From Phylloscopus collybita (taxonomy: Eukaryota > Chordata > Aves > Passeriformes > Phylloscopidae), in assembly GCA_027886175.1 (NCBI GenBank), contig JAJNNQ010000137.1, positions 32,784,001 to 32,848,000 on the forward strand: a stretch of DNA of 64,000 bases. The letters are read 5' to 3'. Under the pieces are notes generated by a model. That model was not told the origin of the DNA. It did not search any database and saw nothing but the letters and a program-made list of their open reading frames with translations. Positions 1 through 64,000 of this stretch are shown here, piece after piece (within the stretch, counting starts at the first letter, position 1; every line of letters begins with the position of its first letter). The translations under genes and the position numbers were made by a program.

Positions 1-460
1 TTTTCTGAAGAGTAAAGGTAGTCTGTGGTCATGAGTGGAGATCCACTTTAAGTCGTATTTTCATAGCAGATGCTGAAACATCTTTCTCTGTGGCTGTTTA
101 TTTAATACATTCCCATATTTGTGACAACCCTTGTCAGCAATGGGGCTACAACGGTGCTATATGTTATTGCACAGACTTCTCTGGGATGTGAAATAACCTT
201 GGTTCAGGCTTTCCATCCAGCCTGGACATTGCGCTGCCCAGCTGCCATTTCAGAAACCCAAGCACAGGAAACCTCTGTGTTGAATCACATTGCTCCTACT
301 TTTGACAGAGGGCTGGGGAAGGGTCTGATGGGATGGGATGGTAGTAGGCTCCTGGGGTATTTACCCTCATTTTCACTGAATATGGAAACGGAGAAATAGG
401 GGCAGCTCTGTTTCCCCCAAGGGGAAATGAAGTGTACTGATTAATTGCTGTAGGAATTTA
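1..460. other. Left flank of the retrovirus, no gene recognised
   Basis: Ordinary AT-moderate vertebrate intergenic sequence. The open frame at 121-399 (92 codons) has no recognisable domain, no splice context and no homologue I know, so I treat it as chance. This stretch is the pre-insertion host sequence up to the target-site duplication. Confidence 0.6.
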
Positions 461-465
461 ATGGT
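461..465. repeat. Target-site duplication, left copy (ATGGT)
   Basis: The five bases ATGGT directly precede the TG that begins the 5' LTR, and the same five bases directly follow the CA that ends the 3' LTR (7223-7227). A perfect 5-bp duplication is the footprint of retroviral integrase. It shows that the element is a single integration with both ends intact rather than a rearranged product. Confidence 0.95.
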
Positions 466-539
466 TGTGGTAGGGTGACTTTTGCTGCTCGTATCCCCAA
501 TCGTCTGCTCTGTTTGTGCTGTATATTCAGTTCTGTACC

Positions 540-546
540 TTTAAAA
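540..546 (+). promoter_or_regulatory. Possible LTR TATA-like element
   Basis: TTTAAAA occurs about 75 bp into the LTR. It is the only obvious TATA-like string in the first half of the LTR. The proximity to the LTR start would give a very short U3, so the true promoter may instead be an initiator further in. The same site recurs at 6650-6656 in the 3' LTR. Confidence 0.35.
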
Positions 547-979
547 CTTGTTCTGGGAGCGAAGGGGGAGAAAGCAGCAGCGCGCAGTTTGTTTTGAGAA
601 ACGGCCTGACTCCCCCACGTCTCTCTCTCCGGCGTTCGTTCTGAGGCACGGACAGCGGTGGGACAGAGATCTCCTGTGCTTTTAGTTAGTTTAGCTAGCT
701 AGGGCAGAGAAGACTTCCTGGACTTTTTTTTTTCTCTTCCTTTTTTTCCTTGGGACTGTTTAAATCTGCTCTGGACCGACAAACCCAGAGGAGCAGCGAG
801 GGCTGGCACCTGCGGCCTGCCAGGCCTGGAGCTGCGGAGGGAGTGGAGCTGGTGAGAGACTGAGCTGAGCTACACCCACGGCAAGAACTGTCTCTGTTTG
901 CCATCTCTCTGCAGAGCGGCCAGAGGTTTTATTGTTTCATATTATTAATTCTTTGCATTTGTGGTCATTTTGTTTGTTA

Positions 980-985
980 AATAAA
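980..985 (+). promoter_or_regulatory. LTR polyadenylation signal AATAAA
   Basis: A canonical AATAAA lies in the distal part of the LTR, followed by a T-rich and then a GT-rich stretch (about 988-1045) that could serve as the downstream element. The functional copy would be the one in the 3' LTR at 7090-7095. Confidence 0.7.
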
Positions 986-1112
986 TAGTTTTTTCCACTT
1001 TTCTCTAAGGAAGTTCTTTTCCTGGACCGGCTGGGGGGAGGGGCCGTTTGGGCTTGCTCTTCAGAGGAACCCCTTCGGAGGTTCCCTCTCAATTTTGCCC
1101 TAAACCAGGACA

Positions 1113-1216
1113 TAGATTTATTTGGCGCCCATCCGTGGGGCTTGAGAGAGTGGAAAAAACTTACATTGACTGCTTTTTTGGTTTTACTTTGTGTGGGGAT
1201 AGAGTATTGAGTAGAT
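1113..1216 (+). other. Retroviral leader between LTR and gag
   Basis: A short leader of about 104 bases holds the primer binding site and then T-rich sequence up to the first gag ATG. The splice donor and packaging signal expected in this area of a simple retrovirus cannot be identified by eye. Because no env exists, a donor may not be needed. Confidence 0.6.
1123..1141 (+). other. Retroviral primer binding site, lysine-tRNA-like
   Basis: TGGCGCCCATCCGTGGGGC starts 10 bases after the LTR end. Its first nine bases and last eight bases fit the lysine (1,2)-type site known from MPMV, visna and spumaviruses (TGGCGCCCAACGTGGGGC). The centre differs and is one base longer. The position and the TGG start make it a primer site with high confidence; the tRNA identity is tentative. 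Confidence 0.85.
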
Positions 1217-3238
1217 ATGTTGCTCATTGAATTCCTAATGTCTCTTGGGATGGAGTCCTTTCTGTGTTTCTGTTCCCTGGGCTTTTTTGAGATTTTAATA
1301 CCTCTCTGGTCCCTAGGTTTGTTTTCGTATTCAGCAATAGCTCCAATGTTGTCTCTAACACGTAGCTTTTACACTAGAGGTGCACGAGTTAGGGTTGCTA
1401 TTGTCCTCGGTTTAGCAATCATGATTTATAGGAAGCTTATACAGGTACTGGAGTTTGTGCCTGGTATGTTTGGTTTATGGCTTCTTCGTCCTACCCTGCA
1501 TCCTAGTTCCAGTAGCATGTTTTGGGAATTTATTAATAATTGCACTCAGTTTGTTAGAGGGGATGAAGCTTTTCAGTCATTTCTTTGTTCCTTCTCTTTT
1601 GAACCAGTTACATCACTTTTAGAGAATGTTCAAAGTCCCCTGACTATTAAAGAAACCACCTTTCTGGTATTTAATCTAGTAGGCTTCCTCTATATGTTCT
1701 ACAGCTTGTCTAGAATGAGGTCTGAGTTCTCCAGAGGGGCTGATGAGACTGCTGACCTAAAGGTAGACCCAGGTGTGAAAAATCCTGAATGGTGTGGAAA
1801 ATGGGAGAGAATGGGCCAAACCTTAAAGGAATTTTCTGATCCCCCAGCTTGGGAATTTTCACGCGAACAAATTCAGAACCCAGACGAAGTGGGGAAATAT
1901 CTGGAGGAGAACTGCCATGATAATTCTAAAGAGAAAAGGCTCATTGCGATAAGCTGGGCCCTGGCATATGCTTATCGTACACTGCTAGATACTGTAGGGC
2001 AGCAGATAGAGGCAGGGGTGCAGGGAGATAAATCAGCAGCTACCCAAGTCCCTTGGGCTGCAGCCAATACCGTAGCTACTCAGACAGCAGCTAAACCAGA
2101 CAGTGAACCTAAGACACTGGCAGTCGCCCCAGCAAAGAAGCGCACATACAAAACTGATCGACGAGTGGATGATGATCCAGGTGAAGGACCGTCAGTGCCT
2201 CCCAACACCCAACCAACTGACACCCAATCAGATGCTGAACCAACTGATACACAATCAGAAACTGAACAGACTGACGTAAAATCGGAAACCCAACCAACCG
2301 GCAGAAGATCACAAGCCCAACCAACTGGCAGAAGACCGGAAGCTACTATTGAGTCCTTTTCCCTGAAGGACCTTCGGGGCCTAAGAAAGGATTACACTCG
2401 ACGACCTGATGAATCTATAATCAGTTGGTTAGTCCGTCTTTGGGATGCTGCAGGTGAGGCTACAATTCTGGACGGCACCGAAGCAAGGCATCTGGGATCC
2501 CTGTCACAAGATCCAGTTATTGACCAAGGAATGATGAGAGAGGCTAATCCACGCAGTCTCTGGGAACGGGTCCTGGGAAGTGTGGAACAAAGATATCTGT
2601 GTGCAGACGATCTCTATATGCAGCAAACCCAGTGGAAGACCATAGAACAAGGGATTCAACGCTTACGAGAAATGGCAGTGGCAGAGATTATCTTCTCAGA
2701 TGACCTAAACACTAGGAACCCAGACCTGGTACCATGCACACCCGTGATGTGGCGAAAACTTGTACGACTTGGGCCACAAGAATACTCATCTGCTTTAGCA
2801 ATAATGAAGCGAGACGACACAAGGGAGACCGTGAGGGATATGGCGAAGAAGCTCCGAGCATATGCAGATGCTGTGCATGGCCCGACACATGCCAGAATTG
2901 CAGCTCTAGAAACGCGTATGCAGACATTAGAAGATAAGATAGAGGAGAACCACAAACAACTCAGAGAGGACATTCTCCAAACCTCTGCAGTACAGGTCAG
3001 AGGTTCTGGTACCAAGCGCAGACGTTCTCCAGATAGGGAAAAAAGCAGTATCCCACGAACTAAGCTGTGGTCCTTTCTGCGTGATTCTGGGGAAGACATG
3101 AGGAAATGGGATGGAAAATCTACTGACGATTTGGCACAACGGCTGCGTGAATTGTTGGAAGGCAAGACTCAGAGAGGTAGTTCCACCAAGAGGGAAGTAG
3201 CTCCAGTTTCCCAGGGGAAGACGGATAACCAGGCTTAG
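1217..3238 (+). CDS. gag: Retroviral Gag polyprotein with hydrophobic N terminus
   Basis: This 673-codon frame sits where gag belongs and would form the particle shell. Residues about 14-46, 58-71, 77-90 and 148-164 are strongly hydrophobic, so the N-terminal quarter looks like a multi-pass membrane region rather than a normal matrix domain. Residues 329-375 are a degenerate repeat rich in Q, P, T, D and E (PTDTQS-like and QPTGRR-like units). Residues about 378-555 are helical and tryptophan-containing and look capsid-like. Residues 559-590 have heptad spacing typical of a coiled coil. Residues 600-603 form a basic KRRR patch. No CCHC zinc knuckle is present, as in spumaviruses and ERV-L. In-frame ATGs at codons 8 and 12 are alternative starts. 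The frame ends in UAG, and the next frame continues in phase with it. The function is inferred from position and layout; the capsid assignment is by eye. Confidence 0.88.
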   Translation: MLLIEFLMSLGMESFLCFCSLGFFEILIPLWSLGLFSYSAIAPMLSLTRSFYTRGARVRVAIVLGLAIMIYRKLIQVLEFVPGMFGLWLLRPTLHPSSSSMFWEFINNCTQFVRGDEAFQSFLCSFSFEPVTSLLENVQSPLTIKETTFLVFNLVGFLYMFYSLSRMRSEFSRGADETADLKVDPGVKNPEWCGKWERMGQTLKEFSDPPAWEFSREQIQNPDEVGKYLEENCHDNSKEKRLIAISWALAYAYRTLLDTVGQQIEAGVQGDKSAATQVPWAAANTVATQTAAKPDSEPKTLAVAPAKKRTYKTDRRVDDDPGEGPSVPPNTQPTDTQSDAEPTDTQSETEQTDVKSETQPTGRRSQAQPTGRRPEATIESFSLKDLRGLRKDYTRRPDESIISWLVRLWDAAGEATILDGTEARHLGSLSQDPVIDQGMMREANPRSLWERVLGSVEQRYLCADDLYMQQTQWKTIEQGIQRLREMAVAEIIFSDDLNTRNPDLVPCTPVMWRKLVRLGPQEYSSALAIMKRDDTRETVRDMAKKLRAYADAVHGPTHARIAALETRMQTLEDKIEENHKQLREDILQTSAVQVRGSGTKRRRSPDREKSSIPRTKLWSFLRDSGEDMRKWDGKSTDDLAQRLRELLEGKTQRGSSTKREVAPVSQGKTDNQA

Positions 3239-3270
3239 AGGGGCCCTGCCTCTAGCCAGGTAGAGGCTAG
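3236..3270 (+). promoter_or_regulatory. Probable UAG readthrough signal between gag and pol
   Basis: Gag ends at TAG (3236-3238). The same frame is then open without interruption into the protease. Nine bases after the stop, GCCTCTA (3248-3254) can pair with TAGAGGC (3261-3267) around a 6-nt loop. A competing pairing, CTAGCC (3252-3257) with GGCTAG (3265-3270), is also possible. Gammaretroviruses place a pseudoknot about 8 nt after a gag UAG to make readthrough efficient, so the geometry is similar. I could not identify a pseudoknot partner with confidence. Confidence 0.65.
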
Positions 3271-6200
3271 GGAAAACCGTGTTTTTTGGACTGTGTGGAT
3301 TCGTTGGCCTGGCACATCTGAACCACAAGAATATAAGGCCTTGGTTGACACTGGTGCGCAGTGCACAATAATCCCATCAAGACATGTGGGGGAAGAATCT
3401 GTTTCTATTGCTGGTGTGACAGGGGGATCACAGGATTTTACTTTGGTGGAAGCCGATGTGAGCCTGACTAGAAACGAGTGGAAGAAACACCCTATTGTGA
3501 CAGGCCCAGAGGCCCCATGCATTTTGGGCATAGACTTCCTCCGAAATGGGTATTTCAAAGACCCAAAGGGACTCAGGTGGGCATTTGGGATAGCGGCTGT
3601 AGAGACAGAAGGTGTTAAGCAGTTGAACACTTTGCCTGGGCTATCAGAGAACCCATCTGCAGTAGGACTCCTGAAGGGGGAAGAGCAACGAGTGCCAATT
3701 GCCACTTCAACGGTGCATCGCCGACAGTACAGAACCACTCGAGATGCTGTGATTCCCATCCACAAGATGATCCGTGAGCTGGAGAGCCAAGGGGTGGTCA
3801 GCAAAACCCACTCACCCTTTAATAGCCCCATTTGGCCTGTGCGCAAGTCTGATGGAGATTGGAGATTGACTGTGGACTATCGTGCATTGAATGAAGTGAC
3901 TCCGCCGCTGAGCGCTGCCGTACCGGACATGCTGGAACTCCAGTACGAGCTGGAGTCCAAGGCAGCGAGGTGGTACGCCACTATTGACATTGCCAATGCG
4001 TTTTTCTCCATCCCTCTGGCTGCAGAATGCAGGCCTCAGTTTGCCTTCACATGGAGGGGAGTGCAGTACACCTGGAACCGACTGCCCCAGGGGTGGAAGC
4101 ACAGCCCCACCATCTGCCATGGACTCATTCAGACTGCATTAGAAAAGGGTGAGGCTCCAGAACATCTGCAGTACATTGATGACATCATTGTATGGGGAAA
4201 CACTGCAGCTGAAGTGTTTGAGAAAGGAGAGAAGATCATCCAGATTCTCCTGAAAGCTGGTTTTGCTATCAAGAAGAGCAAAGTTAAGGGACCTGCTCGA
4301 GAGATCCAGTTCTTGGGAATAAAGTGGGAAGATGGGCGGCGCCAGATTCCCACCGATGTCATTAACAAGATCACAGCAATGTCTCCACCGACCAACAAGA
4401 AGGAAACACAAGCTTTCCTAGGCGCCATAGGCTTTTGGAGGATGCACATCCCTGAGTATAGCCAGATTGTGAGCCCTCTCTACCTGGTTACTCGTAAGAA
4501 GAACAATTTCCACTGGGGCCCGGAACAGCAACACGCCTTTGCCCAGATCAAGCAGGAGATCGCTCATGCAGTAGCCCTTGGCCCAGTTAGGACAGAACCA
4601 GATGTGAAGAATGTGCTCTACTCTGCAGCCGGGAGCCATGGTCTGTCCTGGAGCCTTTGGCAGAAGATGCCTGGTGAGACGCGTGGCCGACCATTGGGAT
4701 TCTGGAGTCGAAGCTACCGAGGGGCGGAAGCCAACTACACCCCAACAGAAAAGGAAATTTTAGCAGCCTATGAAGGAATTCAAGCTGCCTCAGAGGTAAT
4801 AGGCACTGAAGCACAACTCTTCTTGGCACCCCGACTACCGGTGCTGGGGTGGATGTTCAAAGCAGAGGTTCCCGCTATCCACCACGCGACCAATGCCACA
4901 TGGAGTAAGTGGATTGCTCTTATCACACAGCGCGCCCGTATTGGAAAACTGAATCGTCCTGGGATTTTGGAAATAATTACAAACTGGCCTGAAGGTGAAC
5001 ACTTTAGTCTCATTGATGAAGAGGAACAGGAGCAAGTAACCCGAGCTGAAGAAGCTCCACCGTATAACCAACTGCCAGCAGAAGAAACACGCTACGCTCT
5101 TTTCACTGACGGTTCCTGCCGCATTGTAGGGATGAAACGAAAGTGGAAGGCAGCAGTATGGAGCCCCACAAGACAAGTTGCACAAGCCACTGAAGGAGAA
5201 GGTGGGTCAAGCCAGCTTGCTGAACTCAAAGCTGTTCAATTGGCCCTGGACATTGCTGAAAAAGAGAAGTGGCCAAAGGTCTACCTCTACACTGATTCGT
5301 GGATGGTAGCCAATGCTCTGTGGGGCTGGCTGGAAAGGTGGAAAAAAGCCAACTGGCAACGTAGGGGAAAACCAATCTGGGCTGCTGATGAGTGGAAAGA
5401 CATTGCCACCAGAATGGAGAAACTATCTGTAAAAGTTCGTCATGTAGACGCCCATGTTCCCAAGAGTCGGGCTAAGGAGGAACACCGAAACAATGAGCAG
5501 GTAGATCAAGCTGCGAAAATAGAAGTATCGAAGATAGACTTAGATTGGCAACATAAGGGAGAGTTGTTCCTAGCTCGGTGGGCCCATGATGCTTCAGGTC
5601 ATCAGGGCAGAGATGCCACCTATAAGTGGGCACGGGACCGAGGGGTGGATCTAACCATGGACAGTATTTCCCAAGTTATCCATGACTGTGAGACATGTGC
5701 CGCCATCAAGCAGGCCAAGCGGGTGAAGCCCCTCTGGTACGGTGGACGGTGGTCCAAGTATAAGTATGGGGAGGCCTGGCAGATTGATTACATCACACTG
5801 CCCCAAACCCGCCAAGGCAAGCGTTACGTGCTGACCATGGTGGAAGCCACCACTGGGTGGCTGGAGACCTATCCTGTGCCTCATGCCACAGCCCGGAACA
5901 CCATCCTGGGCCTGGAAAAGCAAGTTCTTTGGAGGCATGGTACACCTGAGAGGATTGAGTCAGACAATGGGACTCATTTCAAGAATAGCCTTATCAACAC
6001 CTGGGCTAGGGAACATGGCATTGAGTGGGTGTACCATATCCCCTACCATGCACCAGCTGCAGGCAAAGTGGAGAGGTGCAATGGACTGTTAAAAACCACC
6101 TTGAAGGCATTAGGTGGAGGATCTTTCAAAAATTGGGAGCAACACTTAGCAAAGGCCACCTGGTTAGTTAACACCCGAGGTTCCACCAACAGAGCAGGCC

Positions 6201-6421
6201 CAGCCCAGTCTGAGCTCCTATCTACAGTAGACGGAGATAAAGTCCCAGTGGTACATGTGAGAGGTTTGTTAGGGAAGACAGTTTGGATTAAATCTGCCTC
6301 AAATACAGACAAACCCATTCGTGGGATTGTTTTTGCTCAGGGACCAGGCTGCACATGGTGGATAATGCAGAAAGATGGAACAACACGATGTGTACCTCAG
6401 GGAGATCTGATTGTTGGGTGA
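3239..6421 (+). CDS. pol: Retroviral Pol: protease, RT, RNase H, integrase
   Basis: Residues are numbered from the GTG codon at 3293; the frame is open back to the gag stop, and no ATG precedes the protease, so expression as a Gag-Pol fusion is expected. The protease carries DTGA at residue 19 and a downstream ILGIDFL. RT has catalytic D232 and YIDD at 294-297. RNase H has the acidic set D606, E644, D668 and D719. Integrase has H765-x4-H770-x28-C799-x2-C802, then D832, D891 and E927 (DD35E). An SH3-like C-terminal stretch ends the protein. All of these catalytic residues are present and there is no internal stop or frameshift, so the enzyme set looks intact. No dUTPase is evident. The TGA stop (6419-6421) is followed directly by a perfect hairpin. 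No env frame follows. Confidence 0.96.
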   Translation, partial: RGPASSQVEARENRVFWTVWIRWPGTSEPQEYKALVDTGAQCTIIPSRHVGEESVSIAGVTGGSQDFTLVEADVSLTRNEWKKHPIVTGPEAPCILGIDFLRNGYFKDPKGLRWAFGIAAVETEGVKQLNTLPGLSENPSAVGLLKGEEQRVPIATSTVHRRQYRTTRDAVIPIHKMIRELESQGVVSKTHSPFNSPIWPVRKSDGDWRLTVDYRALNEVTPPLSAAVPDMLELQYELESKAARWYATIDIANAFFSIPLAAECRPQFAFTWRGVQYTWNRLPQGWKHSPTICHGLIQTALEKGEAPEHLQYIDDIIVWGNTAAEVFEKGEKIIQILLKAGFAIKKSKVKGPAREIQFLGIKWEDGRRQIPTDVINKITAMSPPTNKKETQAFLGAIGFWRMHIPEYSQIVSPLYLVTRKKNNFHWGPEQQHAFAQIKQEIAHAVALGPVRTEPDVKNVLYSAAGSHGLSWSLWQKMPGETRGRPLGFWSRSYRGAEANYTPTEKEILAAYEGIQAASEVIGTEAQLFLAPRLPVLGWMFKAEVPAIHHATNATWSKWIALITQRARIGKLNRPGILEIITNWPEGEHFSLIDEEEQEQVTRAEEAPPYNQLPAEETRYALFTDGSCRIVGMKRKWKAAVWSPTRQVAQATEGEGGSSQLAELKAVQLALDIAEKEKWPKVYLYTDSWMVANALWGWLERWKKANWQRRGKPIWAADEWKDIATRMEKLSVKVRHVDAHVPKSRAKEEHRNNEQVDQAAKIEVSKIDLDWQHKGELFLARWAHDASGHQGRDATYKWARDRGVDLTMDSISQVIHDCETCAAIKQAKRVKPLWYGGRWSKYKYGEAWQIDYITLPQTRQGKRYVLTMVEATTGWLETYPVPHATARNTILGLEKQVLWRHGTPERIESDNGTHFKNSLINTWAREHGIEWVYHIPYHAPAAGKVERCNGLLKTTLKALGGGSFKNWEQHLAKATWLVNTRGSTNRAGPAQSELLSTVDGDKVPVVHVRGLLGKTVWIKSASNTDKPIRGIVFAQGPGCTWWIMQKDGTTRCVPQGDLIVG

Positions 6422-6454
6422 AGACTGTGAGTAAATATCATTTACTCACAGTCT
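6422..6454 (+). repeat. Perfect 15-bp hairpin directly after the pol stop
   Basis: AGACTGTGAGTAAAT (6422-6436) and ATTTACTCACAGTCT (6440-6454) are exact reverse complements around a 3-nt loop. The arm starts on the base after the TGA. In a simple retrovirus this area can hold RNA export or stability elements such as the constitutive transport element of MPMV. That role is a guess here; the structure is directly visible. Confidence 0.9.
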
Positions 6455-6564
6455 GGATGCTACTACCATTTTCTGTATATAGCTGTGTATATATATATAT
6501 GTATAATGTATGTGTGTGTAGAGTTAGAATTTTAGTTTTGGTAGTAAGTTGACGATATGGGGAT
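6455..6564 (+). other. Non-coding tail between pol and the polypurine tract
   Basis: About 110 bases contain a TA-rich run followed by a TG-rich run (6476-6520). There is no room for env or an accessory protein, and no spliced frame is visible. A short overlapping open frame at 6355-6552 is chance. Confidence 0.7.
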
Positions 6565-6575
6565 AAGGGGTGGAA
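6565..6575 (+). other. Polypurine tract
   Basis: AAGGGGTGGAA directly abuts the TG of the 3' LTR, where plus-strand DNA synthesis would be primed. A single T interrupts the purines. A second purine-rich stretch (GGGGAT) lies just upstream. Confidence 0.85.
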
Positions 6576-7222
6576 TGTGGTAGGGTGACTTTTGCTGCTC
6601 GTATCCCCAATCGTCTGCTCTGTTTGTGCTGTATATTCAGTTCTGTACCTTTAAAACTTGTTCTGGGAGCGAAGGGGGAGAAAGCAGCAGCGCGCAGTTT
6701 GTTTTGAGAAACGGCCTGACTCCCCCACGTCTCTCTCTCCGGCGTTCGTTCTGAGGCACGGACAGCGGTGGGACAGAGATCTCCTGTGCTTTTAGTTAGT
6801 TTAGCTAGCTAGGGCAGAGAAGACTTCCTGGACTTTTTTTTTTCTCTTCCTTTTTTTCCTTGGGACTGTTTAAATCTGCTCTGGACCGACAAACCCAGAG
6901 GAGCAGCGAGGGCTGGCACCTGCGGCCTGCCAGGCCTGGAGCTGCGGAGGGAGTGGAGCTGGTGAGAGACTGAGCTGAGCTACACCCACGGCAAGAACTG
7001 TCTCTGTTTGCCATCTCTCTGCAGAGCGGCCAGAGGTTTTATTGTTTCATATTATTAATTCTTTGCATTTGTGGTCATTTTGTTTGTTAAATAAATAGTT
7101 TTTTCCACTTTTCTCTAAGGAAGTTCTTTTCCTGGACCGGCTGGGGGGAGGGGCCGTTTGGGCTTGCTCTTCAGAGGAACCCCTTCGGAGGTTCCCTCTC
7201 AATTTTGCCCTAAACCAGGACA
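6576..7222 (+). repeat. 3' LTR (647 bp)
   Basis: Reads as identical to the 5' LTR throughout. It holds the TATA-like site (6650-6656) and AATAAA (7090-7095). The terminal CA at 7221-7222 is followed by the right copy of the 5-bp target duplication. Confidence 0.97.
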
Positions 7223-7227
7223 ATGGT
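7223..7227. repeat. Target-site duplication, right copy (ATGGT)
   Basis: Matches 461-465 exactly and defines the right edge of the provirus. The unoccupied allele should carry a single ATGGT joining the flanks. Confidence 0.95.
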
Positions 7228-9675
7228 GCTTCACACTTCCTTCAAACGCTAGCACGGCTTTAAGACAGCCAGTGGTGTGTGTTTTCTGGTATGCAGTCTT
7301 TAATTACATACCCCTTTTGCTGGATATGATTGCTGGTTCAATTTATTAAATTAATAGTGTTTTATTGATCTCTGTCAATGCACCCCTTTGCTGGTGGTTG
7401 TGGAGTATCATGACTTCGACAATGAAAACTAAATAGTCTTACTAATGCTAAAATTGAGGACAATATGCCATCTGATGAGCACACAAGCAGGGATCTGTAT
7501 TTTATGCCATCTTGGAACAATTTTGCTTCCTTCCCCTCTCTAATCAGACTCTGACTGTTTCTTCTGTGTCTCTTTTCTTTGCTGACCCTCTTTTTACATT
7601 GTTATTTTCAGATTAGAGAAAATTGCTTTCTGTCTGGTAGGGATATAATTTCCTTGTACCCATGGAGAATTTCACTGGGTACCCAGTCTCAGAGTGGATG
7701 TAATTAGGCTTTTGCTGAATTCCTACTGTAGCAAAACTCATGCTATTTCACAGCATGCTGCCAAAATATCTCTCCATAGGATATTACGTCTTCTGAGTGC
7801 TTGTTTCTTAAACATTTAGTCTTCTGTTTAAGATTTTTTTGACTGTTCAGTAAAAATGGTTATGTTTGTAGGAGAAAAAAGAGGACTAACTTCAAACATC
7901 TCTTTGTTTTCCATCTTACAGCAAGGAGTGATCTTCATTCCCTGAATGAAGCTTCATATGCAATTATAGATACCTGAACACAGCTTATGGTGTTTGACAC
8001 CAAGGTCTCAAGACATTGGCTCATGACTTCTGGAAATCTGAATTCAGTTCCCCACAACATAAATTACCAAGGGCCAAATCCACCAGAGGATATTCTTATC
8101 CAGGGTAAAGTCTAGGGCAGGGCAGTTCTGCTTAGATTGACTTCCAAAGGACTAGTGCTTTCAACTACTGCTAGACAGCCTGTGCTGCTTGTTCCTGCTG
8201 TGAAACACCACAAAGTGGTCCTTAAAACTGTCGCTTTTTTTGTTTCTCAATTGTAGATGCATAATCCTCACGTGCAGGTAAACAAGAAGTTCTCCAACCT
8301 TGTGTTGGACAACTATACTTTGAAACTTGGGGAGTTTGCGTGTGCTTTGCTCTCACTATCCCAGCAATTTCTACACTTGGTTAGTATTTTTTATGATGTT
8401 ATATATTGTTTACAAAAGCCTTTAAAATTTTTTTCCTTAGACAGCTGACAACTAGATATAATACTTTTCTGTGTAATACTTAAATCAAGCTCTTAACCTG
8501 CTTCTGGGTCTATAATCAAGACATTTCTACTGTATATAGCAACTACCAATCTCCCCCTATTTTCCTGTTGACTTTAATGGGAATATTTCAGTTATTAACT
8601 GAACCTCCTTTGAACATTGTTTTATCAAAGAAGCATAGCTTCTCTCTTGAAGTCACAACTACCAGCAACACCACGTCCCTCTAGCATCTTGATTGCTCTG
8701 ATATTTGGTTAGAGCCAGCTCTTCTCCTTCAGGGTTTTGGTTCCTCAGACTGCAAGACTACTCATCATCATGGCTATCCTTCCACTACCTTCTGCTACAA
8801 ATAGGGGTTATAGATAATCCTGAAGAAAAAAATGCTTTTGTTACGGTCTGATGTCTTGGAATGACCACACATCACGGTAATATACCTAGTCTCAATACGA
8901 GAAGTAAAAATCTTCCAAAAACTTTGTAACAATTTGTCAGTTGTTTAATGTAGCAAGAGTAACATGACATTCATTTGAAGCGTGTGCTAAATGGCTGACT
9001 TAAAAGAGTTCAGGAGGCAGAGGAGCACTCACTGAATATTATATGAACTTGCAACTACACTTGACAAAGAAATATATAAGTTGCTAAGAAATAAATACTA
9101 CTGCACCAAATTAAATATGAAGTTTTAAAATCACCTGCAATCAAATAGCAATCTGACTTTTGGTAACCCTTTATACAGTGTTTTGTAGCTTGCATTTCAC
9201 ATGGGTGGGTCAAGGGGACAAGACTGAAGGAGTGAAAGAAGGACAGAAACCTGAGGCTGCAACAGCATGGGAGAAATGAGGTCTGGGGTCAGCAGTAGCA
9301 ACCTTTGCTACAAACATCTTCAAGCACTGCCCAAGGCAGTAGCTTCACTCCTTGCTGTAGGAAACTCAGCAGTGCCTACCCCCATTAAGTGTATTTCCTG
9401 CAGAGCTTTGTTTCAACAGTCATCTGTGAAGTGACTCAATAGTGTGGTGTAGATGCACTCTTGCTAGAGACAAATGACTGACTGGTTTGATTTTACTGTG
9501 TGTTTATCCCAGACATGCTTCACTTCCTGTCTTGTGCTGGTTGAAAGCTGGGTACATAGACTCTGAAGGGAGCTCTGCAACCATCTAAAGGCCAAGCCAT
9601 GTCTCAGGTAAGCACTCATCAGCACTCCCTGATACATCTGCATGAAGAGAACTACAGACAAAGACAGTTACTGTG
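7228..9675. other. Intergenic sequence, nothing recognised
   Basis: AT-moderate sequence with only short chance frames (for example 8257-8448). I see no exon, RNA gene or mobile element that I can support. Confidence 0.5.
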
Positions 9676-9908
9676 TGTTGACCATGGCCTGCAACTAAGC
9701 ACCCACACATCCTCTCATCAGGACAAGAGAGAGAACAGGAGTGAAAGCAAGAACTCTAGTAAGTTGAGATGAGAATAGTTTAATAAGTGAAGGAAGGAGA
9801 AAAAAACAAGTAACACAACAGCATTCATTCACCACCTCCTACAAAAGAGCAATGCCAAGGCAGTCTCAGAGCAACAACTGATTTGGAAGACACTCCCCCC
9901 CCCCTCCT

Positions 9909-9939
<31 letters not shown>

Positions 9940-10215
9940 CCCCCATTTTTTATTTCTGAGCATGGCATCATCTCACACAAAGTACCCTTATGGCTGGTTT
10001 GGGTCAGGCACAGGGTCAGATTTTTTACCCACCCCATCCTTCTCACTGAAGGGAAGGGGGCAGAGTGGGAAAGAGAGACAGCAACAACACTGCGCAAGCA
10101 CTGCTCATTAATGGACATAATATTGGTGGTGTCAACTGTTTTAGTCACAAACCCAAATCACATCACAGGGGCTGCTGTGTTGATCATGTACTCTATCCCA
10201 GCCAGAGCCAATACA
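9676..10215 (-). mobile_element. Old solo LTR of a bird endogenous retrovirus
   Basis: Read on the minus strand it begins TGTATTGGCTCTGGCTGGGATAG, close to the common avian LTR start that I remember as TGTGCTGGTTTTGGCTGGGA. It continues with the usual blocks: a CATGCTCAG block with an A/T-rich TATA region near 9945-9970, a degenerate ATTAAA polyadenylation signal near 9780, and a GCAGGCCATGGTCAAC-like end. The left edge is uncertain by a few bases, and no clear target duplication was found. It is a different family from the complete provirus and is visibly diverged. Open frames inside it (9825-10148 minus and 9883-10320 plus) are not genes. Confidence 0.72.
9895..9938. repeat. Simple repeat: C10, then (CA)10, inside the old LTR
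   Basis: A run of ten C (9895-9904) is followed by a CT-rich spacer and ten CA units (9919-9938). It sits in the LTR just before the TATA region and probably arose by slippage in a C- and A-rich LTR segment. Confidence 0.9.
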
Positions 10216-10754
10216 CCTTGTGCTCTCTACCTTCCCCAGGCATCCTCCATTCCTCTAATCGTCAGTGGTTGCTTTTCATGGCTGACTGCTATTCATGTGA
10301 TTTCAGGTAGAGAAAGTTGAAGAGCTTTTGCTTCAATGTAGTTATTATGTGAATTTCACCTCTGCCAGATGTGATTTCCAAAAGATTCTGGGGAAAAGCC
10401 ATACTGGAATCATTCCAAAAGTGTTTCTCTGCATCAAAGTAGCAAAAGACTAGTCTTAGCACATCATCCCTTGCTGCTCAGTGAAAGCTGAATCCACTGA
10501 GGCTGCATTGAACATAATGGCATTTAGAGAAAGCCAGTGATCCAGAATAGGCATTACTAACTTATCATAACATCCTATGTGCAAGAGCTTTTGACTCAAT
10601 TCATGGAGAAGTTCTGCACCACAGGTCCAGTAGCAGTTCTGTTACAATTTAAACATCCCTGGTAGGCACAAGTTGGTCAAACTACATTTGGAACAAAAAA
10701 GGAAAAGTGAGACATTTCACAACATGAGATCTTTGTGGTTTAGACTAATCAGTC

Positions 10755-10990
10755 TGTCACAGCGCGACACAAAAGAAACTACACTCACACACTGAGATGT
10801 CCAAGGCAAAAAGGGCAGGTTTATTTACAGACCTCAACATTTATAGAATTCCAACAGTGATCATGGATTGGAGGAAGAAAATCTTCCTCTCCAACCTCAC
10901 TGATCAATTCAACAGTCCATCAACAGTCTCCTCCTTATGAGAAGAATATAAACATAGAGGGACAGTTACAAAATAGTGAGAGACTCCACT
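10755..10990 (-). mobile_element. Probable LTR remnant of a second retroviral family
   Basis: Read on the minus strand, the sequence has a TATA box (TATAAAT, about 10839-10850). About 20 bases later comes AATAAA (10820-10825), then a segment ending GTCGCGCTGTGACA at 10755. A TATA box with a closely following AATAAA and a terminal CA is the R-U5 layout of many bird LTRs. The upstream U3 edge is not resolved and may extend towards 11095. No target duplication was identified. Confidence 0.5.
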
Positions 10991-13900
10991 GCAAAAGGTA
11001 AACACAGAAGGCTGAAACAGAAAAACTTCTTAAAGAGACAGAGGAGAACAGAAAAAACCCAGACAACATCAGTGCAGTTTATCTGTCAGTACATTGAACA
11101 GATGGACTGCTCTGTAGATACCACAGGCTTGTATGTCCTCCACAGCAAGTCTCTGAGGGAGTAGTATGACCTCAAAGAAGATGCCAGCTGTGCTCCTACA
11201 TCCATTCTCTGTTTATCATTCAAGCTTCTTGTTCCTGTTGTACTTATGGCTAATAATTCTGGTTTATGCTTCTCCTGATAAAAGTGGAATCAGAAATGAG
11301 GAAAAATTCTTAGAGGTTTCTTGTTTAAAATCACATTTAATTTCTTTCACTGAAAGTAGATGAACTGCTCACCCTTTCTTATCCTCCCCTGCTGAGATTT
11401 CACAGAAAGAACTGCTTTGCTGGAGAAATAGAAAAAAAAACAAACTGCAGAGAGCAGAGCTGTAACTATTTTTTATTTAAGCAATAAAAAAGGCAATAGT
11501 GCAATCCTTAATTAAAGCAAGTTGAGACAAGTATGTGGTTTAATAATCTGGTAGAACCCTTTTTATTCCAAGAAAGCTACATTTGTCAAGACAGGAACAA
11601 TCAGGGAAATATATCTTATTTATCTCACAGAACGACTATTACCTCCTGAAAATAGCAGAGTTCTCCATTTTAGGATGTGCAGTTAGAGTTGACTTCCCAG
11701 TCCCCTCTTTGTGCCCCTGAGTAAATGTGTGTGGGAATTTTTACACAGGAGTACTCTCAGAAGATGTGGAGCTGGCCTCGCCTGCTCCACAGAGTAGCAT
11801 CTACTCCATCACCACCCCATCCCAGTAAGTTAGCCATGCCAGATAATAAATCACAACGCTGTAGAGGACTATTGCAGAGGGCACTTGGCAATTATGGACT
11901 ACTATTCTGTGTAGTTACAGGACTATCTCTCAAGCCTTCTTTTGCTCAGCTCTCTTCAGCCCCCTATCCCCCAGGAAATACATGTATGAGTTGCTTCTAC
12001 ACAGCAAGATGTCCTCTGTCTCCACAATGGTAACATATTCTTTATCTCAGGTCCATGGTCTGCCCTCAACAGCCACTTGCCTGTGAATAGGAAGGAGAAG
12101 GGATTTGCAGAAAAGCCCTTGTGTCCTGCTTTGTCCAGAAATGTTCCCCTGAGATGTCCTGAGCATCTGTGACTAGTCAGAACAATATTATACTCAGTGA
12201 AGATTATGCATGGACCAGTAACAATTGAAGCAGCACCTTGTGTCCTTAAATGTTGTTTTGTCCTAAAAGAGAATTGAATTTGCCTCTTTTTGATAAGCAT
12301 AATGCCTTCCTCAAAGCAGCAGGTGGCTGGAACTATTTAGTCAGGTTTGTAATTTTCCCCTGATGATCACATTCACTAATGTTTAGCTCCTGGGAAGCTA
12401 ATGAGACACACACCCATGGTATCAAAAGCACTCTGGCAAACACTGAGAGGTATGTTCTCTGTCTCCATGCTTTTAAGGAACACAAACACATGCCAACCCT
12501 GCCAGCTGGGTCAGCTAGGATAAGGAGAGGCTAATTGCTAGTCTCTAGTGGAACCACTCTAGTTCATGAAGAATATCTTTAGAACTATTTTATGAATAGG
12601 ATGTAAAAAGTTGAAAATACACATCAAGAGAGAATATTTTTTGTACTAATCTTGTCCTTTTGGGAATGCCCATAACTGCTGGGATACCGGAGTACAGGTT
12701 TTTCTGTCTGGGGTGAGCAGGAAAGAAATGTTTTCAGTGGTTGCAAACTGGTACAACTAGTAATATTGAAGTTAATCTGTGTTTCTTTTTAGATTTTCTG
12801 ATAGAGCATTTCCATGATGAATATTTAGGAAAAAAAGTGTATAGCCAGGCCAGTTTTCATATGGCACCTCTTCAGCAGAGGGAAATAGCACTTTATGATA
12901 AGATGCTTTTCAAAGGAAATTTTTTATGTGTCTTTTTCTGGAAAGCCTCTCTCCATGCATATTTTGGTGTAAACCTTGTTTGTCTAATACATATTTACAT
13001 AATAAATTCAAGCTTTTTATTTCAGAAGTCTTTTGCAGATATCTACTCATCCATATGGTGGAATAAAAAGACCTGACCAGATCAAATGTAGCAGATCTGA
13101 TGGGTCTGCTTAATAAGGCCTGAGATTAACCTTCATATCTGAAAACTAAGCAGTTAAATTAAACAGGAGTAAGGCTGAACACTGGCTGTACTGCTGACCA
13201 GGTATGCTCATGAGAGGTATGCTCATGAGATGGGACACAATCAGCCATGGGGAGAGGAGAGCAGAGCATCTTCCTTGCCAGACACACACAGAGTGCCCAG
13301 CACGGACAGTGGAGCTGGGCACTGTATGGGGCTTGACTGAGGACTGCTGCCAGTGGAGCAGGAGAGCTCTCCTGGGGTATGTGTTCTGCTAGAAAGAGCA
13401 AAGCAAATCATCCCAATGAGATAAGCAGATAGCAGGAAGGTGCTCAGGGGTTCCCAGGGCTGACTGTGGCAAGACTGAATGTATTTTAAGCTGAGAAAGA
13501 GAGGCTGTGCTGATGGCTGTGTGCCATGGCCCTTCGGCACAGCCCATGCCCTGGGAGGAGTGTGGGAAGAAGGGAAGTATTGAGACCACTTTGAAACTTC
13601 CTCTGTGCCTCTGTAATCAGAGAAGGATTAAACCCATTCACAGTCAGTCCCAATGGGATGTAAATTGTTGCTGCAGCACAGCCAGTGCTGGGGACACTCC
13701 TGACTCTTTACTCCCCTGCCCCAGTTTCCATTGCATCCTGGCAAAAAGGTAAAAATTTGCACAAGTTTCACCTGAACTGAGGATGTCAAGAACAAGAACA
13801 GATCCAGATGCAAAGGAATATAAAGGAAACAAAGAAATAATTTGGAAGAGGAATTAAAGCTTTAAGAACATAAATTCTAGCTCCTTTGGCTTTTTCAGAA

Positions 13901-14006
13901 CTGTAGGATGATTTGGATGGTTAGACTAACAGTGTCCCACAGCCTGCTGAAGAAATACAGAGAAGGCAAAAAGGAAAATTGTGTAGGTCTCTGTGTCAAA
14001 CATCAA
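10991..14006. other. Intergenic sequence, nothing recognised
   Basis: Contains only short frames without domains. A perfect two-copy 15-bp tandem repeat lies at 13201-13230. I see no supported gene. Confidence 0.5.
13201..13230. repeat. Two-copy 15-bp tandem repeat
   Basis: GGTATGCTCATGAGA occurs twice head to tail without mismatch. Probably a recent small tandem duplication. Confidence 0.9.
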
Positions 14007-14130
14007 ATCACAGAACCACAGAATATGCTGGGTTGGAAGTGACCCATGTGGTCATCAAGTCCAACTCTCAACCCTGGACAGAACATCCTCCAGAGTCACA
14101 CCATGTGCCTGAGAGCATTTGACTATTTCT
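14007..14130 (-). mobile_element. CR1-like LINE fragment, 3' end
   Basis: AATCACAGAACCACAGAATATG followed by GGTTGGAAGTGACC and ATCAAGTCCAACTCTCAACC is the reverse complement of a CR1 3' end. The 3' terminus is at the left. Only about 120 bases are recognisable. Confidence 0.7.
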
Positions 14131-14266
14131 CTCCAAGTCACTAACAGCTTGAAAATAAATATCCATGTTACATCTGCTCTGTGAAGGCAGAAAGAGCCTT
14201 GCATGTTGATATTTGCCAAAGACCAGTATATCACTTTGGTAAACATGACCACCAGTACACAAACAG

Positions 14267-14349
14267 CTCAGTTTGAGCGGTTTGAAATAAGCAGGACCTT
14301 GTTGATAATGGTATAAAGAAAGTGAGGTTTAAGCTTTTGTATTCAGATT
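14267..14349. repeat. 83-bp dispersed repeat, copy 1
   Basis: Matches 15825-15907 at 81 of 83 positions by eye, in the same orientation. The flanks of the two copies are unrelated. I do not recognise the family. Confidence 0.9.
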
Positions 14350-15824
14350 GGTAACATGCAGGGAGAAAAATCAGGATCGCTGTGAGGGATTTCAATGTCA
14401 GTAATTTAAACAAAAGACTCATAAACCCAGAATGAAATATCCTTGAAATTCTTCAGCATTGTAAATGATGATTAGCTAATTAGCAAAATACTGCATCCAG
14501 TATTGTAGTCTTGTCAAAACTTCATCTTGCAAAGGAGAAAAGTCTGTGCAATAAAAAAGTAATAGTTGTTTAGGTTACACTGACTGTTCTGGCCTTAAAC
14601 AGCCTGTTTGCTGTGGAGCAGAATCTCAGCCAGCTCTGCAGACCTTGGTGACAGCCCCTAGAAAAAAACTGTCTGGGTTTGGGGGGTTCTAGCACTGCAA
14701 GTTTTTAAATCAAGATTGGACCTTTTTCTAAAAAACACATTCTGTTTCAATTTGAATTATGAGACCTGAAGCAGCCATTCCTGCAATCTCTGCTCTGTAT
14801 AATGCAGCAGATCAGCCTAGGAGATCCATAGTGACTTCTTAGAAACTCAGACTTAATTACTGTGACAACTAATGTAGGCAAGTATCATAATGTATCGATG
14901 CCATATGCCCAAGCACCTGACGTTCTCAGTGGAAACACTATAAGCTAAACTTCAGAAATACAGTTTAATTGTAATGCTTGGAATTCTATATGTACATTTT
15001 CCTCTAGTAGAAGGTGCTCAGTTTACGTTTTGCTGTATATGCTCCATTTTACTTAAAGAAGAGCAATATTTTCTAACACTCAGATGATGTGACATATCAT
15101 GGCCAAAAAACAAAAGAGAATTGTTTTCATATAAGTAAGACTAATGAAAGAAATTATGCAGGGAGTCAATACTCTATTGACAAGTAATCATGAGCCAGCA
15201 TATTTACAAAAACAAAGGAGGAGCCAGCATGGTGTCAAGTTGCCCTAGAACCTATACTCATCTGTCGCTTGCTTTTCACTGTCTTCTTTTGACAGCTTTA
15301 ATTCTTTCATTCCTGGTCAAGACAGAATGTCAGGTCCCCAGAGATTTTAGCAAACATCTAGAAACTATGTGCTCTGTTAAGGAAAACAGACAACTTTAGT
15401 CTGACATTGTAGGTTCAGCATTGTGAGGATGAACTAATGTATCATCCTAGCTGGGCACTGAGATGTCTGGATTTTATAGAATATCATTAAATCAACAATG
15501 TGTGATCTTTACTGTTACAGATGAAAATCAAAGGAGCTTAAAATGTTGGTAGAGCTGGTGGTTTTGTTCTGCTGGCAAAACAGGTTCCTATGTCTATCAA
15601 TCAACCAGGTCAGGTAGTCAAAACTCCAAATGCTCTTTTATTTGTCTTCAACTTTTAAACCATTGTTTTAGAAGATACTATTGTGCTACTCAGTGCAGTC
15701 AGAAATACTGCCTCGACTCTTGTACAAACAACACCTATATTTTTCATCAGTTCTACTTCCTGAGGCATTTTTATCTTAATCCAGTCACAGGGAAAAAAAT
15801 GAAAATAAAATTTTCTATGAAACA

Positions 15825-15907
15825 CTCAGTTTGAGCTGTTTGAAATAAGCAGGACCTTGTTGATAATGGTATAAAGAAAGTGAAGTTTAAGCTTTTGTAT
15901 TCAGATT
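15825..15907. repeat. 83-bp dispersed repeat, copy 2
   Basis: Second copy of the repeat at 14267-14349, 1.56 kb away in direct orientation, with two substitutions. Could be a small segmental copy or two insertions of an unrecognised short element. Confidence 0.9.
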
Positions 15908-18900
15908 CAATTCTTGCTCAGCAGTGTCTTTTAAATGACATTCATGGGAGGAAAAATCAAGTCACCCTGAAATGGAAGAAAAAAGATTATGTCCTTTCTG
16001 GGAGAAACTTTTCAGAAGCATTTCTTGTATCTTAGCAACAGTGTATTTAACAGTGCACTGATTGATTTATTTATTTATTTTTACTTTTTAATCTTGTTTT
16101 CTGCTGATTTACTAACTGGGCTTAATGGATGAGCTCAGACTGTGCATAGGTAGCTGGAGGAAAAGCATGCTTGCCTTAGCATGTCTGGCCCAGCCACGGT
16201 GTTCACAGCGTGTTACTCTCAGCCACTAAGGAACCACCCCAGTACTTTGCTCTTGTATCTCTATAGAGAAAAACCTGGCTGCAAAGTCAGTTTATCTTTA
16301 CCATTTTTCAGCTGTATGACTGATGATTTAAATAAAGATTTTGAAAAATGTTTTATTTATATGATATAAACAAAGAAATTCAGTAGATTTCCTCATTTTA
16401 CAAATACTTCTCGTGCTGTATATTCTTTAGAGATTAATGCTCTAAACCCGCTGTAAATTATGACAGGATATGTGTAATCTACCAGTGACACACTTCAATG
16501 CTTAAAAGTCTTTGGCTTCCAGCCTTGGCCATATCAAGGACCAAGCATTTTTCTCCTAGATCATCCTGTCCACTCCCTCATGGCTGCTCGAGAGCCCAAA
16601 CCTGCTTCCACTGAAGTGGAAGGCAAAGCTCCAGCCTTAATCAGTGTTTGCAGAAGTTTAAGCCTTTTGGCAATGGAGACCTTTTCGTTTCACAAACAAG
16701 GTCAAATTAAGCACAGGGAAGAGTCTTGTAGCTGTTTGTGAGGAAGACTGGGATGATGGAGAGAGACTCAGATTTGGCGACAGTTTGGGGTTCTGCCAAA
16801 GGATCTCCATAATTTACACATACTGAGTACAGCTGTAGTACTAATCTAAGCCTGGGCTGGATTGTTGTAGCTGTTCAATTGTGCCAGCTCTTTCTTAGCT
16901 TCTGTCATCAAGACAGATAAATCTGCATTTATGTTATAGATGTTGTTCCACAGCACAACTTTCCACGTGGCAGGTGGTTTTCTAGCGAGATGACATTTTG
17001 TTCCTAATTAATGTATGCAGTTCTTTGCTCAGGATAGGTGATCAAAACAAGCCCTGCCAAGAAGAAAGGAAAAAACAATTCAAAGTGTGGGCAAGCTTTC
17101 CTTACTATTTCAGACAATTAGTTCTGAAGCTGATGTAAAATGTATCCTTCCTTTCTGTTCCTCTTACATCTGTTAATTTATGATTATATTGCTTTCCTCA
17201 AGGCCATAGACAACGTGAGACCACTGGAGAGCAAGCTGCTCTGGGTGACCCAATATGCGAGGAAGTCTCCCTGTTCTTCCTTTTTCCTCCTCAATTTTCT
17301 TTTTTGCATCATGAAAATAAATACTAAGCTGCTGTGTATCATCAGAGAACTTACAAGTCCATCCATGAAAAGATTTTGAAAGAGGATAACATTTCCAAGT
17401 TCATGATCTCTCTTGGATGACGGAAACCAGAAGATAGTAGGTGGCAATAGATGCTGGCTAAATCAGCAGAGCTCTGGAAAGCCACTGGAAACAAGGTATG
17501 CATCATTTAGAAGCTGGGAAAGTAGAACAGGTGTAACATTTTGCTTACCAAATCCTGGCTTCCAACTCTGACTTTCAGATGACCACTGTGTGGCTGGGTG
17601 ATGCTTCTTCTTAACACACTCCTGTACAGCCCAGTGCAGGTTATTCATCATAAGCAGTAGTTTAATTTTCTTTCCAGGAGGTCAAGGTCTACAAAGCAAG
17701 CTAGAAAAGGCTACATGCGGACTTATGTTCTGGTATATTTTGAAACTAAAGTGTGGATTAGACTGCATGCATGTGAACAAAGCCATTATTCACATGTGAG
17801 CATGCAACATGACTGATACAGCCTCCCTCCAAGCTCATCAGCAAGGAAACACAAAACACCAGCACAGGACTGGGTATCCTCATGCAGTGTGAATTCAGCC
17901 AGGCCCAGCTGTAGCTACAGTGTGGGCCAGTAAATCATTTGACCCATGTTTAGATTTCAGTACAGCAAACATGATACAGCCAGGCTGACAGGTCCTTGGT
18001 CCAGGCAGAAAGCTTGGTGTCCTCCTGAGGCCAAAGCACTGACCAAAACTGAAGATAGGAATTCCTGCCTCTGACTGCTATTCCTAAACAGAGCATTGAA
18101 GAATTTCAAGTCACCGGGCCTCAGCAAGGACCACCACTTAAAGAGCTCAGGAGGTGCTTTGGTAAAGTCAGTGTAAATACCATTGACACAAAGTATCTCC
18201 ATTGCTCCTTATGTTCAAAGGTCTGTTGCTTACTCTGAACTGTTTCTCGAATGCAAAGCCTATGCCACTCTGCCTCAATGCTTGTAATTCCTAGCGAGAC
18301 ACTTGGAGGACACTTTGTCTACATCTGCATTGTCACCTTAACTCAGAGCATCAGCTTGCAGTCAGCCAAAACTCCCCTGCTCCCTGTCATGCTCTGTGCG
18401 ATAGACCAGAGAAAGGCGACTCCTGTGACCCTCCCTGCAACTAAGGTAGCCCAGCAGAGAGTGACACTGGCCCACAGGTGTATTCAACACCCCTGGGTTG
18501 GTGGATGCTCTGGTTCTGCTGATTTGTTACCTGGCAGAGCTGGCTGAGCCTCTGCACACCAGACTAGCCAGGCCAGCAAAGCAGCACAGACACGTTGCCC
18601 TACTCACAGCTCCTGCACTGTTGAGGTAGGAATGGCAGCTGTTGCAGTGATGGATACACCTTAGTGCAATTAGCAGGAAACCTCATTTATCCCTAGAAAA
18701 TGGAACATGCTTCCTTTCCTCCCACGGGAGGATGGTCCTTTGTAACTTGCAGTGAATGAAGAGGACAGGATAGGTGTGTGGTGGGGCAGATATGGGCCAG
18801 AAGGGGTGAGAAAGGGATGGCACTGACTTACAGACCTGGTGACTTGGGCTTACCACATACCTGGAGAGGTCAAGTGGCAGGTAAATGCCTGTGGAGGTGC

Positions 18901-21900
18901 AAATACCCTGCAAAAGGGAAAATACACAGAGGGGAGGGTAGCACAGAAGAAAAGTGAAGCAGATTCTCAGGACAAAGGGGAACTCTTATTCATTGAATGC
19001 TGCAGCCTCTCCTCAAAGGATTTTTCTCTTTAATTCCTCACACTACAGAAGGAAGTTATTAAAACATGAAAAGATGCCAGAAAAAAGGATATACATCTCT
19101 GTATGCTCAATTTAAAAAATCTAAACCATATCTTAATGAACTTTTAGCTAAGCCTCTGCAGTCTTGTCTTCTTACCTAGCACTGTGAGGAAAAATATCTT
19201 ATTTATCCTCAAAGTATGAGTCATTAACAAAAAAGGAGATGATTGCATGTGTTTTCCATAATTAATGACACCCACATGGAATGAGACTTTTGCCCTCTCT
19301 GTGAGCTGAAGCTTAACTTGCAGAAGGATCCTTTTGAACAAAGCGACGCTAAACTTACCAGTGACTGAGCACAAAGCATTTTTATCTAGCTTTGAAGCCA
19401 TTTATGAGGGTCTTGCAGAGAGAATAAAGTTACCTTTCTCTCCTACACGCTCCCTCATTACAAGCTCCCCAAGGATCATGGAGAAGCAAAAAACATAATG
19501 CATATTCATTTCCAAAAGTTCAGTTAATACTTGTGCATGAAGACTTTCAGCAGGCTTATGCAGAAGCATACTGGTGACTTTGCTGTGGGTCTGTACATAA
19601 GGCCAAAAATATCAAGAACTCAGAAACAGTCATGGCTCTCTCTTTCTCTAAATTGAATTGCAAGATCTTATTCCTCATCTTATTCATGTTTTTATCATCA
19701 GACAACTTTCATCTTGAGACCATTACAGGGTACAGTGGAGTAAATACGATATGCCATGAGCCTTAAAAACTTTGCTGTAGGACTGTGGGTGAACTGCCTG
19801 TCTTCAATTATTTTTATACCTTGAGAAATTCCTTCTTTAAAGCATATGTGTTGTCTTCTTCATCAAAGTTAGCAACCATGCTGAATCACATTTCCTATTT
19901 TTGTAATATATTATGCAGAATAGATTTTTTTTTAAAGTGACTTCTCATTTAATGACTCACCTGCCTGGCTGGGTTCAGTCCAAGTGTCTGAGCAGTGCAA
20001 CCTTAATCCTTTTCTTCCTTCTCAAAGTCAACTCTAGTTGCTTATTTTTGAGGACGGAAAAAAGGAACAGGATTACAGATTCTGATTTTTTTTTTTTTTT
20101 TTTTTTTTTACTTTTTTACTACTTACAGTAATAAAGGACTTTCAATGTTCATCATCTAAGCCACTTTTCATGCCACTGCAAAATTTCAGACAAGACAGCA
20201 TTTTGAGCTGGGCTTCCATGACGTGCCTACTACCACAACCATCTCCTTCAATCTTATCCATGAGGTGGCTGCTCAGGTAATGGAGCTTCCTGAAGACTGC
20301 AGGTGGAATCCAGACACTTGGCATCCAGCCCTTTGCTCTTCCAGCTCCCAAAGGGCTCTTCCTTGAGGGAAGAGAGGTCTGTGGATATCTTGTGTCAGCG
20401 TGACAGGTCCAAGCTACAGGCAGGAATCCAGAAGGATGGCGATATGACTCTGGGTTGGTGGTGGGGTAATTTCTTGGGGCACAGTGTGACAGGAAGGTTT
20501 AAGGGTAGGGGGACATTTGCAGAGGTGCAGCAAAGGGGCCATGGAACACTCTCTCTCAATGGGCCAGAATGCTACAGCCAAGAGTGGTGGAAACACCACT
20601 CCTGGGCTCTGCTCCTCAATGGGTTGGTGTTAGGGGGAAGGAAGGCTAATGGATCAGAGTTACAAGAGCTACCTCCTGCCTTCTCTTCCTGGTCACCTCA
20701 GGAGCTACATAGCTTTGCCTCCAGTGAGGAGGTGTGGTGCTGGGAAGAACTGATCCTATGTCCCTCTTCTTACTTTGTTTTACTCACCAGGAATTCGTCT
20801 TGGAAAACAAGAATTAAAAAGGCTTACTGCTTAGTCTGATTTAAGGTGAAAGAAAAGATGTTTTCTGGCTGGTATATAAGAGTAAGACCTTGAAAATATT
20901 TGAATAATTATGAAGAGCAATATGAAAATTTTAGTATTGTGGCAGGATACAGTGATTGAGAACAAGGTGAGGTCTCAGGTAAGTGAACTGAAGAGAAATG
21001 GAACAAGGGCTCTGATCCAGAAAAGGCACACAGTCACAGCAGCTTCTGTGCTCTGTTCTGAAAATAAGCTTTGGCTCGGATGTTGTGATACCATTTATTG
21101 TCTGGTTTAATATCTTAGTGAATGAGCTACTGATGCCATAGCTGAAGAGGGGAAATATGCTTTTCTTAGCAAAAAGAATACAGAATATTGACAAGTAGAC
21201 AACTGCTCTCACCAGAGCTTAATTTTCTCTCCTTTGCTGTAAAAGGCATTAGCTTCATATTGCCTGGGCAAAATCAATCACTACAAACATCTCCAGTTTG
21301 AGTTGTGCAATACAGGAACCCTGAAATATTTGTTTTCAGAATAGTTATTTCATACTCACATTATTATTTTAGTTGCCATGTTAAAAAAGGTTAATGAGAT
21401 TTCTGGCAGTGAGAGAAACATCTAGATAAAATGCTTTCTAAACATATAGACTTATTGCACTCCTTTCTAAATAGGAATATCAAGCCCTTTCTTCCCAGTT
21501 CAAGGTAAGTTGTAGCCACACGTTCAGTGGGTTCCTAAGTTGACTCAAGATAAGTTAACATAGAAACTGCTAAAAAGAAGAGTGACAGAGGATTTTTTTC
21601 AGTATGTCTGTTTTTTTAAAAAGATCTAATGGGAAGCAAGCTGGCTGAGATTCTGTTTGCCTGAGGTAATCAGTTTTTTGATGTGTGAATTTTTTTCATC
21701 ATAGTAAACATAGGGTGAGTAGGACTGTGAGCCTAGGCTTGCAAATTTTCATGACAGCTTTGCATACTGAAATGATTCACATAGTGAAATAATGCTGGAA
21801 GTTAATAAAAGAAACACAGCTTCTCCTGTCATCCAGATACTCTCCAAGATACAGAATCCTACAGGCCTCTTGAAGTAAGTAATATTATATCAAATGAGTT

Positions 21901-24220
21901 CAGCAGTTTGGAACACATACATAAAGACCAATTCAAATTCTCCTTCCATGTTGGTACCTGCTTTGCATGATTACTTGTCCAGGGCATCGTTCTAGCAGAA
22001 GGTAAGTAAAATACTTGTTTAACACTAAAGATAAATTAATCACTCCTTCATTTCATTACCAAAGTAATGAAAATGCAGGAAAAGACATCGTGCAGCTCTA
22101 AATACCAATCTGGACACAGGCCTGTCCTAGAAGAGGACTAAACCTTTGGCCAGGCATCTAACCTTGCTGCATACACACTTGTCTGCTTGATGGTCCCCTC
22201 CATTCCTGCTTTTGTACATGAGTGGTGTGGGTCTGTAATTAAACATGTCCAGAAAACAGAAGCTGCATACTCAGAGAAAGAAGAGGAAACAGAGGGTTTA
22301 ATGCCTACAATTTACACAATGAGCTCAAACTTATGCACTGCAGGGATTTATGTTGGATAAAGTTGAACTCCAAAGTTCAGGAGCCTCCTACAGCTTCATA
22401 CTGAATACACAGAGCTGGTCAGGTATCCCACTTCCTGCTGACCACTATAATGTTGGCCTGCTCACACATTGGTTTTATAGCTCTCCAGCCTGATACAATT
22501 CATTCTCCACAGCTACAGCACAGCTTCTTAGCTGAGTTTGTACAAACTTGGGAGATGCCTATCAAAACAAGCCTTGGGACTCTGTTTTGCATCCCAAATA
22601 CTTCAAGGCCAGTACATTATCTGACTCAGCAGCACTCAAGTTGTCTCTTGAATTCTGCCAAGGGAAGTAGCAGTTTAAATCCATCAAACAGAAAATTGGA
22701 CTTAAGAAGAAAAGAAAAAATTTAACTGCATGGATAGATGTCAATATACTATGGAGCTTTGGGGAAGGTGCAGCTGCAGTTGCTTGATGTTCTTGAGGAG
22801 TCATCAAAAGCTGCTGCTCTGCAAAGTGAACCTGATTTGACTTGTCCCCTACGGCTCCCAGAACTGCGTAATCCTCTTCAGTATGTCCTGCTTTGGTACA
22901 AAACCTGTTCATTACATCACCTCCAGATCAACTATGCAAGTAAAATGGATCTGACACACATTTTTAACTTGCAATGATTGTTTTTGCCAACTTTTCCTAA
23001 TTAGTGCAGTTTCTCTCTGTGACCTATTTTCAGGAACTGAGCAGTTCAGTCAAGCCTGGATGATAAGAGCCTGTGTTTTTACTTCTACAAAATAACATAA
23101 AACTCATCTGTAACTTCAAGTTTCCCTTTAGCTGCTGCTGTTGCAAAAAAAAGTTAGAGGTACAAAACAGGACACTTATTTTCAAGGTTAAATCTTGAAA
23201 GTCTTCCAAGTCCTCAGCACTGAAGACATTTTTAATCAGAGAATCTCTTCTCTACCTATCTCCACATCATATCGATAAAGCAGATGTGACTCTCCCACCT
23301 CATTCCTGGCCAGTCTTGCTGCAGAGGAAGGCTTGCTCTCATTTTCTCTCTTGAGATCCTGCCTGTTTGTTCTTCAGTGAATCTTATTATCCTGTCTGAG
23401 CAGCCACACAAGTTTAATGACTGGGGCAGAGACTACTTCCCTGGCTGGCTGTTACCTAGGGTCTGGTGTTTCTAGTTACATTCTTGGGCACTAAGAGCTG
23501 TGGCTGTGAATTCCCCAGGCTATGGCAGGTGTGCTTTCTCCGAGACACCCACTCACACACTGGAGGGCTGAGGAAGGATCCCAAGCCTATTCCCATTGCC
23601 ATGTCTTCTGGCCCACACAAGGCAGCTCCCACACAGCACACTGGATTTCCTGGGCAGTTGCTTCTCCCCCCACACTATGCAAGGGAAGTGGACAGTGAGG
23701 ACTGCATTTGGCATTAGGAACTGCAGTGCTTGAGTTGTAGGGACTAAAATCTTACATCAGATCAATTTGATGAATACAAAAGACAACCTCTGAAGTGCAC
23801 TGATAATCTTGTATCTATTCTTCACAGTTCCCTTTACAAAAAGCAGGATAAAATCCTCGCAGTTTAATACAATTTCCAACCAAAGCAAAAAACTCTCCAA
23901 CAATTAAAAAAAAGAAAATCTTTTGCTAGATGGTTGTATCTTGCTCTGTCCTGACTGGCCAGGTGAGATGCATCAGCTGCTGGTCCCCCAGATCAGTATG
24001 ACTACTTGGAAACTGCCCATCAGGCTCTGGATTTAAGGATGAGCTTTTTCATTCGGCTCCACAGGCTGAACTTGCCAAATTCTGAGTCATGTCCTACTGC
24101 AATATGTTTGGGTTTTGAGAGTGATTTTTTTTTTTTTCTCAATAGGTACTTTCAAGTTAGCTGAGAAGGTCTGGGGAAGGGAGAGACAGAGAGTAATTGG
24201 GTCTTCTGATCAGATTCACT
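15908..24220. other. Intergenic sequence, nothing recognised
   Basis: Mixed-composition sequence with a TTTA-rich patch near 16063-16080 and a T24 tract at 20086-20109. The longest frame, 20303-20839 (178 codons), shows no domain, low-complexity bias or splice evidence that would make it a gene. No RNA gene was seen. Confidence 0.5.
20086..20109. repeat. T24 homopolymer
   Basis: Twenty-four consecutive T, followed by ACTTTTTTAC. No recognisable retroposon body is attached on the right, so it is not assigned to a SINE or processed pseudogene. Confidence 0.9.
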
Positions 24221-24400
24221 TCACAGAATCATAGAATGGCTGAGGTTGTAAGTGACCTCTGGAAGTCATCTGCTCCAACACCCCTGCTCAAGTAGAGCCA
24301 CCTGTAGCTGTTTGCTTGGGACCATGTGCAAATATCTTCTTATTATCTCTAAGGATGGAAACTCCGCAACCTCTCTGGGCAATCAGTGCCAGTGCTGAGT
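24221..24400 (-). mobile_element. CR1 LINE fragment, 3' end
   Basis: TCACAGAATCATAGAATGGC, then a diverged GGTTGGAAGGGACC-like block, CTCCAACACCCCTGCTCAAG, and a block ending CCGCAACCTCTCTGGGCAA, form the reverse complement of the CR1 3' UTR. The 3' terminus with its ATTCTATGA-type repeat is at the left. Confidence 0.9.
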
Positions 24401-24833
24401 TTAATAAAGTATATGTTCATATTCATATTAAGTTTAGTGCATTTCTTAGATTTTACAAAATTAGGTAAGAACTCCATATACAGAAGAAAAAAAAGCCAGA
24501 AAGTGTAGTATGAAATTAATGTCCAATATTCTGAGTATGAAGCAGTAGTACCTGAGGAAATCTTTGTTCATATGTAACAATACACAGAAAAAGCTGTACA
24601 TTACTGAGTATTATATGAAAGACTATCCTTAATGCCATCCCCTCTTAGATGCTCTGCTAGGGCTATTTTCTTAGAAGGAGTAATCTAGCAGTCAGTTATT
24701 TCTTCAAGGTTTCTTAATGGACAATTAGGTGTTAAAACATGAAAAGAGCACAATCTCAATAGGGACTTGGGACCATATAAAAAAATAAATCAATAACATA
24801 AAAATGGGGTTTGATAGAATATACAAATAGAAT

Positions 24834-24857
24834 ATACAAATACATATGTATTTGTAT
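24834..24857. repeat. 24-bp perfect AT-rich palindrome
   Basis: The two 12-base halves meet between 24845 and 24846 and are exact reverse complements (left half ATACAAATACAT). Allowing one mismatch pair, the symmetry extends to 24829-24862. ATACAAATA-like units repeat on both sides, so it arose inside a short imperfect repeat array. Confidence 0.9.
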
Positions 24858-24862
24858 TTTCT

Positions 24863-27800
24863 GTTTTGATAGAAAATACAAATACCCATGTACAAGAATT
24901 CAACGCAAAGAGCTCTGCAGCAGCTGGTTAGTAATGCTAGAGGCCTCCTTACTCACTAGAAATTTGTCCATGCCACTTGAAAATATTTGTTTGGTGCAGC
25001 TCAATTTTCCCATGCATATGGGATTTATTGTCTATGAGCAACTAAGCATCCCTTTAAGTCTCTTAAGAGTTCCAGTCCAAATGGCTGTCTCAGATTTTAC
25101 TTAAGACCCTCAAACATGAAGGAGTCCACAAAACAGGGTTGTAAAATTGTGACACCTTTTCTATAACCCACCTTCTGGCTGGACTATTCACCCCTATAAT
25201 AGAAGAGCTATTCCTTATCCATTTCACCAAAGGGGGTTTGAATGGAGAGGTGACTCCCATGTTGCAGGGTCTCCCAGGCAGTGTGCTTCAGGGGATTATT
25301 TACTCCTTTCCTGCTGAGGCTGAACCTGCAAAGAGGGGTAATATTTAGTTTCTCCTCTAGGTATGTTCTTCACAGATGATAGTACACTGAAGACTGTGGA
25401 TTAGACTGTGCATAAAACTTTCCAAAGTGTTTTACTAATGTGGCCCACTCTTAATCTTTTTAAAATATAGTGCAGGAATTACAGTTTACAGAAATCTGGG
25501 AATATAGTATATACATGGAATCTAGCTTTTCAGGTGCACTTAGCTTACCTAAATCCAGCTGAAGGATGTTATAAACTACGGATATGTGCCAAGATGGTCT
25601 GCATATTAGTGCCTTTCCTTACACAAGAAAAAGTCCAAGCCATAGGAGGGCAAAACAGCCCAAATTTCTTGTCTCTGTGAGCTGAGAGATGTAAGCACAT
25701 TCTGACAGAGAAAAAAAAAGAAGAGGCAGTAGGCCCTGACTACATGAAGGACGCCTTATAAATTCCATAAATCCTGAACTATTCAGGGAAAAGAAAACAG
25801 GTTCTGCATAATTGGAGAATCCATATCCTTATGGAGAATCCTTATCCATAATCCTTGGAGTTCAGTTCTGTTGTGTATGCTTAGGAAAAAACACCAGAAG
25901 CATAGAATGCTTGATTGAGGCAAGGCATATTGATGATTCAAAAAAGGAGCTTAATTTTTTAATAAATGTCATTTTTAAAGCAATCAGGCAGATTCAGTGT
26001 TTTTAATTTTGTGGTCATACAGTATCATAGGGACATAATTAAAAACGGTTACTTTTTCAGGCTGAGAGACATGCAGTTGCCAGGCAACATATGTACTTGA
26101 GAACATATAACACTGCACATGATTTATGCAGTGCTGTTGTTGTGTCTCCAGATGCTGATACCATTGTATCTAATGCAGATTCTTATAGGTTCAGCTACCA
26201 CCTATCTATAACCATCGTGCTGAATCTATTCCTTGGTTTGCCAGCACTATCCATCAGCTGCAAGCCCATTTTTAAACCTACAGCTGAAAAGTCAGTAATG
26301 TGAACAGAACTTGATTGGAAAGGAGTAGTAATGAACTGCCTTAAACTCCTTTCATTAATTTTCTTTTAATATCAAATAATCAATCCAATAATATTAAATC
26401 ATCAATCTAAAAATTATTAATATAGATGTTGGGGTTTACTGTATTTGTGAAAATTAAAATATTTATAAAATGCTTATGTCACCAGACATCATCTCCCAAG
26501 AAGCTAGAAAGATTTATGGGATATGAAAATTACACAAAAATGACACTCAGAATTAGAATTATTGGAAATCTCCCAAAATAATTGTTCTCTGTTCTCAGGT
26601 TCTTGGAAAGAAAAAACATATTTTCATTCTGGATCTGTTACTTATCCTGGACTAGACTTTGTCATTCCCATGGACATGGCTTCATCCACTGCTACAGCTG
26701 AAAACTCATAAAAGAAGGCATCAGCTCCTGTGAAGGTTGATAAGTACCAGTAACCCATGTTATGAAAAGAAACCTATATGGAGTCTCATATGTTCAGATG
26801 TATGGCATGTCATTTGTGTTGGACTTGTTGCAGTAGTTTGGAGAATGATGACTTGGAGAATGTAAACATAGGAAACCTTTCTTATCCTACTACATCTCAG
26901 ATGGTGTGGTATCACAGGCCACGCCACCCTAGTCCAAATGAAAAACTGTATTTACATGGCAGTCAACAGGAAATAATTGGTTTGAGCCTGTATGAAAATC
27001 TGGTCCACATCTGTTAATTTTCATGGATTTTATACAAGTCTTTGTTTCAAATATTATTGTATTGTGAGAAGGAAGAATCGGCTACAACATTCAGGGGAAA
27101 AACTGTTTTAAAAAAATGTTTTGATTATTCTCTGTTTGAAGTTTGGAAGCTTTGGATTGGTGCCTGCAGAATCCTCCTCCTGGAAGGATCCCGCTGGAGG
27201 GAGCTGTGACATCTCAAATACATCAACAGCCTCGGCTGGAAACTGCCCTGGAAGCCCCCCAGGAAGGATTTTCTACACATCTTTAGTCTTATGCGCTTTT
27301 GAAAACTATGAATCATCTTAAACAGATATTATCTTTGGTCAAAATGAATTTTTGAAGCAGTGGATGTTAACAGAAAGCTTTTGGTTATATGTGTCTGAGA
27401 AACAGACTCTATAAAAATCATTTGGAGAAAAGAGCCTGTATGCAGTTTGCAATATTTGCACATCCAATTATTGTGACATTGGGTGGCTGAACAGAAATAA
27501 CAAAAGGGAACTATGACTAAGAAATGTTCAATCACATGCCAAAGATGAAAGGAAAAAATTGCTCCTCAACTCCTTACTGATTTTTTTCTGTGTGGGATGC
27601 ATCTTCTTGGACACTGGCTTAAAATCTTTACTTTGAAGCCACAGTTGTGAGGCTAAGATTATTATATTTTACCTTTAAGCTACTGTGTGTCTCCTGTTGA
27701 TGAGAGCCAGCAGCCCAGGTGTGCAGAGAGGGTCAGCTGCAACCTGAGGATATGACAGAAAGCCAGGTTTAACAAAGGACATGAGTACCTTCAAGCATCT

Positions 27801-30554
27801 AGCAATTCCATGCTTCTGCAGCAGGGACTTGGGCATTGCCTGAGGAATCATTCGCACCTCAAAATTCACCCACATAGGGAGACTGCAGCAAGGAGCACCT
27901 TCCCTGTACAAAGTCACACTAGTATCAAATACTTAAAAGAACAATTTTCAGGTTAATCCTTGTCTTTTAAAATCCAGTTGCCACTGGAAGAGGGACATCC
28001 TGATGTCTGTTAATACAGGGGGACAGCAACCCTAGAAGCAGGTCCGGATTCAATTCCTTCTGCAGCCTGAAACCATTCCAACTGACACCACACAGATCAC
28101 CCTGGAGTGCTCTCAGGCCATGCTAGCAGCTGGGATTTTGAGTGAACATAAAGTGGTATTAAGCAAAATGTAGAAATTCTGGGTCTCCTCAGACCCAGCT
28201 TAGGGCCGTGTCCCTTCCTACCTCTATTTCACAGTCTAAAATTCAGCTATGTTGGCATTAGCATTTCCATATAGGATGACAGGATATTTTGAGTTGGAAG
28301 GGACCAACAAGGATCATCAAGTCCCAGGTATCACCACCTTTAGCCATCTGACACCTCTCCTGCATGAGTCTGGTTTGTCTTTTTCCAGCTGTGAGGGCAA
28401 AAGTAGCTAATGGCAAAAAGCTCAGGAAAGCAGCATAATGCTATCAGTAATCAAAAGAGAAGATGCTACAGAGATAGCCTTTCTTCTTCCACTCTTGCCT
28501 CTCTCTACATATGCCTTTCTCTCAGGCAAGGGCTCAGCCAGAGGGTAGACCAAGGGGCTTAACCAGAGAAATGACAGCATGCTGCATAGACCATTAATAG
28601 CCAGGCACTTTTTTATCTGGATAGACTGCAGCTGTTCCCACCCATCTAGTCACATTGATGAATAAGCAGACTAGCTGGATGCTTCTGAGAAAATGAACAA
28701 GGCTGACATTTGAAGTCATTGCTGGGCTTCAAAATTAATGCCCTTTTGAGATAAATGAAGGCGATTTGCAACCTTTAAACTACTGGCACAGACAGCACAG
28801 AAAGTGCAGAAACAGTGCAGAAAGCTGAGATTCCTGGATGGGAAATCTGGATGGCCCATGAAGGCCATGTAAGGATAGCAAGACTGGCAGTCGTGTTCCC
28901 CTATCTAAGTCCTGAGGGTACAATCCAGCAGCCTTATTCATAGAAGCATTCCAGTTAAAGTCAGAAAACAACAGCATGATGAAGTACATAGGGCTGATTT
29001 TTTAAAATGTGATGTTCTTAATTATCTGATGCTGCTTCAAGCAGTTCCTTCTCCTTTTAAACATAACCCTGCTTCTAATGTTCTCCACTCAAAACCATTA
29101 GTATGAGAAGGTCAGGAGTAATAAAGCAGCAGAAGTGTTTCATTTTCAGATGAGAATGGATAGAACAAACACAAACAATGCAAGTAGAAAATTTAAACCT
29201 AAAAGCTGTTTATCAGAGTTGCAATTATCTGCTCATCAAAGATTTTAATTACCACTAACATATCTTAAGCTCACTTTGAAGACTTCTTTCAAAATACACT
29301 GGTGTTCCCTTACCAGGCTTGGAAAGAAAAGCGAAATCAAAAACAACATCCCTGCTTCTCTGGACAATAGACTCTTAAATTTAGGAACTGAGATAAAGAT
29401 ACAGAATAATGCTAGTGCATGTAAGCTGGCAGATATAAGGTGTGTAAAGCTTGCAAATTTGGCATTCAGCTCATTGTGTTCAGAAGTGGAATACTAGAGT
29501 CTCAAAGGCTACCAACAGAACAAAAGTAGCCCCACAGAGAGCACAAACCCTGCAGTGAGGATGCAATTACTTCTATATTTCTTCTCCTTCCAAATGCCGA
29601 GACTGCCTCAGTCTCTTCTCATTAAGTGAGAAAGTTATTACTTGGAATTCATTCCTCCTTGTAATTACTAATTGGGAAGTGAATAGCAATACTATATTAA
29701 AAAGGATAATATTCTTAACAACAGCAGAAGGCATAAAGTAGCCTCATCATTTTCTATATGTTAGTTATGTCATTAGTCCTATTAGCACTGCTCAAAATGA
29801 ACAAGTTAACAAGGAAACATTAAAATACACTTCAGAATTGTAAAACCAAAGGACTGACTATTAACGTATCAATCACTTCCTTAAGTCTCATTAATTTCTT
29901 CAAACAAAATAGCAATGAAACTAATGTGGGGAGGTTTGAGTTTGGTGCTCTTCTTTTTGATTTAGAAGAAACACAATGCTTGTCCAGGTCCCAGACTCTC
30001 TCAGTCCTCCAGGACTGAAATCTTACCTTACTGAACCAGAAGGCACTCTTAACATTTCTAGTCAGCGATTTCCCCTGGAAGATCATTTTTTTTTGCAATG
30101 TGAACAATTCTCCACTGGATTCAGATGTATTTCATGCTGAGAGAGCTACTGCATGCATTTGAACATGACAAATGGGCTGTATACACACATGCACACACAC
30201 ACATATATAGAAATTGTTACCTAGAGGTTGTTTTCCTGAATCCTCCTTCAGATGACCGGCCAACAGGATTACTTTCCAATGTGACTGCAATTAGTAAATG
30301 AACAAATGCAGCCTGCATACCTTTAGCTGTGCATTTTATTCAGCAGCAAAGGATGATAAATATTCCTAATTGTTGTTAAGATTCAGCATATCACTTTCAG
30401 GTTTTATGAAGAGAATATCATTACTGTCTTATATGACCTCTGGTTATGATACTAAGGAAAATGGGAACAAAATCTATACTAAATTAAGTGAATTTCAGAT
30501 GCCCACCTCTCTTGATTGACTTTTGAAGGAGGTTAAATGACTTGGTTAAATTAT
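24863..30554. other. Intergenic sequence, mostly nothing recognised
   Basis: Contains one short CR1-like remnant near 28273-28350. A local repeat of GGAGAATCC- and ATCCTTAT-like words lies at 25815-25850. The remaining frames are short and domain-free. Confidence 0.5.
28273..28350 (-). mobile_element. Short CR1-like remnant
   Basis: GAGTTGGAAGGGACCAACAA and GGATCATCAAGTCCCAGG match the conserved part of the reverse-complemented CR1 3' UTR. Both edges are eroded. Confidence 0.55.
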
Positions 30555-31020
30555 AGATTCACAGAATGGATAGAGTTGGAAGAGACCACTGTTGGGCATC
30601 TAGTCCCACGTCCCTGTTCAGACAGAGTCCCTAAAATGTGTTACTGAGGATTGTGTCCAGACAGCTTTTTAGTGTCCCCAGAGAAGGAGACTCCTCGACC
30701 TCTCTGGGCAATCTGTTCCAGGATGCAGAATTGCAGTCTTCACTCTCACAGTAGAAGAAGTTCTTCCTCATGTTCAGGTGGAACTTCCTGAGCGGCAGAG
30801 TCTGCCTGTTGCCTCTTGTGCTAAGAAGAGCCTGGCTTCATTCTTTTGATACCCTCCCTTCAGATATTTACAGACATTGATGAGGTCCCCCCTCATCTCT
30901 TCTTGAGGCTGAACAGGCCCAAACGCTGTCAGCCTGTCCTCGTAAGAGAGGTGCGTTAATCATCTTTGTAGTCTTCCACTGGACTTGCTCCCAGAGCTCT
31001 ATGTCTCTTTCATATTAAGG
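30555..31020 (-). mobile_element. CR1 LINE fragment, 3' UTR and end of ORF2
   Basis: Begins at the left with ATTCACAGAATGG and GAGTTGGAAGAGACC, the CR1 3' end. It then runs through the CTCTCTGGGCAATCTGTTCCA block, AAGAAGTTCTTCCTCATGTTC, GAGGCTGAACAGGCCCAAAC and a final GGACTTGCTCCCAGAGCTC. This is the standard order of the reverse-complemented CR1 tail. The reading frame is broken. Confidence 0.93.
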
Positions 31021-34000
31021 AGACCTCATTTGAATTGGGCATATAACTTCAGTTGCCTAAATTAGGGGGTGTGAAGCTCATAAAATTGACATTCTGATCA
31101 TTGTATTCTAAAGAAACTCATAATAATGTACAAAAAAGGTAACCTGAAGCCTAAGGCTTGAAAATGGTCATGGACCCTGGTATAGCATGAGCTTACAGCA
31201 TGTTACCAATTCTACATACTCCTCCTGTAGACACTCTTACTGTGGAACAAGAATGCCTTTTCTTTATGCTTCTGGAAAAAATTGTGTACACTTGTCCTTA
31301 CAATCAATATACCCATGCCAATGGTCACGGTTCCTGGCAATGAAAGGTGAGTAACAGCTTAGGCTCACAGAGAAACTCAGCTAAGGGAAACATGTCTCCT
31401 GAACTACTAAAGTCTTCATTTCATTGTTGTGAAGGTCCAGCTGAATGCTTTGGAGCCACATTCAGGTCAGCTAGGGTGAAGTCCCGGCTCTTCTGCAGCC
31501 TGTGACAAACCCCATAAGCCCAGATTTCATCTCCATGTTTCAGGAGTTTATAAGCATGGAGCAGCATTAAGCGCTACAGTGGTTGGGGGCAGGGGAGAGA
31601 AAAAAAGCCTCACTGGTTTTACATCTTAGATAAGCAACTGTATTTGCTAAAATAATCTCATTCCAAAGCAAATAGATTTGATTCTTTAGAAATGTGCATC
31701 TTATCAGTGACAAACATTTGAACAAGCTCTTTGAATGGTGCCTCTTACTGATTTTTCAATAACAATCAAATGTTTCATTGTTTCAATTAAAGCTTGGTCT
31801 TTCACTTAGAGACTTACTGTGCAATTGTAAAATGATTGATTGACTGCAATTATAAAGCAAGATGAATTATTTGTCTTTTCAGACTAAGGAAAATTAGTGT
31901 GGGGTTTTATTGTTTAAGGGGGTCAATGTGTTTCATTATGTACTCACAGAGAATAGCTCAATGGTACTCCAGCAAGCAGTTGTATGGACTATTTTTATTA
32001 GCAGCAGAAGAAAGCAAATACTGCACAGCTCATCAGGCTGTGTAAATGAAATGCAATAATGAAGTTCTCAAGCAAGCAGAATCAAGCATGCCCATGTTAC
32101 TCCCTTTTTGCACTAAGTATATGAAGTATTGCAGGAACTGCTCTCTGTATAAACACGTCTCTGCTCTACCATACATAATTCAGGTTTTCCAATTCCCCGG
32201 TGGAGTAGATTATCTAACTCCATACACTGAGGTACAGTCCACAAATCCTGCACCAGAACTCTACAAAAACAGTACTGTACTACACTGCATTATTGATACA
32301 ACTGTCTCTTGCAACTACATGTGTGCTCTCCATCAGCTTTATCCTAATACTTTTTAAATGTCTATAGCATCCTCCCTGCCAAGACCTGGATATGCTCTAC
32401 AAGCAGTAAGTTAGAGTTCACGGAACAGTGGATAAACATGACTTCTCAAGCATCATTCATGAGTGCCCAGGGATTTATATAGCAAGACTGCTCCACAGCT
32501 CCAGCACTTGCTGCTCTCAAAATTCATGGGAACTCTGTGGGGATCTTTGGGAACAGGGCTCAAATGACAGGCATTTCTGTAATAATCTTCTGTGTCCTGT
32601 AAGTCACCTCAAACGTGGCATTGCAGAGCCCAGGCAGGGTCTGTTCCTGTGCAATCACCATCCTCACAATGGGATTGCAGGCTGTGTAAATCAGTGCGGA
32701 ATTGAGTCCGGAGACTTGAGCTGCCATGAACATCTTAAAAGAAGATTACACCCATGTAATAACGCACAATCCTTTGCCAATCTCTAAAGAAGAGCTGGGG
32801 GGGGGGGGGGGGGGGTGGGGGTGCGGGGAGAGGGAGGTGGAAAGCAGGGGGAGAACAGGGACAGGGGGTCAGAATCAGATTTCTCAGATTTCTCAGCCAG
32901 CTCAATCCTGGTTGTCCTGGAGTCCAACCCTAACTCAGGGATCCAGAATCTGTGCAGCTCTGAGCCTGGCACACTCAAGCCTGCTGGGTCCCTGGCCCAT
33001 CCTTCCTCAGCAGTCTTGCCACGGACACACAGACCTAAGATGAGGGCTGAACACAGGGAGGTCAGTCTCCAGAGCCCAAAGGTGGTGTCTACATCTTCTC
33101 AAGCAGTAACATAATCTGTCTGCAGCTCCTGTTTTGGCTCTGTGAAGCCAGGCTGTTCCTCTGGATGCAGGATCTGGTGCAGAGGGAATGGATGGTGTAA
33201 GCATGGGCATTCAGCCTACCTCTGTAACCTCCTCTTCACAGTCTTTCTAGCACAAGCTCAGTGGTAAGAGAGGGCTGCATCCTTCAGGACTCAGGAGAGG
33301 ACGCACAGAACATTTCTACACCTTCAACCACATCTGGACGTTGTTTGTATACTCAAGTCCTAAGTAAGGGACAAAGGGACTGGCCTGGCTAAAGGTGCCA
33401 GCCTGCACAACCTCACACAGGGCACAAGGGGACTTGAGCACTGTTCCCTGTCCTATTTGCAAAAACACAGTGCTTTGAAAGACCAGACAGGACCTACAGC
33501 TAATCTCCAGCTAGTGCCTCATGTTCCCAGGGAACACGGCCCACTGTCTTGTAAATCAGCCAGTCTCCAGCCAAACAGATGGACTTGAACAGCCAGGAGG
33601 AAAGATGTTGGCATCAAAGATTGAGATGAAAATCAAAGTGGTTGGGATTACAGAGATGACTGCTCTTTTGAGGCTGGGATTCTTATTTAAGGGATGCAAT
33701 TTGACTATCCAACCTAATTTTTAAATCGTTTTTAGACAATAACCTCCTGTACTAAGACAGTGTTAGGTGATCTGGATTGGGATCAAAGTGGAAAAAGATT
33801 GCACTGGGAGGGCAAGAGGAAGAAATGTAACAAAATTACAGAGAACAAAACATGAAGATGGGAAAGGGAACAGGAATTCTGTTACCCTGATCCCCTAGCA
33901 GGAAGAGCATGGTACCTAATGAAAGATGAGCTGCAAAGGACAGATGTACACTCACTGCTGAAATGCAGAGATGTGGAAGGGAGCAACTGCAACACCAAGG

Positions 34001-35129
34001 CAAGGTGCTTATAAGAATTAAATATAAACACAAGCAAAAATGTCTGCGTGAGTACAGTTAACTGTGCCACTGCTCTCTGAGCACTAGGTCCCTGTAGCAA
34101 TCAAGCTCAAATCTAGCGAAATTAGTGGGTAGCTGAACCTTCCCAATTGCAGATGATCCCACAATTCACTTGTTTGTCCTGAAGAGTCAGGTCCTGGCAG
34201 CATCAGAGCTAGCTGAACAGGACAGGATCTCTCAGGGGAACTTCCACCACAAAAATTATATAGCCACCATCTTTGGAAATTCATTGTAACTGATGTGCAT
34301 CTTTGCTTAATCATTCCTAGACATACCTGATATCAGCGGAGCCCTCTGTCTCCAGAATGTCCCCTGCCTGTTTTTAACCTCCTCAGAGCTGACCCCCCTG
34401 CAGCTCAAAGTCTGAAGCTGTGCCTTGGTTTGACTTTTGGCTTTGACCCATGAATGACAGGCACATTCTCTGTTCATCAGTTCATCAAGGCAGCAGTGCC
34501 CATCATTCTGCTTTTTCAATGGGTTTTTTTTTTTTTTTCAGAAAGCTCTTTTCTGGCAAAAGCAAAGTTTCAGAGCAGCCAGGGGAAAAAGAAAAATGGG
34601 TTGTACAATCTGAGCCACACCTGAGCCCGTCTGCATTCCCAGCCTTACAGCCAGGGACCTTTGAGAAGCGTGGCTACCAGCTCTGTGAACCAACCACTGT
34701 GCTTGATTCCTGGCAGGCATGGTCTCACTGCACCTGCAGAGCTGGCAGCCAGCCCTCATTCTCCACAGTCCCCAAGGCTGAACCAGGTTCCAGCTCTTCA
34801 GGCAGCTCTTCAGCTGTCCCCACCACAGCTGGAGGCACCCTGGACCAAGGGCATGCCAGGGTCACTTGCGCCCTTTTGACAACTTGCCCCATGGTCCAAG
34901 TTCCAGCTATTCCTGCCCTTCTGGATGAACGTTTTCCCCTTTTCCCAGCTTTGCGGGGACGGCTGTGCACCACTGCTTGCTGGGCTGGAATCCATCCTTC
35001 TAAGGCTGACATTGAACGTGACTGTCAGACAGGACCAGCCCAGATGCGTGCCGTGCACAGCAGCTCAGGGGAGCAGCATTTTGAGTGGCCTCCCACCCAC
35101 CTTTGCTTGTTTCCCACAGGAGATGTGGG
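31021..35129. other. Intergenic sequence upstream of the SRGAP1 island
   Basis: No exon recognised. Holds a G19 tract at 32797-32815 within a longer G-rich patch. G+C rises towards the right. The 331-codon frame 34450-35445 has no domain that I know and runs into the CpG island; I regard it as chance. Confidence 0.5.
32797..32815 (+). repeat. G19 run in a G-rich patch
   Basis: Nineteen G are followed by T, five G, TGCGGGG and further G-rich sequence to about 32860. Several G-runs with short spacers on one strand fit the pattern of an intramolecular G-quadruplex. Confidence 0.9.
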
Positions 35130-36153
35130 GAATGCCCCGCATGGGCAGGCTAGCACTCCTGCCCTCGAGAACAAGCTGCATCCCCATGGGAGCACCGGGC
35201 GGACAAGAGCGGTGGAAGCAAGACCTGCTGTGCTGAGGGTGCAGCTCTCCCCTTGGGTGCTGCCACGCTCTGGTCTCCTGGGTCCGGACCCCTACACACA
35301 CCGGCGCAGCCGTGCCCTGCCTCCGGTGACACCGGGAAGGCACATGGGCCACTTGTCCCCTTCAGCTTCCCCGTCCCCGGGCGGCTTGGCCCTGACGCCA
35401 GCACGGGGCTTTAACTTTCCTAGCCGGATCAAGGTCCTTCTGTAACCGTACCGCGGCCTCACACCGCTGTCCCCCGGGGGCATCCGGCCACCGTGTACTC
35501 GACGGGGGCGGCAGGGCGGGGATCTCCCTCCTCCCACTACCACCACCCCCGCCCGAGCCCCCCAGGCCTTCTGGGCCTCCGGCTCCGGGCCGGCCGGGGC
35601 GAGCGGGCGCTGCAACCCACGAGTCCGGCCCGTGGCGGTGGCGGGGTGCCCGCAGGGCGGCGGAGCGGGCGGACAAGGCGAACGAGGACCGGAGGCGGGC
35701 GAGCAGGCAGGAAGGGAGGAGACAGCGGCGGGGGGGCGGGGAGAAGTTTATTCCCGGAGACACCTCTCCAGGGCGCGGCGGGGGAGCCGCCCCGAGCCGG
35801 CGACTGCTCGCCCCGCGAGGTTGGGACATGCGCCGCGGCGCTGCCGCCCGGGGTTAGTCACGGCGGGGCGCCAGCCCCGAGTTCCCACCCAGGCGAGCGC
35901 GGCGACAGCAGTAACCAGTGTCTCTGGCGTACGGACCGAGCCCGGCCGCCTGCCTCCCGCCCACCGCTCTCTCCCTGCTTCCCTTCCCCTCTCCCGGGTG
36001 CGTGAGGAGAGATAACAATGGTGGGGCGCAGCCGCCGGGCCCCCGCCCTCGCCTAGTGGAAGCGAGTGCCCCGCGGCCGCTGCTCCGCCGCCCCGCCCTG
36101 CGGCGGCCCCGGGCCGCGGACCGCGTTGCTGCCGGCGGCGGTGCCGGGAGGCG

Positions 36154-36180
36154 ATGGTGCCTGCGCCGGGGTTAGTCTGA
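36154..36180 (+). CDS. Upstream ORF of 8 codons in the SRGAP1 5' UTR
   Basis: ATG at 36154 has G at -3 and G at +4, a favourable start context. It is followed by eight sense codons including the ATG and a TGA ending at 36180, about 190 bases before the SRGAP1 start. It matters only if transcription begins upstream of it. Other upstream ATGs (for example near 36018) are also present. Confidence 0.35.
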   Translation: MVPAPGLV

Positions 36181-36373
36181 TCGCCGCTCCCCGCCTCGCC
36201 GCCTCCGGTGCCGGCGGCGCTCCCGCGGGGCCAGCGCCCGCCGCCTCCCCGGCCGCCGCGCTCGCTCGGGCTTGCGGCCGCCTGACACAACTTGGGAGCT
36301 CCTCCAGAAAAACAAGAATAATTAGTGATAATAATTTAGAACAAGGCGGAGAAGCGGAAGAAGCGAGTGGATA

Positions 36374-36440
36374 ATGTCAACCCCGAGCAGATTCAAAAAG
36401 GACAAAGAGATTATAGCGGAGTATGAAAGTCAAGTGAAAG
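36374..36440 (+). CDS. SRGAP1: SRGAP1 first coding exon (partial gene)
   Basis: Encodes 22 residues beginning MSTPSRFKKDKE, followed by the first base of a split codon. Splicing is at G|GTAAGC (donor GT at 36441-36442). From memory, the paralogues begin differently (SRGAP2 with MTSPAKFKKDKE, SRGAP3 with MSSQTKFKKDKE), so SRGAP1 is the best match. The protein is a Slit-Robo Rho GTPase-activating protein: an inverse F-BAR membrane-binding domain, a RhoGAP domain and an SH3 domain, acting at the plasma membrane in neuronal guidance and migration. This exon covers only the extreme N terminus, just before the F-BAR domain. The start has A at -3. Translation past 36440 is intronic. The rest of the gene lies beyond the right edge of the window. 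Confidence 0.92.
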
Positions 36441-39400
36441 GTAAGCGCGGGGAGGCAGCGGGAAAGCCGCCGCGGGGGCCGGGCGTCCTGCCGGCCCCTT
36501 CCCCCCGGCTGCCGGCCCCTTCCCCCGGCTGCCGGCCGAGCCGCCACTGCCGGCGGGGCGGCCGGTCCCAGTTGCCCGAACTTCGGGGGGGAGGGAGCGG
36601 CCAGAGGGCGGCGGAGCAGGCTTCTCCCCTCCCCCCCAGCGCTCCGAGCGGCGCCGGTGGGTCCGAGGGGCCGGGGCCGGACGGCAGCTGCGGTGGCTCT
36701 TCCACAGCCCGACCCCGGCCGAGCACCTTCCCTTCCTCCACTGACTTCGGTAACGCCCGGAGAGGCGGGGGAGGGAAGGGGAAAGGGAAGAAGAAGAAAA
36801 AGAAAAAAAAAAAAAAAAAGGCTTCTCAGTTACTGAGGCGAGAGACAATGCTAAACCATTCCCCTTTCTTGAGGCACATGGCTGGTGTCTCCCACCCTCC
36901 CCTCAGGGCTGTAGTTTCTGTGCTGGGCTGTAGAAGATGGCTAATAAAGAATTACCCTTGGCTACTGAATGAGCCCATTCAGTCACCCCAGGAAGTATTT
37001 CAGCCTCGCATCGCCCGGCTGTATCGCATCCAACTATTGTGCCAAGGACAGCGCCGGCAGATCCTGGCTTGAGCCACCGGCGCTCCCAGACCCTTGAGTT
37101 TCCTCGCCTAGCGTTTTCCCTCTGCCAGTGTCTTGGATGGAACAGAGATTGGGAAAGTAGTGACATGGCAGTGGGGTGTGGGTCTTTTGGTGTGCATCGT
37201 TCTGGGTGCTGTCGGGGAAAATAATATATGAATTGTCATAAATACAGGGATGCATGCGAACCTGAAACACGGCATTTAAAAAGCTATGCAACACCTGAAC
37301 TCTGCTTTTTGAAATGATGCTGGTGTGCTCTTTACATAGCTAGGGTGTTCCCTCCTTGACGCTGCCCACAGTCTGCGATGTGCGGAGATGGAGCATGTCC
37401 TCATGCAGGTCCGTGGGCTTCCGGAACAGCCTTCCTGCTCCACGCAGGCAAGGGCTGGGGACCTTCGATATGAGGCATCTGGAACAGGGTGGGAGGGACC
37501 ACTCCTCAGTTGTTGAAAGATTTATTCACTTTGTGTACTTGCACAATATATTTCCCTCTCACTTGATCCTATGACATCAGTTTTTCAAGGCAGTACTTGT
37601 AGTTTTGTTGGGGTTTTTCCTCTTAAAAGTAAAGAGGTAGGTTTTGAGGCTTTTTTCTTCCTAAGCTTAACTTTTTGTGAAAAATACCTGTCACTATTGG
37701 AAGTGTTTTTGTGTCCAGGAGAGGATCTATGCTTAAAATAAGACATATGCCAGACAGGGGGGCAGTGAGGGGTCTGAGCTGGCAGGGAAGCCACACTTCA
37801 AGTGTCTGTCTGACATGGGCAGGGCCAAGACAGCTCTCACATAGCTGGTGTATTCATTGCCATTGAGCCCTTGAAACGTTGGCGCTTTAGCCTCTCTGTG
37901 GACATGGTGCAGATTTGTCTTGGTCACTGAGCATAAAAACTGTTTGAGATCTTAAGCTCATTGCACAGTGTGCAGACTGTTCTTCACCTTCTCCTGTCTT
38001 GATTGTTAAAGGCTCAGCCTTTATTATCTGCAGCCAGTAGCTATATATGCCAGTCTTTTCTTTTGAATAATGAAGAAAAAAATGCCATGCCCTTCAGCTA
38101 CATGTATTGTATCATTTCAAAGACACCAAAGATTAAGGCATAAAGTACTATTGATAACCTGGCTTTCCTTCAGTGTCATGGTCCTCCATCATAATTGCAG
38201 GGGGAGGTGGCATTTGTAAATATAGCTTAATAGGAATTTTAACTTGCTTTGCTTCTTTGTGGTGGTCTGGGGTGTGTGCAGTCTGGTCCTACCCAACTGT
38301 CTTCTTTTTATTGTTGATTAGTAGCTGTTTGGAAAAGTATGCTGGGCTAGCAATTGTGGTCAGAGATGCTTTTTCTTTAATCAGCATCACTACAACTGTA
38401 TTTCAGGTGGCAAGAACTGTCTGTGCTAAGATATAATTTCTGCTTGACACCAGCTCAGTGATACTATAAAAAAACAGCAATACCACTGTGTGATACCTTG
38501 AAAACCTTTTTCATATTGAGGATTCAAGGCCTAAGGAATCGGCCCTAATTAGCCAGCAAGGTAACTTTAAGAGAATGCAAATTCAAGGAAAGTCAGGTCC
38601 CTATATACTGGCTGGAATTTCTTATATTAGGTTAGGAGAAAGGGTGTGGCCAAATTGCTTTTGCTGCCTGTGATTTCTGGTGTTTGCAATGGCTAGCTGA
38701 TTTCTCACTGCTGATGTGTTTAGTTGCTGAAGGATTTGGACACCTGGAAAGCAGGCTGGCCATTTGAGGTCCTCTGCACAGGCGTGTGCACAGGAGTGCA
38801 GCAGCACGTATCGCCCGTACCTTGTTGTGAGGCTGCATTGAGCCCGGCTTGCTGAGCGTCAGTGTTAGTGCTTCAGGAACCACGCTGCTGAGGTGTGCAT
38901 TTGTAAATCCTGCCCCAAGGTGCCAGAATATTAGTGCTGAAGGAAGAAGGGCCTGCAGTGTACATGTCCTGTAGGATATGCATATGGTGCCATATTTGGA
39001 AATGAGGTTTTGATAGTGCCATTCTTCACGTAGCTTTTCTGCTCTTAACTCCTCAAATAGGAAGCAGTAACAGATGTTAATTGTTGTGCCTGGTTCCTGA
39101 ATGGTGTAAACTGACATCTTCTCCTTGGATTTATAGCAGTATCACTAGATTGGCTATTGCTTTAGTAGAGGTCATACAGGAACAGCAGAAAGTCTGTAAA
39201 TGTTGCCTGTTTGTCAAGCTGAAATAAACAAGGTACTTCTGACCTTTGTTGGGCAGAGCATTTTCTTGCACCTGTTTTCTTGCACCCTTGTTCTTCAGTC
39301 TACCTTCTGTCAGGCACTGTGCAATTGAATCAATAAGGTAAGTGTATTTACTTCCCTGCACATTATATAGAAAGCAGAAGAATATTTCTTAAGGATGTTT

Positions 39401-42400
39401 TAATACTGAAGTTAGATCTGTCTAACTTCAGCTGATTGTTAAAGCTAATTCTAGCTGGATACCTATACCTGTTGTTTTGGGGGATGTAAGACTATTATGA
39501 TGGCATGGGTACCTGACTTTGTAGACATAAACACACCTGGAAGGTAACATAACTAATAAAATATTCCTGGTCATCCACAGTATCAGTTGTATCTGTGTTT
39601 TTCTGAAGAATGTGGTAATTTTATTTGCACTCTGAAGTCATTAGAGGTAGTTTTACTGACCTTGTAGCTGGGGTGGGAGGATAGATGCAACCAGAGCTAG
39701 AATGTGGAAGGAATATTTTTTAGATGAGCAACAGACTGTTGGTATAGTTATGAGCCAAGTATTAACTTCCTGCTCTATGACCCTATCAGATTTATAGACA
39801 GCATGCCTTAACTCAAGGCTCAGTTGACTGTAGTAGCCTATCTTACCTTTTGTATTCTGAGGACCAGCTGCTCCTTGGTACTGCTGATAATGTCAAGTAG
39901 TGTCTATTGATAAAGTTACTGACCAATTCACAGTAGTGAAGAAATACTAGAGCATCTTCTGATGTCTGTGAGTGGGTATCTTGAGTATGGTAAAGGGTGA
40001 GCTGGTGAGATCTTTTAACACCTGGCTCCCTTTGGAAATTTATCCTTCTGAAAAATAAATCTCTTGTAGTAGCAAGAGGATTAGGGATATACTGTTCTGG
40101 AGTTTTTCAATCATTCATGTTAAACTGGCACGTTTGCCTTCTTAGGACTTGTAAATTGGCCTTCCATGCACAGGAAAAATGTGCTTTGACTAGGTAAGCA
40201 CTGTGTTGGCTATTTATCGGGCCTGTCTCTTCAGAGAGATCCTCTGCATGGTGTGAACTGTTGAGAATCACTGGGGTTTGAGTCTCAGCCTGCTTACGCA
40301 ACTGCATGTCCAACTGAAAAGGACTGAGGGAAGAGCTGCTTAAATCCCTCCTTTTTCCACCTTCATTTTTCAGTTGGGAAATGACCCAATGGAATCGCAA
40401 GCCCAAAAGCAGTTTGCGGAGGAGGACACTTCCCCAAGATCAATATTTGCATGGTCTTCTTCAGAACAAAATACTTCTGGTTTTCATCAGAAAGAACTTG
40501 GTAGCAGTCTGTATTACACTGCCTAAGTAATTTTTATGGAAAATGAAAATTCTGAATTGTGAAACTGAATTTCAACTTCACATTAAAACAACAACAGAAG
40601 CCTCTCTGAGAAAAGGCTGAGTTCTGCAGTACAAATTAGGCTGTTGTTTTAGTAAACCGATAGCTATTTTGAATAAAGTTGTTGTAATGAACGTTTGGTA
40701 CCTTGGATGATGCCAGAATTCTTGAGGTTTATTTAAAAAAAAAAAAGTGATGAATAGATGCCAATTTTCAAAGTTCAAGTTTATCAAGTGTGGTTTAGCA
40801 GAAATTTTTCTGGTCAAAGAACTTGACCACATGCACAACTTTGTCTGATACAGAAAGGATATTGTTCTCCATGCTATTTTCCAGCTGGAGTTATGTCATG
40901 TAATGAAGTTCCTTATCTTTTCCCCCACTATTTTTTCCCAGCTCTCTGATCATTCCTTTCAGAGTACAAACTCCAGTTGTCCCGGTAAATGTAAATGAGT
41001 TTGTAGCTGACTATGCAGCTGAAAGGGGTATCTGCAGATTCAGACAGTTCAGTCATAAACTGAACAGTTTTTTGGTTGGTTTTGGATTTTGTCTTGTTCT
41101 GTTGTGAGGTTTTTTTTGGTTTTTTGGTGTGTTTTTTGTTAACCAACATATTCAGTAATGTTACTCTTCCACAGCTTCCTTGGAATGAAAACCAAGGAAC
41201 TTGGTTTATTACTATGGTGTGCATCAAAGTATTTGGGGTATGGGGGAGCCCTGCAAAATGCCTGCTTCCCTAAGGTCATTACTGAGGAACTTCAGAGGTT
41301 TTGTCTTCTTAGTCTTTCTATATAATTAAAGGAAAAAAACACCTTTTCTTCATGCCTTTTTGAAAATATGACCAAGAGTCAGGAAAGTACACTTTTTTTT
41401 CCTGGTTTGATCACACACTGTAGCTGCTGTGTTCCTGCACCACAGTGAAGCTACATTTATTGTTTTACTTCAATTTAAAGGTGAATAAAGTCTTGATTAC
41501 TATAGCACACATGTAAAGGTAGGTAGTGAATGGATTGTCTGAACAGTGTTTCTTTCTGGCAGTATGACGATCTTAGTATGTATTTGATGCATATGTTTTG
41601 TACCTACATACACATTTTGTTAGTCGCTTACATGAAGTTTCAACTTGCATGTGACTCCGAAGCAATTTGGAAACTTTTTATGATCACTTCTTTGGGGCTT
41701 ATTTTTTCCTTTTCAAGCATACTTTCTGTACGGTTTTGCTGTTGCAGAGCAATGCTCTAAATCATGCTAAGGTCATTTAATTTCCTGCCATTATCTTTTT
41801 TTGGTCATTTTTTTATGAACTGGAGTTCTAGTTGCTAATAAAATTAAACATAGCTTTGACATGGCTTCAGTAAGACAGAATGGTATCCAAATTTCTTTCT
41901 ATTTTCTGCTTCAGACTTTGCTTGTGTTAGGTTTTGCATTTTGTGGAAACTGGTCTCCTTGTCAGTCAGAGGTGATGGATTGTAGTGCTGGAAAAAAGTG
42001 GGTCAGTGCTGTTGAGATTGGATAAGAAATCCCCTCCTGACCATTACACAGCCTGTTAGAAATCACTGACCATGACTTGACAGTGCACTGTGTCTGATCT
42101 CTGCTTTGGACAGGGATGGACATGGGTGAGAGCACAAATGGAGCCGGGCAGGTGTCAATGCAAGCTCCTGTGGTGTTTGTTCTTCCCTTTACCTTTTTCT
42201 TCCCAACCGTTCCTACATCTGTCTACCTATCATGCTGTTCGATGTCTAACCTTTCTGGTCTCCCTAGTGGAAATTGCTGCTACCTTAACTTGTATTAATC
42301 CCTATTAGAGTCTAATCTACTCTTACTGCTCAGCTTTCACAGGGCAAAATAGGCTTTGGAGTGTGGGGGTTTGTTTGTGTGTGAGCGATTAGGCTAAATG

Positions 42401-45400
42401 TGTAGCAGGGCTGCCTGTGCTCAGGGTGCTGCCGCCTGTGCTTCCTGCAGGGTTTAGTCTTACAGCACTTCCTCTGTGAGTGGCTTCTCCCACCTTGTCA
42501 TGTATGGACCCGACCCTTCCAGGGATCTGCCCCGTACCCTCTGCTGTGAGCTGTCTGAGTGGATGTGATCAAGTGCTGGCCATCTCTGAGGCAAAGCTGG
42601 CTGACCTCCCACTGTGCTGGTCAGTCTGAGAGCTGCGAGTCATGAATGGCCTCTTGTTCCTGAAGTTGTTTCATGTTTTCTTTCCTTACCTTTTGTCTCT
42701 TGGGCACTGCACCACACACCCTGAGGTTCAAGAGATTGTGGGGGTATGTGTGTAGGTTCATACATATGAATGTGGAAGAAGAGCAACAGCTGAAAATTGG
42801 AGGCACTGGTTGAAGGTGCAGTGACTGGCATCACTGTTTGTGTACCAATAAAAGGAATGGGGCTGGTGGGCTGTGCAGTGGCAGATACTTGGGATAGCAC
42901 AGAGGGCCATTGCTGAGAGCATGGTAAGAGATAGAGCTGTCTGCACAGGAAGACTGCTTGCTGTGTATCTTTTACGTTACCAAGGCTGTATCTGGCACCA
43001 AAACTAAAGGAGTTGGTTATCACTGCTTTTTCCTTTGTTTCCAAGACTTAAACAACTGCAGGCTGTTCTGGCAGTTTGTGTGGTGGCTTGGTCCTGTGGG
43101 AGTGCTCCAAGACAAACAATTCACTTTGATCTGTTGTAATGGAGCCATAATCCTGAGGCACTACTTCCTCTGGAATCTACTGTTTTCTGCAGCTTGTGGA
43201 AGTCATCTTCTGGTAGACATTGAAGTGTGTCACGAGTTAGTAACAGCCACCTGGTAGGCTAAAGGTGTTTTACCTATGCTTTGCCCACTAATCCATCTTG
43301 TCCAGGCAAAGCACTCATATTCTCAAGCCATTTTCAGTTAATTTCAGTTTAGTAACTGATCAAGGAAGATCTCTTTAAGAGCTCCTTCCCTCTCATTTTT
43401 TTTCCTCTGTCACTATTTCTCACCTGTATGAATTGCAAGATGCAATATTCAGTCTTGCATCATACACTGGAATCTTGAATTTTACCTGGAGGTGACTGAT
43501 AAATCCTGAGCTTGATATGTAATGTCATTATGAAAAATGAAGAGCATTTTGGAAATAACTCCAAGCAAATCTGATGTTCTGTTTCCAAGAACTGGCTTGT
43601 ATGTGGGCATTGTCATGATTTCAGGTTATTCTCCTATCTTCTCTGGAAGGTGTAAGTTCCTGGTTTAGTTCCCAGTTGGCACAATAGAATAATCCCAGCT
43701 TTAGATGCATGTTAATGAGGTAGGTGTTGCAGGTAGGAAGGGAAAACCCACTAAATGCTCTAAGAAAATGTTGTGGAGAAAGTGTATGCTTTATGATTTG
43801 ACTCTTTAATAATCATATCTGTGAAATAAATTAAAGATGGTCTGTGTTATTTACTCCAAACTCTATCCAGTGTGGGACAGTGCTGTTGATCTGTCTTTAA
43901 TGAAGTCTCTCCTAAGGTATGTGGGTTCTTTATCTATGTTTATGTTGATCATGGCATCTGAGGATTTGCTTTTAGTTAAGAAGGGAAAAATACTTTGTCT
44001 ATTTTTCTCAAACAAGATCCAGTAGAACTTATGTAGAAGTGTGATCAGTTAGAATATTCCTGTTAACTTTGTTACATTGTCTATTATTGACCAATAAAAC
44101 ATGCTTTAGTTTCAGTTGCAACCTCCTGAGACTTTGCTTTATAAATGCAGAAGTGCTGACAAGCAGGCAAGGCAGCTGTATTAGCATATTAACCAAAACA
44201 TTCTCGAAATATACTAGACTTAAATGTTTTTTTCGTTGTGAAATAGAAGTTTAAAAAAGTATAATTAGATCACTTATGGTGCAGTATTTCTTGTTAGCTA
44301 TACTGGGCATAAAAAGCAAATGCAGCTGGCTTACCGGATGATGACTTCCAGGAAGTAATGATTGTAACCCTTTACATAATTAGCTGTTGTGGGAAACAAA
44401 ACTGACTAGAGATTCATGTAAACTATGCAGACTCCTTAACTGACTCAGTGCTTACTCATCTGAATTACTCTGTATGTGAAATCTGCTAGCAGTTTGTTGG
44501 TGCTGTCTTTTGTGGGGAGTCTTTGAGATGCTGCTTGTTTCTTCCAGGGTGTCACAAATGGAGTGGTGCACACTTCTGGCTTTGCGCTGTGTGTAAAACA
44601 AAATAAGGAGACAAGCTGATCCCCTTTCACTTTGCAGTGTACATTCTTTTGTATGGGAAAAGAAAGCAGTCTCTACTGTTTTAGCCGGTTCCAGAGTATC
44701 TGCTTCCTGAAAATCAGAGGAATCTGTTCATGTTTACAAAGTACAGAGTACACCAGAAGTCTAATAAGATTCAGTGATAGCTCTTGTATGACTCTGTTCT
44801 TTTGACAACCTGTCTTTTTTCAAACCTTGCTGTTCTCTGCTTTTCCCCTCTGATTCTTTTTTAAGCAGAGAGAGGATAAACAATCTAAAGCGTCAGGTCA
44901 AGGCATCGAGGCAAGATAAATTAAGTGTTCATTCAGTACCAAGATGAGCAGGCATCTCAACTGAAACTTTCTAACTCAACAATTAAGTTACTGTTTTGCA
45001 CAATAATTGAGAAATTGAAATGATTTTAAGTTACTTAATTGAATTTTTAAAATAGAGATGAGGATGATATGTTATTCCGTTTGTTCTACTAAAACCGAGA
45101 ACCCCTCCCTCCCCCCCCCCCCCCCCCCCCAAAAAAAAAAAAAAAAAAAAGACTTTCCTCTTTTGTGATACATTTCAGTACTGGTCTCTGTGACTAGTTG
45201 CTGTGACTAAGTTGCTAGGCATAAAGTTACTTTTATTTCTTTGAAACTATTTATGTGGCCATTCAAAAGGCAGGCTAAAAAGAAGAAAGTTATTAGCCCT
45301 TAACATAGGATTCTTACTACAGCAAGGTTGCTATAACTGGTTAGACAGCACAGCAAGCTCTACCTCTTGCAAATTAAGTGACTTGCCAATGAGTAGAAAT

Positions 45401-46139
45401 GAAAGTGTATAAGGTCCTTGTCCCTAGGTGCCTTGTGTACTTCGCAAATTTGTGTCTGCATTCTTGGCTTAAATAATACTAGTTCCTTGAGGAACCAGCT
45501 GTGTAGCAGAAAGCTAGCTTTTGTGTGTGTTGTGCATATGGATAACTGGTGTGTTTAAGAACTTGACAACTATGCTGTGTTTGCTGCCTGGCAGACTACT
45601 TGAGGTTAAGACCAATGTAATAGGGTTGTTTGCATTATGTACCTTTTTTGGGGCTGTCTTCATTTGTGCCTTCCTAATTTCCAAGTAACAGTGCATAAAA
45701 TTAGTAAGGTTCTTAATGTAACAACAGAAAATAGAATCAAAGTGTTAATCTGCTCAGATACTTCAGCATTAAAATCACAACCATGTGCAGAGTGGGAGAA
45801 TGTTCTCCTGTGCAGAAGAGATGAGGGAGCCCAGTGCAGGTAGCAGGTCCCCACCTGCTAGAGGCTCCTCTCCTCCCAGGGTGCTGTGGAGGAGCCTGTT
45901 AGCAGTGAGCACTGTCATGCATGCCCAGCATCACTTCTTCCCTGGCAGCCTGTGATGAGCAGTCTATGTGCCTCTGCAGCTGAGCTCATCGGATTATTGT
46001 GGACTGTATTGTAATCCTTTAATTGCCAGCCACTTCTGATGCCATGATATTGTAGTTGTGGGTCAAATCCTGTGCTTCTTAAGCAGTATTCCCATTTTAT
46101 GTGTGGGATGGTGCAATAGATGACGCCTTCTGAACTTGA
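36441..46139 (+). other. SRGAP1: SRGAP1 intron 1, proximal part
   Basis: Starts at the GTAAGC donor. The first 350 bases are still CpG-island sequence, ending in an A-rich tract (A17 at 36803-36819). After that the intron is AT-moderate with many short frames, none with a supported acceptor-exon-donor structure. A C20A20 junction lies at 45111-45150. No RNA gene recognised. Confidence 0.75.
45111..45150. repeat. C20 followed directly by A20
   Basis: Twenty C (45111-45130) abut twenty A (45131-45150) with no intervening base, preceded by CCCCTCCCT. Such a double homopolymer is unusual. It may be a real slippage product or an assembly or sequencing artefact. Confidence 0.9.
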
Positions 46140-47370
46140 CCGTGTGGCCTTAATGAGAAAAAAAAGCCTCACCACTCTTACAGTAAAGATTTTCTTCCTT
46201 AAATCTAATCTAAAGCTACTTTGTTTCAGTTCAAAGCAATTACTCATTCTCCTATGACTACATGCCTTTGTAAAAATTCCCTGTCCATCTCTCATGTTCT
46301 CTTTAGATACTGGAAGGCTGCTCGGAGGTCTCCCCTGAGCCTTCTCCAGGCTGAGCAGCACTAACTCTCTCAGCCCATCCTCATAGGAGAGGTGCTTCAG
46401 ACCTCTGATCATATTCATAGGCCTGCTCTGGACTTGCTCCAGCAGGTCCCCATCCTTCTTATGTTGGTGGCCCCAGAGGGTGATGCAGCCCTCCAGGTGG
46501 GGTCTCACCAGAGCAGAGTAGAGGGGAAGAATCACCTTCCTTGGCCCACTGGCCATGTTTGTTTTGTGCAGCCCAGGATGTTTGGTGTTCTGGGCTGCAA
46601 ACACATGTTGCCGGATCATGTTGAGCTTCTTGTCAACCACTGTGCCCAAGTCCTTCTCAGTGCTGCTCTCAATCCGTTTTCTCAGCCTGTATTTGTCCTT
46701 GGGATTATCCTGACCTACATGCAGGACCTTACACTTGGCCTTGTTGAACTTCCTGAGGTTTGCACGTTCCAAGCCATTGTAGGTGCCTCTAGACGCCATA
46801 ACCCTTCCAGCATGTTAGCCACAATGCACAGCTTGGTGTCATTTGCGAACTTGCTGAGAGTGCATTCAATCCCATTGTCCATGTCACCAATAGAGATGTC
46901 AAAAAGCTCTAATCCCAATGCAATCTCCTGAGGAACACCACTCAACACCAGTGATTTCCGTTTAGATATTGAGCTGTTGACCACAACTCTTTGAGTGAGA
47001 CTATCCAGCCGGTTCCTTACTGACCAAGTGGTCCATCTGTCAAACCCATGTGGCTCCAGGTTAGGGACAAGGATGTCGTGTGGGGTAGCATCAAGGTGCT
47101 CTTCACAAGTCAAGGTACGTGACATATTGCTCTTCCCTAATCCACTAGTGCTGTAACTTGCATTACAGAAGACCACCAAGTTTCCAAGGCACAGTTTGCC
47201 CTTATAAAGTCATGCTTGCCAGTCACAGTATTTTCCACCTGCCTTAGCATAACTTCCAGGAGGATCTGCTGCATGGTCTGGGTAAGCACTGAGGAGGGAC
47301 TCACATATCTGGGAAACCTTTCTGGACAACCATAATGTTGAGCAAGAAAAACCCTGTTTTGCATATCAAA
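46140..47370 (-). mobile_element. Degraded CR1 LINE: RT end and 3' region
   Basis: On the minus strand it reads as a CR1 ORF2 C terminus, including a GVPQ-like RT block and SKFANDTKL, where an active element has FADD. It continues through an LSYEDGLRELVLLSLEKAQ-type tail. The 294-codon frame at 45915-46799 is part of this relic and not a host gene. Frame breaks and the lost aspartate show it is dead. It lies antisense within SRGAP1 intron 1. Confidence 0.92.
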
Positions 47371-50300
47371 AGGGAAAAAAAATCAATAAAAATAAGAGCC
47401 AAAGTGTAATTCCTCCAATATATATTCCCTGACAAGCAAACTAGTGAGTTGCTGGTGAGAGGATATGAGTGTTCAGAGGGTCTGTTCAATGAGATTGCAA
47501 GCACATGCTTTGATAGTGACCTGCTGGGCAGTTCGTATAGCTCTGTGTTGTTCCCTGGTGGTTCCAGGATGGCCTGTAATTGCAGGGTGGGGGGGGGATG
47601 GGGCAGAAATGGGGTCTCTGCTCAGGCCTAAGAGGACAGACTTTGAGGGTATAGTAGCAGTTTGCAGTCTTCCAAGAGGGCTCAAAGAGATTTAGGGTGT
47701 AAAATAGCCCATGGAATTAAATTCATAAAAGAACTCTAGCTCTTGTGTTTGCCTTTCAGATGCCACATTTAGTTCTTCTTTGGATGCTGCCTCACTTCTG
47801 AGGTGTTGGTATGTTTGTGTGACGGCACATACTGGCCTACATGTTTATTCTGTAGTATAGTTTGAAATGCAGCATCTCTAATATTTATAGACCAGAAATT
47901 GCCTTGCCTCCAGCTGGCAGAGACGAAGTACCAGCCTCATCTGTGATGACGTCATCTGAGTTGCCACCCGAGTAGACCTAAAAATGTTGCTTTTTCTGCT
48001 AAGCCATGTGAGAATATGTATGAAATTGCAGCATCAGGAATCTGATCAGTGCATCCTTCCTAGGAATCATAGCATTTGCGTGATGAGTTCAGTTCCATAT
48101 TTTGCTACCTTTATCTTACTCAGAATTGAGTCTTGAGTACAGATCTCCCACCTTGCAAATGATTGAGAACTAAGGAGCAAGTTATTCTTGGACAAGTCTC
48201 CTTGGTTTCTTGTTTGTGGAAACTCTCAAGCTCTTTCCCAGACTTAATGAATATTTAATTATTTACAGGGTGATTATGACTCCATTGCCTGGTAGTTAGA
48301 ACAGGCACTGGAGAGATAGGGTTCTCTATGAATTCCAGCAGGAGTATGTTCCTGCTCTGCTTTTTTAAAAGGAATGGAAAAGGAGGAGGACTGTAGAATT
48401 GAGATAATTATGTGACCATTCTAAATTAAGAATACTTACCTTATTAATCTGGGGGGGTGAGTGTTCAGACTATACCTTATTCATTTATCACAGTATACAG
48501 AAAAACCACAGCTCTTTGCTTTGTAATGATTTTTAGTCTTAAAGCCCTTCCAGGATTTGCACCAGGTTTTGGCAGATTGTCTCTAGTTTTGCAGATAATC
48601 TGCAAAAGAAATGTTTGCTCAGAGTTATTTGAAAGGTTCACAGACGAAAGTCTGTTTGCTTGAACCTTTGCTTCAATGACTCTTCCTGCAGCACTCTCTC
48701 CATACAGCGTAGTCAGTCCTCTCTCCCATGGCAATTCTGGTCCCGAGAATTGCAGATTCCTGGTCCAGGTCCCTGCCTGAGTTGCAGATTCACAAACAGC
48801 TTTTCTTTTTGCAGCCACCAGAAACTTACTCAGCAAATATTCCTGACTTCTTTCATATCTCTGAAGAGTAGGGTTTGGGGATTTATTTTTTTTTTTGAGG
48901 GCAGAAAAATTACTTCAACTGATGTTTAAGGAGGAAAGAAGGGCAGTTGGTCTGCAAATATTACCAAGGCAAACCTGCAGTTTTTGGTCAAATAATAGTG
49001 AATGTTTTGTGGTTTAGTGCCTAGAGGTGAATGATTACTGTGCATTAATATAGCTGTAAGGAGGAAAAATTAAGAACTCTTTTATCACTCATGTCAGCTG
49101 ATCAGGTTATTTCCTTTGCAGAACTGTTTTGTAGGGCAGCAGACAGTCCTTCAAGAAACCAAGCTACTTGTTACTGATTTGGGGCTTTACTTCGGTGTAT
49201 TAATGGGGTTGTTCTTTACTTCTACTGCTGCAGCTATATGTGTCAGGTTGTTTGAACAGCTGTATACAAAGTGCTGAGAGTCACGCAAGAAGATGAAAAT
49301 GTCTGAAGCCACTTAATTTAAAAGTAGATTTAAGATGATCCTCCAGGTATGCTTCTGAACTTGTGCACTGGCATGTTTTGCATTAGAAAGGACAATTTGT
49401 TCTTCTGTTCTGCACTACATTCAGTTATCTGGTAATTTATGTAACTGTGTGATGGAATTTTTTTTTTAATTATAATTGACTGCTCTATTAAATGAATAGC
49501 TAATGCATTATGAATCAGTAGCAGGTCCTACTGAATAAAAGTATGCTTATAAGTGTATTGAAAGTACTGTAAATAAGGAGGTAGCATATATGTGAAGAGT
49601 TAGTAGAAATTTTAGTTCCCTAACTATTTACATGTAATCTGGTGGGTTTTTAATTGTAATATCTGGCTTGGAAAGCACATGCTGTTGATATTATGTGGCT
49701 TTGTTTTTGCTTAGCTTTGTTTGTGTTAGGATATTTGAAAATTAATTTAATTGCTTTTTTTGCTTTCATCTCCACAATTACTTTTTTTTCTCAATTTGTA
49801 AAGTAGTGTGGGAGATCATGAGATTATGATCACTGAAAACTCCATCTTGTAGGTCTGTAGCAAGATGCCCTAGAAGAAAGCTTCTTAGGTTGTAACTTAA
49901 ACAGTGTGCAGAGCAGTGGGGATTCAGACCTGTTACTAGGATCATACAGGCCATTATTCCTATTACAGTGTGTTTATAACCTTGGAATAACCCCTTTGAA
50001 TCTCATCTGAAGAGTCTGTGGTTTTGGGAAGATGCACCTCTTGTATGGTTCTTGTGCAAACAAACCTGACTTAGTGAAAAAAACCCAGCTTTTGGCCTCT
50101 CCTATATCAGGGCCAAGACTCTGCTCTTACTTAAGCAAGAGGACTTAAAAGTGGGGAGACATCTTAATTCCAGGTGACTGAATTGACTGACAAGAGTCTC
50201 CTTAAGTATAGTAAAGGTAGTTGTACTTGAATCAAAAATGGAGTACCAAGTTCCTTGTTCACAACAGTAAGTTGATGAAACTGATGTTTTCTTCGGGAAT

Positions 50301-53300
50301 TTATTTTTCCTGTCGTGAATAAGATTTTTGCCTAGGTCTGGTATTTAGGTGGTTTCCTAAGCAATGAGGTGGGCTTTGCTGAAGCAGTGCCACGTGGTGG
50401 GCACTGGTAGGTGATGGGGAAGCTTCTCAGTTGTGTAAAGACATGTCAGGGGTCTCTAATGTGCCTTGGCTACAGGAAAACTTTAAAACCCACTGCTGTA
50501 AAATTTCAGTCAGTTAATGAAATAGGCTTTGAATACATTCAGTGCACTGAATAGTTGCTAACTAATGTGGAGTTGGAGGGATGAATGAAATGGTCCTGCT
50601 TTTAAAAGCAGAATAGTTGCTATGTGTCCTGCTAGGACAGCCTTGCTTCCTTCACACACATCCATTTGTTGACCTCACTAGAGCTCTTAACCTTCCTAGG
50701 GCTACTAATCTCCATAATGTCTGAAGGATTTGGCTTAATTTTGGCACGGGAATGTGCCAAATGAATCCAACTATGAGTCATCATTTTTGTGGTAGGACAT
50801 TCAGACTTAGTCCCACAGTCAATGTTTCTGGCTGATACTTGCCTGAGAACTTCCAGGCTCTGATCCATGCTTTAGGAGTTCTGACTTCTTAAGTGTAGGA
50901 GAGACTGTTCTGAAACAAAGGAAATGTAATGCAGAATATACTGAAGCAAAGCAAGAGCTGTCACTTGAATCAGAAGCAATTCATAAAATAAAATTTAGTG
51001 TAGGTTGTAGACGGGCTAACACATACATTACAGAATGTTTCAGTAGTACTCAAGATGCCTTGTGAAAACTGTAATGGTGATGTTTTCAAGTTACTCTTAC
51101 TTTCTTTTTTGCAAGTAGCTTAACTAAATCATAGCACAATAAAATAGTCACTTCTAAAATTTATTGGAGGCACTGAATTGTGGAGGTAATGGAGAGTGAT
51201 GTGAATGTCACTTTCATGTCTGCATTATAAAATGCAAAAGCACAAACGTAGTAACCACAAGGCTCTTTTTGATGTTTTAATCTTTTAAACCTTTGAAATG
51301 GTGGTGTGCTTGAAAAGGCTTCTAAATCCATTGGTTAGTCTGTGCTGTCTCATATTGTGTTCACAATCATAGCAGATAAAGGAAGAGTGATCAGAAAGCT
51401 TAATGCAGTCAGAGCGTCACGACCTGTTATGTAAAGCAACATTTGGCAGGGCCTTCCCAGCTGCTGTAAATGAATGTTAACAGCATTTTATCATCTGCTT
51501 TCACTGTCTTGATTACATAATCTGAATCTTTATGACCTTATTAATATGTTTAGCATTGAAATGGCAATATTGAAGGAGTGAAGGTTCCATAGAATATTGA
51601 ACAACAAGAATGATTTTTTTAAATTTTTTTTGCCTCATGAACAAAAGTTGTGTTAATATTAAAAAGCTTTGAGTTCATATTTTAAATAAGTTTACTGAAT
51701 TGCTTTACAGGTATATATCATTTATTCCCTAAATTATGTATTTCTCTAAATGTTGTAAGAAAAGTATCCTGGTGGCAGAATTTTGTTGCTGAACATGAGG
51801 TATCTGTGTGTATATAAAACACAGAGCACTAACCAGAAAGTGGTTGTAGTGCAAGTCCTTGAATCCATTGTGATGGTACTCTGTGGCCTTGAGCACAGCC
51901 AACCTAGACCAGATCCAGGCTATCAGAATCACCTCCATCGGAGAGCTGCTCTGGGTAGGATTCTGGGGCAAGCTGTGGGCCTGGTAGGGTTTTGTGTGGG
52001 TGGGGGCTTTGTTGGTTGGTTGGGGTTTTTTTTGTAACCAAAATCTTGCTTCCTACTGCACTTTCTCACAAACATACGTGTCCTCCCTCTGTTGTGACTA
52101 GCTATATGGTTGTCTTGTGACCTGAAATGCATATCACATAATTTGGGTATATGTGTATCACGCCACATTATATCTGGGGACCCGTTGCAGATGGTGTCCC
52201 ACTACTGAATGCACACTTGCCTGTATTGTGATTGTACTTGGAATTACATGTAGGATGGTAATATGCTTGGTCAGAAGATGAATGAGGAGCTGTAAGTCAT
52301 TTCTCTTGGGAGCCTCTTGAGTTATATTATGTCCCCAAACAGAACTGAATATCACCATGTCAATAGTCATCTGCAAATTTCTAACAAGATGGTGTGTTCA
52401 GCAAGTGGCTCACACTGATGGTGTTTACAGGTGACATTGGTATTGTAGTTCTTTACCATCCTGCAGACTAAATAGCTCAGCTGCAGGCTCATATTTGCAA
52501 AAATCCAAAGTGGAAAACAAAATTTTGCATCTGAGTGAAGTTCTTGGTCTCTTTTATCTTTGAGTGCAAAATCTATAGCCTGTCTCAAAGCTGCTGTCCT
52601 AAATGTCTTCCTACTGATGGCCAGGGCTAGCATTTGAGAGATGTGGGCATTTATGGAGCTAGGTCCTTTTTGTTTCTAAAGGTCTTACGGGTGTAGTGCA
52701 AATCCTCTGGTGTGTTGTGACACTATACCTAACTCTGAGTAACTCTGACTCCTAATGGTCTGTACTTCCACCCTCTTCACAGTTCAAACCTCATGAACTG
52801 GTACAGGAGGCAGCTGCACGTGACTGTAAGTGTACAAATCCTTAAAAATGTAAAGATCAGTGGTTACAGGGTGTGGAGTGTTAAGAGTCAGGAAGTAAAT
52901 TTAGATTAACACATATTTTTAACAGTATTTTATCCCCAAGCAAGGTTGTTATAGTTACTGCAGAACTCCAAATGGACTCTCTTCCCTTGTGGGGATTAGA
53001 GATTTAAATATGTATTGTTCTTCCAGGCAATAGTATTGAGCAGTCAAGTAAGGTTCATAATAGAACAAGAAAACCTTTAATTAGGACAGGAGTTTCAATT
53101 GCATTCTTTTTTGCTTTGTGTAAGAAACACTTGCATTAAATCAGATGAATAAAACAATGGAGAGATGAAGGAAGTTTGGAAGAAGCATATCTATTTCCTA
53201 AGTTAAGTGCCAAATTTACAATAAACGAGTAGTTTTTATTTGGGAAGCTCTTAAAGTATGATTTGCCTTCTCCCCATTCCTGAGCACCCGAGTCAAGATA

Positions 53301-54236
53301 TTTTAAGGGGATGTTTATCAGCTTATTCAGCGGTTTGGGGATTTTTTGTTGTCTTTGATTTTTTCATCCAGGAGATACCTTTATTGCAATGTAAACTTAA
53401 TAGCAATGGTTCTAATATGTTGGGTTAGGTTGGTATATGCATTGTAATTGCATTCTTCCCTTACTCAACTTTGTGCTTACTTTGTGTGACCTAAATACAA
53501 TGCAGTATTTCCTTTAAACATAAAGAATGATAATGAATCTTTTCTGGTATGTTCTGGGGTGTATGTTGCTTTGTGCTATTGAGGTCTTGAAGTCAGTAAC
53601 CTTCTCTACAGCCTCAGCAAGTTGCCAGTGGGCAGCAGATTATGAAACTGGCACTTCTAAGGAATAAAACCTAATAGTTTCAAAGGTTTCTTAATTTGTT
53701 TCTGAAATTACCTCCGGCAAAAAATACAAACTAGTCTCCTCTTTCCATCAGACACTGGTAAGAGGAGGTTTGAAGCTGGCTTTCTTTTTCACTGGTTTAT
53801 TTAATGTTTACTGGTTTATTATGTGTGATGAGGCAATGGAATCCTCTGTCTTAAATGAGTTTTTTAAAGGAAAATCTCAAAAAAAAAGGTGGTGGTGAAT
53901 TTGGTCATTGTGCTATGCCTGTCCTCTGCAGTTTAAACGCCAAATCCAACAATGACAAGACTGCCGTTGTATGGGAAACTATTGATTCTACTCCTTGCTT
54001 GGGTAGAAGAGCTCCCTAATTACCTATCTCTTTGGCTATTTTACAGCCTTCTGCTCATTCCTATCAGGAGAACACTTTCCAGAGCAAAATCCATGTTCCT
54101 TTGAAGGACCTAACCAAATTTGCTAAATTCTGAAGAAAGCAGCTATTGACTTCATTGGACTTTGGGAAAGGAAGGGCAGGGGCCCTTTATGTTAAATAAC
54201 TGATGTGATCATCTTTGCTCAATTTTGATCATCTTT

Positions 54237-54275
<39 letters not shown>

Positions 54276-54729
54276 GTGGAATATTCTAGAAAAGTGTTCC
54301 AGTTTTACTGAGTGAGTGGTAAACTCCACTTTAAGTTCAGGACAGCATCTCAGTTGTGGAGGTGCAAAGATTACTTCATTGTAGCAGTATACTTGAAACT
54401 TACTGAAACCCCCTGCCCTCACCCTCATCTTACATCCCCATTAGTGCATCCTATATGAGTAATACATTTGCCAGATAAAGCTATTGTACTCCCTCTCCTA
54501 GGAGCAACTTCAACTGGCACGTGCGATTCTTTACCAGGAAGGAGAGACAGGGACATTGTGTTGTATTTATAGAACATGCTACTAAATGGCTCTTCCTGTT
54601 GCCTGACTTGACCATGACTGGTTCTTGTTTGTCACAAGGATCAGTACAGTAACTTTAGGTAAGGGAAGTATTAGTAACCTGAGAGTGGAAATTCAAAAAG
54701 GTCTCTTTTTCCCCCTGAATATCAAGTAG
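47371..54729 (+). other. SRGAP1: SRGAP1 intron 1, middle part
   Basis: AT-moderate intronic sequence without recognisable exons. It holds a T34 run preceded by a 15-bp direct repeat (54206-54274). Frames such as 48477-48836 and 52367-52633 lack any domain. Confidence 0.6.
54206..54274. repeat. Direct 15-bp repeat followed by T34
   Basis: TGATCATCTTTGCTC occurs at 54206-54220 and again at 54226-54240, then 34 T run from 54241 to 54274. The close spacing does not fit the target duplication of a retroposon, because no element body lies between the copies. Confidence 0.85.
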
Positions 54730-57190
54730 TGCCTGTTACCTCTTGTTCTTTCAATGGGCATTGCTGAGAAGAGTCTGGCTCCATCTTCTCCCTTCCTGTC
54801 CCCCATGAAATATTTTTACTCATTGTTATGATCCACCTTGAACCTTCTCTTCTTCAGGATGAAAATTGCTCTAGTGCTTTAATCATTTTTGTGGTTGTTT
54901 GCTGAACTCACTCTAGTACTCCCATTGGACTGGAGAGCTCAGAACTGGACACAGCAGCGCAGATGAGATCTTACCAATTTTGAGTAGAGACAAAAAGTCT
55001 TCTGCTACCTGCTGGCAATGCCTTCCTAGTGGAACCTAGAAGGCTGTTGGCTTTGCCGTAAGGACACATTGTGGACCCATGTTTAACTTCGTAATCAAGA
55101 CTTTTTTTGTCAAGCTGCTTCCCAGTCTGTACTGTGTACTGGTGCCTGCAGGTGTAGAACTTTGAACTTCCCTTTGGCAAATGTTACAAGGTTCATCTCT
55201 CTCCATTTCTCCAGCCTGTTGAGCTCCCTTTGAATGGAAGTTGATTCAACCATATGCTGTATCAACTTGTTCTTCTCAGTTTTTTATTATTTGCAAGCTT
55301 GCTGAGGATGTCCTCTGACCAATCATCTAGATCATTAATGAAGATGTTAAAGGAGTAGTGGTCCCAGTATCAACCCCTGGGGTATGCCACTAATGACTGG
55401 CTGCCAGCTGGACTTCATTGTAATTGTAAAATCTTTGAGATTGGGAGTCCAGTCAGCTTTCAGTCCACCCCAGTGTTTGTTCATCTAGCTCATATCAGTT
55501 TAATCCATGAGGATATCGTAGGGGAACAGTGCTGAAAGATGGACAGTGAAATCAAGATGGACAATATTCTGTGTTCTTCTCTCCTCTGCCAGGGGAACTG
55601 TCTAACTGTAGAAGGTTATCAGGTTAGTCAATCCTGATTTTCTTTCATAATTGCATAATTTTGACTATTTCAAATCATCTTCTTGTCCTTAACAGGTTTG
55701 GAAAGTATTTCCAAAATTTCTTTATCTTACACCTTCCCTGGCGTCCTCGTGAAATTGGCTGAACTTCAGTTTCTGGATCTTTCTTCTTTTCTCTCTTGAG
55801 TATGAGAGTTGCCTTGGCTTTTCTTTTTTGATGAGGAACCTCTCCAAACAGTTATGACCTTAAAGATATCCAGAATTGCCTTATAATGGCACTAACCCAG
55901 CTCTCAACATTCATGGATGTGTTCCATCTAGTGGACTTTTAGGTCTGTTCAATTTGTGTAAGTGTTTGCTAGACTAATTCACTTGTACCAAAGGTAAGTC
56001 ATGCTTGCTCCTGACTTTCCCATAGGTTTCAGGAACATGAGAATGCCAATGCCAAACTTTGCCACTCAAGTCCAAAGTGAAGGTGCTGTTGAACATCTCT
56101 GCATTTTCTCTGTCCTTAGCCACTATGTTCTCTGCTCCTTTCAGCAGCAGTCCGACATTTTCCCTCATCTTCCTTTTGTTGTTGATATACTTGCAAAAGC
56201 CTTTCTTGTTGTCCTTCATGTCCCTAGCCAGATGCAATATCAGACAGTCTTTGGCTTTCCTGATTTTCACCTTGCATTCTTGGATAGTGTCTTTGTATTC
56301 TTCCTGGGCTGCCTATCCCTGGGGCTTCCTCCCATATGGCTCCTTCATATGTTTGAGTTTTGTCAAGAGCTCCTTTTTCATCTCTTTAGCCTTCCTGCCA
56401 CTCTTGCTTGATGTTCTGCTCACCAGGGCAGATCATTCTTGAACTTGTAGGAGGTGATTTTTGAAAACCAACCAGTTGTCCTGCTGCTAGCAAGTGTCTG
56501 AACAGACCCGAGTCTTCTCTCCTGAGGTCCAGGGCTGTTGTCCTGCTATTTGTTTTGTTCCTTCCTCATACCATCCTGAATTCCATCATCTCATGGTCAT
56601 TGCACTCATGACTGCTCCAGCAGTTCCCATTCCTGGCCATTTTTTCTGATTTGTAAGTGTGATATTAAACAGAGCATCGTCCCTTATTGGCTCCTTAATC
56701 CTCCATGTCAGCAGGCTATTATTGGGGTGCTCTAGAGCACCTGGATTGCTTGTGCTTGCCCTTCCAGCAGTTGCCTGGATGGCTAAATTCTACCATAAAA
56801 ACTGCAGTCTGCAAACACGAGGCTTCTTCCAAGTGTGGAGAAGGCCTCTGTGTTCTACTTCCTCATGATTGAGTGGTCTGTAGTGGACACCCATCACAGT
56901 GCTGTCCATCTTGCTCTGCACACTAGTACTGAGCTGTAAGGTCCCAGCTGACTTGTTGCCCATCCCAAGATAGCTTCATGCATTCCCATCCCTTTCTCAT
57001 GTAAAAGGCAACTCACTCTCCTCTCTGTCCTGGCCCATCATCCCACAAAGAACCTTTATCTGTTGTTGTAGCAGTCCAGTTGTGTGAGCCATCCTGCTAC
57101 ATCTCTGTGGTCCTGATGAGATTTGTAGCCCTGCAATTGTAGTCAAACTTTGTAATTCCTCCTGTTCACCACCCTCCAAATGTTAGTGTA
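54730..57190 (-). mobile_element. Long degraded CR1 LINE with RT and endonuclease pieces
   Basis: From the left, it starts with the CR1 tail (TGTTACCTCTTGTTC and a CAGCCTGTTGAGCTCCCTTTG-like block). Next comes an RT-side peptide at 55974-56270 (minus) with ARDMKDNKKGFCKYINNKRK, a typical CR1 ORF2 string. Near 56850-56900 there is a block whose reverse complement resembles the VGVYYR region of the endonuclease. Most of the RT is missing, so internal deletion has occurred. All frames are short and broken. Right edge approximate. Confidence 0.85.
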
Positions 57191-57504
57191 CAGGTGTGTC
57201 AGAAGTATCCCAGTCATGCTGATTTCACAGAGTAGGTATGAGCTTCCCCTGATATCATTCCTTTCTTTTTTCTATCCATACACTTGAGGTGGTCCCCTTT
57301 TGTTGATTAAAGAACTCTCTTTTCCACATTGGGCTGGCCTTTGTCATCCTGGTGTCCTATTTCCTTACTGGATTGTAGTTTTCTTCCCCCCCATCATTTC
57401 AATTCAAAAGCTCTCCTCACCACATTGGTCAGAGATCCTTTTGCCACTGTTTCACATGGGATTTGGATACAGGGATTCTTATTATGACATGATGACATTA
57501 TGAC

Positions 57505-58480
57505 AGAATCATGGAATGGTTTTGGAAGGGGCTTAAATGATCATCTAGTTTTAATCCCCCTGTCATGGGCAGAGACACTTTCCACTAGACCAGGTTGCTC
57601 AGAGCCCCATCCAACCCGGCTTTGAACACTTTCAGGGATGGAGCAGCCACAGCTTCTCTGAGCTACCTGTTCTCGTGTTTCACCTCCCTCACAGTGAAGA
57701 ATTTCTTCCTTATATCTAATTTAAAGCCTTCAGTTTGGAGCCATTTTCTCTTGTCCTGTCACTAAGGCCTTTGTAAAAAGCCTCTCTCCATCTTTCTTGT
57801 AGGCTCCCTTCAGGTACAGGAAGGCCACAATTAGGTCACCCCAAACCCTTCTCTTTTTCAGGCAGAGCAAACTCAGCTCTCTCAGCCTTCCCTCATAGGA
57901 GAGGTGCTCCATCCCTCTGATCATCTTGGTGGCCTCCTCTGGACTCAGTCCAGCAGGTCCTTCCTGTGCTGGGGACCCCAGAGCTGGATGCAGCACTGCA
58001 GGTGGGGTGTCACCAGAGCAGAGCAGAGCAGAGGGGCAGAATCCCCTCCCTCCCCTGCTGCCCAGGCTGCTTTGGATGCAGCCCAGGACACCTTTGGCTC
58101 TCTGTGCTGTGAGTGCACATGGCCGGGTCATGTCTGACCTCTCCTCCACCAGCACCCCTGAGTCCTTCTCAGCAGGGCTGCTCTCCCTCTGCTCACCCCC
58201 AGCCTGGGTTGATACCAGGGTTTGCCCCCATCCAGGTGCAGCACCTTGCACTTGGCCTTGTTAAACCTCATGAGATTCCCATGGGCCCAGTTCTCAAGCT
58301 TGTCCAGGTCCCTCTGGATGGCATCCCATCCTTCAGGTGTGTCAACTGCACCACTCAGCTCGGTGTCACCTGCAAATGTGCTGAGGGTGCACTTGATGCT
58401 TTTGTTTCTGTCATTAATGAAGATGTTAAGTAACACTGGTCCAAGTACGGACCCCTGAGGGACATCACGTGTCACTTATG
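57505..58480 (-). mobile_element. CR1 LINE, 3' third
   Basis: A CAGAATCATGGAATGG start at the left marks the CR1 3' end. Minus-strand frames 57730-58251 and 58128-58475 encode the ORF2 C-terminal region: a [20 protein letters not shown] block, FAGDTEL in place of [15 protein letters not shown], and a GMEHLSYEGRLRELSLLCLKKRR-type tail. The element is truncated at its 5' side near 58480. It is less decayed than its left neighbour but the catalytic pair is lost. Confidence 0.95.
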
Positions 58481-61400
58481 TCCGTTGGAAAATTACATGC
58501 CTTTGGCCTGGACAAGGTTTCTTGCAAAATTGCATTGTTTAATCTGCCTACAGGAGAAAACTCCAAGAAGCTTTCCTGATGCCCTTCTGGATCCATTGAT
58601 TTATGGTCTGCCAACTTTCTACCTGCTCACCCACTCAGACACAGAAGGTGGTACAGAGAAAGAGGATTAATCAGGATAATCAGGAGTTAGTTGCTATCAG
58701 GGCTTTCTGTGCTAGTCTTCTGGATACATTTCGAAAAAGCAAGGCAGTTCTAACCTGAGCTGTCCCAGCTGCTATTGGGTAATTTCTGAAACTTCACTAC
58801 CTAGGAAGAGAATAATGTGTTGTTTATAAAACTTCTTGTGACTGCTCTTCAAGTAACCTGTGCTGATTAGGACCTTTTGTTCGGTTAGTTGTTTTTCCAT
58901 AGCTCCAATATAAATCAGTTTCTCACCTTGATCCAAATGGGACAGATCACTTGGTGAGGTTGTACTAGCAGTGAATGTGTACTTATGCATGGATGGATTT
59001 CTGGAGCTTATTAACAAAATTTCTTACAACTTATACTACATAATTAAATCAACCAGGAAAATACTAGTACATAGCTATTAAAACTATATACTGCACTAAT
59101 ACTACAGCTCTTTGTGAATTAACTTCTTTAGTTAAGCAGTGAGATCCCTCTGTAAACTTTTTAAATGAATCTTGCACTGAGTAATTTTAGAATAAATTCT
59201 GTAGGGTGGGTTTAGTACAAGAATGTCCTAGGTTAGTGACATATGCTGACTATCGTCTTTGCAAGAATTTTCTGTGAGCAACCAAAAAAAAAAAAAAAGT
59301 GCATCTTCCATCTTAATTGAACCCTTGAAATGTGTGCCTGCAAACCAAATGAAAATGGAAACTAGATGTCTTGTCAGCAAATTGCAAGCTATCAGTCACA
59401 GCTATAGATGAAAGCTAGCACGACCTACATCTGTCGTGTTGATACAATGGCACTGGCATTACAGTTTCATTGTTTAGGTTTAGGGTCAAGCCTGTTGAGA
59501 CCTCTTTTTATTCAGCTTTGAATGTATCCTATTTTCATTAAGTTTTTCAAAGCTGTATGAAAGACTCAGCAGGGCAAGCTGTGGTGATGCTGAACCTATG
59601 TTAGTCTTGCAGCTATCAAACTCTCTCATAGTCACAGATGGTCACTGCGATTGTCCACACCAATCTACCACTGGAGCTGCTATTGAAAGGGCACAAAACT
59701 GATGGTACAAAGGGACGCCTTTTTTCCCGCCAATAAATAAAGCTAGTGTTGCTGTGAGCTGGCATTGTCAGAGGTTTTGTGCAGGAAAAGAATGGTTGTT
59801 GACAAACCAGTTTCCATGCTGAAAAATGCTACTCTTATTCCTAAACTTAGCGATCTTCCTTGGTTGAGTAACTGCTGATAGCAGAGTGGCATTTTGCAAA
59901 CCATTTTCATTGATTATTTGGATGATGGTTGTACTGGGAAGTCTCTTACTGACAGCAGTAAATGTGAGCTTCCTAAAGAGTAGACATGTTTCTGTTTCGT
60001 AGCCCTGTTAGAAAAAAATCTCTTTGACTACACTGTTAAAAACATTGGAGGCCTTAATTACTGCATTTCTGTGTTTAATCCTCAAATGTTAGTGTCCTCA
60101 CATACACTGAAGGAGCTTGGACAGTTGTGTCTTTAAGTAATTTGGTTAACCAAGTACCAAATATCTTGCTTTTCATGCTATCAAAATGGATAGTTTTGGA
60201 GCTAGTAAATAAATCTTCCAAGTCTTTCTTCTTGGAAGTGTGAATGTGCTTTTTGTTCTGTTTCTCTTTAAGCAGAACTGCTTTTCCTATTTTCCTACTG
60301 CCATTTTCCAAGTACCTTTTCTTCCTTTTCAGGGTGGGGTGAAAACCTCTGTACAAATGGCCTGCCTGTTTGTTAACAGACTGGAGAAAAATTTTGTGAG
60401 ATTAAAACAGTTCTTGCCTGAAAGAACAATAAAAAGCAATAAAGATGATTCCTATTGTATGGGATCCTTTGTGGCCTGTGATAAATCCTTTTACCAGTGG
60501 CAAAGGAACCTTTAAAATTCAAGTGACCACAGCAATGAAATAGATGCTTCTTCCTGGATGGGAAGTATCAAGCTTCTGTGGAGACCAGCTGAATGATTCA
60601 CTCCATAACAAAGTACAAAGTAATAGCGAGGTACAGTTTAGAAATTGTACTTTAGTTATTATAGTATGGGGATTGGGGGGTGGGTTTGCCACACACCTTA
60701 TTTCACCAAAGCTGTTCATTGGTTAGCCTCCTGTGCTACAGTGGAGTTTTTTTAGCCCACTAAGGCCCTGAGTAATTTCTGAGTTGCCTTTTGCCTTTGG
60801 AATTTCATAGGTCTCTGAGTACACGAATGTTTGTTTGTTCTGTTCTTCATCTGGCCTGTCAGTCTGTAGCTACATGAAATGTCCTAGGTGTAAGTTATAG
60901 AGGAGTACATTTCTACATGTGAGAGGTAGGGAAACTTTAAATGTACTTAAATTTGCAGTCACAAGAATGAAATACTTCTGTGCCAGAGATGGAAATGAAA
61001 AAAGGAATATTTTTCTGATAAAATCACTTGCAAAGGGATGGATTTGCTTGTCACAGAAAGAAACTTCCAGCTTCCTTCTGGCTTGATAATTCTGTTAACA
61101 AGGGAATCTAAAGAATGAAACTTTTTGCCAGGAAAGTGATGAATTTTGATGATTTTCAGATTTTGCAGGAACCGAAAGGAATTTGACACTGACCTAAAGC
61201 TGAGTCACTTGTGTACCTAGTGCTTCTTAATAACTTCAGTCAATGTGTCCTTGCTTCTGTGATCATGCTTTCTGCTGCCTTGCTTCGTCTCAGCTCTGGT
61301 ATTACTTTCCCATTTCTGCCTTACAGTATACTACATGAAAATAAGTCCTTAAACAAACACAATGTAAATTATTAGAATTTCTCAATAGTGATTTCCTGGA

Positions 61401-64000
61401 AGCTGTGTCCTGTTTGAGGGGTGGTTTCTAGGCTTACGGTTTCCTTTCTCATAGCTAGTCTGTGTTTATTATTATGTCAGTGTAACTTACGCTGTGTATT
61501 TTCCAGGCAGAAGCTTTTCCCTGTTCTTTCTGATGTATCAGGTGTTTGGTAGAATAAGCAATAAATGTGCTTGAGCCAAGCAGTACAGGTTTCACAAATT
61601 GAAAACCTTATGCAAAAACAGTCAGCCCTCTCCAGCCCATGGACTGTGGATCTCTGAGGAATGGGAAACCGAAGTCGTGGGGGTGATGCTCGATTGATGT
61701 GATCCCATAGCCTGGCCCCTCCAATGCAAGGTGGAACCAGCCATAGCTGCTTCAGCACCCTCTGAGCCAGCCAGTCCTGGTACCTCCTGCACCTGCATGA
61801 TACACAGAAGGGCTTTTCTGACTGTGCTTAGTTCTGGGACCCCACCAACTATGGACAACCAACCTGTCAGTGAACTGGTCAGGTTTAATTAATTACTAGT
61901 TTGAGTAATATTGAAAAAGAATTGTTTTGGATTTTCCATAGTCACTGTCAGAACAGAAATAGCACTTCATCCTTCCTTTTCAGCTTCAGTTTAACTTCAC
62001 ATCCAGAAATAAATCAAGATCCTGCCCTGTCAAATGCACCAAGTCAAGCAGAGGATCTTAAAGACAGATCCATGAGTTATGCCAGCACAAGTACTGGCCA
62101 TGTTTCATTTCAAGACATTGTTTTCTGGCTTTGCACACAGAGTCATATTTCTAAGAATAAAGATAGAAGGAAAAATTTTGAAGTGCAATGTGCTCTGCTG
62201 AGGGCATACTTCCTGGTACATCTGGACCAGTTGTACCTTCTGAGTCTGGTTTACAATGCAGCTGTAAGTTAGATAGAACAGCAAATCCCAATAAACTTAA
62301 AAGATCTGAGGGGTCAGGTGTTGTTGTGGGAGTGGTGTTTTCTTTTTAGCCTTACATTGCAATTAAAGGAAAGTCTATCCTATTAGTTATCCTACAGGTG
62401 TTAAGGTATTAAATAAATTGTACTGGCTCCATAAATTATATTGAGGTTTAAGATAACAGCAATATCTGGAAAAAAAAAGGAGAGGATTAACGTTTGGATG
62501 CTTGAAGAAAACTCTTCCTCCTTTGTGAGGAATTACTACTTTGCACTTCAGGGAAAAGCAAATGTTTACACTGCAAAATCAAACACATTTACATTGTCCC
62601 AGTGTCATAGAAATATTATACCAATTATCTGCTTAAATGCTCAAAATCACCTGGTTTGTACTTCCTTACTAGTGGTTTAAAATGTTACTTTCTTATCTGA
62701 TGCCATTTCTTTTAGAAGTTGCTTATAAAATCAAGTATGTGATTCCACACATAGCAGACTTGCTTCTAGATGTTCATGCACCCCAAAACAGTATACGATT
62801 TTTTACCTTACCTGATGGTATATCTGGAAGCACCTGCATGCCCTTTAGAAAGGTATCAAGTTTTATGCCAATTAAAACTTCTGGCAAGTGTTCTGTTTGC
62901 TGATTATTACTATTGCCATTTCCTTCATGACACCAATTTCAAATAACCTGTCCTACATTATGACTTTTCTTCAGAAGAGGAGAGATTTTACGCCAGGTAA
63001 TTGTAATCACCCGTACCACTTTCATACTGTCTACAAGCCTGAGGGATGTTTTAGCATTCCAGCCTAGCCAGGAGTATACAAGATCCTAGACTTCATAGCT
63101 TGGGGCTCTAGCTACACGAGAGCTTTCAATGTGAGGACACTTGGGAGCTCTGCAGCCAGAAACTGGGAAGCCAAACCTGTAGATAACAGGTTTATATTTT
63201 TTGTTCAGGTATTTCTTCTGGGAAATACTTGCAGAGTTGCTCAGCTCCAATGGGACTGAAATGCAGTGCAGCCAGGGTACTGCGTATCATTGCAAGCCTC
63301 AGCCTACAATTTATTTTAACTGCTAGGACCATTTTTCACTGGTCTTTAATGCTTCCCTTCTTTCATGTTGTCCCCTCTTGCCTTCCATGTCTCAAAGGTG
63401 ACTGTTGCTTCCCTTTTGCCTGAGGAATGCTGGCTGTCTCACCTCTGAGCTCCTCTGCCTAAATTCTTAATCAAAGAGTCTGCGGCGTGAGAAAAAGCGT
63501 ACTGCCTCTGCATCTCCTCTTCAGTGCCAAGAGCACTGAATTGATGTTTGTCTTTCTGTGGTGGATGGACCTTGCCCACTCTGTGTCTCTTTGGCCACAG
63601 AGGGGTTAAGTGTCTTAGTTTTAAATGCCTTCCTGTTGTTTTGGGGTATCTGCTATTTGGGGTAACTGGTGTTTCCACCAGTTAGACAAATTGCTGCTAC
63701 TTTTAAAGCTTCTTTCCTTCCATCCCTTAACTTCCTTTCAAAAATATGCAAAAAATAAATGCAAATATTTTGTATATTGCTGTTGTTATCAATGCAAGCC
63801 TTTCAAGACATTCTCTTGAGGGAAATTAGCAACACCTTATTCATCAGTGTACTTGACAGTAGTCTCACTGGCATGGGATATGGGGAGTGGGAAACTGCAT
63901 GTTTTGTAAGTGGTTTATATCAGGAAAAACTGGAATTTGCTTTTGACTCTTTAGGCATATAATTCCTGCATAAATTGCTTGTTAAGTTAAATGATTAATT
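58481..64000 (+). other. SRGAP1: SRGAP1 intron 1, distal part in window
   Basis: No second exon is found: I saw no in-frame continuation that would follow the split codon with a good acceptor. Contains an A15 tract at 59284-59298 and otherwise unrecognised sequence. The intron continues past the window. Confidence 0.6.

Follow-up and report, generated by a model that had tools for sequence, protein, structure and literature searches.

The window analyzed here is a 64,000-nt stretch of the Phylloscopus collybita genome (contig JAJNNQ010000137.1, positions 32,784,001 to 32,848,000). Near its start, a provirus with two long open frames, gag and pol, lies between two LTRs (Table 1). As the LTRs are identical and ATGGT is found on both sides, the provirus was considered young. 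Only 154 nt separate the end of pol from the 3' LTR, and the element is therefore without env. The primer-binding-site-like sequence presumably resembles tRNA-Lys sites.

Table 1. Features of the provirus and of its gag-pol junction (window positions)
Feature	Position	Strand	Remarks
Target-site duplication ATGGT, 5' copy	461-465	+	
5' LTR	466-1112	+	647 bp, TG...CA
Primer-binding-site-like sequence, TGGCGCCC...	1123-1141	+	10 nt past the 5' LTR
gag open frame	1211-3238	+	675 codons, first ATG at 1217, closed by UAG
Competing hairpin, GGCU(U)AGAGG / CCUCUAGCC	3232-3257	+	Includes the UAG
UAG gag stop, proposed readthrough site	3236-3238	+	Sole stop between gag and pol
Spacer from UAG to stem 1, AGGGGCCCU	3239-3247	+	9 nt
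pol open frame	3239-6421	+	1060 codons, same frame as gag; encodes protease, RT, second RNase H-like stretch, RNase H, integrase
Outer extension of stem 1, 5' arm CCCU	3244-3247	+	
Stem 1, 5' arm GCCUCUA	3248-3254	+	
Stem 2, 5' arm GCCAGG	3255-3260	+	Hairpin loop
Stem 1, 3' arm UAGAGGC	3261-3267	+	
Loop 2	3268-3307	+	About 40 nt
Outer extension of stem 1, 3' arm AGGG	3269-3272	+	U3268 bulged
Stem 2, 3' arm CCUGGC	3308-3313	+	Pro-Gly codons of WPG
Polypurine-tract-like run	6559-6575	+	Precedes the 3' LTR
3' LTR	6576-7222	+	647 bp, identical to the 5' LTR
Target-site duplication ATGGT, 3' copy	7223-7227	+	

A 5-bp target-site duplication marks ERVL, and the element combines this avian ERVL trait with the lack of env and an RNase H accompanied by a second RNase H-like stretch. 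It is a young, env-less bird endogenous retrovirus, probably, though not firmly, of the ERVL type. The best solved-structure relatives of Pol were several RTs with near-equal scores, presumably including gammaretroviral and foamy RT entries. Named Pol matches were bird proteins, with up to 95% identity (best 120 of 610 matches). Searches of PDB and NCBIfam gave no answer as to the identity of Gag, and no relatives of the element were found in the viral contig and genome contig collections searched. Of the Gag traits that characterize gammaretroviruses, neither a CCHC zinc knuckle nor an MLV-type capsid was detected in gag (Pfam, E <= 0.01), and a domain search of pol returned no dUTPase match. 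Mammalian ERV-L carries a dUTPase after integrase. The absence of this domain is not decisive for birds, because OVEX1, an element of chicken and zebra finch, is also described as being without it (extract of PMC2717909).

By eye, the first ~170 residues of Gag (1217-1750) are strongly hydrophobic, with several membrane-like stretches, which is odd for a Gag. Tandem repeats of 27 nt (2211-2343) encode a Pro/Thr/Gln-rich stretch. A herpesvirus glycoprotein C-like match has been reported for the gag of TguERVL2 (extract of PMC6523648), and a low-complexity repeat region of this kind might be its source.

The first-pass annotation had described gag and pol as lying in one frame split by a single UAG, with a 7-bp stem 9 nt past it and no ATG ahead of the protease in pol. 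All of this agrees with the positions found: GCCTCTA and TAGAGGC enclose the loop GCCAGG, and pol has its first in-frame ATG at 3767 (residue 177), downstream of the protease. Frameshifting was rejected since the frames of gag and pol agree, and reinitiation was rejected since that ATG follows the protease. The spacer, AGGGG and then CCCU, is only half purine. With U3268 bulged, the outer extension brings stem 1 to 11 bp, and the extended hairpin (3244-3272) is the most stable of the 6728 29-nt windows on the plus strand of the element. The loop is exactly complementary to CCUGGC further downstream, making an H-type pseudoknot possible. In this candidate (spacer of 9 nt, S1 of 6 bp, S2 of 7 bp including one U-G, and L2 of 39 nt), A3254 would probably be unpaired as a one-base loop 1.

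The limits of the knot scan were chosen after the knot had been seen, with the gammaretroviral layout in mind, permitting L2 up to 60 and taking stem energies from a simplified table; within these limits, a pseudoknot of equal stability and the same geometry was found at 6 of 6617 element positions (3238-3243, all one knot), and its stability was matched at 15 of 24000 random window positions. Among randomized sequences, 20000 of each kind, 7 dinucleotide shuffles, 23 synonymous resamplings, and 43 within-region synonymous permutations also matched it. Any weaker pseudoknot was present in 1837, 3753, and 4185 of the 20000 sequences in these sets, respectively. As weaker knots arise in so many shuffles, it is the stability that is unusual and not the knot as such.

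Folding of 3230-3310 with a pseudoknot search had been suggested as a check. The nested fold proved ordinary (z of -0.40), whereas the pseudoknot search revealed stable complementarity extending to 3313. The minimum-energy nested structure is a competing hairpin that pairs the UAG with CCUCUA (-13.9 in groups A and B of the copies described below and -10.3 in group C) and that could be either chance or an off state. Folding of the whole region alone would have missed the signal, and a search of Rfam over 1-12000 gave no match at E <= 1. The stop and the next codon (UAGAGG) exactly copy a sequence within the 3' arm of stem 1; thus, CCUCUA can pair either way. An unlikely though conceivable reading is a two-state switch, in which CCUCUA would pair with the stop (off) or downstream in the pseudoknot (on), the ribosome melting the first structure and so freeing the second. 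If such a switch were true, this symmetry would have arisen in the passerine groups with the change to U-A at 3253-3262, and most of the old clade, with the arm UGGAGG, would be without it. In groups B and C (copies L029 and L036), about 40-75 nt past the UAG, loop 2 contains by eye a perfect 8-bp complement, AUCGGAUC/GAUCCGAU, directly before the stem 2 arm; six of the eight pairs are left in the window.

Using a WTVWIRWPGT pattern with up to two mismatches, 1406 places were identified in the 1.25-Gb genome, and 90 of the 100 listed, all 100 mismatch-free, were used. Together with 28 of the best 40 DNA matches, near-identical by choice, these gave 118 loci, with one place occurring twice and one being the window itself. 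The pattern is silent on the stop and on stem 1; in the 3' arm of stem 2, it fixes four bases out of six. It was found that UAG is present in 117 of the 118 loci and the exact 31-nt block that begins with it in 113. The locus without UAG, L069, has the junction deleted; by eye, the deletion covers the stop and stem 1, and its breakpoints seemingly share TAG. Nine of 10 places chosen for an altered Thr codon also have UAG, the other (L122) carrying CAG, and in the mixed sample UAG was found in 155 of 157 located (158 in total).

The 31-nt block is identical in the four subgroup representatives (A, A', B, and C), and the fourfold divergence of pol in the four subgroups is 30-43%. Within the first 430 codons of pol, the fourfold sites that differ from the window (group A) number 76 of 176 in B, 74 of 177 in C, and 57 of 191 in A'. 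In B and C, the identical run has the U of UAG as its first base and ranks second in length, and in the A' comparison the block lies inside the longest identical run, 47 nt from 3230. Three subgroups with different Gag tails before the UAG (CAGGCT, CAGTGC, and CAGGAA) have the block in common. Across the four representatives, the first 10 testable pol codons made up the longest run without a synonymous change among 363 (87 of 100000 permutations). The conserved, foldable block sits at ribosome-entry distance. As conservation alone names no role, the block might be kept for another RNA function, such as packaging or dimerization, with the UAG bypassed by unaided near-cognate decoding; this is highly improbable, given that the block starts exactly at UAG in the B and C comparisons and that the fold is placed at readthrough distance.

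Stem 2 is paired in 217 of 222 cells of the mixed sample versus 1-111 when slid, a result partly built in by the WTVWIRWPGT pattern. The pairs of the outer extension form in 37-42 of 43 haplotypes of this sample, some of their bases being set by the search patterns, and the outermost pair of stem 1, G3248-C3267, is unpaired in groups B and C. A strict pseudoknot of any stability was detected in 35 of 39 young copies, and one of -20 or better in 34. Many of the copies listed, old and young, are on a few contigs (C59, C80, and C52), those on C59 with a tandem-like spacing of 28-35 kb; this clustering perhaps reflects a sex-chromosome refuge.

An old clade was identified by searching with the Gag tail and the first codons past the stop, which fixes the spacer bases and 3248-3249 and nothing downstream, and the sample was chosen independently of the 3253-3262 pair. 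After two unrelated places of 41 were dropped, 39 were kept, representing 33 distinct haplotypes. The stop position is UAG in 35 of the 39, UAA in one, and UAC in three. Six pairs of stem 1 are intact in 175 of 198 cells versus 84-119 when slid, and the four pairs of the outer extension form in 22-31 of the 33 haplotypes. The 3253-3262 pair, U-A in the young groups, is C-G in 19 old haplotypes, U-G in 7, U-A in 5, and otherwise in 2, being paired in 31 of 33. Both U3253-A3262 and C3250-G3265 have third codon positions on both sides. The latter is C-A in 10 of 33 haplotypes, and G3248-C3267 is unpaired in all 33. The first-pass annotation had looked to related copies for conservation of the stem with compensatory change: the stem is largely kept and one pair is compensatory, but in the old clade two pairs are frequently missing.

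Covariation at 3253-3262 gave a Fisher p of 0.018, uncorrected for kinship, and the pair ranked 23rd of 465 by mutual information in the old clade and 8th of 465 in old and young copies together; it amounts to one pair and perhaps one event. The search patterns for 3253/3262 changes, like that for the old clade, fixed parts of stem 1. Copies sought for a changed 3253 (n = 22) had C-G (5), C-A (4), C with GAA (1), G-A (11, including 8 near-identical ones on C80 and C515), or A-A (1), leaving the pair unrestored in 17. UAG is present in 21 of these 22 places, and L131 has TGG. In all eight copies that keep U3253 but differ at 3262, the pair is U-G and the stop is UAG.

Strict pseudoknots of any stability were found in 13 of the 33 old haplotypes and in 6 at -20 or better, a scarcity that is as decayed insertions would show, without being proof. 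Readthrough could be real and driven by the stop context and a simple stem-loop, with the pseudoknot unformed or irrelevant, as may hold in epsilonretroviruses; WDSV and SnRV are described as having no pseudoknot past the gag stop (Huang 2013, extract of PMC3835772). The great stability of the hairpin alone, the length of loop 2, the partly built-in conservation of stem 2 in the young sample, and copy L123, with CCC instead of CCU in the stem 2 arm, are in keeping with this reading. We nevertheless regard it as rather unlikely, as the old-clade pattern left the stem 2 arms free, yet in the 22 in-register copies they pair in 107 of 132 cells versus 13-63 when slid (15-20 of 22 for each pair).

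At the protein level, the Gag tail ...GKKDNQA (up to three substitutions) is the end of 33 of 229 proteins, the window's own included; the other 32 comprise 28 proteins of named birds and 4 encoded on short contigs. Another Gag lineage, seen in wood stork, ibis, crane, eagle, barn owl, manakin, and swallow and on further contigs, has ...DQD-type tails, with 14 rows ending exactly at the stop place, five duck models ending in ...SDQD, and 11 of 339 matching a stricter motif. Other rows of that comparison end a few residues off (e.g., USP4 and AMFR isoforms) or elsewhere. In several bird orders, Gag-like segments were seen inside isoforms annotated as USP4 and AMFR (P0161, P0252, P0270, P0271, P0290, P0256-P0258, P0261, P0265, and P0266), and these are either old insertions turned exons or annotation artefacts.

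Eleven gene models are contiguous through the stop place, where they carry S, Y, K (in five models, all of wood stork), E (in two), Q, or R, followed by an invariant GPASSQ. With the exception of R, each of these residues is a single base change away from UAG, and from UAA as well. Contiguous models over-represent lost stops, because these are the models that an annotator can print. The five wood stork models with Lys (P0231, P0232, P0240, P0255, and P0272) may perhaps derive from an amplified lineage with gag and pol fused. A UAG that is merely the private or decayed stop of a single copy might be suspected from these sense residues, the L069 deletion, and the other codons present in the genome (CAG in L122, TGG in L131, and TAC in three and TAA in one of the 39 old copies). 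The chance of this is close to nil: UAG predominates strongly in every sample, Gag relatives terminate there in many birds, and the private mutation that the first-pass annotation had allowed for was not encountered.

Many bird gene models join gag to pol via an apparent intron ending at the acceptor CAG/GTAGAGG, and Pol could in principle be translated, in foamy-virus fashion, from an mRNA (gag-pol or pol) from which splicing has removed the UAG. The joined upstream residues vary, with 24 different gag ends among 35 intron-bridging models (8 contiguous ones set aside) and the commonest occurring 5 times; thus, the joins look like predictors dodging a stop. As pol also has no ATG before the protease and the conserved block begins at UAG rather than at the acceptor, splicing is very unlikely. 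ADAR edits UAG to UGG within a hairpin in hepatitis delta virus, and the UAG of the element lies in the stem of the alternative fold. Editing here is extremely improbable, since Trp is found at none of the 11 sense residues, though genomic copy L131 has TGG, and the alternative stem is weaker in group C.

We consider it likely that pseudoknot-stimulated UAG readthrough is the gag-pol recoding signal of this young, env-less bird endogenous retrovirus. Most ribosomes would halt at the UAG, yielding Gag, while a pseudoknot of stem 1 with its outer extension and stem 2 would wait at the mRNA entry site. In a minority of ribosomes, a near-cognate tRNA would decode the UAG to give Gag-Pol, and protease, RT, and integrase would be made solely as this low-level fusion. 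Formation of the knot, readthrough, its rate, and the inserted amino acid are what we infer from the sequence.

In-frame gag stop suppression has been described for gamma- and epsilonretroviruses (extract of PMC1224870). In MuLV, 5-10% of ribosomes read through, with glutamine inserted, and the knot equilibrates between an inactive state and an active one, the latter being a minor conformer (extract of PMC4178896). The signal of the gammaretroviruses (Mo-MuLV, FeLV, GaLV, and BaEV), a lineage different from that of the bird element, shares with the junction described here a UAG between in-frame gag and pol and a possible H-type pseudoknot downstream, with S1 and S2 adjacent, a short loop 1, no loop 3, and an S2 of 6-7 bp (extract of PMC3835772). 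The gammaretroviral S1 is 8-9 bp, whereas here a core of 6-7 bp is accompanied by a bulged 4-bp extension; the purine-rich spacer is 8 nt, compared with 9 here (5 if the extension forms); L1 is 1-2 nt; and L2 is 17-19 nt, compared with 39-40 here, twice as long (Huang 2013, extract of PMC3835772). The resemblance to this readthrough signal that had been proposed from the stop, spacer, and stem is supported and is closer than claimed, as a pseudoknot is also possible.

Among elements compared by description only, TguERVL2_I_Ucy, a songbird/finch ERVL, is like the provirus in being ~6.4 kb with two long ORFs in one frame, a protease partly outside the ORF, and a second, broken RNase H, and in being very young with no intact envelope (extract of PMC6523648). 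A text search of that paper found no mention of a stop codon or frameshift. OVEX1 shares with the provirus an amber codon ending Gag, pol in frame with suppression presumed, and a Gag without zinc finger; it differs in having lost RT active-site residues and in a third ORF, maybe an envelope, and an RNA signal is absent from the extract of its description (PMC2717909). XtERV-S, a class III element of Xenopus, has ERV-L-related gag and pol in frame with stop suppression presumed, and differs in its TGA stop, its env, and a tRNA-Ser primer (extract of PMC8278194); the word pseudoknot is absent from that paper (PMC8278194). As suppression of an in-frame stop had already been proposed for OVEX1 and XtERV-S, as seen in these extracts, the layout is not new, and the suggestion of an undescribed signal stands for its RNA part, which looks new. 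Among the papers listed by a literature search confined to open-access sources, which do not include those on MuERV-L, none described a pseudoknot acting in readthrough for any ERV-L or bird element.

With this junction, a class III-type endogenous retrovirus gains a concrete recoding signal where related descriptions note only an in-frame stop. Such a signal would explain why bird gene models join gag to pol across a false intron, and the many old and young copies in a single bird genome form a natural mutation series for the rules of readthrough. Overall, the finding points to pseudoknot readthrough being older than the gammaretroviruses or reaching beyond them.
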